Source: Paracoccaceae bacterium (lineage in GTDB: Bacteria > Pseudomonadota > Alphaproteobacteria > Rhodobacterales > Rhodobacteraceae). Taken from it: a stretch of 48,118 nucleotides of DNA. Under the pieces are notes generated by a model. It made no database searches and was not told where the DNA came from. It saw only the letters and a list, made by a program, of their open reading frames with translations. The stretch is taken from NCBI GenBank assembly GCA_020629115.1, contig JAHDDY010000002.1:47420-95537 (forward strand), written 5' to 3'. This document shows positions 1 to 48,118 of the stretch, one piece after another (position 1 is the first letter of the stretch; every line of letters begins with the position of its first letter). Position numbers and translations under genes: made by a program.

Positions 1-19
1 GTCAAGCCCGGGGGTGACG
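1..19. repeat. Partial palindromic element at window edge, inside SDR gene
   Basis: Bases 7-15 (CCCGGGGGT) followed by GACG (16-19) are identical to the right arm and flank of the element in hisZ (25001-25013). The preceding TCAAG (2-6) fits its 5-base loop. The rest lies outside the window. On the coding strand of the SDR it is read in the same phase as in hisZ: Pro-Ser-x-Pro-Gly-Leu. Confidence 0.6.
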
Positions 20-410
20 GCGTCGCGTTTTCCGCGCTTCTCCACAACGCCTGCGTCAGGTGGAGCGGGGCCTCCGCGTTGACGCGCATCTGGCGGCGCA
101 GGAAATCGGGCGTCATCGTCGCCAGCGTGTCGCGCTCGAAGACCGAGGCCGAGTTGACGAGGCCGTTCAGGCCGGGGAGGGCATCGCGCGCGCGCGCCAC
201 GAGATCGGCGCAGGCGTCGGGCGAGGACAGGTCGGCCTGCAGCATCACGGCCCGCCGTCCCGCCGCCTCCACATCCGCCGCCACCGCCCGCGCGCCGTCG
301 AGGGAGGTGTTGTAATGCAGCACGATATCGTGCCCCTCGCCGGCGAAGCGCCGGGCCATCGCCGCACCCAGCCGCGCGCCCGCGCCGGTCACGAGCACCG
401 CGCCGGTCAT
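1..410 (-). CDS. SDR family oxidoreductase (partial, pteridine reductase-like)
   Basis: The N-terminal 136 codons of a short-chain dehydrogenase; the gene leaves the window at base 1. The start opens with the Rossmann dinucleotide motif TGAGARLG, followed by a conserved LVNSASVFERD segment. The TGxGxRxG pattern and the NSASxFxxD form resemble the pteridine reductase/FolM branch, but the catalytic YxxxK lies outside the window, so the substrate is open. The ATG (408-410) overlaps the stop of phzF in an ATGA arrangement, indicating translational coupling in a secA-phzF-SDR unit. At the far left the reading frame passes through an arm of the palindromic element that also interrupts hisZ, in the same coding phase (...ATPSPPGL). 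The protein may therefore carry an inserted peptide after the segment LTQALWRS. Confidence 0.85.
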   Translation of the reverse strand, partial: MTGAVLVTGAGARLGAAMARRFAGEGHDIVLHYNTSLDGARAVAADVEAAGRRAVMLQADLSSPDACADLVARARDALPGLNGLVNSASVFERDTLATMTPDFLRRQMRVNAEAPLHLTQALWRSAENATPSPPGL

Positions 411-1302
411 GCGCCGGGCGGCTCCAATGTCCCCGCCATCACCCGCACCATCGACCCGCCGACCCGCACCGCCGTCAGCGCGCCGTCCTTTCGGTCGATG
501 CCGAGAGTCAGGCGGGAGGGGCGGCCCATCTCGACGCCCTGGTGCAGGATCAGGTCGGTCGTCCCGTCCGCCAGAGCGCCGTTCGCGTCCAGATGCGCGG
601 CGAGGAGGGCGGTGGCCGAACCTGTGGCCGGGTCCTCGGGGATGCCGTCGGCGGGGGCGAACATGCGGGCGCGGTAATCCGCCCCGCCGTCGCCGGGGGC
701 GTAGACGTAGAGACTGCCCGTCCCGCACCGCGCCGTGGCCGCGTCGAAGGCCGCCCCGGTCGGGGTCGCGCGGGCCAGTGCGTCGAGGGTGCGCACGGGG
801 ACGTAGGCGAAGCGCGGTCCGCCCTCGGCCGCGCCGGGGGCATGGGGACCGATATCGCCCGGATCGAGGCCCAGCGCCGCAGCGGCGGTCCCCGCGTCGA
901 GGTCAACCGCGACGGGGGAGGGGATCACCGGTGCGGTCAGCGTCGCCTCGACCGTCGCCCCCTCGCGCCGGACGGTGACGGGGACCGGCCCGGCCCCCTC
1001 CTCCAGCGTCACGCGGGTTTCGAAATCCCCGCCCCCCGCCGCATCCTCGGCCAGCAGGATCGCGCATCCGATGGTCGGATGCCCGGCGAAGGGCATCTCG
1101 CTCTTCGGCGTGAAGATGCGCACTTTCGCGGTATGGGCGGCATCGTCCGGCGTCTGGACAAAGATCGTCTCGGACAGGTTGAACTCCGCCGCGACGGTCT
1201 GCATGGCCGCATCGGACAGCCCGTCAGCGCCATGCACCACCGCCAGCGGGTTGCCGCCGTAGCGCGACCCGGTGAAGACGTCGCAGGTCGCGAAGCGCAG
1301 CG

Positions 1303-1306
<4 letters not shown>
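407..1306 (-). CDS. PhzF family phenazine biosynthesis-like isomerase
   Basis: A 299-residue protein of the PhzF / diaminopimelate-epimerase fold. Family hallmarks are the N-terminal VDVF-like segment ([20 protein letters not shown]), the ...NLSETIFV... segment with the conserved Glu, the [10 protein letters not shown] motif and the C-terminal EDPATGSAT motif. Members are isomerases or epimerases of small molecules; most are not phenazine enzymes, so the substrate is unknown. The start is GTG at 1306: its GTGA overlaps the secA stop, and no ATG lies in frame near the conserved N-terminus. A longer open frame runs back inside secA but is an artefact. Its own TGA overlaps the ATG of the SDR. 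It is probably expressed as a passenger of secA. Confidence 0.9.
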
Positions 1307-4080
<2,774 letters not shown>

Positions 4081-4505
4081 CGTCGAACAGACCTTTCCGC
4101 GGCCCGGCCCCGGGGCCTGCCGCGTCCTTGCATTGCATTGCGCGCCGGGACTGTCCGAAAGGGGACGCCGGACGCGAGATGTCGTACCGTGCCCGGTCCA
4201 GCCTCCATGCGGGCCAGGGGCACCGTCGTACAGGGCATGGTCGGGGTTGCCGGAGACTTAAGGAGGGGTCGGGGGGATGTCAATGTCGCCCGCCGCCACG
4301 GCCCGCGCCGCCACGCGTCGCCCTTGCGGATCAGCCGGCGGTGGATGCCGAACGGGTTGACCACCGTCAGGAACACGTTCCGCATGCGCCCCGATCACGA
4401 TCCCGCCACGAAGCGGCCCCCTTCGCGCGGATTGCGATTCACCTTCGCCGTCTTTCGCTCTAGCTTTCGCGGGACACGAAAACAGTGATTCGAGGATCTC
4501 GTCCC
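4081..4505. promoter_or_regulatory. Divergent intergenic region secA / parvulin gene
   Basis: About 425 bases between two divergent start codons, so both promoters must lie here. I see no convincing sigma-70 boxes and no strong hairpin. An open frame on the minus strand covers part of it, but its product is Arg/Pro-rich, resembles nothing I know and runs into secA in another frame. A GAGGA ribosome-binding site sits just ahead of the ATG at 4506. Confidence 0.4.
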
Positions 4506-5393
4506 ATGACCATCCGTTCTACCCTCGGCGCGGCCCTCGCGCTGACCCTCCTCCTGCCGCCGGTCCTCTCGGCGCAGGAGGTCTCGCAGGAAGATCTCGA
4601 CGCCGCGCTCGCGCAGTACGACGGCTCGGAAGTGCTTGCCACGGTCGGCGACGAGACGGTGACCCTGGCCGACGCCGCTATGATCTACACCACGCTGCCC
4701 CCCGAGGTGGAGGGGGTGCCCGCGGATCAGCTCCTGGGCGGGATCGCGGAGCAGCTCATCAGCGAGACGGCGCTCTACGCGAAGGCGCTGGAGGAGGGCC
4801 TGGATGAGAGCAAGGAGATGCAGAACCGCCTCGCCGCCATCCGCCGCTCCGCCCTGGCCGAAGCCTATCTGACGCGGGAGCTGGAGAAGCGCATCACCGA
4901 CGAGAGCCTGCGCGCCCGCTACGACGCGATGACCGCGGATTTCGAGGGCGAGAAGGAGGTCAACGCGCGCCACATCCTCGTCGAGACCGAGGAGGAGGCG
5001 CAGGCGCTGGTCGAGCGGCTGAACGACGGCGCCGACTTCGCGACGCTGGCGGCCGAGGAATCCACCGGCCCCTCCGGCCCGAACGGCGGGTCGCTGGGCT
5101 GGTTCACGAAGGACGCCATGGTCGCGCCCTTCGCCGAGGCCGCCTTCGCGATGGAGGCCGGTACCGTCTCCGAGCCGGTCAAGACGCAGTTCGGCTGGCA
5201 CGTCATCAAGGTCGAGGACATCCGCACCCAGGCCCCGCCCCCCTACGAGGCCCTCGCCCCCCAGATGCGCCAGCAGGCCTCCCAGGGCATGGCGCAGGAG
5301 ATCATCGCCGAGATCCGCGCCGCGACCGAGGTGAGCGAGGCCGAGGAGATGCCCCCCGCCTTCCTCGTCCGCCGGGAGGAGATGTTCAAGTAA
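4506..5393 (+). CDS. Periplasmic parvulin-type peptidyl-prolyl isomerase
   Basis: A 295-residue exported folding factor (PpiC/SurA/PrsA type). A Sec signal peptide spans about residues 1-24 (hydrophobic core LGAALALTLLLPPVLSA, cleavage near SAQ-EV). A helical chaperone-like region follows, then the PPIC domain starting NARHILVETEEEAQ and ending GWHVIKVEDIR. I chose the ATG at 4506 rather than the GTG at 4485 because GAGGA lies about 9 bases upstream and the signal peptide then starts properly. It assists folding of secreted proteins in the periplasm, and divergence from secA fits an export theme. The acidic, Glu-rich C-terminus ends in EEMFK. Confidence 0.93.
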   Translation: MTIRSTLGAALALTLLLPPVLSAQEVSQEDLDAALAQYDGSEVLATVGDETVTLADAAMIYTTLPPEVEGVPADQLLGGIAEQLISETALYAKALEEGLDESKEMQNRLAAIRRSALAEAYLTRELEKRITDESLRARYDAMTADFEGEKEVNARHILVETEEEAQALVERLNDGADFATLAAEESTGPSGPNGGSLGWFTKDAMVAPFAEAAFAMEAGTVSEPVKTQFGWHVIKVEDIRTQAPPPYEALAPQMRQQASQGMAQEIIAEIRAATEVSEAEEMPPAFLVRREEMFK

Positions 5394-5408
5394 GGCTCGC
5401 CGCGTCGC

Positions 5409-5502
5409 CGTTACCCTCGGGCCTGTCCCGAGGGTCCACGTGATGGCCCGAGCGATCCGTCGAGCGGAGAGATGGATAATCGGAACGAGTCCGATTATGA
5501 CG
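5409..5502. repeat. Two-module palindromic element between parvulin gene and argJ
   Basis: Two perfect hairpins face each other. The first has 9-bp arms at 5413-5421 and 5427-5435 with a 5-base loop. The second has 9-bp arms at 5476-5484 and 5490-5498 with a 5-base loop, preceded by ATGG and followed by GACG. The same flank-arm-loop-arm-flank geometry occurs in hisZ and after kdsB. Because a long open frame starts inside it, this element could mislead start-site prediction for argJ. Confidence 0.85.
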
Positions 5503-5567
5503 GGTGCGGGATGGATCGGTCATCGCTCCGGCCCGCCCCTTTCTACACGCCACCACGGATCCCCGCC

Positions 5568-6815
5568 ATGACCGTCTCCTCTCTCGCCCCGAAGACGATC
5601 CCCGTCATCGCCCCGGTCGCGGGCGTAACCCTCGCCGCCGGCGCGGCCGGGGTGCGCTACAGGGACCGCGCGGACGTGATGCTCGCGCGCATCGCGCCCG
5701 GTTCGGCCATCGCCGGGGTGTTCACCCGCTCCGCCACCCGCTCCGCGCCGGTGCTGTGGTGCCAGCAGGCGCTGGCCGCGTCCGGCGGGTCGGGGCCGGA
5801 GGGCAAGCCGCTGGTCGTCGTCGTCAATTCCGGCAACGCCAATGCCTTCACGGGCCGGGCGGGGGAGGAGAGCGTCGCCGCCCTGTCGAAGGCCGCCGCC
5901 CGCGCGCTGGATACCGACGAAGGCGCGGTCTACCAGGCCTCCACCGGCGTCATCGGCGAGCGCCTGCCCCATGCGAGGATCGAAGGGGTGCTGGATGCCC
6001 TCGCCGCATCCCTCTCGCCCGATGCCTGGCAGGCGGCGGCAGCGGCGATCATGACGACGGATACCTTCCCCAAGCTTGCGAGCGCCACCGCCACGCTGGC
6101 CGGGAAGACGGTCACGGTCTCCGGCTTCGCGAAGGGGTCTGGCATGATCGCGCCGGACATGGCGACGATGCTGGGCTTCGTCTTCACCGATGCCGCCATC
6201 GCGCCGGATGCGCTCCAGACCATGCTGCACGAGGATACCGGGCGCAGCTTCAACGCCATCACGGTCGACAGCGATACCTCCACCTCCGACACCGTGCTGC
6301 TCGCCGCGACGGGGCAGGCAGGCAACGCGCCGGTGACGGAGGCCGCCGACCCCGCAGCGGCGGGGTTCCGCGACGCGCTCCACGCCGTGATGCGCGATCT
6401 GGCGCATCAGATCGTGCGCGACGGGGAGGGGGCGACCAAGTTCATCGAGATCGGCGTGACCGGGGCCGAGAGCGACCGGGCGGCCCACGCCATCGCGCTG
6501 GCCATCGCCAACTCCCCCCTCGTGAAGACCGCCTTCGCGGGCGAGGACCCGAACTGGGGCCGCATCGTCATGGCGGTGGGTAAGGCGGGCGAGGCCGCCG
6601 ACCGCGACCGCCTGTCCATCCGCTTCGGCGATATCCTGGTCGCCGAGCACGGCTGGGTCGCGCAGAGCTACCGCGAGGAGGACGGCGCGGCCTACATGAC
6701 GGGCGACGAGCTGGCGGTGACGGTCGATGTCGGCGTCGGCGGGGGGCGCGCGACCGTCTGGACCTGCGACCTGACCCACCGCTACATCGAGATCAACGCG
6801 GACTATCGCTCGTGA
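5568..6815 (+). CDS. argJ: Bifunctional glutamate N-acetyltransferase / amino-acid acetyltransferase
   Basis: Transfers acetyl from N-acetylornithine to glutamate (and may use acetyl-CoA) in the cyclic arginine pathway. The protein has 415 residues, the usual length. It carries the KGSGMIAPDMATML motif, where self-cleavage occurs before Thr200, so the precursor yields alpha and beta chains. DTDTSTSD-like (VDSDTSTSDT) and EDPNWGRI segments are also typical. The start at 5568 gives MTVSSLAPKTIPVI, matching the family; the longer frame from 5472 begins inside the palindromic element. The stop overlaps the mutT start in GTGA, so the two are coupled. Confidence 0.96.
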   Translation: MTVSSLAPKTIPVIAPVAGVTLAAGAAGVRYRDRADVMLARIAPGSAIAGVFTRSATRSAPVLWCQQALAASGGSGPEGKPLVVVVNSGNANAFTGRAGEESVAALSKAAARALDTDEGAVYQASTGVIGERLPHARIEGVLDALAASLSPDAWQAAAAAIMTTDTFPKLASATATLAGKTVTVSGFAKGSGMIAPDMATMLGFVFTDAAIAPDALQTMLHEDTGRSFNAITVDSDTSTSDTVLLAATGQAGNAPVTEAADPAAAGFRDALHAVMRDLAHQIVRDGEGATKFIEIGVTGAESDRAAHAIALAIANSPLVKTAFAGEDPNWGRIVMAVGKAGEAADRDRLSIRFGDILVAEHGWVAQSYREEDGAAYMTGDELAVTVDVGVGGGRATVWTCDLTHRYIEINADYRS

Positions 6816-7210
6816 GGACCGTCCTCGTCTCGGCGGTCGCCCTCGTGGACCCGGACGGGCGGGTCCTGCTGGCGCGGCGGCCCGAGGGGAAGGCGATGGC
6901 GGGGCTGTGGGAGTTTCCGGGCGGCAAGGTCGAGCCGGGGGAGACGCCCGAGGCCGCGCTCATCCGCGAACTGCGCGAGGAACTGGGCATCGACACCGAG
7001 GAAAGCTGCCTCGCCCCGCTGACCTTCGCGAGCCATGCCTATGCCGACTTCCACCTCCTGATGCCGCTCTACGTCTGCCGCAAGTGGCAGGGCGTGCCCC
7101 GGCCGCGCGAGGGGCAGACGCTGGAATGGGCGCGGCCGAACCGCCTGCGCGACTATCCGATGCCGGAGGCGGACATTCCGCTCATCCCGATGCTGCGCGA
7201 CCTGCTGTAG
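6812..7210 (+). CDS. mutT: Nudix hydrolase, MutT-type 8-oxo-dGTP diphosphatase
   Basis: A 132-residue pyrophosphohydrolase that removes oxidised guanine nucleotides from the pool. The complete Nudix box spans residues 38-60 and fits Gx5Ex7REUxEExGU: G38, E44, R52-E53-L54, E56-E57, G59-I60. The C-terminal half has the MutT-like WARPNRLRDYPMPEAD segment. The start is GTG within the argJ stop, which argues for translation by termination-reinitiation. This argJ-mutT pairing recurs in Rhodobacterales. Length and the C-terminal motif favour true MutT over a generic Nudix protein. Confidence 0.92.
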   Translation: MRTVLVSAVALVDPDGRVLLARRPEGKAMAGLWEFPGGKVEPGETPEAALIRELREELGIDTEESCLAPLTFASHAYADFHLLMPLYVCRKWQGVPRPREGQTLEWARPNRLRDYPMPEADIPLIPMLRDLL

Positions 7211-7214
7211 CGCC

Positions 7215-7304
7215 AAGCGATTTGCGTTCAACTCGGATCAGCATTCGCACCAAGACGTGTGCGAATGTTGATACTCCGTGGTTCACGTTAAACGCAATTC
7301 GCTT
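7215..7304. repeat. Nested imperfect inverted repeat between mutT and Uma2-like gene
   Basis: Outer arms 7215-7228 and 7291-7304 (AAGCGATTTGCGTT with AACGCAATTCGCTT) match at 13 of 14 positions. Inner arms 7237-7250 and 7259-7272 (ATCAGCATTCGCAC with GTGCGAATGTTGAT) also match at 13 of 14. It is richer in A+T than its surroundings. The right outer arm ends at the first base of the Uma2-like gene's stop triplet (7304). It looks like a small mobile or extragenic palindromic unit. No transposase is present. Confidence 0.75.
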
Positions 7305-7888
7305 TATTCCGGCAGCCACAGCTCGCCCAGATCGAGCGTGACGGCGTCGAACGGCACGACCGCGACCCTGTCCTCCTCGCCCCAGGCCCCGATGCGCACC
7401 CATTGCCCGGCCTCCGACCGCTCGAACGCTTCGAGCGTGCGGCCCAGAGGGTCGAGAATCCAGTAGTGGCGGACGCCGTGTCGCAGGTAGATATCGCTCT
7501 TGAGACCCCGGTCGCGCCTGGCGGTCGAGGGCGAGGCGATCTCGCAGACCCAGTCGGGCACGAGCGTCATGTACTTCACGTTCGGATAGACCGGCAGCCT
7601 CTCCTTGCGCCACCCCGCGATGTCGGGGTCGAGCACGTTCGGCTTCTCGCCCTCGAAATGGATCTCCGGCTCGACCTTGATCCACCAGCCGCCGGGACCG
7701 CCCCGGTTCATCTGAAACTGATAGATCAATTCCGCGCCGACGATATCGGACGCGAACCCGTGCGGCGAGGCGGGGCGCGGCTGCATGTACAGGTCGCCCT
7801 CAATGATCTCGGCACGCAGCATCTCCGGCGCGTCGAGCACGTCCTGATACGTCGCGTTCGGCTTCACGAATTGGGAGCGGTATTCCAT
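7304..7888 (-). CDS. Uma2 family (DUF820) putative restriction-like endonuclease
   Basis: A 194-residue protein of the Uma2/DUF820 family, which has a PD-(D/E)xK nuclease fold. Diagnostic segments are the N-terminal EIIEGDLYMQPRPASPHG, the LDPDIAGWRKERLP segment with its acidic residue, the WVCEIASPST segment with the core Glu, and the later R-DRGLKSDIYLRHGVRHYWI stretch. DNA cleavage has not been shown for most members; many occur as solitary accessory genes. Here it is solitary, between mutT and asd on the opposite strand to mutT. Its stop coincides with the end of an inverted repeat, suggesting that gene or repeat arrived by insertion. Confidence 0.88.
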   Translation of the reverse strand: MEYRSQFVKPNATYQDVLDAPEMLRAEIIEGDLYMQPRPASPHGFASDIVGAELIYQFQMNRGGPGGWWIKVEPEIHFEGEKPNVLDPDIAGWRKERLPVYPNVKYMTLVPDWVCEIASPSTARRDRGLKSDIYLRHGVRHYWILDPLGRTLEAFERSEAGQWVRIGAWGEEDRVAVVPFDAVTLDLGELWLPE

Positions 7889-7923
7889 GCGATGATGCTA
7901 GCACGGAATACCGGGGGGGCAAA

Positions 7924-8946
7924 TCACCCCTTCTTCAGCACCCGCCGCCCCAGAAGCTCCGCGATCTGCACCGCGTTGAGGGCCGCGCCCTTGCGCAGGT
8001 TGTCGCTGACGCACCACAGGTTGAGGGCGTTGTCGCGGGTCTGGTCGTCGCGGATGCGGCTGACATAGGTGGCGTATTCGCCGACGCATTCGATGGGCGT
8101 CACGTAGCCGCCATCCTCGCGCTTGTCGACCACGACGATGCCGGGCGACTGGCGCAGGATGTCGCGCGCCTCGTCGGCGTCGAGCGGCTGCTCGAACTCG
8201 ACGTTGATCGCCTCGGAATGACCGACGAAGACGGGCACGCGCACGCAGGTCGCCGTGACTTTGATCTTCGGATCGACGATCTTCTTCGTCTCGGCGACCA
8301 TCTTCCACTCTTCCTTGGTGGAGCCGTCATCCATGAAGACGTCGATATGGGGGATGACGTTGAAGGCGATCTGCTTGGGGTAGACCTTCGGCTCGACCTC
8401 CTGCCCCGGCACGTAGACGCCCTTCGTCTGGTTCCACAGCTCGTCCATGGCGGACTTGCCGCTTCCGGAGACGGACTGGTAGGTCGAGACGACGACGCGG
8501 GTGACGGTCGCGCGGTCGTGGAGGGGCTTCAGCGCCACCACCATCTGCGCGGTCGAGCAGTTGGGGTTCGCGATGATGTTCTTCTTCGAATAGCCTTCGA
8601 TCGCGTCCGGATTCACCTCCGGCACGATCAGCGGCACGTCCGGGTCGTAGCGGTAGAGCGAGGAATTGTCGATCACGACGCAGCCGGCCTTCGCGGCCTT
8701 GGGCGCGTAGGTCTTCGATCCGTCCGAGCCGATGGCGAAGAGGGCGATGTCCCAGCCGGTGAAGTCGAACTGCTCAAGGTCCTTCACCGTCAGCGTGTCG
8801 TCCCCGAACGTCACCTCCGTCCCCGCCGACCGGCGCGACGCCAGCGCGGCGACCTCCGTGGCGGGAAACTCCCGCTCGGCGAGGATGTTCAGCAGTTCGC
8901 GGCCCACGTTGCCCGTGGCCCCGACGACGGCGACGCGGTAGCCCAT
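7924..8946 (-). CDS. asd: Aspartate-semialdehyde dehydrogenase
   Basis: Reduces aspartyl-4-phosphate to aspartate semialdehyde, the branch point to lysine/diaminopimelate, threonine and methionine. The protein has 340 residues. It starts with the NADP-binding motif GATGNVGREL and carries NPNCST with catalytic Cys130, SVSGSGKSAMDEL, and the C-terminal RVPVFVGHSEAINVEF with the catalytic His. The gene stands alone with no overlapping neighbour. The 35-base gap to the Uma2-like gene shows no terminator. Confidence 0.97.
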   Translation of the reverse strand: MGYRVAVVGATGNVGRELLNILAEREFPATEVAALASRRSAGTEVTFGDDTLTVKDLEQFDFTGWDIALFAIGSDGSKTYAPKAAKAGCVVIDNSSLYRYDPDVPLIVPEVNPDAIEGYSKKNIIANPNCSTAQMVVALKPLHDRATVTRVVVSTYQSVSGSGKSAMDELWNQTKGVYVPGQEVEPKVYPKQIAFNVIPHIDVFMDDGSTKEEWKMVAETKKIVDPKIKVTATCVRVPVFVGHSEAINVEFEQPLDADEARDILRQSPGIVVVDKREDGGYVTPIECVGEYATYVSRIRDDQTRDNALNLWCVSDNLRKGAALNAVQIAELLGRRVLKKG

Positions 8947-9044
8947 CGCGCATACTCCGGTGTGCAGGATTTGGAAACGGAGCTACCCCTACCGGATTGC
9001 ACGGGCCGTGCAAGTCAATTCTCCGGCGTGACGCCGCCCTATGG

Positions 9045-9068
9045 CGGACCCTGCCGAGGCGGGGTCCG
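9045..9068 (-). terminator. GC hairpin after the autotransporter gene
   Basis: Arms CGGACCC (9045-9051) and GGGTCCG (9062-9068) form a stem about 30 bases beyond the stop of the adhesin gene. No T-run follows, so it may act with Rho or only protect the 3' end. Confidence 0.35.
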
Positions 9069-9097
9069 TCGATGCGGTCGCCGGGTGCGACGGAGGA

Positions 9098-10888
9098 CTA
9101 CCAGCTGTAGGTCGCGCCGACCCGGCCGCCGACCGTGTTCTCGCTGAACCCGCTGCCGATGCCCGCGCTGACCTGCACGTTCGGATTCACCCGCGCGGAG
9201 AACGAGAGGGCGACCGCCTGCTCGGACTCGAAGAAGCCGAAGCCGCCCGACAGGGCGAAGCTCTGCCCCTGGGGCACGGACGGCGTCTGGAGCGCCAGCG
9301 CCATCGCGATGCCCTCGCGGTTCTCGGCGATATCGTCCTCGAAGCCGGACAGGCGGCGGTCGAGTGCCCCGTTATCCGACACGAGGTTGCCGTTCGCGTC
9401 GATGGACGCCGCGCCGGGCGCGAGGCCGGGCAGGGTGTAGGTGCTGGCGGCGGTGCCGAGGACGACCTGATTGTCCGCCGTCGCCTGCGCGCCATTGCCG
9501 ATGGCGACGGAGTTGGCGCCGGAGGCGACGGACTGGTTGCCCATGGCGACGGCCCCGTCGCCCGTGGCGACGGCCTCCTCGCCGACAGCGATGGAGCGCA
9601 CCCCTTCCGCGCGGGCGAGATGCCCCAGCGCCGTGGCCCGCTCGGCGGTCGCCTCCGAACGCCAGCCATAGGCGGTCGCGCCGGGGCCGGTGGCGAGGGA
9701 CTGGCCGCCGACGACGGTCGTCGACGGGCCGGTCGCGACCGTGGCGCGGCCGCCCGTCCCCGCCCGGTTGCCGCCGATGGCGATGGCGTCGCCGCCCAGC
9801 GCCTGCGCCCCGTTGCCGAGGGCGATGGAATCGAGATCGTTCGCGATGGTCTCGTTGCCGATCGCGATGGAGAAATCCGACTGCGCATCGGCATTCTCGC
9901 CGACCGCCAGCGACCGTACGCCCTGGGCGGTGGCGAGGTGACCGAGGGCCTGGGCGCGCTCGGCGGTCGCCTGGGACTGCCAGCCGATGGCCGTGGTGCC
10001 CGCACCCGTGGCGACGGCCTCGCCGCCGAGCACGGTGGTGGAGTTGCCGGTCGCGCTCGCGCCCGCACCGATGGCGACCGCGTCGATGCCGTCGGTGCGC
10101 GCGCCCGCGCCCTGGTCGCCGGTGCCGTCGCCGTCCGAATCGTTGTTGCCGCCGATGGCGATGGAGCCGTATCCGGCCGTCGTGGAATCCTCGCCCAGGG
10201 CGATGGACTGGTTGGCGGCCGCATTGGCCTGATGGCCCAGCGCCGTCGCGAAATTGGCCGTCGCGTTGCTCTGCCAGCCAAAGACGCTGGTACCGGCGGC
10301 GGTGGCGGTGGACTGGCCCCCGACGACCGTGGTCGAGGGACCGGAGGCAATGGTCTGCTGACCCGTCGCGCCGCCACGGTTGCCGCCGATGGCGATGGCG
10401 TCGCCGCCCGAGGCGAGGGCCGTGTTGCCGATGGCGACGGCGTTGTCGCCCGAGGCGATGGCATCTTCCGCGCCCGCGAAGGACTGCGCGCCCGAAGCGG
10501 TAGTCTGGTGGCCGACCGCCGTACCCATCGCGCCGGTCGCGCGCGCCTGCCAGCCGAGGGCGGTGGCGCCGGGCGTGGTGGCGACGCTCTCACCGCCGAG
10601 GGCGACGGTGGAGGCCGCGCTCGCCGTGGCAGGTGCCGTTCCGGCATCGTCCGAACCGATGGCTACCGCGTCCACGCCGGTCGCCTGCGCCTGAAAGCCC
10701 ACCGCCGTCGAACCGGCCGCGTTCGCCGTCGCATTGACACCGCACTCGGTGCTGTTGGTGCCCGCTCCAACGGCACAGGCCGGCGTTGCGGTCTGCGCCC
10801 GCACCATCGTCGGGGTCGCGGCCAGGGCGACGAGGGCGGCACCTGCGAGAAGCGAGGTCTTCAGACCGTATCTCGGTATATCGAACAT
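9098..10888 (-). CDS. YadA-type trimeric autotransporter adhesin with four head super-repeats
   Basis: A 596-residue surface protein. A Sec signal peptide (LLAGAALVALAATPTMVRAQ, no extended ESPR) is followed by a long head of degenerate YadA/Hep_Hag repeats of the AIGxxAxAxGxxAxAxG type. The head is organised in four super-repeats of about 90-110 residues, each opening STxxxGGxxxAT and containing GW(Q/R). A short coiled segment (RRLSGFEDDIAENREG) leads straight to the C-terminal anchor, whose four strands end ...VGATYSW. The second super-repeat contains a calcium-loop-like NNDSDGDGTGD insertion. The start at 10888 has AGGAG about 9 bases upstream; the longer frame to 10936 lacks this. Three copies should form one outer-membrane barrel. 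The stalk is unusually short. Confidence 0.9.
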   Translation of the reverse strand: MFDIPRYGLKTSLLAGAALVALAATPTMVRAQTATPACAVGAGTNSTECGVNATANAAGSTAVGFQAQATGVDAVAIGSDDAGTAPATASAASTVALGGESVATTPGATALGWQARATGAMGTAVGHQTTASGAQSFAGAEDAIASGDNAVAIGNTALASGGDAIAIGGNRGGATGQQTIASGPSTTVVGGQSTATAAGTSVFGWQSNATANFATALGHQANAAANQSIALGEDSTTAGYGSIAIGGNNDSDGDGTGDQGAGARTDGIDAVAIGAGASATGNSTTVLGGEAVATGAGTTAIGWQSQATAERAQALGHLATAQGVRSLAVGENADAQSDFSIAIGNETIANDLDSIALGNGAQALGGDAIAIGGNRAGTGGRATVATGPSTTVVGGQSLATGPGATAYGWRSEATAERATALGHLARAEGVRSIAVGEEAVATGDGAVAMGNQSVASGANSVAIGNGAQATADNQVVLGTAASTYTLPGLAPGAASIDANGNLVSDNGALDRRLSGFEDDIAENREGIAMALALQTPSVPQGQSFALSGGFGFFESEQAVALSFSARVNPNVQVSAGIGSGFSENTVGGRVGATYSW

Positions 10889-10941
10889 GGGGACAGCTCC
10901 TGATTCATGGAAGCTCGACACCACCAAGCGGCACAAACCGT

Positions 10942-10976
10942 ATCAACGTAAATATTGATGCTAATCGGTTTAGCAA
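10942..10976 (-). promoter_or_regulatory. Candidate promoter and operators of the adhesin gene
   Basis: On the minus strand a -35-like TTGCTA (10971-10976) and a -10-like TATTTA (10949-10954) are 16 bases apart in the only clearly A+T-rich stretch here. Two small inverted repeats overlap them: GCTAA-5-TTAGC (10960-10974) at the -35 and ATCAA-8-TTGAT (10942-10959) across the -10. This layout would suit repression. Confidence 0.4.
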
Positions 10977-11040
10977 AAAATATAATTTCTACGTGAAACT
11001 TCGCCGCGAATTCATGCGAAGAGAGAGGTTACACCTGCGT

Positions 11041-11073
11041 CCGGCGGGATGCGCGGACCGCGCACCCCGCCGG
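11041..11073 (-). terminator. Hairpin after malate synthase gene
   Basis: CCGGCGGG (11041-11048) pairs with CCCGCCGG (11066-11073), with a further GCGC/GCGC pairing inside. It lies 5 bases beyond the glcB stop on the minus strand. There is no T-run, so termination efficiency is uncertain. Confidence 0.45.
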
Positions 11074-11078
11074 GATCG

Positions 11079-13214
11079 TCAGGCGTTCTTCAGTTCCAGC
11101 CGCCGCGCGTGCAGTACCGGCTCGGTATAGCCTGACGGCTGTTCCGTACCTTCGAAGACCAGTTCGCAGGCCGCCTTGAAGGCCAGCCCGTCGAAATCAG
11201 GGGCCATGGGGGTGTAGGCCGGGTCGCCCTCGTTCTGGCGGTCCACCACCTCGGCCATGCGCTTCATGGCGTCCATCGCGTCGGCCTCCGAGACGATGCC
11301 GTGGTGCAGCCAGTTGGCGATGTGCTGGGAGGAGATGCGGCAGGTGGCGCGGTCCTCCATCAGGCCGATATCGTTGATGTCTGGCACCTTCGAGCAGCCG
11401 ACGCCCTGGTCGATCCAGCGTACGACGTAGCCGAGGATGCCCTGGGCGTTGTTCTCCACCTCGCGGACGATCTGCTCGGCGCTCCACTGGCGGTATGCGG
11501 CGAGCGGAATGTCGAGAACGGTGTCGACATAGGCCCGGCGGCCCCCCTTCGCGAGCGCCTCCTGCACGGCCATCACGTCGACCTTGTGATAGTGCAGCGC
11601 GTGCAGGGTCGCCGCCGTAGGGCTGGGCACCCAGGCGCAGTTCGCGCCGGCCTTCGGATGCTCGATCTTCTGCTCCAGCATGGCGGCCATCCTGTCGGGC
11701 ATGGCCCACATGCCCTTGCCGATCTGCGCCCGCCCCCGCAGGCCGCATTCGAGGCCGATATCGACGTTCTGGTTCTCGTAGGCCCCGATCCAGGCCTTGC
11801 GCTTGATGAAGTCCTTGCGGCTGAACGGCCCGGCCTCCATCGAGGTGTGGATCTCGTCGCCCGTCCGGTCGAGGAAGCCGGTGTTGATGAAGGCGACGCG
11901 GTGCTTCGCGGCGCGGATGCATTCCTTGAGGTTGACGCTCGTGCGGCGCTCCTCGTCCATGATGCCCAGTTTCACGGTGTAGCGCTCCAGCCCGAGCGCG
12001 GCCTCCACCGCCGAGAAGGTCTCGTCGGCGAAGGCGACCTCGTCCGGCCCGTGCATCTTGGGCTTCACGACGTAGATCGACCCGGCGGGCGAGTTGCCGC
12101 CCTCGCGGTCGAGGTCGTGCATCGCGATGGCGGTGGTGATCATCGCGTCCATCAGCCCCTCGAACACCTCCTCGCCGTCCATCGTCATGGCGGGGTTGGT
12201 CATCAGGTGGCCGACGTTGCGGACCAGCATGAGGACCTGGCTCTTGAGCCTCAGCTCCCCGCCGTCGGGGGCGGTGTAGGTACGCTCGGGGTTAAGGCGG
12301 CGGGTGACGCTGCGCCCGCCCTTCTCGAACGTCTCTTCCAGGTCGCCCTTCATCAGGCCGAGCCAGTTGCGATAGGCGAGGACCTTGTCCTCCGCATCGA
12401 CGCAGGCGACCGAATCCTCGCAGTCCATGATCGCGGAGATGGCCGATTCGATCTGCACGTCGGCGAGATCGGCCTGGTCCCGGCTGCCGATGGGATGGGC
12501 GCGGTCGAAGACCAGCTCCACGTGCAAGCCATGGTTGCGCAGGACCACGGCGTCGGGTGCCATGGCCGGGCCGCGATAGCCGACGAACTGGCCCGGGTCC
12601 GCGAGCGGCATGTCGTCGGCCAGCAGCGCGCCCTTGCTGACGTGATAGCGGCGCACGTCGGCATGGCTGGTGCCCTTCAGCGGGAACGCCTCGTCGAGGA
12701 AGACGCGCACCCGCGCCACCACCCGCGCGCCGCGGCCCCGGTCGTAGGGGCCGGCGGGAGGCGGCGTGCCCATGGCGTCCGTGCCGTAGAAGGCGTCGTA
12801 GAGACTGCCCCAACGGGCATTCGCGGCGTTCAGGGCATAGCGCGCGTTCGTGATCGGCACCACGAGTTGCGGCCCCGGCACGGTGGCGATCTCGGGGTCG
12901 ATCTTCGCGGTGTCGATCTCGAAATCGTCCCCCTCGGGCAGGAGGTAGCCGATCTCGGACAGGAACGCCTTGTAGGCGGCGTGGTCGTGCGGCTGGTTGC
13001 GGCGCGCCTTGTGCCATTCGTCGATCTTGCGCTGCATCTCGGTTCGCGTGTCGAGCAGGGCGCGGTTGCGCGGGGTGAAGTCGCGCATCAGGGCGGCCAT
13101 CGCCTGCCAGAAGGCCTCCGCCTCGATCCCCGTGCCCGGCAGGACCTCGCCCTCCACGAAGGCGGCCAGCCCGCTGTCGATGTCGATCCCGTGTCGTGTC
13201 GCCCGTCCGCTCAT
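11079..13214 (-). CDS. glcB: Malate synthase G
   Basis: Condenses glyoxylate with acetyl-CoA to give malate. The 711-residue length fits the monomeric G isoform rather than the shorter A isoform. The N-terminus [20 protein letters not shown] matches the family. Inside are the [15 protein letters not shown] segment, [30 protein letters not shown] with the catalytic Arg, and [15 protein letters not shown]-like ([18 protein letters not shown]) near the C-terminus. I chose the ATG at 13214; the longer frame to 13298 adds an Arg-rich stretch without homology. The gene is not next to glycolate oxidase or isocitrate lyase, so its trigger is not visible here. Confidence 0.96.
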
Positions 13215-13316
13215 GTCGTCCGCCCTCGTCCCGTTCGCTGCGTTCCGGCTCGGCCGGTTCCGGGGGCGAGCGTTACGAAACCGGGCGCGGAATGGCAATC
13301 GCGGAAACGTGTTCCC

Positions 13317-13706
13317 TCAATCCGCGCCGCGTACCTTCCAGGTTGTATAGAGTACGATGACGAAGACCGCCGTCTCGAAGATCGTCTCGTTCAGAACGGC
13401 CCCGCTCGGCACCCCCTCGGCGACGTATCCCACCACCCGCGCCACCAGCAGCGCGAGAAAGACGAACAGGAGAATCACGCCGCCGTCGACCGCCCGCCGC
13501 AACCGCCAGACCTGCCACATCACCGCCGCCCCGATCCCCAGCATCAGCCCGCCGAAAACGGCCCGGATCTCCGACACCGCCATGGGGGCCTCCAGCCGCA
13601 TCGGGTAGAGGTCCTCGACCGCGCGCGGGTAGAGCATCAGCCAGATCCCGAGTCCGATGAAGAGGATCGCGACCAGCGAGACGATGCTGCGATGAAGGAC
13701 GATCAT
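13317..13706 (-). CDS. DUF4345 family small membrane protein
   Basis: A 129-residue inner-membrane protein with four predicted hydrophobic segments: SIVSLVAILFIGLGIWLMLY, a second near VFGGLMLGIGAAVMWQVW, a third in VILLFVFLALLVARVVGYV, and a last one near TIFETAVFVIVLYTTW. The pattern GLGIWLMLYP...EIRAVFGGLMLGIG is that of DUF4345, a family without known function. The ATG at 13706 gives the natural start; upstream in-frame codons are polar and unlikely. It follows glcB divergent from a PilZ gene. Confidence 0.75.
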   Translation of the reverse strand: MIVLHRSIVSLVAILFIGLGIWLMLYPRAVEDLYPMRLEAPMAVSEIRAVFGGLMLGIGAAVMWQVWRLRRAVDGGVILLFVFLALLVARVVGYVAEGVPSGAVLNETIFETAVFVIVLYTTWKVRGAD

Positions 13707-13850
13707 GGGCGGTCTACCTCGATTGAATGCCGGGGACTTATCCGACGGAACCGACAGGATTAGCAATTCCTCAATGTCGTCATTCTACATTCTGCCTAAG
13801 CGGTACAGGCAGGACGCCGTTCGCGGGGCAGAGCCCGGGAGATACGAAGT

Positions 13851-14234
13851 ATGTTCGGCAAGAAGGTCAATCCGGCGAATTATCGCGCTCACGAGCGGTA
13901 CAGCGCGGAGAACATGAGCGTCGTGATCGACGGCGAGGAATGCACCCTGCATGACTATTCCGACGGCGGAGTCCGCGTCTCGTCGCGCCACCAGACGCGC
14001 CGCGTCGCCCTGATCGAGGTCTATCGCAACGGGCGCTGCGTGCGGAAATCCCCGGCAATCGTCGCCTGGCGGCGCGAGGATCAGGCGGGCTACGCCTTCC
14101 GCAGCAACCTGCGCGTCTACGAGGTCGAGGAAGCCGAGCAATACCGCGTCGGCTCGACCGCCGCCGACGATCTGGGCCGCAACGAGACCGGCGCGGTCTC
14201 CGGCAGCGCCCTGCGCGCGCGGCTTCGGATGTAG
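13851..14234 (+). CDS. PilZ domain protein (putative c-di-GMP receptor)
   Basis: A 127-residue cytosolic protein with a single PilZ domain. Both c-di-GMP contacts are present: RxxxR as R12-A-H-E-R16 and DxSxxG as D35-Y-S-D-G-G40. Seven further strands can be read to about residue 95, followed by a polar tail. PilZ proteins bind cyclic di-GMP and change partner activity. Which partner is unknown here; a diguanylate cyclase and a membrane glycosyltransferase lie elsewhere in the window. It is monocistronic and divergent from the DUF4345 gene, with a GGGAG sequence ahead of the ATG. Confidence 0.85.
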   Translation: MFGKKVNPANYRAHERYSAENMSVVIDGEECTLHDYSDGGVRVSSRHQTRRVALIEVYRNGRCVRKSPAIVAWRREDQAGYAFRSNLRVYEVEEAEQYRVGSTAADDLGRNETGAVSGSALRARLRM

Positions 14235-14300
14235 CCCTTTCCCCTTGCCGCAGCCACCCTCCGGCCCTAGCCTCGTGGCGAGCGACGGGGAGGGACGGCG

Positions 14301-14579
14301 ATGATCGAGTGGATGGCTTGGACCTGGCCGACGGCGGCCTTCTTCGTCTTTATCTTCGCGTCCATCGCCTTCATGGGGTTCCTCGAATACCGCTCGCCGG
14401 GGGGCAACCCGCGCGACGGCATCCTGGGCCTGCGCACCACCCGGGGCGACCGCCTCTTCATCTCGCTGCTCGGCTCTGCCTTCATCATGCTCGGCTGGCT
14501 CGGCACGATGGGCACGCCGCTGTGGGGCGGATTGGCGCTCTCGATCCTGTGGGGGGCGTTCGTCTTCTGGAAGGCCTGA
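14301..14579 (+). CDS. DUF2160 family small integral membrane protein
   Basis: A 92-residue protein with two or three membrane segments: N-terminal TWPTAAFFVFIFASIAFMGF, then LFISLLGSAFIMLGWLG, then WGGLALSILWGAFVFW. The middle GNPRDGILGLRTTRGDRLFIS loop is the signature I associate with DUF2160. In related bacteria this family usually sits inside glycerol ABC-transporter operons between permease and binding-protein genes. Here it is alone, convergent with a dehydrogenase gene only 4 bases away. GGGAGGGA lies well placed before the ATG. Confidence 0.75.
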   Translation: MIEWMAWTWPTAAFFVFIFASIAFMGFLEYRSPGGNPRDGILGLRTTRGDRLFISLLGSAFIMLGWLGTMGTPLWGGLALSILWGAFVFWKA

Positions 14580-14583
14580 GCCG

Positions 14584-15543
14584 TCAGGCCCGCCCCCCGC
14601 GCACCACCTCGTAGCCCGCTTCCTCCGGCTCGTCGTCCACCATCTCCGCCGGGAAGCCGTCCGCGAGGATCGACAGGCCCGTCGCGTCCTCCAGTCGGCG
14701 GATGATGTTGGGCGACAGTTCCCGCTCCCCGTAGCGCGCGATCCCGTCGTCGATGATTCGCATTATCAGCGGATTCATCTCCAGCGGCACGCCCGCCCGG
14801 TCGGCGACGGCCTGGAAGAGGCCGATATCCTTCCTCACCAGGTCGAGCGTGAAACTGATATCGCGCGAGCCGTTGAGAATCACCTGGCTCTCCGTCTCGT
14901 GCACGAAGGACGTGCCGGACGAGATGCGCAGCGCCTCGTAGGCGGTGGCAAGGTCCATCCCGGCGGCCTTCGCGGTCACCAGCGCCTCGCAGCAGGTGAG
15001 GAGGTTGGCGGTCGCTAGATAGTTGGTGATGACCTTCAGCACCGACGCGCTGCCCAGCGGCCCGGTATGCAGGATGCGCCGGCCCAGCGATTGCAGCACC
15101 GGGAAGACCCGCTCGAAGGTCTCGCGCTCGCAGCCCGCGAAGATGGAGATGTTGCCGGTATCGGCCCGGTGGCACCCGCCCGAGACCGGGCAATCCACCG
15201 CCGCACCCCCCGCTGCCTCGACCATCGCGCCGAGGCGCTTTACCTCCGCCTCGTCCGTGGTCGACATCTCCAGCCAGACCTTGCCCAGCCCCATCCCGGC
15301 GAGCAGACCGTCCTCCGCCTCCATCACGGCGGCGCTCGCGGCGGGGGAGGGCAGGCAGGTGACGACGGCCTCGCAAGCCTCCATCATCGCACGCGGGCTG
15401 TCGCCCCAGGCTGCGCCCCGGTCGAGGAACGGCTGCGCCGCCGCCCGGTCCAGATCGCGCACCGTCACGTCGTGCCCGTTGCGCAGGAGCGACCCCGCCA
15501 GCTTCGCCCCGACATTGCCCAGGCCGATGAAACCGATCTGCAT
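14584..15543 (-). CDS. NAD(P)-dependent beta-hydroxyacid dehydrogenase (3-hydroxyisobutyrate dehydrogenase family)
   Basis: A 319-residue oxidoreductase that starts with the Rossmann motif GFIGLGNVGAKLAG. The family substrate-binding motif is present as DCPVSGG, and the catalytic Lys lies in SVLKVITNYLATAN. The long C-terminal all-helical domain is complete. The family oxidises 3-hydroxy acids such as 3-hydroxyisobutyrate, tartronate semialdehyde or related compounds; sequence alone does not choose. The start at 15543 is fixed by MQIGFIGLG. It is distinct from the second family member at 40884-41756, which is a paralogue, not a duplicate. It is divergent from the ABC transporter pair. Confidence 0.88.
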   Translation of the reverse strand: MQIGFIGLGNVGAKLAGSLLRNGHDVTVRDLDRAAAQPFLDRGAAWGDSPRAMMEACEAVVTCLPSPAASAAVMEAEDGLLAGMGLGKVWLEMSTTDEAEVKRLGAMVEAAGGAAVDCPVSGGCHRADTGNISIFAGCERETFERVFPVLQSLGRRILHTGPLGSASVLKVITNYLATANLLTCCEALVTAKAAGMDLATAYEALRISSGTSFVHETESQVILNGSRDISFTLDLVRKDIGLFQAVADRAGVPLEMNPLIMRIIDDGIARYGERELSPNIIRRLEDATGLSILADGFPAEMVDDEPEEAGYEVVRGGRA

Positions 15544-15917
15544 GATACGCCTCTCCCGCGGTTCGCCGGCCCATCGCGGCGGCGTCGGCACCTCATCCCC
15601 GATGAACCGCAAAATCAAGTCGCCGATCCGCCGTGAATCGCGTGCCCCCGCCGATTCGCGCTCTCCGGCGCCATTACCGGAACGCTGGCACCGACCCGCG
15701 CATCGCGGTAGTGAGCCTCGTACACGGTCCTGTAAATCCCGCGCCGCGGCTTTCCGTTGGACAGTCCCCCGGATGGTGCCAGTCCAAGCGAAAGGGCGGG
15801 GCAGACGCGCCGCCGTGCGCCGGCCGGGGCGACTTCCCTGCGGTTCTTCCTTTCCTTCCGTCCGGGAGCGGCCTAACAAACGTCTGGGACGAAACGAATA
15901 ACACGCGGGGAAACAGG
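15544..15917. promoter_or_regulatory. Divergent intergenic region with long leader to ABC genes
   Basis: These 374 bases separate a dehydrogenase start from the ABC ATPase start. The ATPase frame stays open far upstream, but that extension reads as low-complexity Arg/Pro sequence and resembles no binding protein. I looked for TPP, cobalamin, ykkC and mini-ykkC riboswitch signatures and found none. The last 40 bases before the ATG are relatively A-rich and carry GGGGAAACAGG as the ribosome-binding region. Confidence 0.35.
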
Positions 15918-16733
15918 ATGGACGGAGCCGATCGAAGCGGCCTGCTCGTCGATGACGTGTCGATGGTCTTCACGCTGCCGGGGGGCGGGTCGGTCCATGC
16001 CCTCAAGAACGTCACCATGAATCTCGCCTCGGGCGAGCTTCTGTCCGTGCTTGGCCCGTCGGGTTGCGGCAAGACCACGCTGCTGAACATCATCGCGGGT
16101 TTCCTCGCCCCCACCGAGGGGGCGGTCTTCCTCAACGGGCATCAGGTGACCGGCCCGGCCGCCGAGCGGGGCATGGTCTTCCAGCAGGGCGCGCTGTTCG
16201 AATGGCTCGACGTGCGCAAGAACATCTCCTTCGGCCCGCGCATGATGGGCAAGTCCAAGCGCGAATGGGGACCGAAGGTCGATCACCTGCTGGAGATCGT
16301 CGGCCTCAAGGATTTCGGCGACAAGCCGGTCTACCAGCTCTCGGGCGGGATGCAGCAGCGCGTGGCCCTCGCCCGCTGCCTCGCCAACGACCCTGACGTG
16401 ATCCTGATGGACGAACCCCTCGGCGCGCTCGACGCCCTGACCCGCGAGAAGATGCAGGGGCTGGTGCTCCAGCTCTGGAAGGAGACGGGCAAGACCATCG
16501 TCCTCATCACCCATTCGGTCGAGGAGGCGCTGTTCCTCGGCGAGCGGCTGATCGTCATGGCTCCGCGTCCGGGGCGCATCCATCGCGAATACCACCTGCC
16601 CTTCGCCGAGCAGGGCCTGACAATCAGCCCGCGCGAGATCAAGGCCAGCCCCGAGTTCATTGAAAAGAGGGAGGAAATCCTCTCGATGATCTGGGAGATG
16701 GAGGAGGAGATCATGGGAGGAGCGACCCAATGA
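15918..16733 (+). CDS. ABC transporter ATP-binding protein, taurine/nitrate (TauB/SsuB) type
   Basis: A 271-residue cytosolic ATPase for import. Walker A is GPSGCGKTT (46-54), followed by the Q-loop VFQQGALFEWL, the signature LSGGMQQR, Walker B VILMDEPLGALD and the H-loop LITHSVEEALFLGERL. The family imports taurine, alkanesulfonates, nitrate, thiamine precursors or aromatic acids. The start at 15918 gives the usual N-terminal strand after a short leader. The TGA overlaps the permease ATG in ATGA. No periplasmic binding protein gene lies next to the pair, so the ligand cannot be inferred. Confidence 0.92.
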   Translation: MDGADRSGLLVDDVSMVFTLPGGGSVHALKNVTMNLASGELLSVLGPSGCGKTTLLNIIAGFLAPTEGAVFLNGHQVTGPAAERGMVFQQGALFEWLDVRKNISFGPRMMGKSKREWGPKVDHLLEIVGLKDFGDKPVYQLSGGMQQRVALARCLANDPDVILMDEPLGALDALTREKMQGLVLQLWKETGKTIVLITHSVEEALFLGERLIVMAPRPGRIHREYHLPFAEQGLTISPREIKASPEFIEKREEILSMIWEMEEEIMGGATQ

Positions 16734-17635
16734 CCGACATGACCCCCAAGCGCCCCCTGCGCCCGACCGCCGCGAAGCAGAAGCAGCCCTCGTCCCTCGC
16801 CATGTGGCTCGGCATCGCCGACAACAGCTTCACCCGGCAGAAGACGGTGAAGTTCGGCGACGCGACGGCGGTCAATTCCGGCCGCCTCTACGGCATCATC
16901 ACCGTGGCGTTCCTGCTGCTGCTCTGGTGGGTGGCGGGCGCGAACGGCTGGATCAAGCCGATCTACTGGCCGTCCTACGAGGCGGTGGGCACCCGCCTGA
17001 CGAAGCTGTGGAACGAGGGGTTCCGCAATGTGCCCCTGCTGGAGCACGTCGCCATCAGCGTGTATCGCGTGCTGGCGGGCGTGTTCTTCGGCGCGCTCAT
17101 CGGCATCCCGCTGGGCTTCGCCATGGGACTCAGCTCTGTCGCGAAGGGCCTGTTCGACCCCATCGTGGAGTTCATGCGCCCCATCCCGCCGCTCGCGCTC
17201 ATCCCGCTCTTCATCCTCTGGCTCGGCATCGACGAGACGGCGAAGATCTCGCTCCTGTTCCTCGCCGCGCTGTTCATCATGATCATCGCGGCGCGGTCGG
17301 GCGTGTCGGGGGTCAAGATCTCCAAGGTCCACGCGGCCTATTCCCTGGGCGCGTCCAAGCTCCAGGTGCTGAAGAACGTCATCCTGCCTAACGCCCTGCC
17401 GGAGATCTTCACGGGCATTCGCACGGCGATGGGCGTGTGCTGGGGCACGGTGGTCGCCGCCGAACTGGTCGCCGCCGAGAAGGGCGTCGGCTCGATGATC
17501 ATGATCGCGAAGAACTTCCTCCAGACCGACACGGTGGTCATCGGCATCATCATCATCGGGATCATCGGCTACGGCATCGAGATGATCATGCGCCTGCTGG
17601 AACGCTGGCTCGTCCCGTGGCGCGGCAAGGGCTGA
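16730..17635 (+). CDS. ABC transporter permease, taurine/nitrate (TauC/SsuC) type
   Basis: A 301-residue inner-membrane permease with a cytosolic N-terminal extension of about 55 residues and six membrane segments. The first is near IITVAFLLLLWWVAGANGW. The EAA coupling loop is recognisable as AAYSLGASKLQVLKNVILPNALPEIFTG, which contacts the ATPase. The PxPPLALIPLFILWLGI segment is typical of the TauC/SsuC branch. It is translationally coupled to the ATPase and followed by a strong terminator, so the transcript ends here without a binding protein. Confidence 0.93.
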   Translation: MTDMTPKRPLRPTAAKQKQPSSLAMWLGIADNSFTRQKTVKFGDATAVNSGRLYGIITVAFLLLLWWVAGANGWIKPIYWPSYEAVGTRLTKLWNEGFRNVPLLEHVAISVYRVLAGVFFGALIGIPLGFAMGLSSVAKGLFDPIVEFMRPIPPLALIPLFILWLGIDETAKISLLFLAALFIMIIAARSGVSGVKISKVHAAYSLGASKLQVLKNVILPNALPEIFTGIRTAMGVCWGTVVAAELVAAEKGVGSMIMIAKNFLQTDTVVIGIIIIGIIGYGIEMIMRLLERWLVPWRGKG

Positions 17636-17673
17636 GCCGCCCGCCTCCGCCGCGCCACGGTCCATGACGAAGA

Positions 17674-17704
17674 AAGGCCCCCGCTCGAAGGCGGGGGCCT
17701 TTTC
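17674..17704 (+). terminator. Strong intrinsic terminator of the ABC operon
   Basis: An 11-bp perfect stem (17674-17684 with 17691-17701), loop TCGAAG, followed by a short T-run. It lies about 40 bases after the permease stop. The A-run on the left may make it work in both directions. Confidence 0.9.
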
Positions 17705-18009
17705 GTGTCACGATCCGCCCAGCAACGCCACGGCGGACAGATTACAGGATGACCGTGTCTTCCCCGGGCATCATGCACCCGCAAACCGTCTTCGTCATGT
17801 CCATCGCCTCGTTCTGGGGGCCTCGTCCAGCCACATTGTCGTACCGCCAACGCCCCCATTAGGCCTTTTCCCTGTAAACAGGGCGTTAATGAAGTTCCTT
17901 ACGAAACTGTGCCAGAAAGAACATAACGGCACTTCAAGCGCGATCACATTTATGGCAGCGCATCTTGCAGCACTTTCTTCAAATTTTCCCGAACGGGGAT
18001 TTCTTCGCC
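17705..18009. other. Intergenic stretch with small palindrome, no gene seen
   Basis: About 305 bases between the ABC operon terminator and the convergent rimO stop. Bases 17865-17995 are richer in A+T than the rest of the window. A perfect palindrome CCCTGT-AA-ACAGGG lies at 17870-17883. A short open frame beginning near 17889 (MKFLTKLCQKEH...) runs into rimO antisense and has no recognisable homologue, so I do not call it. Confidence 0.35.
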
Positions 18010-19374
18010 CTATCCCGCGCCGGGCCGGAGCCGCCGTGCCCAGAGATCGTGGTCGCCGGTCTCGTCCACCTCGACCTCGACGAAGTCGCCGGGCTTCAGG
18101 TCGGCGAAATCCTCGTCGATGAAGACGTTGCCGTCGATCTCGGGCGCATCCGCCGCCGAGCGCGCCTCGGCCCCGTCCTCGTCCACCGCATCAACCAGCA
18201 CGCGCATACGCGTGCCGACGAGGCGCGACAGCTTCGCGGTGCTGATCCGCTGCTGCGCTTCCATGAAGCGCGCGAGGCGTTCGTCCTTGACCGCCTGCGG
18301 TACGTGGTCGGGCAGATCGTTCGCCGCCGCGCCCGCCACGTCCTCGTAGCGAAAGCATCCCACCCGGTCGAGCTGCGCTTCTTCGAGCCAGTCGAGCAGG
18401 TACTGGAAATCCGCCTCCGTCTCGCCGGGAAAGCCGACGATGAAGGTCGAGCGCAGGGTCAGGTCGGGGCAGATGCCGCGCCAGGCCGCGATCCTGTCGA
18501 GCGTCTTCTCCTGGTTCGCGGGGCGCCGCATGGCGCGCAGTACCGACGGCGAGGCATGCTGGAACGGGATGTCGAGATACGGAAGGATCCGGCCCTCGGC
18601 CATGAGCGGGATGATCCGGTCGACCGAGGGGTACGGATAGACGTAATGCAGCCGCACCCACGCGCCCAGGCTCCCCAGCCCCGCGCAGAGATCGTGCAGG
18701 TCGGTGCGGTAGATGCCATCCTGCCACACGGTCTCCCGGTAGCGGATATCCATGCCGTAGGCCGAGGTATCCTGCGAGATCACCAGCAGTTCCTTGACCC
18801 CCGATTCCACCAGTCGCTCCGCCTCCCGCAGCACGGCATTCACCGGGCGCGAGACCAGCTTGCCGCGCATGTCCGGGATGATGCAGAATCGGCAGGCGTG
18901 GTTGCAGCCCTCCGATATCTTCAGATAAGCGTAATGGCGCGGGGTCAGGCGTACGCCCTCGCCGTCGCGCGGGGCGGGGATGAGGTCGGTGAAGGCGTCG
19001 GGCCGGGGCGGGACGGCGGCATGGACCGCGTCCATCACCTGCTCGTATTGCTGCGGCCCGGTGATGGCCAGCACCTTCGGATGCGCCTTCTCGATGGTCT
19101 CGGCCTCCGCGCCGAGGCAGCCGGTGACGATGACGCGCCCGTTCTCCTCCAGCGCCTCGCCGATGGCATCGAGGCTCTCTGCCTTCGCGCTGTCGAGGAA
19201 GCCGCAGGTATTCACGATCACGGCGTCCGCGCCGTCGTAATCGGGCGAGAAGGCGTACCCCTCGGCGCGCAGGCGTGTCAGGATGCGTTCGGAATCCACG
19301 AGGGCCTTGGGGCAGCCGAGGCTGACCATGCCGATCTTCGGCGGGGCGGGGCGGAGGCGGGCTGCGTCTGTCAT
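18010..19374 (-). CDS. rimO: Ribosomal protein S12 methylthiotransferase RimO
   Basis: A radical-SAM enzyme that adds a methylthio group to the conserved Asp of ribosomal protein S12. It has 454 residues with three domains in order. The N-terminal UPF0004 domain begins [17 protein letters not shown], with further cluster cysteines in [11 protein letters not shown] and VTGCLGA. The radical-SAM core has [10 protein letters not shown]-terminal TRAM domain ends near DLWARRL. The SLGCPKxxVDSE motif separates RimO from MiaB. The ATG at 19374 fits; the open frame continues antisense well beyond it and should be ignored. The 38-base gap to the upstream glycosyltransferase gene allows co-transcription. 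Confidence 0.96.
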
Positions 19375-19412
19375 GGCGGGGATATGCGGGGCGCGGGGCG
19401 GGGGCGCAAGGT

Positions 19413-21191
19413 CTAATCGTCCCCCGCCTGCCCCAGCACCGTCGCGCGCCGGGCCTTGGCGACCGGGCTGACGCAATGGACCGTCTTCTCCCAGAACTGC
19501 GGACGGGTGGGCACCTGCCACAGCGCCCGCAGCGCCGCGACCCCGCCCATCATCCAGTAGGGCAGCAGCAGCGGCGCACCCAGCGCCATCCGCCAGCCGA
19601 ACCGCCGCCGCCCCGCGACGAAGGCCGCCCCGATCAGCATCGCCTGCCCCGCCAGCAGGACCGCCGCGACCCCGCCCGTCGCCGGATGATCCAGCGCCGC
19701 GGGCCACGCCGCCATCCCCGCGGCCAGCGCGACGATACCGGAGAGAACGAGGACGGGTTGCAGCAGGAACGAGAGAAACCCGTCCAGCAGCAGGATGTTG
19801 ATGGCGACCATCGGCATGATGCCCAGTTCCTGCGCGAGCCGCCGGGGGGCGCGCATGTGCACGGCCCAGGTGAGCATGAACCCCTTGATCCAGCGCGACC
19901 GCTGGCGAATCCAGGCCGGCACGCTTCCCGTCGCCTCCTCCAGGGTGGTCGAATCGAAGACCACCGCACGCTTGCCCGCCCGGGCCAGCCGCAGACCCAG
20001 ATCCGCATCCTCCGTCACATTGTAGGGGTCCCACGCGCCCAGGGTTCGCAGCGCATCGGTGCGAAAGTAGAGCGACGTACCCCCGAGCGGGATGGGCCAG
20101 CGCGTGCGGCTCATGCCGGTCAGCAGCATGTCGAACCACAGGGCGTATTCCATGGCGACGCAGCGGGTCAGCAGGTTGTCCTGCGGGTTGTAGTAGCTGA
20201 GCCGCGCCTGCGCGCAGACCACGTCCGGCTCCGCCGCCTCCAGCGTGGCCACCGCCTTCGACACCTGATCCGGGGCGGGGGCGTCCTCCGCGTCGAAGAT
20301 GCCGACGATCTCGCCCCGGGCGAAGGGCAGGGCGACGTTCATGCTCTTGGGCTTCGTGCGCGGCGCACTCGGCGGGACGACGAGGCAGTCGATGTGGCTC
20401 CTCGCCGTCAGGCGCCGCGCCTCCGCGACGGTCTCGGCGTCGTCCTCTTCGAGCAGGATCTTGATGTCGAGCGCGCGTACCGGATAATCGAAGGCCGTCA
20501 GGGCGTCCACCAGGGCGGGCAGGCTGTCGGCCTCGCGGTAGACGGGCACGAGGATCGACACCACCGGCGTCGTCCGCCTCGGGGGCGTCTGGTCCTCCCG
20601 CCGCCGGCTGGCGCGGACGATCAGGATGGCGCGCAGCGCGGTCGTGGCGAGGAGATAGGGTACGAAGACGATCCAGAGCGTCGCGAGGGTCGTCACGGGG
20701 GCCATCGCCAGGCACGAGACGAAGGCAAGTAAAGTTGCAAGTAATACAAATTTCATCCATGACGGGAATCCGGTCGCCACGGACATGTCCGGCGCATCGT
20801 CCCGCAGGGCATCCGTCGCCTGCCTCGTCAGCGGTGCCGCGTAGCGCCGGACGAGGGCGTCCAGGATATCGCTCCGGGATGCGAGCGTCACGGATACCGG
20901 CCCCGTCCGGTTGCGCAACGCCTTCACGACCCTGAGCGCATCCGCGTAAGTGCTTGCCGCCAGAACGAGAACGCCGTTGCGCCGAGCATAGGGAATGACG
21001 GTGTGGCGACACAGGATGGTCTGCCAGTCATCGGGCGACAGGGCGAGGTCCGGCTCGAACGGCGTGACGCGGGGCGGTACGGCCCGCGCGTCGGAGAACA
21101 GCGGTACGGTATCGTCGGACGACGCCCGAAGGATCGCCCCCCGCACGGGAACGCTCTTTTCGGTTGTATCGTCTTCGGGTGTCGTAACCAT
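19413..21191 (-). CDS. Family 2 membrane glycosyltransferase with N-terminal GspE_N/MshEN-like domain
   Basis: A 592-residue processive-type glycosyltransferase. An N-terminal cytosolic domain (about 45-125; ...[52 protein letters not shown]) resembles the GspE_N/MshEN fold. Two membrane segments follow (about 145-190). The GT2 catalytic domain has the FDAEDAP acidic motif, [18 protein letters not shown] and QRSRW, the QxxRW hallmark of polysaccharide synthases. Several C-terminal membrane segments complete it. It probably makes an exopolysaccharide or adhesive glycan. MshEN domains bind c-di-GMP in other proteins; whether this one does is inference. It lies downstream of carA and upstream of rimO on the same strand. 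Confidence 0.88.
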
Positions 21192-21279
21192 CCGGCAACC
21201 GGAAGGCGAGGCGACGGGGAAGTCAATCGGGGTAATTCGGAAGAATACAACTCAGGATAGGGAGAGTTCTAGTCGCCCG

Positions 21280-22476
21280 TTACTTTCCCTCCGATTTCAC
21301 CCGTTCGATGTTCCTGGCGAAGCGTTCGAACAGGTAGAAACTGTCCTTCGGACCGGGGCTGGCTTCGGGGTGGTACTGCACCGAGAAGAGCGGGCGATTC
21401 GCATCGCGGAGACCGCAGTTGGAGCCGTCGAACAGCGAGACATGCGTCTGGACCACCGTCTCGGGCAGCGAGTCCTCGTCCACGGTGAAGCCGTGGTTCA
21501 TCGAGGTGATCTCGACCTTGCCGGTCTCGTTGTCGCGGACGGGATGGTTCGCGCCGTGATGGCCGAACTTCATCTTCTTCGTCCGCCCGCCCAGCGCCGT
21601 GGCGAGGAGCTGATGCCCGAGGCAGACGCCGAAGACGGGCAGGTCCGCGTCGATCAGCGCGCGGATGGTCGGGACCGCGTGGTCGCCCGTCGCCGCCGGA
21701 TCGCCGGGACCGTTGGTCAGGAAGATGCCGTCGGGCCGCAGGGCGAGGATATCCTCGGCGCTCGTCCTGGCGGGTACGACCGTCACGTCGCATCCCGCAT
21801 CGGTCAGGCAGCGCAGGATGTTGCGCTTCGCGCCGTAGTCGATGGCGACCACCCGGTGCCGCGTCTCGGGGTCCGGCGCATAGCCGCCGGGCCAGGACCA
21901 GCGGCCCGCCTCCCACGCGTAGGGGGCGTCGCAGGTCACCTCGGCGGCGAGGTCCGCATCCTCGATCCCGTTCCACCCCCGCGCCATCGCTATCAGCGCA
22001 TCGGCGTCGATATCGCCCGCCGGATCGTGGCACAGCGCCGCGTGGGGCATACCGGCGTCGCGGATGAGGCGGGTCAGGCGGCGGGTGTCGATGCCCGCGA
22101 TGCCGATGCGTCCGATCTCCGCCAGCCAGTCGCTCAGCGGCCCCATCGCGCGCCAGCTCGACGGATCGGTCGGGTCCATCCGCGTCACCATGCCCAGCGC
22201 CACCGGCGCGCCGGTCTCCATGTCCTCGCCGTTCACGCCGGTATTGCCGATATGCGGGAAGGTGAAGGCGACGATCTGGTCGGCGTAGGAGGGGTCGGTC
22301 ATCACCTCCTGATAGCCGGTCATCGCCGTGTTGAAGCACAGCTCGCCGACCGTGCGCCCCGTCGCGCCGAAGCCGCGCCCCCAGAAGACCTGCCCGTCGG
22401 CGAGGGCGAGGCAGGCGGTGGGCGTCTCCTTCTCGCGCAGGAAGGCGGGCGTCGCGGCGGGGGAGGCGGCGGACAT
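21280..22476 (-). CDS. carA: Carbamoyl-phosphate synthase small subunit
   Basis: The glutaminase subunit that supplies ammonia to CarB for carbamoyl phosphate (arginine and pyrimidine synthesis). It has 398 residues. The N-terminal CPSase_sm_chain domain has GRGFGATGRTVGELCFNTAMTG-type sequence (GYQEVMTDPSYADQ). The class I amidotransferase domain has nucleophile Cys285 in FGVCLGHQLL and the His-Glu pair in YHPEASPGP. The start at 22476 gives the normal length; the longer frame includes the divergent promoter region. It is divergent from yqeY. carB is not in the window. Confidence 0.96.
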   Translation of the reverse strand: MSAASPAATPAFLREKETPTACLALADGQVFWGRGFGATGRTVGELCFNTAMTGYQEVMTDPSYADQIVAFTFPHIGNTGVNGEDMETGAPVALGMVTRMDPTDPSSWRAMGPLSDWLAEIGRIGIAGIDTRRLTRLIRDAGMPHAALCHDPAGDIDADALIAMARGWNGIEDADLAAEVTCDAPYAWEAGRWSWPGGYAPDPETRHRVVAIDYGAKRNILRCLTDAGCDVTVVPARTSAEDILALRPDGIFLTNGPGDPAATGDHAVPTIRALIDADLPVFGVCLGHQLLATALGGRTKKMKFGHHGANHPVRDNETGKVEITSMNHGFTVDEDSLPETVVQTHVSLFDGSNCGLRDANRPLFSVQYHPEASPGPKDSFYLFERFARNIERVKSEGK

Positions 22477-22633
22477 CGGGCGGCTCCTTCGAAGGATCGG
22501 TCGCGGGGGTCGCGCGTTCTCTAGTCCAAGCGCGCGCGGTTTGCAAAGCCCCGGTTTCGCGCTCCCGTGCGCTTGGCGCTTCAAACCGGCGGCGAAACCC
22601 TGTAGGAGGCCCCGGAACGGGGGAGGGATCATC

Positions 22634-23095
22634 ATGCTGCGCGAGCGGATCGACGAGGATTTCAAGACGGCCATGAAGGCGCGCGACGAGGTGCGCCTGT
22701 CCACGCTGCGGCTGATCAAGGCGGCCATCACCCAGGCGGACATCGCCGGGCGCGGGGCCGAGGATGGCGGCGGCGTGGACGATGCCGCGATCATGGCCCT
22801 GCTGCAGAAGATGATCAAGCAGCGCGAGGATTCGGCGGCGCTCTACGAGAGCGGGGGCCGGGTCGAGCTGTGCGAGCGCGAGCGCGACGAGATCGCCATC
22901 ATCCGCGACTTCCTGCCCAAGCCCATGGACGACGCCGAGACGGACGCGGCGGTCGCGGCGGCTGTGGCCGGAACGGGGGCGTCCTCGCTGAAGGACATGG
23001 GCGCGGTCATGGCGCATCTGCGCGCGAACCATCTGGGCCGCATGGATTTCGGCGCGGCGGGCAAGAAGGTGAAGGCGGCGCTCTCGGGAGCGTGA
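22634..23095 (+). CDS. yqeY: GatB/YqeY domain-containing protein
   Basis: A 153-residue cytosolic protein made only of the YqeY domain ([32 protein letters not shown]..., ...[21 protein letters not shown]...VKAALSG). The same fold forms the tRNA-binding tail of GatB, but the free-standing family has no settled role. GGAGGGATCATC precedes the ATG. The carA/yqeY divergent arrangement is common in alphaproteobacteria. hisS begins 20 bases after the stop, so the two may share a transcript. Confidence 0.92.
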
Positions 23096-23115
23096 CGCGG
23101 AAAGAGCGATACGAC

Positions 23116-24609
23116 ATGGCAAGGAAGACCGGCAAACCCCAGCGGCCCAAGGCACAATTGCCCCGCGGCTTCGACGATTCGTTCGGCGAGGACGTGCTGG
23201 TGCGGCAGCGGATGCTGTCCCGCATCGCGGAGGTGTACCACCTGCACGGCTTCGATCCGCTGGAGACCCCCGCCATCGAGACGGTCGAGGCGCTGGGCAA
23301 GTTCCTGCCCGACGTGGACCGGCCGATGGGCGGCGTGTTCGGCTTCCAGGACGAGGACGAATCGTGGCTGGCCCTGCGCTACGACATGACGGCCCCGCTC
23401 GCCCGGGTGGCCGCGCAGTACCGCAACGACCTGCCCTCCCCCTATCGCCGCTACGCCATGGGGCCGATCTGGCGGAACGAGAAGCCGGGGCCGGGGCGCT
23501 TCCGGCAGTTCTGGCAATGCGACGCCGATACGGTCGGCACCTCGACCGTGGCGGCGGATGCCGAGATCTGCGCGATGCTGGCCGATGCGTTGCAGGCGGC
23601 GGGGATCGCGCGCGAGGATTTCGTGATCCGCATCAACAACCGCAAGGTTCTCAACGGGATACTGGAGGAAGCGGGCATCGCGTCCGAGGAGGAGGAAGCC
23701 CAGCGCGGCATTGCGCTCCGCGCCATCGACAAGCTCGACCGGCTCGGCGAGGACGGCGTGCGTGCGCTGCTCGGGGAGGGCCGCAGGGACGAGAGCGGCG
23801 ACTTCACGAAGGGCGCGAACCTGTCCGCCGAACAGGCTGATCTCATCATGAATTTCGTTGCCGCCGAGCGCGCGGACGGGGCCGCGACCTGCGCGCGCCT
23901 GCGCGAGCTGGTCGGCGCGTCCGGGCAGGGCCGCGAAGGGGTGGATGAGCTGGAGACCATCGCGGAACTGCTGGAGGGGCAGGGCTACCGCGCGCCGCTC
24001 GCCAGGATCGACCCTTCGATCGTGCGCGGCCTCGCCTATTACACCGGCCCTGTCTACGAGGCCGAGCTGGCCTTCGAGATCGTCGACGAGAAGGGCGAGC
24101 GGCGGCAGTTCGGGTCGGTCGCGGGGGGCGGGCGCTACGATGACCTCGTGATGCGCTTCACCGGCCAGCGCACCCCGGCGACCGGCGTCTCCATCGGCGT
24201 CGACCGCCTGCTCGCCGCCCTGCGCGCGCGGGGAGGGCAGGAGGCGAAGGCGGCGCGTGGCCCCGTCGTCGTGCTCGCCCCGGAGCGGGACCGGATGGGC
24301 GACTATCAGGCCATCGTCGCGGAACTGCGCGGCGCGGGCATCCGGTCGGAAGTCTTCATGGGCGGCGGAACGAACATGGGCAAGCAGTTGAAATACGCCG
24401 ACAAGCGCCGCGCGCCCCTCGCCGTCATCGTCGGCTCGCAGGAGCGCGAGGCGGGAACGGTGCAGATCAAGGACCTCGTCCTTGGCGCGAAGCTGGCCGG
24501 CGAGATCGACTCGAATGAGGAGTGGAAGGCCCAGCCCGCCCAGCGGGAAGTGCCGCGCGGCAGGGTGCTGGCCACCGTCCGCGCGATGCTGGACCGGCCG
24601 GACGCATGA
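23116..24609 (+). CDS. hisS: Histidyl-tRNA synthetase
   Basis: A class II aminoacyl-tRNA synthetase, 497 residues. Motif 1 lies around [18 protein letters not shown]. Motif 2 is [13 protein letters not shown] with the preceding [13 protein letters not shown]. The histidine-specific motif is [12 protein letters not shown], and motif 3 is near [15 protein letters not shown]-terminal anticodon-binding domain ([22 protein letters not shown]...) is complete. The start at 23116 gives [19 protein letters not shown], typical of the alphaproteobacterial form. The stop overlaps the hisZ start. Confidence 0.96.
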
Positions 24610-25889
24610 TGTCGCCCGACCTCGATCCCGGCACCCGCGCCGCCCTCGACGCGCTCGACGCGACCCTGCTGGCGCGGCTCGGCGGGGCGGGGTGGGCGCA
24701 TGTGGAGCCGGGGCAGATCCTCGACGCCGAGACGCTGCTCGACCTCTACGGCGAGGACGTGCGCGGGCGGGCCTTCGTGTTCGACGGACCGTCGGGCGAC
24801 CTGTGCCTGCGCCCCGACCTGACGCTGTCCATCTGCCGGTATCACGTCACCCATGCCGCGGCGGAGGGCGAGGCGCGCTACCTCGCCGCCGGGCCGGTCT
24901 TCCGCCGTCCCACCGCGTCCTTCGACGGCGCCGGAAAGCCGTCACACCCGGGCTTGACCCGGGTATCCGGCGGCGCGGAACCATGGACCCCCGGGTCAGG
25001 CCCGGGGGTGACGAGAGAGCCGGTTCAGGCTGGGCAGTTCCGGCAGATCGGCTGCGAGTGGTTCGGCGGGGCGGACGCGGCGGCCATCGACGCGGATATC
25101 TTCGCGCGGACGCAAGGGGCGCTGCTGGAGGCGGGCTGCACCGTCGAGGTGACGACCGGGGATCTGGGCATCCTCTTCTCCCTCATCGACGCGGCCCCCA
25201 TCCCCGACCGCTGGCGGGCGCGACTAAAGCGCCATGTCTGGCGGCCCCATCGGTTCAGGGCGCTGTTGCACGAACTGTCCGAGGGGCGCGCGGACGAGGC
25301 GGGGCGGCTGGCCTTCCTGAAGGCGCTCGGCGGCCTCGCGCCGGAGCAGGCGCGCGGGGCGGTGGCGCACATGCTCGACCTGTCGGGCACGGTGCATGTG
25401 GGCCTGCGCACCCATGACGAGATTTCCGAACGGTTCCTGGAACAGGCCGAGGACGCCCAGGCCCACCCCCTCCCGTGCGAGATCGTGGCCGCCATCGAGG
25501 CGGCGGCGGCGCTGAAGGCGCCCTGCGCCGACGCGCTGGAGAGCCTGCACGCCATCGCCCGCGAAACGGGCCTCGCCCTCGGCCCGGCGCTGTCGCGGTT
25601 CGAGGCGCGCATGGCGGCGCTGGAGCGGCAGGGGATCGACGCGGCGATGCTGCCCTTCGACGGGGATTTCGGGCGCAACCTCGAATACTACGACGGATTC
25701 GTCTTCGAGATCCTCGACCGCGACACCGCCGCAGGGGGAGACCGCCGGGCGGCCCAGCTCGCCGGGGGCGGGCGCTACGATTCGGTCCTGCCCGCCGCCG
25801 CGCGGGCGTTCGGCGCGGCGGAATGCGCCGCGCGAGGGGCCGTCGGCGCGGCGCTGCGACCGGAGGCGATCCTGTCGACCAGGCGATAA
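24606..25889 (+). CDS. hisZ: ATP phosphoribosyltransferase regulatory subunit HisZ with in-frame palindromic insertion
   Basis: The HisS-like regulatory partner of short HisG, which catalyses the first step of histidine synthesis. It has 427 residues. The catalytic-core fold is retained ([45 protein letters not shown]-like [10 protein letters not shown]). Between [13 protein letters not shown] and QFRQIG, about residues 111-137 are encoded by the two-hairpin repeat at 24940-25013. Homologues normally pass from the first segment to the second through a short loop, so this is an in-frame insert in a surface loop and the gene stays open. The ATG overlaps the hisS stop (a second ATG follows at 24609). 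hisG does not follow, unlike many relatives. Confidence 0.93.
24940..25013. repeat. Two-module palindromic element inserted within hisZ
   Basis: The left module has flank CGTC (24940-24943), arms ACACCCGGG and CCCGGGTAT around loop CTTGA, with one mismatched pair. The right module has flank ATGG (24983-24986), perfect 9-bp arms 24987-24995 and 25001-25009 around loop TCAGG, and flank GACG (25010-25013). The two modules are inverted to each other. The element is translated without a stop into a Pro/Gly/Ser/Thr-rich peptide. Confidence 0.9.
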
Positions 25890-25958
25890 GTCGCCCGGTT
25901 TCGCATTCTCTTAACGTCGGCTGCTTACGCTGTAGAGGCCGCACAGGAGGGGAGCGGG

Positions 25959-26894
25959 ATGATCATATCGGAATTGCTGTCCCAGAAGGCATCGAACGAG
26001 ATCATGACGATTTCGGCGGATGCCGACCTGATGGACGTGGCGCGGATGCTGGAGTCCCACAATATCGGTGCCCTGATCGTCCAGGAGGAGGGAGGCGACG
26101 CGGACGTCATCCTCGGCGTCATCTCGGAACGCGATATCGTGCGCCGGTTCGTCGCCGCTCCCGCTACCGTCACGCGCCTTCGCGTCCGCGACGTCATGAG
26201 CCGCGACGTGATCGGCTGCGATGCCAGCGACGATTTGGTCGACACCCTCGACACGATGAACAAGCGCGGCATCCGCCACGTACCCGTCTTCGACGAAGGG
26301 CAGCTCGTCTCGATCCTGAGCATCCGGGACTTCAACATGGCCTATCGGCGGCTTCAGCAGTTCGCCCTCACCGATTACATGACCGGACTGGCCAACCGCC
26401 GCCACTTCATGGATTTGCTGGAACAGGAGATCAACCGGCGCGCCCGCTTCGGCACGCCGCTCTCGATCATCATGGTGGACATCGACCGATTCAAGTCGAT
26501 CAACGACACCCACGGCCATGCCGTCGGCGACCGCGTCATCTGCGCCCTCGGGGACCTGATGAAGGCGCATTGCCGCATCTACGACGTGGTCGGACGGCTG
26601 GGCGGCGAGGAATACGCGATCCTGTGTCCCAACACGCGCCTCGCCGGAGCCGAGGTCGTGTGCGGGCGCCTGATCGACGCCACGCGCCGTCACCGCATCG
26701 CGCTGAACCCGGGCGAGTTGCGCTTCACGGCGAGCTTCGGCATCTACGAGACGCTCGCGGAGGGCGAGAACGCCGAGTCCATGCTCGCCCGTGTCGACGA
26801 GTTGCTCTACCGCGCGAAGGAGGGCGGGCGCGACCGCCTCGTCTCCAGCGACAGCGACGATTCCGCCGTCGCCTGCGAGATCTTCGCCGCCTGA
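25959..26894 (+). CDS. CBS-pair diguanylate cyclase (CBS-CBS-GGDEF)
   Basis: A 311-residue cytosolic protein. Two CBS motifs (about 12-65 and 78-130; GVISERDIVRRFV and ...IRHVPVFDEGQLVSILSIRDF) form a nucleotide-binding Bateman module. A short linker (YRRLQQFALTDYMTGLANRRH) leads to a GGDEF domain. The active site is G215-G-E-E-Y219 and the inhibitory I-site is R206-I-Y-D209 at the canonical spacing, so it should make c-di-GMP with product feedback. CBS modules usually bind adenine nucleotides, so the cyclase may report energy state; this is inference. GGAGGGGAGCGGG precedes the ATG. It is probably independent of hisZ (69-base gap). Confidence 0.92.
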   Translation: MIISELLSQKASNEIMTISADADLMDVARMLESHNIGALIVQEEGGDADVILGVISERDIVRRFVAAPATVTRLRVRDVMSRDVIGCDASDDLVDTLDTMNKRGIRHVPVFDEGQLVSILSIRDFNMAYRRLQQFALTDYMTGLANRRHFMDLLEQEINRRARFGTPLSIIMVDIDRFKSINDTHGHAVGDRVICALGDLMKAHCRIYDVVGRLGGEEYAILCPNTRLAGAEVVCGRLIDATRRHRIALNPGELRFTASFGIYETLAEGENAESMLARVDELLYRAKEGGRDRLVSSDSDDSAVACEIFAA

Positions 26895-26993
26895 CGGGGC
26901 GAAAACGCACCGCCGTGCACGTGGCGGGTGACAAGCGCGCCGACAGGCCGTATTTTCCCCGCCAGGGCAAACAGAGCAGAGAGGCGGCCAACG

Positions 26994-28763
26994 ATGCCGC
27001 AGGGAAATCCGAAGGATGATCCCAGACGCGCCGGCGGCCTACCCCGCCGCGCCGTCTCGCGATTGCGCGACGGGTGGAAGACGACCGTCACCCGGCGCAT
27101 GGTCCGGCGTGGGCGCGTGCCGGACAGTTTCTCCTTCAAGCCGCGGGGCCTGAACGTCGGCTCCCCCGAGACCGCCGCCGCGCTCCTGCGCGGGCAGTTC
27201 GCGCTCGCGGGGGCATCGGCGCGGATCGAGCGGGGCGACCCCTGGCGGGTCGACGCGCCCTCGACCGCCTGGGCCGAGGCGCTGCACGGCTTCGGCTGGC
27301 TCGATCACTTCCGCGCCAGCGACGGCGAGGCCGCCCGCAAGGCCGCGCGCAAGACGACGGACGCATGGCTGCACCGGCACGGCGAGAGCGGGGGGCTGCC
27401 CTGGCATCCGCCCGTGGTCGGCGACCGGGCGGTCGCCTGGTGCATGAATGCCAGCCTCCTGACCGAGAATGCCGAGCTTGTCTATCGCAGCGACTTCTTC
27501 CGATCCCTCGCCGCTCAGGCGCGTTACCTGCGCCGGACCGGCCCGGCGGAAGCGCTGCCCCGCGACCGGCTGCGCGCCGCGCTGGGCCTCGCCTATGTCG
27601 GGCTGTGCGTCGCGGGGGAGGGGGAGCTGCTCGCCCCGGGGATGGAGGCGGTATCGGCGGCGGCCAGGGCGGCCCTCGACGACGACGGCCATGCGCGCAG
27701 CCGCAACCCGTCCGACCTGCTCGCCATCCTGCGATCCCTCGTGCAGTTGCGCGAGGATCTGAAGGCGGCGGGCGAGGGGGCGACGGCGGGCAGGCTGACC
27801 CCCTTCATCGAGCGCATGGCTCCGGCCCTGCGCGGCCTGCGCCTCGGTACGGGGGGAGGGCTGGCGATGTTCCATGGCGGGCGGGAGGAGGGCGCGGACG
27901 CGCTGGACCTCGCCCTCGTCGAATCCGGCGACCGGCAGCCGCCTTCCGAGGTGCCGGACGAGGGCGGCTACCTGCGACTCGCCGCCGGGGGCATCTCGGC
28001 GGTGCTCGATGCGGGCGCTCCGGCGGAGGGACCGTACGCCCTCTACGCTCACGCCGCCCCGCTCGCCCTGAGCTTCGCGTCGGGCGACCGGCCCATCGTG
28101 GTCAACTGCGGCTCCGGCGTGCATCTGGGCGCGGAATGGGAGGGGCCGTGCCGGGCTTCGGCGGCCCATTCCACCCTGACGGTCGCGGAGCGCTCTCCCT
28201 GCGAGTTCGAGGACCGGGCCGGCGCGCGCTATCGCCGTCTCGGCCGCTGCGCGCGCATCGTGGACGTGCAGAGTCAGCGCGACGACAGCGGCATCTGGGC
28301 GCTCGCCGCCCATGACGGCTACGCCGCGCGCCACGGCCTCATCCACTACCGCCGCCTGTTCCTCGACGCGGACGGGGGCGACCTGCGCGGCGAGGATACG
28401 CTGACCCTCTCGAAGGGCGGCGCGCGAGTGCTGGAGCGTTCCCGCGCGCGCCGGAAAAGCCCCGACGGCCCCCATTTCGCCATCCGCTTCCACCTGCACC
28501 CCGACGTCGCGGTCGCCATCGAGGACGGCAAGGCCCGGCTCACGCTCGCCTCGGGCGAGACGTGGCAGATGATCCAGTCGGGCGGCAAGCTGGTGGTCGA
28601 GGATAGCGTCTACATCCCCGGCCCCGTTCCGCCCATCGCCTGCAAGCAGATCGTGATCGAGGCCTCCCTGCGCGATACCGAGGGACAGGTGCGCTGGGCC
28701 TTGAAGCGCATGGGCGGCCCCGCCATCGCCGTCGACGACCCCATGGAGACCGATTCCGAATGA
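26994..28763 (+). CDS. Heparinase II/III family protein
   Basis: A 589-residue protein with an N-terminal (alpha/alpha) toroid-like helical region and a C-terminal Heparinase_II_III domain. Recognisable are [66 protein letters not shown] with the SAAHSTLTV motif, and [19 protein letters not shown]. No signal peptide is evident, unlike secreted polysaccharide lyases. The same gene sits directly before purH in many alphaproteobacteria, including Rhizobiales and Rhodobacterales, so its true substrate may be cellular. I chose the ATG at 26994, with GAGG upstream. The TGA overlaps the purH ATG. Confidence 0.88.
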
Positions 28764-30340
28764 CCCGAACCCCCGTGCGCCGCGCGCTCCTGTCGGTCTC
28801 CGACAAGGACGGCCTGACCGATTTCGCCCGCGCGCTCCATGACCGCGGCGTCGAGCTGGTCTCCACCGGCGGCACCGCCCGCGCCATCGCCGCGGCGGGC
28901 CTGCCCGTGCGCGACGTGGCCGAGCTGACCGGCTATCCGGAGATGATGGATGGGCGGGTCAAGACGCTGCACCCGGCGGTGCATGGCGGTCTCCTCGCCC
29001 TGCGGGGCGAGCCATCCCACGCGGCGGCGATGGAGGAGCATGGCATCGCGCCCATCGACCTGCTGGTCGTCACGCTCTACCCGTTCGAGGAGACGCTGGC
29101 GAAGGGGGGCGATTTTGGCGACTGCGTCGAGAATATCGACATCGGCGGCCCGGCGATGATCCGGGCGGGGGCGAAGAACTGGCAGCATACGGCGGTCGTG
29201 GTCGATACCGACGACTATGCCGACGTGCTGGAGGCCGTCGCGGCGGGGGGCTTCGACGCGGACGGGCGCAAGGCGCTGGCCGCGCGGGCCTATGCGCGCA
29301 CGGCGGCCTACGATGCCGCCATCTCCGACTGGTATGCCGGGCAGGTGGGCGATGCCACGCCCCGGCGCGTCGCCCGGGCCGGCACCCTGCGCCAGTCCCT
29401 GCGCTACGGCGAGAACCCGCACCAGGCGGCGGCCTTCTACACCACCGGCGACGCGCGCCCCGGCGTCGCCACCGCGACCCTCGTGCAGGGCAAGGCGCTG
29501 AGCTACAACAACATCAACGACGCCGATGCCGCCTTCGAGCTGGTCTCCGAGTTCGATGCGGGCGCGGGGCCGACCTGCGCCATCGTCAAGCACGCCAACC
29601 CCTGCGGCGTCGCCACGCGCGGCTCGCTGGCGGAGGCGTATCGCCACGCCTACCGCACCGATACCACCAGCGCCTTCGGCGGCATCGTCGCCCTGAACGG
29701 CACGCTGGACGGGGAGACGGCGGAGGAGGTCGTGAAGATCTTTACCGAGGTCGTCATCGCCCCCGATGCCGACGCGGACGCCCGCGCGGTCTTCGCGGGC
29801 AGGAAGAACCTGCGCCTGATGCTGACGGGCGGCCTCGCCGATCCCGGCGCGGGCGGGCGCGTGCTGCGTCCCGTGGCGGGGGGGCTGCTGGTGCAGGACC
29901 GCGATTCGGGGCGCATCGGGGCGGACGACCTGCGCTGCGTGACGAAGCGCGCCCCGACCGAGGGCGAGATGGCGGACCTGCTGTTCGCGTGGCGCGTGGC
30001 GAAACACGTCAAATCCAACGCCATCGTCTACGCGAAGGACCGCGCGACGGTGGGCATCGGGGCCGGACAGATGAGCCGCGTCGACAGCACCCGCATCGCC
30101 GCGCGCAAGGCGGACGACATCCGGGAGGCCGAAGGGCTGGACGCCTCGCCCGCGCGCGGGTCGGTCGTGGCGTCGGATGCGTTCTTCCCCTTCTCCGACG
30201 GCCTGCTGACGGCGGCGGAGGCCGGGGCGACGGCGGTGATCCAGCCGGGCGGGTCGATGCGCGACGAGGAGGTCGTCGCCGCCGCCGACGAGGCGGGGTT
30301 GGCGATGGTCTTCACCGGCATGCGCCATTTCCGGCACTGA
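28760..30340 (+). CDS. purH: Bifunctional AICAR formyltransferase / IMP cyclohydrolase
   Basis: Catalyses the last two steps of IMP synthesis. It has 526 residues. The N-terminal MGS-like cyclohydrolase domain begins [20 protein letters not shown] and contains [16 protein letters not shown] and [14 protein letters not shown]. The AICAR formyltransferase domain has [14 protein letters not shown], the [13 protein letters not shown] motif with the catalytic Lys-His, [26 protein letters not shown] and the C-terminal [11 protein letters not shown]. Translation is coupled to the heparinase-like gene by ATGA. A PaiB-like gene follows 5 bases downstream. Confidence 0.97.
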
Positions 30341-30345
30341 TCGTC

Positions 30346-30969
30346 ATGTACACGCCCGCCGCCTTCGCCATCACCGACCGTGCCATCCTGCACGACATCA
30401 TCGCCGCCCACCCGCTGGCCCTGCTGGCGACGAACGGACCGGATGGTCCCGTCGCCACGCAACTGCCGCTGATGATCGAGACGGGCGAGGACGGCATCGA
30501 CCGGATCATCGGCCATTTCGCCCGTGGCAACCCGCAATGGCGCGATGCGCAAGGCCAGCCTGCCCTCGCGGTCTTTCGCGGGCCGCAAGGCTACGTCGCC
30601 CCCGAATGGTACGCTACCAAGCGCGAGACCGGGCAGGTGGTGCCGACCTGGAACTACGTGACCGTGCAGGCCCGGGGCCGCCTCGACCCGATCCACGAGC
30701 CGGAGGACGCCCGCGCCATCATCGAGCGCTTGACCGATGCGATGGAGGCGACCCGCCCCGTGCCATGGTCGACCGCCGACGCACCGGGCCGTTTCATCGA
30801 GGCGATGATGCGCGGCGTGGTCGCGTTTCGTATGGAAATCGGTGCCCTGTCCGGTCAGGCGAAGCTGAGCCAGAACAAGGGTGCGGCGGATCGCGCGGGC
30901 GTGCGCAAGGGGCTGGATGCCGAACCCGGCGGCCTGGCCCTGCTCGACGCGATGAATCGCTGGGCCTGA
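30346..30969 (+). CDS. PaiB-type FMN-binding negative transcriptional regulator family protein
   Basis: A 207-residue protein with a split-barrel FMN-binding fold. The family signature is seen as [62 protein letters not shown] and the C-terminal [19 protein letters not shown]. Bacillus PaiB, the namesake, represses sporulation and protease genes, but most members are uncharacterised. The gene begins 5 bases after purH and likely shares its transcript; a functional link with purines is not established. Confidence 0.88.
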
Positions 30970-31038
30970 GACCCGAAACCGCCTTTCGCTTCGCCCCGCG
31001 CCCCGCTACAAGCCTTTCCAGCATCGCAAGCCGGGGGA

Positions 31039-33225
31039 ATGCGCGTGTCCGAACCTGCCATCACCGACGCCCTAATCGCCGATCACGGGCTGAAGCCCGA
31101 CGAATACGCCCGCATCCTCGACCTTCTGGGCCGGGAGCCGTCCTTCACGGAACTCGGCATCTTCTCGGCGATGTGGAACGAGCATTGCTCCTACAAGTCC
31201 TCGAAGAAATGGCTGCGCACCCTGCCGACCACCGGCCCGCAGGTCATCTGCGGCCCCGGCGAGAATGCGGGCGTGATCGACATCGGCGACGGGCAAGCCT
31301 GCATTTTCAAGATGGAGAGCCACAACCACCCCAGCTTCATCGAGCCGTACCAGGGCGCGGCGACGGGGGTGGGCGGCATCCTGCGCGATGTCTTCACCAT
31401 GGGTGCGCGGCCCGTGGCGGCGCTCAACGCCCTGCGCTTCGGCGACCCGGACCACCCGAGGACGCGCGGCATCGTCAGCGGCGTGGTGGCGGGTATCGGT
31501 GGCTACGGCAACTGCTTCGGCGTGCCGACCGTGGGGGGCGAGGTGGAGTTCCACCCCGCCTATAACGGCAATCCGCTGGTCAACGCCATGGCCGTGGGCC
31601 TCGCCGATGCGGATGCGATCTTCTATTCGGCGGCCTCGGGCGTCGGGATGCCCATCGTCTATCTCGGCGCGAAGACGGGCCGCGACGGCGTCGGCGGGGC
31701 AACCATGGCCTCCGACGAGTTCGGCGCGGATGCGGAGGACAAGCGCCCGACCGTGCAGGTCGGCGACCCCTTCACCGAGAAGCGCCTGCTGGAGGCGACG
31801 CTGGAGCTGATGGCCTCCGGCGCGGTGATCTCGATTCAGGATATGGGAGCGGCGGGGCTGACCTGCTCGGCGGTCGAGATGGGGGATAAGGGGAACCTCG
31901 GCGTGGTGCTCGATCTGGAGAAGGTCCCGACCCGCGAGACGGATATGAGCGCCTACGAGATGATGCTGTCGGAATCGCAGGAACGGATGCTCATGGTCCT
32001 GCGCCCCGAGAAGGAGGACGAGGCGCGGGCCATCTTCGCTAAGTGGGACCTGGACTTCGCGGTCGTGGGCGAGACGATATCCGAGGACCGCTTCCTCGTG
32101 CGACTCGACGGGGAGGTGAAGGCCGACCTGCCGCTCAAGGCGCTGTCGGGCGAGGCCCCGGAATACGACCGACCGTGGGTGCCGACCCCGCCCCCCGCGC
32201 CGCTGAACGACGTGCCGGAAGTGGCTGTGGACGAAGCGCTTCTGCGGCTGATGGCCTCCCCCGACCTCGCCTCGCGCCGCTGGGTGTGGGAGCAGTACGA
32301 CCATATGGTCATGGCTGATACCGTGCAGCGCCCCGGCGGCGATGCGGCGGTCGTGCGGGTGCACGGCACCGCGAAGGGCCTCGCCATGACGACGGACGTG
32401 ACGCCGCGCTACTGCGTCGCCGACCCGGTGCAGGGCGGGCGGCAGGCGGTGGCCGAAGCCTACCGCAATCTCTGCGCCGTCGGGGCCAGGCCCTTGGCGG
32501 CGACGGATAATCTCAATTTCGGCAATCCCGAGAAGCCCGCGATCATGGGTCAGCTCGTCGGGTGCATCCAGGGCATCGGCGAGGCCTGCGCCGCGCTCGA
32601 CATGCCCATCGTCAGCGGCAATGTCAGCCTCTACAACGAGACCGAGGGCACCGCGATCCTGCCCACGCCGACCATCGGCGGGGTGGGGCTGCTGGAAAAC
32701 CTCGATTCGATGCTCACGATGGGCTTCAAGTCCGGCGGCGAAGCCATTCTCCTGCTGGGCCGGACGGAGGGCTGGCTGGGCCGTTCGCTCTACCTGCGCG
32801 AGATCCACGGGCAGGAGGCGGGCCTGCCGCCCCCCGTCGATCTGGATGCCGAGCGGGCGGCGGGCGAGCTGGTGCAGCAGCTCGCGAAGGAGGGCGCGCT
32901 GACAGCGGCCCATGACGTGGGCGACGGCGGCATCGCCGTCGCGCTGGCCGAGATGGCGCTGGCGGGGAACATCGGCTGTACCGTCCGCACGCCGGGCGGG
33001 CGCGACGATGCGACCTTCTTCGGCGAGGATCAGGGGCGATACCTCGTGACGACCCCGAGCGAGTCGGTCGAGCAGCTCTTCGCCGTGGCCGACGCCGCCG
33101 GCGTCCCGGCGGTGTGGATCGGCGAGACGGGCGGCAGCTTCGTCGCCATCGGCGCGGGCGCGGTGGCGCTCGACGCCCTGCGCGAGGCGCATGAGGGATG
33201 GTTCCCAGCGTACATGGACGGCTGA
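31039..33225 (+). CDS. purL: Phosphoribosylformylglycinamidine synthase subunit PurL
   Basis: The ATP-dependent synthetase subunit of FGAM synthase. The 728 residues correspond to the small PurL type that needs separate PurS and PurQ. Motifs include [64 protein letters not shown], and in the second half LNFGNPEKP and [12 protein letters not shown]-like ([21 protein letters not shown]). purS and purQ are not adjacent. The upstream gap of 69 bases from the PaiB-like gene is short, so the purH-purL genes may be co-expressed. Confidence 0.97.
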
Positions 33226-33264
33226 CGCTTGGCCGGAAGCCGCGATCCGGCTATCATCATCGCC

Positions 33265-33771
33265 ATGAACATCCAGAACCCCATCGCCCGGGCGACCGGG
33301 GAACCGCCTTCGCAATACGACGCGGATTTCTACGTCTGGGCGCTCGCCCAGAGCGACGCCTTGGCGCGACGCGATGCGGCGGCGCTCGACTGGGACAATC
33401 TCGCGGAGGAAATCGGCGATTTGGGCAAGTCACACCTCCTGGAAATGGAGAACCGTCTCGTCACCATCATGGAGCATCTGCTGAAATACGAATTCGGTGT
33501 GATGCGCGATCCGGCACGGAAATGGATGCGCACCATCGTCGTGCAGAAGACGGACCTCGCCCGACATCTGAGAAGCGTTCCAAGCCTTGCCGCCCGCGTC
33601 GAAGAGATCGCCCGGGAAGCCTATCCCGATGCACGGCGCAAGGCCCTTGCCGGCTTCGAGTATCACGAATCCGTAAATCTGCCCTTCTATTCGGACGCCC
33701 TGCCGAAGACGCTCCCCTACGACGCCGCCATGCTCCTCGATCCCGACGTCATGCCGGAGCCGCGCGATTGA
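33265..33771 (+). CDS. DUF29 family protein
   Basis: A 168-residue protein of the DUF29 family: [56 protein letters not shown], then the conserved W-R-TI and a C-terminal region rich in P-D. It is all-helical, with no membrane segment. The function is unknown; the family often occurs as scattered accessory genes in cyanobacteria and proteobacteria. The ATG at 33265 is preferred, because the in-frame codons before it overlap the end of purL's trailer and look non-native. It separates purL from bolA, which are adjacent in relatives, suggesting that it was inserted. Confidence 0.85.
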
Positions 33772-33845
33772 TGCGTCCCGCCATTGCGCCGCGCCGCGCA
33801 AGTCCTTAACTCCTAGGCAACCATACCATCCCGGAGACCCCGCCC

Positions 33846-34103
33846 ATGCCCATGGAAGCCGCCGCGATCGAGACGCTGATCCGCGAATCGTTCCCCGACG
33901 CGCATATCGAGATTCGCGACCTGGCGGGGGACGGGAACCATTACGCCGCGACCGTGCTCGACCCCTCCTTCGCGGGCAAGAACCGGGTGCAGCAGCATCA
34001 GGCCGTCTACGCCGCGCTCAAGGGCAAGATGGACGGGGCCGCGGGCGAGCTGCACGCGCTCGCGCTTCAGACCGGCGTGCCGAAACAACCGATAGAGGAC
34101 TGA
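33846..34103 (+). CDS. BolA family protein
   Basis: An 85-residue BolA-like protein. It has the class II KH-like fold pattern with [34 protein letters not shown] and the C-terminal [16 protein letters not shown] containing the invariant His. BolA-like proteins form [2Fe-2S] heterodimers with CGFS monothiol glutaredoxins, and such a glutaredoxin is encoded 5 bases downstream. GGAG 9 bases before supports the ATG at 33846 over the one at 33852. Confidence 0.95.
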
Positions 34104-34108
34104 AATCC

Positions 34109-34477
34109 ATGGATACCACCGCCGCCCAGGCCGAGATCAAGAAGACCGTCGAGAGCAACGACGTGGTCCTCTTCATGAAGGGCAACAAGACCTTTCCGCA
34201 ATGCGGCTTCTCCAGCCGCGTGGCGTCGATCCTCAACTACATGGATATCGAGTATCAGGATGTGAACATCCTCGAATCGGACGAGATGCGCCAGGGAATC
34301 AAGGATTTCACCAACTGGCCGACCACGCCGCAGCTCTACGTGAAGGGCGAGTTCGTCGGCGGCTGCGACATCGTCACGGAGATGACCATGTCCGGCGAGC
34401 TGGACACGATGCTCGGGGAGAAGGGCGTCGCCTACAACGCCGAGGCGGCGAAGAAGATCCGCGACGCCAACGGCTGA
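34109..34477 (+). CDS. grxD: Monothiol glutaredoxin (Grx4/GrxD type)
   Basis: A 122-residue CGFS glutaredoxin. The motif FPQCGFSSR carries the single active Cys32. The KGNKTFP segment and [20 protein letters not shown] complete the glutathione and cluster-binding surface. It carries [2Fe-2S] clusters for iron-sulfur trafficking and partners the BolA protein encoded upstream. The pair is an operon closed by an intrinsic terminator just after the stop. Confidence 0.96.
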
Positions 34478-34497
34478 GCCGTACCGGGCCGGGAATC

Positions 34498-34529
34498 GGG
34501 ACTGTCCGTTTCGCGGGCGGTCCCTTTTT
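34498..34529 (+). terminator. Intrinsic terminator after grxD
   Basis: An 11-bp stem with two G-T pairs (34498-34508 with 34514-34524), a 5-base loop TTTCG, and five T (34525-34529). It is 20 bases beyond the grxD stop. Confidence 0.9.
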
Positions 34530-34552
34530 CGTGTGCAGGGTTCCGGAATCGG

Positions 34553-34582
34553 AAAACCCGTGCCGGGGGGAGCACGGGCTTT
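34553..34582 (-). terminator. Intrinsic terminator for the minus-strand binding-protein gene
   Basis: The stem CCCGTGC (34557-34563) pairs with GCACGGG (34572-34578). Read on the minus strand it is followed by TTTT. It lies about 145 bases beyond the stop of the YejA-like gene. The rest of 34530-34724 shows no gene. Confidence 0.7.
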
Positions 34583-34724
34583 CCTGGTGCTGCGAGGCTT
34601 GGGCTTTGGGACAGAAAAGCACCTCCACAGCGCGCGATACAGTGTGTTGGGGGACCACTTATCGCTGAAACCACAATGGGCCGCGTACGGTTAAAAAAGG
34701 CTTACGACGTCAGTACGCTGTCCA

Positions 34725-36524
34725 TTATTTTTTCGCTTCTTCCCCCATCGAATACCAGACCTCCGGCCGGTAGCCGTAGAGCGCGGTGCGGTCGGGCTTG
34801 TCGAGGGGCGTCCACCAGGCCACGCGCTCGACCGGCTCGTACCACAGCGGAATGACGTAGCGCTCGGCGGTCAGTACCCGGTCGAGGGCGCGGATCGCGG
34901 CGACGTAGGACGCCTCGTCCTCGGCATCGAGCATCGCCTCGATCATCGCGTCGATGGCCGGATTGTCCGCGCCCATGTAGTTGCGCGTCCCTTCCTTCGT
35001 CACGCCTTCGGAGCCGAAGTAGAATTCCTGCTCGCCGCCGGGCGAGAGGGAGAGCCACCACTTGCGAACGATCATGTCGAAATCGTAGGTGTTCAGCCGC
35101 GTCTGGTACTGCGCCCCCTCCACCACGCGCAGGCTCACGTCGATGCCGAGGCGTTCGAGGGTGCGGGCGTAGATCGTGGCGACCTTCTCGTCGTCGCCGG
35201 TATTGCGCAGCAGGATTTCGAAGGCGAAGGGCGCGCCGTCCGCGTCGACCAGCGTTCCGTCCACCACGCGCCATCCGGCGTCGCGCAGGAGCCGCGCGGC
35301 CCGGCGCAGGGGCGCACGGTCGCGGCCCGTGCCGTCGGTGACGGGCAGGGCGAAATCGCCCTCCAGCGCGCCCTCCGGCAGGTCGTCCGCGAAGGGTATC
35401 AGCAGGTCGCGCTCCAGCCCCTCCGCCGGGCCGGTCGCGGCGAGGCGGGAATTGGCATAATAGCTCTCGATGCGCTTGTAGGCGCTGCGGTTCAGCGTGG
35501 CATTGATCCATTCGAAGTCGAATGCCTGGAGCAGCGCCTCGCGCACGCGCCGGTCGGCGAAGAGTGGATTGCGGGTGTTGAAGACCAGCCCCTCCATGCC
35601 CGTCGCCCGGCCGTGCACCATCTCATCGCGCTCGATCCGCCCGTCGCGCATGGCGGGAAAGTCGTATTCGTCGAGCCAGCGCTTCGGATTCGTCTCGCGC
35701 CGTTGATCCACCACCCCGGCGGTGAAGGCTTCCCACAGGCTGTTGTCGTCGCGGAAGTAGAGGTAGGTGACCTCGTCGAGGTTGTGGATGCCGCGATTGA
35801 CCGGCAGATCCCTGCCCCAGTAGTCGTCCCGCTTGCGCAGCGTCAGCCGGTCGCCGACCTCGACTTCGGCCACCGCGTAGGGGCCGCTGGCCACGGGCGG
35901 GCGCAGGGTTGTCTCGGCGAACTCCCGGTCCTGCCAGTCGCTGCGCGCGTGGATCGGCATGAGGCCGAGGAGGAGGGGCAGTTCGCGCTCCTCCTCGTGG
36001 AAGGTGAAGGTGATGCTCCGCTCGCCGGTCGCCCGGACGTCGGAGACCTTGTCGTAATAGGTGGCGAAGTTGGGCCGCCCCTCGTCGCGCAGCATCTCCA
36101 TCGTGAAGATCACGTCGTCGGGCGTCACCGGCGCGCCGTTCGAGAAGGCCGCGTCGGGGTGGAGCGCGAAGGTGACGGAGCGCCGGTCGTCGGCCACGTC
36201 GACGCTCTCGGCGAGGAGGCCGTAGACGGTGAACGGCTCGTCCCAGCTTCGTGCCATCAGCGATTCGAAGACGTGGGTACGGATGGCCCAGGGGGCGCGG
36301 CCCTTGGTCGTGTAGGGGTTGAGCGAGTCGAATCGCCCCCTCTCCCCATAGGTGATTCGCCCCCCCTGGGGCGCGTCGGGGTCGGCATAGGGCAGGGATT
36401 CGAAGCCCTCCGCGAGGGCCGGCTCACCGTAAAATGCAATGCCATGAGCGGGTTCGGCATCGCTCCGCATAGGGAGCATCAGCATTCCCAGCGCAAGGCA
36501 GGGAAGATGAAGAAACTTTTTCAA
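34725..36524 (-). CDS. Family 5 extracellular solute-binding protein, YejA-like
   Basis: A 599-residue periplasmic binding protein for oligopeptide-type ABC importers. A Sec signal peptide (MKKFLHLPCLALGMLMLPMRSDAEP) precedes the mature domain. SBP_bac_5 features are seen as GGRITYGERGRFDSLNPYTTKG, PVTPDDVIFTMEML, and VREALLQAFDFEWINATLNR. The HGIAFYGEPAL start resembles YejA of the microcin C/peptide system. The start codon is TTG at 36524: AAAGGA sits 9 bases upstream, and the next in-frame ATG would delete most of the signal peptide. No permease or ATPase gene is adjacent, so it may serve transporters encoded elsewhere. Confidence 0.9.
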   Translation of the reverse strand: MKKFLHLPCLALGMLMLPMRSDAEPAHGIAFYGEPALAEGFESLPYADPDAPQGGRITYGERGRFDSLNPYTTKGRAPWAIRTHVFESLMARSWDEPFTVYGLLAESVDVADDRRSVTFALHPDAAFSNGAPVTPDDVIFTMEMLRDEGRPNFATYYDKVSDVRATGERSITFTFHEEERELPLLLGLMPIHARSDWQDREFAETTLRPPVASGPYAVAEVEVGDRLTLRKRDDYWGRDLPVNRGIHNLDEVTYLYFRDDNSLWEAFTAGVVDQRRETNPKRWLDEYDFPAMRDGRIERDEMVHGRATGMEGLVFNTRNPLFADRRVREALLQAFDFEWINATLNRSAYKRIESYYANSRLAATGPAEGLERDLLIPFADDLPEGALEGDFALPVTDGTGRDRAPLRRAARLLRDAGWRVVDGTLVDADGAPFAFEILLRNTGDDEKVATIYARTLERLGIDVSLRVVEGAQYQTRLNTYDFDMIVRKWWLSLSPGGEQEFYFGSEGVTKEGTRNYMGADNPAIDAMIEAMLDAEDEASYVAAIRALDRVLTAERYVIPLWYEPVERVAWWTPLDKPDRTALYGYRPEVWYSMGEEAKK

Positions 36525-36582
36525 TCTTCTGAATCCTTTGTAATTTTATTCTTCGCCGTGGAGGGTTTTCTCGTAGACCGCG

Positions 36583-36610
36583 ATGCTACCCCGTTTCATT
36601 CTTCTTGCAA
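36583..36610 (-). promoter_or_regulatory. Candidate promoter of the YejA-like gene
   Basis: On the minus strand TTGCAA (36605-36610) and TAGCAT (36583-36588) are separated by 16 bases, about 60 bases ahead of the TTG start. Each box matches the sigma-70 consensus at about four of six positions. Confidence 0.3.
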
Positions 36611-36639
36611 GGGCGCGTCGCGGGGTGCGGTGTTCCGCA

Positions 36640-36763
36640 CTTTTTGGGCTTGCTAATCGGTCAGGCACATGCCTAGTTCAATGCACTGCTCGATAGGTTT
36701 CTTGCCTGTATGAAACCTGCCTCAATCCAACTTCAGGCGTCCTCGAAAGAGGGCGCCTTTTTT
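36640..36763 (+). ncRNA. Candidate small RNA ending at an orphan terminator
   Basis: No protein gene precedes the intrinsic terminator at 36736-36763 on this strand; the gene to the left points away. The stretch before it can fold: AGGTTTC (36695-36701) pairs perfectly with GAAACCT (36712-36718) around a 10-base loop. The 5' end is a guess, since I see no good promoter. It could instead be the leader of a transcript attenuated before the CBS gene at 36846. Confidence 0.3.
36736..36763 (+). terminator. Intrinsic terminator with no upstream gene
   Basis: A 9-bp stem (36736-36744 with 36749-36757, one G-T pair), GAAA tetraloop, then six T. It lies about 80 bases before the CBS gene start, so the CBS gene needs its own promoter or read-through. 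Confidence 0.8.
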
Positions 36764-36845
36764 CTCGTCCGCGCGCAAGTTTTCCTTTTCGAGCAAGGGA
36801 CGGGGCGCATAGGCTGATCCCGAACCGCAAGGGAAGGGGAGCGCC

Positions 36846-37286
36846 ATGAAGGTCCGGCAGATTTCCGAACGCAAGGCGATGCACGACGTCGCCGCCACCA
36901 CGGTCGACGCCACGCTCGGCGACGTGGCCGAGAAGCTCGGCGCGCTGAAGATCGGGTGCCTCGTCGTCCTCGACGGGTCGGGCGCGCTGTGCGGCATCCT
37001 CTCGGAGCGCGACATCGTCCGGGCCGTGGGCGAGCAGGGCAGCGCCTGCCTCGGCCAGAGCGTCGAGAGCGTGATGACCCGCGACGTGATGACCTGCACC
37101 CCCGACGACGGCGCGGACTCGATCCTGTCGCGCATGACCGAGGGGCGCTTTCGCCACATGCCGGTGATGGACGAGGGGCGCGTCGTCGCGCTCGTGTCGA
37201 TCGGGGACATGGTGAAGGCCAAGATCGAGGAACTGCAGCAGGATAACGAGGCGATGGAGACCCTGATCCGGTCGGGCGTGGCCTGA
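36846..37286 (+). CDS. CBS-pair domain protein
   Basis: A 146-residue cytosolic protein made of two CBS motifs and a short helical tail (IEELQQDNEAMETLI). Recognisable are GALKIGCLVVLDGSGALCGILSERDI-type sequence, VMTRDVMTCTPDDG and FRHMPVMDEGRVVALVSIGDMVK. Such stand-alone Bateman modules bind AMP, ATP or related nucleotides and regulate partners. It is closely similar in layout to the CBS half of the cyclase at 25959-26894. It lies 4 bases before coaD, so the two are co-translated. GGGGAG precedes the ATG. Confidence 0.9.
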   Translation: MKVRQISERKAMHDVAATTVDATLGDVAEKLGALKIGCLVVLDGSGALCGILSERDIVRAVGEQGSACLGQSVESVMTRDVMTCTPDDGADSILSRMTEGRFRHMPVMDEGRVVALVSIGDMVKAKIEELQQDNEAMETLIRSGVA

Positions 37287-37290
37287 CCCG

Positions 37291-37797
37291 ATGATGCGGA
37301 CGGGTCTGTATCCCGGCACCTTCGATCCGGTGACGCTGGGCCATCTCGACGTCATCTGGCGCGCCCGGCGGCTGGTGGACGAGCTGGTCATCGGCGTGGC
37401 CACCAACGAGGGCAAGGGACCGCTCTTCTCGACCGAGGAGCGGGTGACCATGATGCGCGAGGAGGTCGCCGCGCTGCCCACGCGCCCGGGCGACGCCACC
37501 GTGCGGGTCGAGCCGTTCGGCGAATTGCTGATGTTCTACGCCAAGCGCATCGAGGCGCAGGTCATCTTCCGCGGCCTGCGCGCCGTGTCGGATTTCGAGT
37601 ACGAATTCCAGATGGTCTGCATGAACCGGGCGCTGGACGACGAGATCGAGACCGTGTTCCTGATGGCCGACGTCGAGCACCAGGCCATCGCCTCCCGCCT
37701 CGTGAAGGAGATCGCGCGCCTCGGCGGGGACGTCTCCACCTTCGTCACGCCGCCCATCAACGCGGCGCTGCGCGCCCGCTACGACGCCCCCCGATAG
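37291..37797 (+). CDS. coaD: Phosphopantetheine adenylyltransferase
   Basis: The penultimate step of CoA synthesis: 4'-phosphopantetheine plus ATP gives dephospho-CoA. The 168 residues are typical. The nucleotidyltransferase motif is YPGTFDPVTLGHLDVIWRA (TxGH form). RGLRAVSDFEYEFQM and SRLVKEIARLGGDVS complete the active site. Two ATGs (37291 and 37294) are adjacent; the first is used here. It is followed by a cyclophilin lipoprotein gene and queA, a common alphaproteobacterial order. Confidence 0.96.
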   Translation: MMRTGLYPGTFDPVTLGHLDVIWRARRLVDELVIGVATNEGKGPLFSTEERVTMMREEVAALPTRPGDATVRVEPFGELLMFYAKRIEAQVIFRGLRAVSDFEYEFQMVCMNRALDDEIETVFLMADVEHQAIASRLVKEIARLGGDVSTFVTPPINAALRARYDAPR

Positions 37798-37869
37798 CCG
37801 TCGATATTTCGCGTGACGCTCCTTGCGGGCGTGCTATGAAGCGGGGCGCGAAACGATAGGATGATCCCG

Positions 37870-38496
37870 ATGGCGAGACCCGGAACGCTCGCGCTGGCCT
37901 GCCTCCTGGCGCTGGCGGCCTGCGGCGAGGATACGGCACGCGAGGACGCCCGCGTCGAGGCCGAGAGCGGCGTCGTCGCGGCGGCCTCCGACGCGGCCCC
38001 GGGCCAAGACGTTGTGGCGACGGTCGACGATCCGGAGAATGCCGTCGTCATCGAGCTGGAGGAGGGCCGGGTCGTCATCGCGCTGGCCCCCGACCTCGCC
38101 CCCAACCACGTCGCCCGCATCAAGGAGCTGACGCGCGAGGGCTTCTACGACGGGGTCGTGTTCCATCGCGTGATCGACGGCTTCATGGCCCAGACGGGCG
38201 ATCCGTCGGGGACGGGCCGGGGCGGCTCCGGGGTGAACATCGACGCCGAGTTCAGCGATGCGCCCTTCGACCGGGGCACCGTCGGCATGGCCCGCGCGGG
38301 CAGCCCCGACAGCGCCGACAGCCAGTTCTTCATCTGCCTTGCCCCTGCCCCGCACCTGAACGGCCAGTACACCGTCATCGGGCGGGTGGTCGAGGGCATG
38401 GATCATGTCGACGCCATCCGGAAGGGAGCGCCGGGGTCCGGCAAGGTCGCCAATCCCGACAGGATGCTGTCCGTGAAGGTGCTGGCCGATCTCTGA
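37870..38496 (+). CDS. Cyclophilin-type peptidyl-prolyl isomerase lipoprotein
   Basis: A 208-residue lipoprotein. The signal peptide ends in a lipobox LAAC with Cys18, followed by an acidic linker of about 40 residues. The cyclophilin domain starts [17 protein letters not shown] and contains [42 protein letters not shown] and [17 protein letters not shown]. Residue +2 is Gly, so outer-membrane sorting is likely. I prefer the ATG at 37870, where TAGGA sits 8 bases upstream, to the one at 37861. Relatives often have a second cytosolic cyclophilin gene here; this window has one. Confidence 0.92.
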
Positions 38497-38524
38497 GGAC
38501 CCGAGACTGGAAGGGCGGCCGGAC

Positions 38525-39571
38525 CTGCCGGTCTCCGCCTTCGATTTCGACCTGCCCGAGTCGCTGATCGCGCTGCGACCCGTGCGGCCCCGTCGGTCGG
38601 CGCGGATGCTCCATGCCGAGAGCGGGACGCTGGCGGACCGGACCATGGCCGACCTGCCCCGCATCCTCCGCCCCGGCGATGTGCTCGTGTTCAACGATAC
38701 CCGGGTCCTGCCGGTCCAGCTGTCGGGCACCCGGCAACGGGGGGAGGGCGTCGTCGCGGTTTCGGCGACCCTGATCGAGCGGCGCGATGCCGCGCGCTGG
38801 CGCGCCTTCGCCAAGCCGGGCCGTCGATTGAAGCCGGGCGAGCGCGTCGTCTTCTCCGATGCCCTGTCCGCCGAGGTCGCGGCGAAGAACGAGGACGGCA
38901 CCCTCGATCTCGTCTTCGACCGGACGGGCGAGTCGCTCGACGCCGCCATCGCCGGGATCGGCGCGATGCCGCTGCCCCCCTACATCGCCCAGCGCCGCCC
39001 CGCCGACGCCCGCGACGCGCTCGACTACCAGACGATCATGGCCCGGCGCGACGGCGCGGTGGCCGCGCCCACCGCGGCCCTGCATTTCGATGCCGAACTG
39101 CTCGATGCGCTGGCGGCGGCGCGCATCGGCATCGAGACCGTGACGCTCCATGTCGGCGCGGGAACCTTCCTGCCGGTCAAGGCCGAGACCGTCCACGGCC
39201 ACCGGATGCACGCCGAGACCGGCGAGATCGACGCGGGCACCGCAGGGCGCCTCAACGCGGCCAAGGCGGCGGGGGGGCGCATCGTCAGCGTCGGGACGAC
39301 ATCCCTGCGCGTCCTTGAGACGGCGACGGGCGAGGACGGAATCCTGCTTCCGTGGCGCGGTGCAACGGACATTTTCATAACACCCGGTTACCGATTTCGG
39401 CAAATTGACGGACTTGTGACCAATTTCCATCTACCGCGCTCCACTCTCGTGATGCTGGTCAGCGCCCTGATGGGTACGGAGGAAACGCGTGCATTGTACA
39501 ATCACGCGATTTCAGAGGGTTACAGGTTCTACTCCTACGGCGACGGGTCGCTCCTCATCCCGGAGCGATAG
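38525..39571 (+). CDS. queA: S-adenosylmethionine:tRNA ribosyltransferase-isomerase, probable CTG start
   Basis: Transfers and isomerises the ribosyl of SAM to preQ1 in tRNA, giving epoxyqueuosine. The conserved QueA N-terminus ([16 protein letters not shown]) is encoded upstream of every ATG or GTG in frame; the first GTG is at 38582 and would remove it. The only plausible initiators are CTG codons. CTG at 38525 is preceded by GGAAGGG at about 9 bases and gives 348 residues, the family length. Other motifs: [57 protein letters not shown] and the C-terminal [13 protein letters not shown]. An upstream frameshift or sequencing error is an alternative explanation. Confidence 0.9.
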
Positions 39572-39581
39572 CGCGCGGATT

Positions 39582-39610
39582 TTTTCCGAATGGGGCCGCG
39601 ACGATATAAC
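39582..39610 (+). promoter_or_regulatory. Candidate promoter of the repeat-protein gene
   Basis: A -10-like TATAAC (39605-39610) lies 17 bases after TTTTCC (39582-39587), in an A+T-rich stretch between queA and the next gene. It would leave a leader of about 100 bases. TTGACA at 39677-39682 is a perfect -35 box, but no good -10 follows it. Confidence 0.3.
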
Positions 39611-39717
39611 AGGCTTGCTCTCGCCTTATTCGCTTGGCAAACACGCGCCGTAAGCGGCGCTTTCGACACTCAAGATTTGACAATGACACACGGCGCCCTA
39701 ACGGAGTAGCAGGATCG

Positions 39718-40716
39718 ATGACACATAAACGGACTCACGCGCACGTTGCACTCGCCTGTGCCTTCACGCTCGGAATGACCGGCGCGACGCTCGCCCAGAG
39801 CACGGAAGAACTCGACGCATCCTACAAGGCCGCCACCGAGCTTCTGCCCCCCCAGGCGCGGCCCGGCGAATGCTACGCCCGCGTCTTCATCCCCGCCGAG
39901 ACCAAGCGTGTCGAGAACAAGGTCCTCGTGAAGGAGGCGACCGAGAAGCTCGAGGTCATCCCCGCCGAGTACGAGGAGAGCGAGGAGACGGTCGAGGTCC
40001 AGAGCGAGTTCGAGGAACTCGAAATCGTCCCGGCCGTCTTCGAGACCCAGTTCGAGACCGTGGTCGTCGAGCCGGAGCGCGAGGAGCAGGTCGTCGTGGA
40101 CGCGGTCTACGAGGAAGTCGAGGAGAAGGTCCTCGTTCGCGAGTCGTACTCGACCTGGAAGAAGGGCGAAGGCCCGATCCAGCGCTACGACGAGGCGACC
40201 GGCGAGATCATGTGCCTCGTCACCATCCCGGCCGAGTACAAGACCGTGACCAAGCGCGTCGTGAAGGTGCCGCCGCGCACGATCACGAAGGTCATTCCCG
40301 CCGTGACCGAGCAGGTCGAGAAGCGCGTGATGATCGAGCCGCCGACCACCCGCAAGGTCGTCGTCCCCGCCGAGATGCGCACCGTCAGCGTCCGCAAGCT
40401 CGTCACCCCCGCCGAGGTCCGCAAGATCGAGATCCCGGCCCAGTACGAGACCGTCTACGAGGTGCAGAAGGGCGGCCCCGGCATGATGGAATGGCGCCCG
40501 ATCCTGTGCAGCACCAACGCATCGGTCGAGCTGATCACGAAGCTCCAGAACGCGCTGAAGGAAAAGGGCTACAACCCCGGCACCATCGACGGCGTGCTCG
40601 GCGCGGGCACCATGGAGGCGGTTCGCCGCTACCAGCGGTCGAAGGGCATCGCCCAGGGCCAGCTGACCATCGAGGTCATGCGCGAGCTGGGCGTCGACCC
40701 CGGCGCGTCGACCTGA
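39718..40716 (+). CDS. Secreted peptidoglycan-binding protein with eight tandem beta-type repeats
   Basis: A 332-residue exported protein with unknown role. A signal peptide covers about residues 1-27 (HVALACAFTLGMTGATLAQ). Two blocks of four repeats of about 22 residues follow, each unit near xxIPAxYxTxxxxVxVxP. Block 1 is strongly acidic (about 27 Asp/Glu to 8 Lys/Arg by my count) and block 2 is basic (about 9 to 16). Each block starts at a Cys (CYARVFIPAE, CLVTIPAEY), and a Trp-containing linker ends each. A PG_binding_1 domain (LITKLQNALKEKGYNPGTID...MEAVRRYQRSKGI) closes it. The ATG at 39718 has CAGGA upstream; the longer frame to 39634 lacks a site. The gene is monocistronic with its own terminator. 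Confidence 0.85.
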   Translation: MTHKRTHAHVALACAFTLGMTGATLAQSTEELDASYKAATELLPPQARPGECYARVFIPAETKRVENKVLVKEATEKLEVIPAEYEESEETVEVQSEFEELEIVPAVFETQFETVVVEPEREEQVVVDAVYEEVEEKVLVRESYSTWKKGEGPIQRYDEATGEIMCLVTIPAEYKTVTKRVVKVPPRTITKVIPAVTEQVEKRVMIEPPTTRKVVVPAEMRTVSVRKLVTPAEVRKIEIPAQYETVYEVQKGGPGMMEWRPILCSTNASVELITKLQNALKEKGYNPGTIDGVLGAGTMEAVRRYQRSKGIAQGQLTIEVMRELGVDPGAST

Positions 40717-40743
40717 TCCACGGGTCCATTCGTACGTGATGCG

Positions 40744-40771
40744 CGGCGGCCCCCCCGGGGCCGCCGTTTTT
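40744..40771 (+). terminator. Intrinsic terminator of the repeat-protein gene
   Basis: A 10-bp GC stem (40744-40753 with 40757-40766) with a 3-base loop is followed by five T. It lies about 28 bases after the stop. Confidence 0.9.
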
Positions 40772-40794
40772 CGTTGAACGGTTTCTTCGAAGCG

Positions 40795-40876
40795 CTTCTG
40801 CCCCGGACTCGATCCGGGGCCTTTCGCAGTTCGGCGCATCGTTGCAATAGTCCCCGGATCGAGTCCGGGGCAGAAG
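40795..40876. repeat. Perfect 25-bp inverted repeat made of nested palindromes
   Basis: Arms 40795-40819 and 40852-40876 are exact reverse complements, separated by 32 bases. Each arm itself contains CCCCGGA-5-TCCGGGG. It fills the gap between two convergent genes and could form a hairpin in either transcript. The sequence is a different family from the element in hisZ, but the architecture of paired short palindromes is shared. Confidence 0.92.
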
Positions 40877-40883
40877 TTCTCGA

Positions 40884-41756
40884 CTATTTGTTCAGCCGCA
40901 TCACCAGGCTCGACGTATCCCAGCGGTTGCCGCCCATTGCCTGCACGTCGGCGTAGAACTGGTCCACCAGCGCCGTCACCGGCAGGCGCGCGCCGACCTC
41001 CTTCGCCTGATCGAGGCAGATGCCCAGATCCTTGCGCATCCAGTCGACGGCGAAGCCCTTGTTGTCCTCGAACGCGCCGTCGAGAACCCATTCGTAGCGG
41101 TTCTCCATCTGCCAGCTCTGTGCCGCGCCCTTGGAGATGACATCGACCACCGCGCGGCCGTCGAGGCCCGACTTGTTGGCGAATTCCAGCGCCTCGGCGA
41201 GGCCCTGCACCAGCCCGGCGATGCAGATCTGGTTGACCATCTTGCACAGCTGCCCCGCGCCCGGCTCCCCGAGGCGGCGGCAGGATTTCGCGTAATGGCC
41301 GATTAGCGGTTCGGCGGCGTCGTAGTCGGCCTCGTCCCCGCCGCACATGACGGTCAGCTGCCCGTTCTCGGCCCCCGCCTGCCCGCCGGAGACCGGCGCA
41401 TCGACGAAGCCGAACCCCGCCTCCCCGGCTGCCGCGTGCAGTTCGCGGGCCACCGTCGCTGAGGCGGTGGTATGATCGACGAAGATCGCGCCTTCCTTCA
41501 TGCCCCCGAAGGCCCCGCCCTCGCCGGTCGTGACGGAACGCAGGTCGTCGTCGTTGCCGACGCAGGCCATGACGAAATCGCAGTTCCGGGCGGCCTCGGC
41601 GGGGGTGTCGGCCTTCGCGCCCCCGTATTCGCCGACCCACCGCTCGGCCTTTTCGCCCGTGCGGTTGTAGACGGTCACGTCGTGCCCGTTCCTCGCCAGG
41701 TAGCCCGCCATGGGATAGCCCATCACGCCGAGGCCGATGAAGGATACCGTCGCCAT
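40884..41756 (-). CDS. NAD(P)-dependent 3-hydroxyisobutyrate dehydrogenase-like oxidoreductase
   Basis: A 290-residue enzyme of the beta-hydroxyacid dehydrogenase family. Motifs in order: GFIGLGVMGYPMAGYLARNG-type Rossmann start (FIGLGVMGYPMAG), the substrate loop VDAPVSGGQAGAENG, and the catalytic Lys in GQLCKMVNQICIAG. The C-terminal helical domain is complete, with MRKDLGICLDQAKEVG. This form is closer to the typical succinate-semialdehyde/glyoxylate or hydroxyisobutyrate type than the paralogue at 14584-15543. Substrate is not assigned. It is divergent from the penicillin acylase gene. Confidence 0.9.
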   Translation of the reverse strand: MATVSFIGLGVMGYPMAGYLARNGHDVTVYNRTGEKAERWVGEYGGAKADTPAEAARNCDFVMACVGNDDDLRSVTTGEGGAFGGMKEGAIFVDHTTASATVARELHAAAGEAGFGFVDAPVSGGQAGAENGQLTVMCGGDEADYDAAEPLIGHYAKSCRRLGEPGAGQLCKMVNQICIAGLVQGLAEALEFANKSGLDGRAVVDVISKGAAQSWQMENRYEWVLDGAFEDNKGFAVDWMRKDLGICLDQAKEVGARLPVTALVDQFYADVQAMGGNRWDTSSLVMRLNK

Positions 41757-41908
41757 ATTTTCCGTACTCCCGTCAGTTTATGTCCTTGAACCGGCCCCCG
41801 TCCTGGCGCATGGAACCGGCAGTGCCGCGCGGGGGTCACGATGGCCCGGCGACGGGCGAGGTCAAGACGGTCCGGCCCCCGGGCGGACGGAGGGAGGGGA
41901 GGGAAGCC

Positions 41909-44398
41909 GTGGGCGGGTTGTGGCGTCTCTTCACGCGGGTGGCGGCGGGCATCGCGCTTCTGGCGCTGTGCGCGGTGCTGGTCGTGGCGATGATCGCGTC
42001 GTTCTCCATGCCGCGCCTGTCCGGGACCGAACGCCTCGCGGGCCTCGACGCGCGGATCGAGATCGTGCGCGATGCCCATGGCATCCCCCGCATCTTCGCC
42101 AAGACGCCCCACGATGCCTGGTTCGCCCTCGGCTACGTCCATGCGATGGACCGGCTGTGGCAGATGGATGTCGGTCGCCGCCTCGCCCAGGGCCGCCTGT
42201 CGGAGCGGTTCGGGGCCGTGGCCCTGCCGACCGACCGGCTGATGCGCGCGCTCGACCTCGACGGTCACGCCGCCCGTTCGCTCGACGCCCTGTCGCCGGA
42301 GTCGCGCGAGGTGCTTGCCATCTACGCCGCCGGGGTGAACGCACGGATCGCGCGGAACGAGGCGGAGGGGCAGGGGCGCGGCGCGCCGGAATTCTACGTC
42401 TTCGGCGGGGATATCGACTCCTGGACCCCCGCCGACTCGCTGTCGATCCTCAAGGGCATGGCCTTTCAGCTGTCGCGCGGGGCGCTGGCCAAGGAGGTGA
42501 AGCGCGGGCGGATGCTGCTGGGGCTGGAGCCGCAGCAGGTGCACGATCTCTTTCCCGACTATCCGGGGCAGGGCGTCGGTGCCCTGCCGCTCATCCGGAC
42601 CGAGGGGCGAGACGCGCCCGCCGATCCCCTGTTCGCGCTGGGCGACCTGTCGGACGAGGCCGCCGCCTGGGCCTCGAACGCCTGGGCCGTGGACGGGCGG
42701 CATACGGCGAGCCGTGCCCCGCTCCTCGCCTCCGACCCGCACCTGCCTCTGACCGCGCCGGGCATCTGGCATCCCGTGCAGGTCAGCGGACCGGGCATCA
42801 CGCTGATCGGCGGCAGCCTGCCCGGCCTGCCGGCGGTGGTCATCGGCCGCAACGACCGCATCGCCTGGGGCATCACCGCCGCCGAGATCGACGATACCGA
42901 CGTGTTCATCGAGGAGGTCGACCCCGACGACCCGACCCGCTACCGCACCCCCGACGGCTGGGCGGCGTTCGAGACGCGGGAGGAGACGATCCGCGTGAGC
43001 GGGGCGGCTCCCGTCGAGATGACCCTCCGCGCCACGCGCCACGGTCCCGTCATGCCGATCACCGTCGCGGGGCTGGCCGCCGTCACCCCGCGCGATCACG
43101 TGCCGGCCCTGTCCTGGACCGCGCTGACCGACGACGACACCAGCTTCGACGCGCTGCGGGCGCTCAACAGCGCGGGGACGGTGGCCGAGGCCCTGCGCGC
43201 CGCCGACGGCTACATCGCCCCCGCGCTCAACCTCGTCGTGGCGGACGCGCGCGGCGTCGGGATGGGGGTCGTGGGCCGGGTGCCCCTGCGCCGCCTGACG
43301 AGCCGCATACAGGGGCGGGTGCCCGCGCCCGGCTGGAAGGACGACGACGACTGGGTCGGCTGGGTCGCGCCCTCGTCGCTGCCGCGCACCATCAACCCGG
43401 CGAGCGGCGCGGTGGCGAATGCGAACAACCGGGTCGGCAACGCCGCCTTTCCGCGCCACCTCTCCTTCGACTGGGACGCGCCCTATCGCCTGAACCGAAT
43501 CCTCAAGCAGCTCGACGCACGGGACACGCACAGCGTCGAGAGCTTTCGCGCGCTTCAGATGGATTCGGTCTCGGAGATGGCGCGCGCCCTCGCGCCGCTC
43601 GTCGGGGAGGGGCTGTGGGACGCCGCGCCCGGTCCGGAGGCGCACCCCCTGCGCACGGATGCGCTTCTCGCCCTGCGCGACTGGAACGGGGAGATGAGCG
43701 AGCGCCGGGGCGAGCCGCTGATCTTCGTGGCCTGGCTCGACGCGCTGGTGCCGCGCGTGGCCGGCGACGAGCTGGGCGCGCTCATCGAACATTACCGCGG
43801 CCCGCGCCCCCTGTTCCTGGAGAGGGTCTACCGCGACATCGACGAGGCCGGGCGCTGGTGCGACGACATCCGCACCGAGGACACCGCCGAGACCTGCGCC
43901 GCCATGGCCGCCGCCGCGCTCGACGACGCGCTGACGGGTCTGGCCGAGCGGTACGGCGACGACATGGGCGACTGGCGCTGGGGCGAAGCGCATCACGCGG
44001 TCCACCGGCACAGCACGCTGGGGGATGTGGGAACGACCGTGATGGGCGTCGACCTGTCGCTCGGCACCCTCGTCAACATCGCGCACGAGACGAGCGGGGG
44101 CGACTACACCCTCAACCGCGGCGCGATGGCCCATGGCGGGCCGGAGCCGTACGCCAACGTCCACGCGGCGGGCCTGCGGGCGGTGTTCGACCTGGCCGAT
44201 CTCGATCGGTCGATGTTCGTCGTCTCGACCGGGGCGAGCGGGCATTTCCTGTCGGAATACTATGACAACCTCGCCCCCCTCTGGCGCGCGGGGGAGCTTG
44301 TGCCGATGTCCACCGACCGGGAGACCATCGAATCGGGCGCGGTGGGCACCCTCGTCCTCGCCCCCGATCAGGACGCCGAGGCGCCGATGCTGCCGTAG
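41909..44398 (+). CDS. Penicillin acylase family (Ntn-hydrolase) protein
   Basis: An 829-residue precursor of the penicillin/homoserine-lactone acylase family. An N-terminal hydrophobic segment (VAAGIALLALCAVLVVAMIA) is a signal or anchor. The alpha chain begins RIEIVRDAHGIPRIFAKTP with GYVHAMDRLWQMDVGRRLAQG. Autocleavage should occur before Ser256 in WASNAWAVDG, making Ser the beta-chain nucleophile. Later motifs include NRVGNAAFP and GASGHFLSEYYDNL. The start at GTG 41909 is preferred to the ATG at 41780, because GGAGGGGAGGG lies directly upstream and the earlier codons encode a non-conserved tail. The substrate could be an N-acyl homoserine lactone or another amide. The 3' end overlaps the convergent flavin reductase gene by 31 bases. 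Confidence 0.9.
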   Translation: MGGLWRLFTRVAAGIALLALCAVLVVAMIASFSMPRLSGTERLAGLDARIEIVRDAHGIPRIFAKTPHDAWFALGYVHAMDRLWQMDVGRRLAQGRLSERFGAVALPTDRLMRALDLDGHAARSLDALSPESREVLAIYAAGVNARIARNEAEGQGRGAPEFYVFGGDIDSWTPADSLSILKGMAFQLSRGALAKEVKRGRMLLGLEPQQVHDLFPDYPGQGVGALPLIRTEGRDAPADPLFALGDLSDEAAAWASNAWAVDGRHTASRAPLLASDPHLPLTAPGIWHPVQVSGPGITLIGGSLPGLPAVVIGRNDRIAWGITAAEIDDTDVFIEEVDPDDPTRYRTPDGWAAFETREETIRVSGAAPVEMTLRATRHGPVMPITVAGLAAVTPRDHVPALSWTALTDDDTSFDALRALNSAGTVAEALRAADGYIAPALNLVVADARGVGMGVVGRVPLRRLTSRIQGRVPAPGWKDDDDWVGWVAPSSLPRTINPASGAVANANNRVGNAAFPRHLSFDWDAPYRLNRILKQLDARDTHSVESFRALQMDSVSEMARALAPLVGEGLWDAAPGPEAHPLRTDALLALRDWNGEMSERRGEPLIFVAWLDALVPRVAGDELGALIEHYRGPRPLFLERVYRDIDEAGRWCDDIRTEDTAETCAAMAAAALDDALTGLAERYGDDMGDWRWGEAHHAVHRHSTLGDVGTTVMGVDLSLGTLVNIAHETSGGDYTLNRGAMAHGGPEPYANVHAAGLRAVFDLADLDRSMFVVSTGASGHFLSEYYDNLAPLWRAGELVPMSTDRETIESGAVGTLVLAPDQDAEAPMLP

Positions 44399-44889
44399 CG
44401 GCCGCGGTGGTAGAGGAGGGGCCGCGCCTCCTCGCGCCACCCGGCCTCCCGTACCCGCCCGACGAGGATGCGGTGGTCGCCGCCGCCATGCACGTCGTGC
44501 AGCACGCAATCGGCCACCGCCAGCGCCCCGTCCAGGATGGGCGCGCCCGTCTCCCACGCCGCTCCGAAGTCGGTCTCGTCCATCGACTGTTCCCGCGCGT
44601 AACGGTTGGACAGCGCCTCCTGCCCCTCGGCGAGGATGTTGAGCGCGAAATGCCCCGCGCGCAGGAAGGCGGCGAGCGAGCGCGATTCCGCTTCGAGACA
44701 GAACAGCGCAAGCGGCGGATCGAGCGACACGGAGGTCAGCGAGTTGACCGTCACCGCGACCCCCGCCTCCCCCGCCGCGCGACAGCTCGCGATGGCGACG
44801 CCGGTCGCGAAGCTGCCGAAGCAGGCGCGGAAGGCGGCTCCGTCCTCCCCGGATGCGCGCCGCAGACCGGCGCTCTCGTCTGTCGTCAT
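44368..44889 (-). CDS. Flavin reductase family (split-barrel FMN-binding) protein
   Basis: A 173-residue flavin reductase-like protein. The family pattern is seen as FRACFGSFATGVAIASC, VAVTVNSLTSVSLDPPLALFCLE, and HFALNILAEGQEALSNRYA, with a C-terminal GGDHRILVGRVREAGW segment. Such proteins reduce FMN with NAD(P)H for two-component monooxygenases; no oxygenase partner is nearby. The last 31 bases overlap the end of the penicillin acylase gene on the other strand. The ATG at 44889 is the only sensible start. Confidence 0.9.
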   Translation of the reverse strand: MTTDESAGLRRASGEDGAAFRACFGSFATGVAIASCRAAGEAGVAVTVNSLTSVSLDPPLALFCLEAESRSLAAFLRAGHFALNILAEGQEALSNRYAREQSMDETDFGAAWETGAPILDGALAVADCVLHDVHGGGDHRILVGRVREAGWREEARPLLYHRGRYGSIGASAS

Positions 44890-45027
44890 GGAAACGTCCG
44901 TCTCGAAGGGGCAGGTTCAATCGTTCCAGCCCCTAGCTAGCGCATCGTCCCCGAATGGCGACCGGGAGATGACCGCCGCACCCGGCTGCGCTAAGAGGGG
45001 CGGGACCGGAACCGGAGGCCCCCGCCC

Positions 45028-45825
45028 ATGTCCACCCTCGTCGTCATCCCCGCCCGCTACAAATCGAGCCGCTATCCCGGAAAGCCGCTGGCCTCCCTGA
45101 CCGGCGCATCGGGCCGCGCGATGACGCTGATCGAGCGCAGTTGGCGCGCGGCGATGGCGGTCGCGGGGGTCGATGCCGTGACCGTCGCCACCGACGACGA
45201 CCGCATCGCCGACGCCGCACGGGGCTTCGGGGCCGACGTGACCATGACCGCCGAATCCTGCGCCAACGGCACCGAGCGCTGCGTCGATGCCCTGCGCGTG
45301 CGCGGCGAGGACCCCGATATCGTCGTGAACCTCCAGGGCGATGCACCGCTCACCCCGCCCTGGTTCGTCGAGGCGCTGGTCGCGGCGATGAGGGAGAGCG
45401 GGGCGGCGGTGGCGACCCCCGTGCTGCGCTGCGACGCGCGGACCTACGCGAACTTCGTCGAGGATCGGCGCGCGGGCCGGGTGGGGGGCACGACCGCCGT
45501 GTTCGGGGCGGACATGTCGGCGCTCTACTTCTCGAAGGAGGTCATCCCCTACCTGCCGCGCCCCCCCGCGCCGGGCGAACCGGTCCCGGTCTTTCACCAT
45601 GTCGGTCTCTACGCCTACACCCCCACCGCCCTGCGCGCCTACGCCGCCGCCACGCCGGGGCCGCTGGAGACGCTGGAGGGGCTGGAGCAGTTGCGGTTCC
45701 TGGAGAACGGCGTGCCCATCCGCTGCGTCGAGGTCGAGGCGCGGGGGCGCGTGTTCTGGGAGTTAAACAACCCCGAGGACATCCCGCGCATCGAGGCGGC
45801 GCTTCGGGCGGAAGGGTTGGCGTAG
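45028..45825 (+). CDS. kdsB: 3-deoxy-manno-octulosonate cytidylyltransferase
   Basis: Activates KDO with CTP to CMP-KDO for lipopolysaccharide inner core. It has 265 residues. The N-terminal motif VVIPARYKSSRYPGKPLASL is diagnostic. It is followed by VATDDDRIADAARGFGADVTMT, NGTERC, NLQGDAPLTPP (the usual form is NLQGDxPxxxP), and HHVGLYAYTPTALRAY. This indicates a Gram-negative envelope with LPS. The gene is monocistronic; a large palindromic element follows 23 bases later. Confidence 0.95.
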   Translation: MSTLVVIPARYKSSRYPGKPLASLTGASGRAMTLIERSWRAAMAVAGVDAVTVATDDDRIADAARGFGADVTMTAESCANGTERCVDALRVRGEDPDIVVNLQGDAPLTPPWFVEALVAAMRESGAAVATPVLRCDARTYANFVEDRRAGRVGGTTAVFGADMSALYFSKEVIPYLPRPPAPGEPVPVFHHVGLYAYTPTALRAYAAATPGPLETLEGLEQLRFLENGVPIRCVEVEARGRVFWELNNPEDIPRIEAALRAEGLA

Positions 45826-45848
45826 CGCGCGTTCAAGGCGTTGCGATC

Positions 45849-45965
45849 GGTTTTCGGGCCATGTCATCCTCGCACTCGGTGCGAGGATGACATGGCCCGA
45901 ACCGCGCGGCGTTTGTGCTGAGACATGGATGGTCGGAATGAATCCGACCATGACGACCGAAAACC
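45849..45965. repeat. Composite palindromic element after kdsB
   Basis: A perfect 23-bp stem with a 3-base loop (45853-45875 with 45879-45901) is followed by a module with flank ATGG, 9-bp arms 45929-45937 and 45943-45951, a 5-base loop and flank GACG. An outer inverted repeat GGTTTTCGG (45849-45857) with CCGAAAACC (45957-45965) encloses the whole. The right module has the same geometry as those at 5472-5502 and in hisZ. Confidence 0.88.
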
Positions 45966-45979
45966 CCAATCCTCCCCCT

Positions 45980-46239
45980 CGTCCCCCGGATCAGCTTGAT
46001 ATCGCGCGATGCGGCCCACGAGGCGATATCCTCGCCGCGCAGGGTGCAGGCCATGAGGTCAGGGAACTGGTCAGGCGTGTAGGCGAAGACGGAGATGCCT
46101 GCGCGTCGCCCGCCTGCGCGTCGCCGGCCCCGTAGAGCGCCGTGAGGGCGGCGGGGAGGTGCTGGTCCTGCGTGTCCAGCGAGGTGTCGTCGCCCCCGAC
46201 GGCCAGCCGCCAGAGGCGTTCGCGTTCCGCGCCACCCAT
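45980..46239 (-). pseudogene. Remnant of a vWA/CoxE-type protein gene, internally deleted
   Basis: From ATG 46239 (GGAGG upstream) the frame reads MGGAERERLWRLAVGGDD...LPAALTALYG, which resembles the N-terminus of vWA proteins in MoxR-linked gene sets. After a short repeat (GDAQAGDAQ) the frame is lost. In another frame the sequence continues ISVFAYTPDQFPDLMA...WAASRDIKLI, which resembles the C-terminus of the same proteins. The vWA domain between them is missing, so the gene is dead. Family identity is from memory of motif patterns. Confidence 0.45.
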
Positions 46240-46255
46240 CGCGCGTACCTCCGTT

Positions 46256-46500
46256 TAGGATGCCCGTCAGAACCGCCAGATGCCGCGCCCACAGTGCCAC
46301 CGCGCCCTCCACCGGCACCATGCGCGACAGTTCGCTCCCCGCGCTGCCGAACGCCGCCTCCAGAAGGCGCGTGCGCTCCGAGCGGTCGAAGGTGGAGAAG
46401 ATGCGGCGAAAGGGGGGGGGGAGGAAGCCGGTGAAGCTCTCCGCGTCCAGCCCGATCAGCCGGTCGTCCACCATCCCGCGCAGGTCCGATCTCCAGCAGC
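46256..46500 (-). pseudogene. Remnant resembling the C-terminal part of a DUF5682-like protein
   Basis: One frame reads LRGMVDDRLIGLDAESFTGF, then FRRIFSTFDRSERTRLLEAAFG, ending ...LWARHLAVLTGILNG just before the vWA remnant. A run of ten G (46412-46421, plus strand) lies in the middle, a likely slippage site. Upstream, the frame turns into Arg/Gly-rich sequence without homology. The pattern is like the C-terminus of DUF5682 proteins that precede vWA genes, but that assignment is tentative. Confidence 0.35.
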
Positions 46501-46875
46501 CACGTCGCCTGACTGGCCAGCCCGTCGCGCCCCGTGGCGCTCCGTGGCGATGCACTCGCCCGCCACCTCCCACCGTGCCGAGACGACGGCCGCATTTCTG
46601 TCGGTCAGCACCCCTCGCGCATTTCCGCCGCGCCGACGGCGCGGTTCGGGTCCGGGTCGTCGGGGGATGCCCGCCACGCCCGACCCAGCAGTCACCAGCT
46701 TGCCCAGTTCCGCGACGACCGCGTCGGCCCGTTCCTCGGGCAGTAGTACGGCGAGGCCGGACGACGCCTCCACGGCCCGCAGCGACTATGTCGCCGCCTT
46801 GGTCAGCCTGGGCGCAGCCTTCAGCGATATCTGATCCGGGGCCGCCGCCTCGATCCGATCCACCGACAGGGACAT
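46460..46875 (-). pseudogene. Remnant resembling a SWIM zinc-finger protein N-terminus
   Basis: ATG at 46875 begins MSLSVDRIEAAAPDQISLKA, then APRLTKAAT followed by an in-frame TAG (46786-46788). The opening resembles that of SWIM zinc-finger proteins in MoxR/vWA gene sets. Past the stop the same frame continues SGLAVLLPEERADAVVAELG before degenerating. The zinc-finger Cys/His residues are absent, so this is a truncated, inactivated copy. Confidence 0.35.
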
Positions 46876-46985
46876 GCCCACGTCCTACGTTCATTGCCGA
46901 CCACCATACCCCTTCCGAGTGTTTGCATCCGACGACCCCGACTTCCCACTTGAGGCGGGCGGCGATACCCGGCACACAGGCGGGC

Positions 46986-48118
46986 ATGATACGAGAACCG
47001 TCCCGCCGCTCGAACGTCGCTCCCTTCCTCGCCATGGATGTCATGGAGGCCGCCCGCCGCGCCGAAGAGGGCGGCGCGCGGGTCGCGCATCTGGAGGTCG
47101 GCCAGCCCGGCACCCCGGCCCCCCGCGCGGCGCGGGAGGCGGCGATGCGGGCGCTGGCGGACGGGGACTCGCTCGGCTACACCGTCGCCCTCGGCATGCC
47201 GGCCCTGCGCGCGCGCCTGTCGCGGATGTACGCCGAGGTGCACGGCCTCGACGTCCCGGCGGAGCGCATCGTGATCACGACCGGCTCCTCGGCGGGCTTC
47301 CTGCTCGCCTTCCTGACGCTGTTCGACGCGGGCGCGCGGCTGGCGCTGGCCGATCCGGGCTACCCCAGCTACCGCAACATCCTGTCCTCCGTCGATATCG
47401 AGCCGGTGCGGCTGGAGGCGGGTCTGGCGACGGGCTACCAGCCCGACCCGGCCCTCCTCGCCGAGGCCCGCGCCGGGGGGCGCATCGACGGTCTCCTCTT
47501 CGCCAGCCCTGCCAACCCGACCGGCACGGCCCTGTCGCGCGAGGCGCTCGCCGCGCTGATCGCGGATTGCCGGGCGCACGGGACGGCGATGATCTCGGAC
47601 GAGATCTACGACCGGCTCTGGTATTCCGAGAAGCCCGTTTCCGCGCTGGCGCTGACGGACGAGGCGTTCGTCATCAACAGTTTCTCGAAATACTACTGCA
47701 TGACCGGCTGGCGCATCGGCTGGATGGTCGTGCCGCCCGGGATGGTGCGGACCGTCGAGCGGCTGGCGCAGAATCATTTCATCTGCCCGCCGCATATCTC
47801 CCAGGTCGCCGCGCTCGCCGCCCTCGACGCGGAGGAGGAGCTGGCCGGTCATCTGGAGGTCTACCGCCGCAACCGCGCGCTGCTGCTCGACACGCTCCCG
47901 CGTTTGGGCTTTCGCGGCTTCGCCCCGGCGGACGGGGCGTTCTACCTCTATGCCGATGTCGGCGCGCTGACGAACGACAGCGCCGATTTCGCCCGTCGGA
48001 TGCTCGACGAGGCACAGGTCGCCGCCGTGCCCGGCACCGATTTCGATCCCGTGCGCGGGCGCGGCACCATGCGGTTCTCCTTCGCCGGATCGGCGGAGAC
48101 GGTCGAGCGGGCGGCGGA
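46986..48118 (+). CDS. Pyridoxal-phosphate aminotransferase, class I/II (partial)
   Basis: A fold-type I aminotransferase, 377 codons before the window ends. Seen: LEVGQPGTPAPRAAREAAM with LGYTVALGMPALR, TTGSSAGFLLAFLTLFD, the ADPGYPSYRNIL segment, ASPANPTGTALS, SDEIYDRLWYSE with the PLP-contacting Asp and Tyr, and the Schiff-base Lys235 in NSFSKYYCMTGWRIGW. The C-terminal ...MRFSFAGSAE motif contains the substrate carboxylate Arg. It is probably 10-20 residues short of its end. It belongs to the aspartate/aromatic aminotransferase-like group; substrate is open. The ATG at 46986 fits the conserved start. Confidence 0.93.
   Translation, partial: MIREPSRRSNVAPFLAMDVMEAARRAEEGGARVAHLEVGQPGTPAPRAAREAAMRALADGDSLGYTVALGMPALRARLSRMYAEVHGLDVPAERIVITTGSSAGFLLAFLTLFDAGARLALADPGYPSYRNILSSVDIEPVRLEAGLATGYQPDPALLAEARAGGRIDGLLFASPANPTGTALSREALAALIADCRAHGTAMISDEIYDRLWYSEKPVSALALTDEAFVINSFSKYYCMTGWRIGWMVVPPGMVRTVERLAQNHFICPPHISQVAALAALDAEEELAGHLEVYRRNRALLLDTLPRLGFRGFAPADGAFYLYADVGALTNDSADFARRMLDEAQVAAVPGTDFDPVRGRGTMRFSFAGSAETVERAA

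Follow-up and report, generated by a model that had tools for sequence, protein, structure and literature searches.

A palindromic repeat translated in frame within hisZ is assigned by sequence to the CGTC-REP dimers

Described repeat systems and the element in hisZ

REPs that carry a CGTC tag were surveyed in 2013 (Di Nocera, De Gregorio, Rocco 2013, PMC3733652) and are described there as mainly alphaproteobacterial, as occurring inside reading frames, and as lacking a known transposase. Each unit in that description comprises the CGTC tag, a stem of 8-9 bp, a loop of 4-5 nt and an unpaired tail that mostly fits CCA; the first two stem pairs are A-T 'almost invariably', and the units are found predominantly as head-to-head dimers. 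Both CGTC and GTAG REPs are listed in the survey within reading frames of several species, with more than half of the intragenic REPs being dimers or groups that code for 20-30 residues, and many REPs are argued to act as RNA elements. The same source places RPE-6 and RPE-4 of Rickettsia conorii in its CGTC-1 and CGTC-4 families, respectively. Extended RPE-4 inserts are described elsewhere as sitting in solvent-exposed parts of proteins (PMC3767692).

The element described here was found in a Paracoccaceae bacterium (draft assembly GCA_020629115.1), in a stretch of 48,118 nucleotides that was analysed as a whole and is called the window below. It consists of two inverted hairpin units, 74 nt in total, that lie within the hisZ reading frame (Table 1). 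Its 29-nt arms (24940-24968 and 24985-25013) are separated by 16 nt and are 86% complementary, and the two units together are able to form a single extended hairpin. The fold has a z-score of -5.58 when calculated as DNA and reaches -56.8 kcal/mol (z -6.31) as RNA, with none of 200 shuffles performing equally well in either case. A preliminary description had reported a palindromic two-hairpin element translated in frame as about 27 residues (111-137). Both the palindrome and the in-frame coding hold, but translation from the ATG at 24606 assigns 25 residues (codons 112-136) to the element.

Table 1. Positions of the features discussed (window coordinates unless a locus or contig is named)
Feature	Position	Strand	Remarks
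hisZ, ATP phosphoribosyltransferase regulatory subunit	24606..25889	+	427 codons plus stop; start overlaps the hisS stop codon
CGTC-REP head-to-head dimer (by sequence)	24940..25013	+	74 nt; in frame; codons 112-136
REP unit A	24940..24969	+	CGTC tag 24940-24943; from sequence
Unit A stem	24944-24952 with 24958-24966	+	9 bp, one mismatch at second pair
Unit A loop and tail	24953-24957; 24967-24969	+	loop CTTGA; tail CCG; from sequence
Spacer between units A and B	24970..24983	.	14 nt; short class, also seen in a few other dimers of the genome
REP unit B, inverted	24984..25013	-	CGTC tag appears as GACG 25010-25013
Unit B stem	24987-24995 with 25001-25009	-	
Unit B loop and tail	24996-25000; 24984-24986	-	5-nt loop; tail CCA
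Possible left copy of 9-nt target duplication	24930..24938	+	GCCGGAAAG; 1 mismatch to the collinear L052 9-mer
Possible right copy of 9-nt target duplication	25029..25037	+	GCTGGGCAG; 2 mismatches to the collinear L052 9-mer
murU with in-frame REP dimer	L009:1244-2050 = C190:3989-4795 (source genome)		95-nt dimer
Heparinase II/III-like gene with in-frame REP dimer	L194:1501-1576, C145 (congener G068)		

On the basis of its sequence, the hisZ element is a CGTC-REP head-to-head dimer. It shares with the REPs of the survey the tag, the 9-bp stem, the 5-nt loop, a CCA-like tail, the head-to-head heterodimeric arrangement and the occurrence of dimers in frame, and it differs from them in host and in target genes, which here are hisZ and murU. 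Units A and B each carry one mismatch to our strict monomer pattern. The first stem pair is A-T in both, and the second is C-G in unit B and a C/A mismatch in unit A; this mismatch and the CCG tail of unit A depart from the norm for CGTC REPs. Among the matches listed, other genomic copies have either T-A or C-G at the second pair, and most end in CCA. The assignment is made at the level of the CGTC super-family, for which CGTC-2, -3 or -4 are candidate families.

The preliminary description had also drawn a parallel with Rickettsia and had called the case notable. The parallel is apt, in that RPE-4, RPE-6 and RPE-7 are likewise palindromic, in frame and located in loops, which are described as solvent-exposed (PMC3767692). 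However, the Rickettsia elements belong to another genus with another base composition, and their insertions are common to orthologues of several species. Kinship between these elements and ours would follow from the family placement in the 2013 survey. The locus is less exceptional than first thought given the intragenic REPs already on record; the kind is known in related bacteria, and this new case differs in its host genus and target genes. Open-licence literature, covered by titles and abstract openings with supplements outside, yielded no account of the element in hisZ or in Neomegalonema.

REPINs and GTAG REPs that are moved by RAYT transposases resemble the hisZ dimer in that two inverted REPs act as one unit (PMC3733652). 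The hisZ dimer nevertheless differs from RAYT-mobilised REPINs in carrying CGTC instead of GTAG, and a search of the source genome with the PF01797 transposase profile returned 0 matches, in line with the survey's report of CGTC REPs without a transposase. This profile finds matches in 3 of the 14 genomes of the genus.

Copies across the genome and their placement relative to genes

Searching the source genome at the DNA level with the element gave 23 rows, several of which are the two strands of one site. A strict monomer pattern matched 47 times (control 0) and a loose one 156 times (control 3), and two further variants gave 72 and 90 matches (control 0 each). The element therefore recurs across the genome, and these copies rule out a chance palindrome in a native HisZ loop. 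At least 161 monomers were placed at at least 99 sites, 62 of which hold two monomers and 37 a single one; among the matches listed, every two-monomer site has the +- arrangement.

Genes were called with a codon-usage gene finder trained on hand-picked genes of the window, and 88.5% of the window was called as coding. Among the matches listed, 88 of 99 sites are intergenic, 7 overlap a predicted gene at its upstream edge and 4 lie inside genes. For the edge cases, each translation listed has a Met after the element. Two candidate genic insertions (C260:1533 and C59:20205) were dropped as lone matches with three mismatches, which were read by eye as native protein sequence. This leaves two convincing genic sites, one in hisZ and one in murU. 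Each is read in frame, and the phase is the same for the two. The count is a lower bound, because an out-of-frame copy that breaks a gene could pass as intergenic. The occurrence of copies inside reading frames is thus established for at least two genes of this genome, and the idea of many genic copies was rejected, with 2 of 97 sites genic among the matches listed. Random placement would give two or fewer genic sites of 97 with a binomial probability of ~2e-86; insertions in genes are selected against or avoided.

The strict pattern is far less frequent in the 13 congeners, with no match in six genomes, one in three, and 3, 5, 6 and 9 in the others. The genomes nearest by HisZ contain 1 (G072) or 0 (G061, G071 and G066) matches, compared with 47 here, although the pattern is tuned to the subtype of the source genome and under-counts other subtypes in congeners. 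Examination of 23 of 26 congener matches gave 27 sites, 24 intergenic and 3 inside genes, and two of these three were dropped as lone matches with four mismatches; the remaining one is the in-frame dimer of G068 (Table 1).

The second genic insertion of the source genome lies in murU, whose product has NF045697 and NF045761 as best models, both below cut-off, and MurU-type nucleotidyl transferases as best PDB sequence matches, and it is 41 residues longer than the homologue L237. The insert is missing in 11 congeners that match on both sides of the site, and the empty loop could be read out in 9 of them; of the other genomes, G072 has a copy truncated close to the end of its contig, while G062 gives a weak match only. 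The dimer in the heparinase II/III-like gene of congener G068 sits between the N- and C-terminal Pfam domains of the protein, in a phase that by translation differs from that in hisZ. No close orthologue of this gene that could reveal an empty site was found within the genus.

The window holds a further CGTC-REP dimer at 5410-5501 (92 nt, intergenic), flanked by two predicted genes on the + strand. A strong inverted repeat at 40795-40876 (RNA z -9.87) lies between convergent predicted genes; its GC-rich core is similar, it has no GTCA/CGTC tag, and it is perhaps a two-way terminator or a member of another repeat family.

The hisZ insertion, its empty site in relatives and HisZ constraint

The codon-model gene call at hisZ spans 24606-25886. 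The product matches PF13393 (E 8e-23), and the NCBIfam HisZ models (among them NF008953, E 5e-74, and TIGR00443) align with it over two stretches and score under their full-length cut-offs. The frame is open across the whole insert, without a stop or frameshift. All 14 genomes of the genus yielded a HisZ match, the named congeners being 'uncultured Neomegalonema sp.' MAGs, and in the 13 other genomes the match falls into two pieces that skip approximately residues 105-138 of the query. In a family sample with HisZ matches in 57 of 61 genomes (source genome counted in), none of the matched pieces from the other genomes spans residues 114-136.

The segment from VFRR to QIG is 49 residues long here and 14-18 residues long in 114 of 118 homologous loci (16 in 99 loci, 14 in 8, 17 in 3, 15 in 2 and 18 in 2), a count in which four loci are unmeasured and some genomes are present in both collections. 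At this place the nearest congener has 21 residues, whereas this protein has VFRRP, then 39 residues, then 10 residues. The net gain in HisZ is 33 residues (99 nt), which corresponds to the 74-nt element plus ~25 nt of flank; the exact junctions are not fixed because the closest relative is only ~82% identical in HisZ. Judged from these alignments, the insert is present in one genome only among those compared, and no homologue was found with an unrelated sequence of the same length at this loop. The absence from relatives anticipated in the preliminary description was thus borne out.

An AlphaFold2 model of HisZ, built from a 42-row alignment (mean pLDDT 85.3), places the insert between predicted strands 89-101 and 144-154, in agreement with its proposed location in a loop. 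Residues 114-131 have pLDDT values below 50, and the insert is predicted to be a disordered loop of HisZ. Foldseek retrieved structures of HisZ and HisRS (query TM 0.45-0.57 among the matches listed). We take the beta-hairpin that bears the insert to correspond to class II motif 2. HisZ is described as a catalytically inactive HisRS paralogue that activates HisG and mediates inhibition by histidine (PMC10795190). A single HisG was found in the genome (PF01634 and TIGR00070 match), and the long-form C-terminal HisG domain gave no match in it, which indicates the short form. This gene (L250, C261:24234-24725) lies on another contig, and hisZ follows hisS.

Outside the insert, dN/dS between this HisZ and the homologues L052-L056 is 0.083-0.143, and among L052-L056 themselves it is 0.070-0.163 (one pair saturated). 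Against L057, the value is 0.255 for this HisZ and 0.073-0.203 for L052-L056; synonymous sites are close to saturation in these comparisons. Relative-rate counts reveal no consistent excess in this hisZ lineage. Residue 141 is Gln here and Arg in 40 of 41 relatives. Because the rest of hisZ is constrained like its relatives, HisZ probably still works, as the preliminary description had suggested from the open frame.

We hypothesize, with a probability of roughly 85%, that a CGTC-type REP dimer from the large genomic population was copied into hisZ after the lineage split from the sequenced congeners, adding a net 99 nt (33 codons) without a stop. The target would have been the loop of the beta-hairpin that matches motif 2 in histidyl-tRNA synthetase, whose fold is ancestral to that of HisZ. 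HisZ would tolerate the insert as a disordered loop and would continue to serve the short-form HisG. The insert would be neutral or nearly so, and this tolerance may explain why it survives among genic insertions that selection mostly removes. The Arg to Gln change at residue 141 and the dN/dS of 0.255 against L057 count against this explanation. The loss of a nearly invariant loop Arg, together with the highest dN/dS of any pair computed, might indicate that hisZ is decaying, in which case the insertion damaged the gene and the frame has stayed open by luck for a short time. We consider such decay improbable, since hisZ has acquired neither a stop nor a frameshift, the other dN/dS values and the rate counts provide no consistent sign of it, and the HisG present is of the type activated by HisZ in published biochemistry (PMC10795190).

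The dimer as a copied unit and other possible roles of the insert

Fifty dimers were laid out, 40 of which measure 85-94 nt. The hisZ dimer groups with the 72-nt dimers C203, C108, C127 and C218 and the 73-nt dimer C16, and all six have a shortened spacer. Because this spacer is common to several dimers, copying of whole dimers appears to be the best explanation for the shared internal deletion, the alternative being separate deletions. The phase shared by the hisZ and murU inserts is a weak signal. Over the 50 dimers (of 62 two-monomer sites) included in the count, open frames per strand number 31/32 for phase 1, 32/28 for phase 2 and 17/14 for phase 0, and 49 of 50 are open in at least one frame.

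The two 9-mers that might represent a target duplication around the hisZ insert (Table 1) mismatch one another at 3 of the 9 positions. The murU site has no clear target duplication. Duplications of ~9 nt, if true, would suggest movement by a conventional transposase and not by RAYT. For CGTC REPs, the 2013 survey gives no transposase (PMC3733652). A more elaborate proposal holds both that the dimer is an active mobile unit that makes such duplications and that the longer motif-2 hairpin, along with the Arg loss, alters histidine sensing or HisG activation, so that the insert is not neutral; we give this combination little credence. The excess of copies over the four nearest relatives (47 versus 0-1, strict pattern) and two genic insertions that can be compared with empty sites make insertion junctions and the rules of loop tolerance testable. 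The hisZ case shows what a former tRNA synthetase motif can absorb.

Alternatively, the insert could act at the nucleic-acid level, with the mRNA hairpin tuning expression of hisZ and downstream genes, as the calculated folding energy and the published argument for REPs as RNA elements (PMC3733652) might suggest. This role seems improbable as well, since the murU and intergenic copies have no evident link to a single pathway. A repeat chimera is conceivable in a draft of 304 contigs, but is very improbable: the element is just 74 nt long, its sequence at hisZ is distinct from that of the other copies listed, and it lies in an open frame, with normal hisZ on either side, inside a contig of 110,629 bases.

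Among the longer dimers, eight of 88 nt (L198, L199, L202, L206, L210, L213, L219 and L227) have similar flanks and spacer and carry, for example, a 'ggcatgtcttgacacacgtgag'-like flank, as if they were part of a longer repeat.
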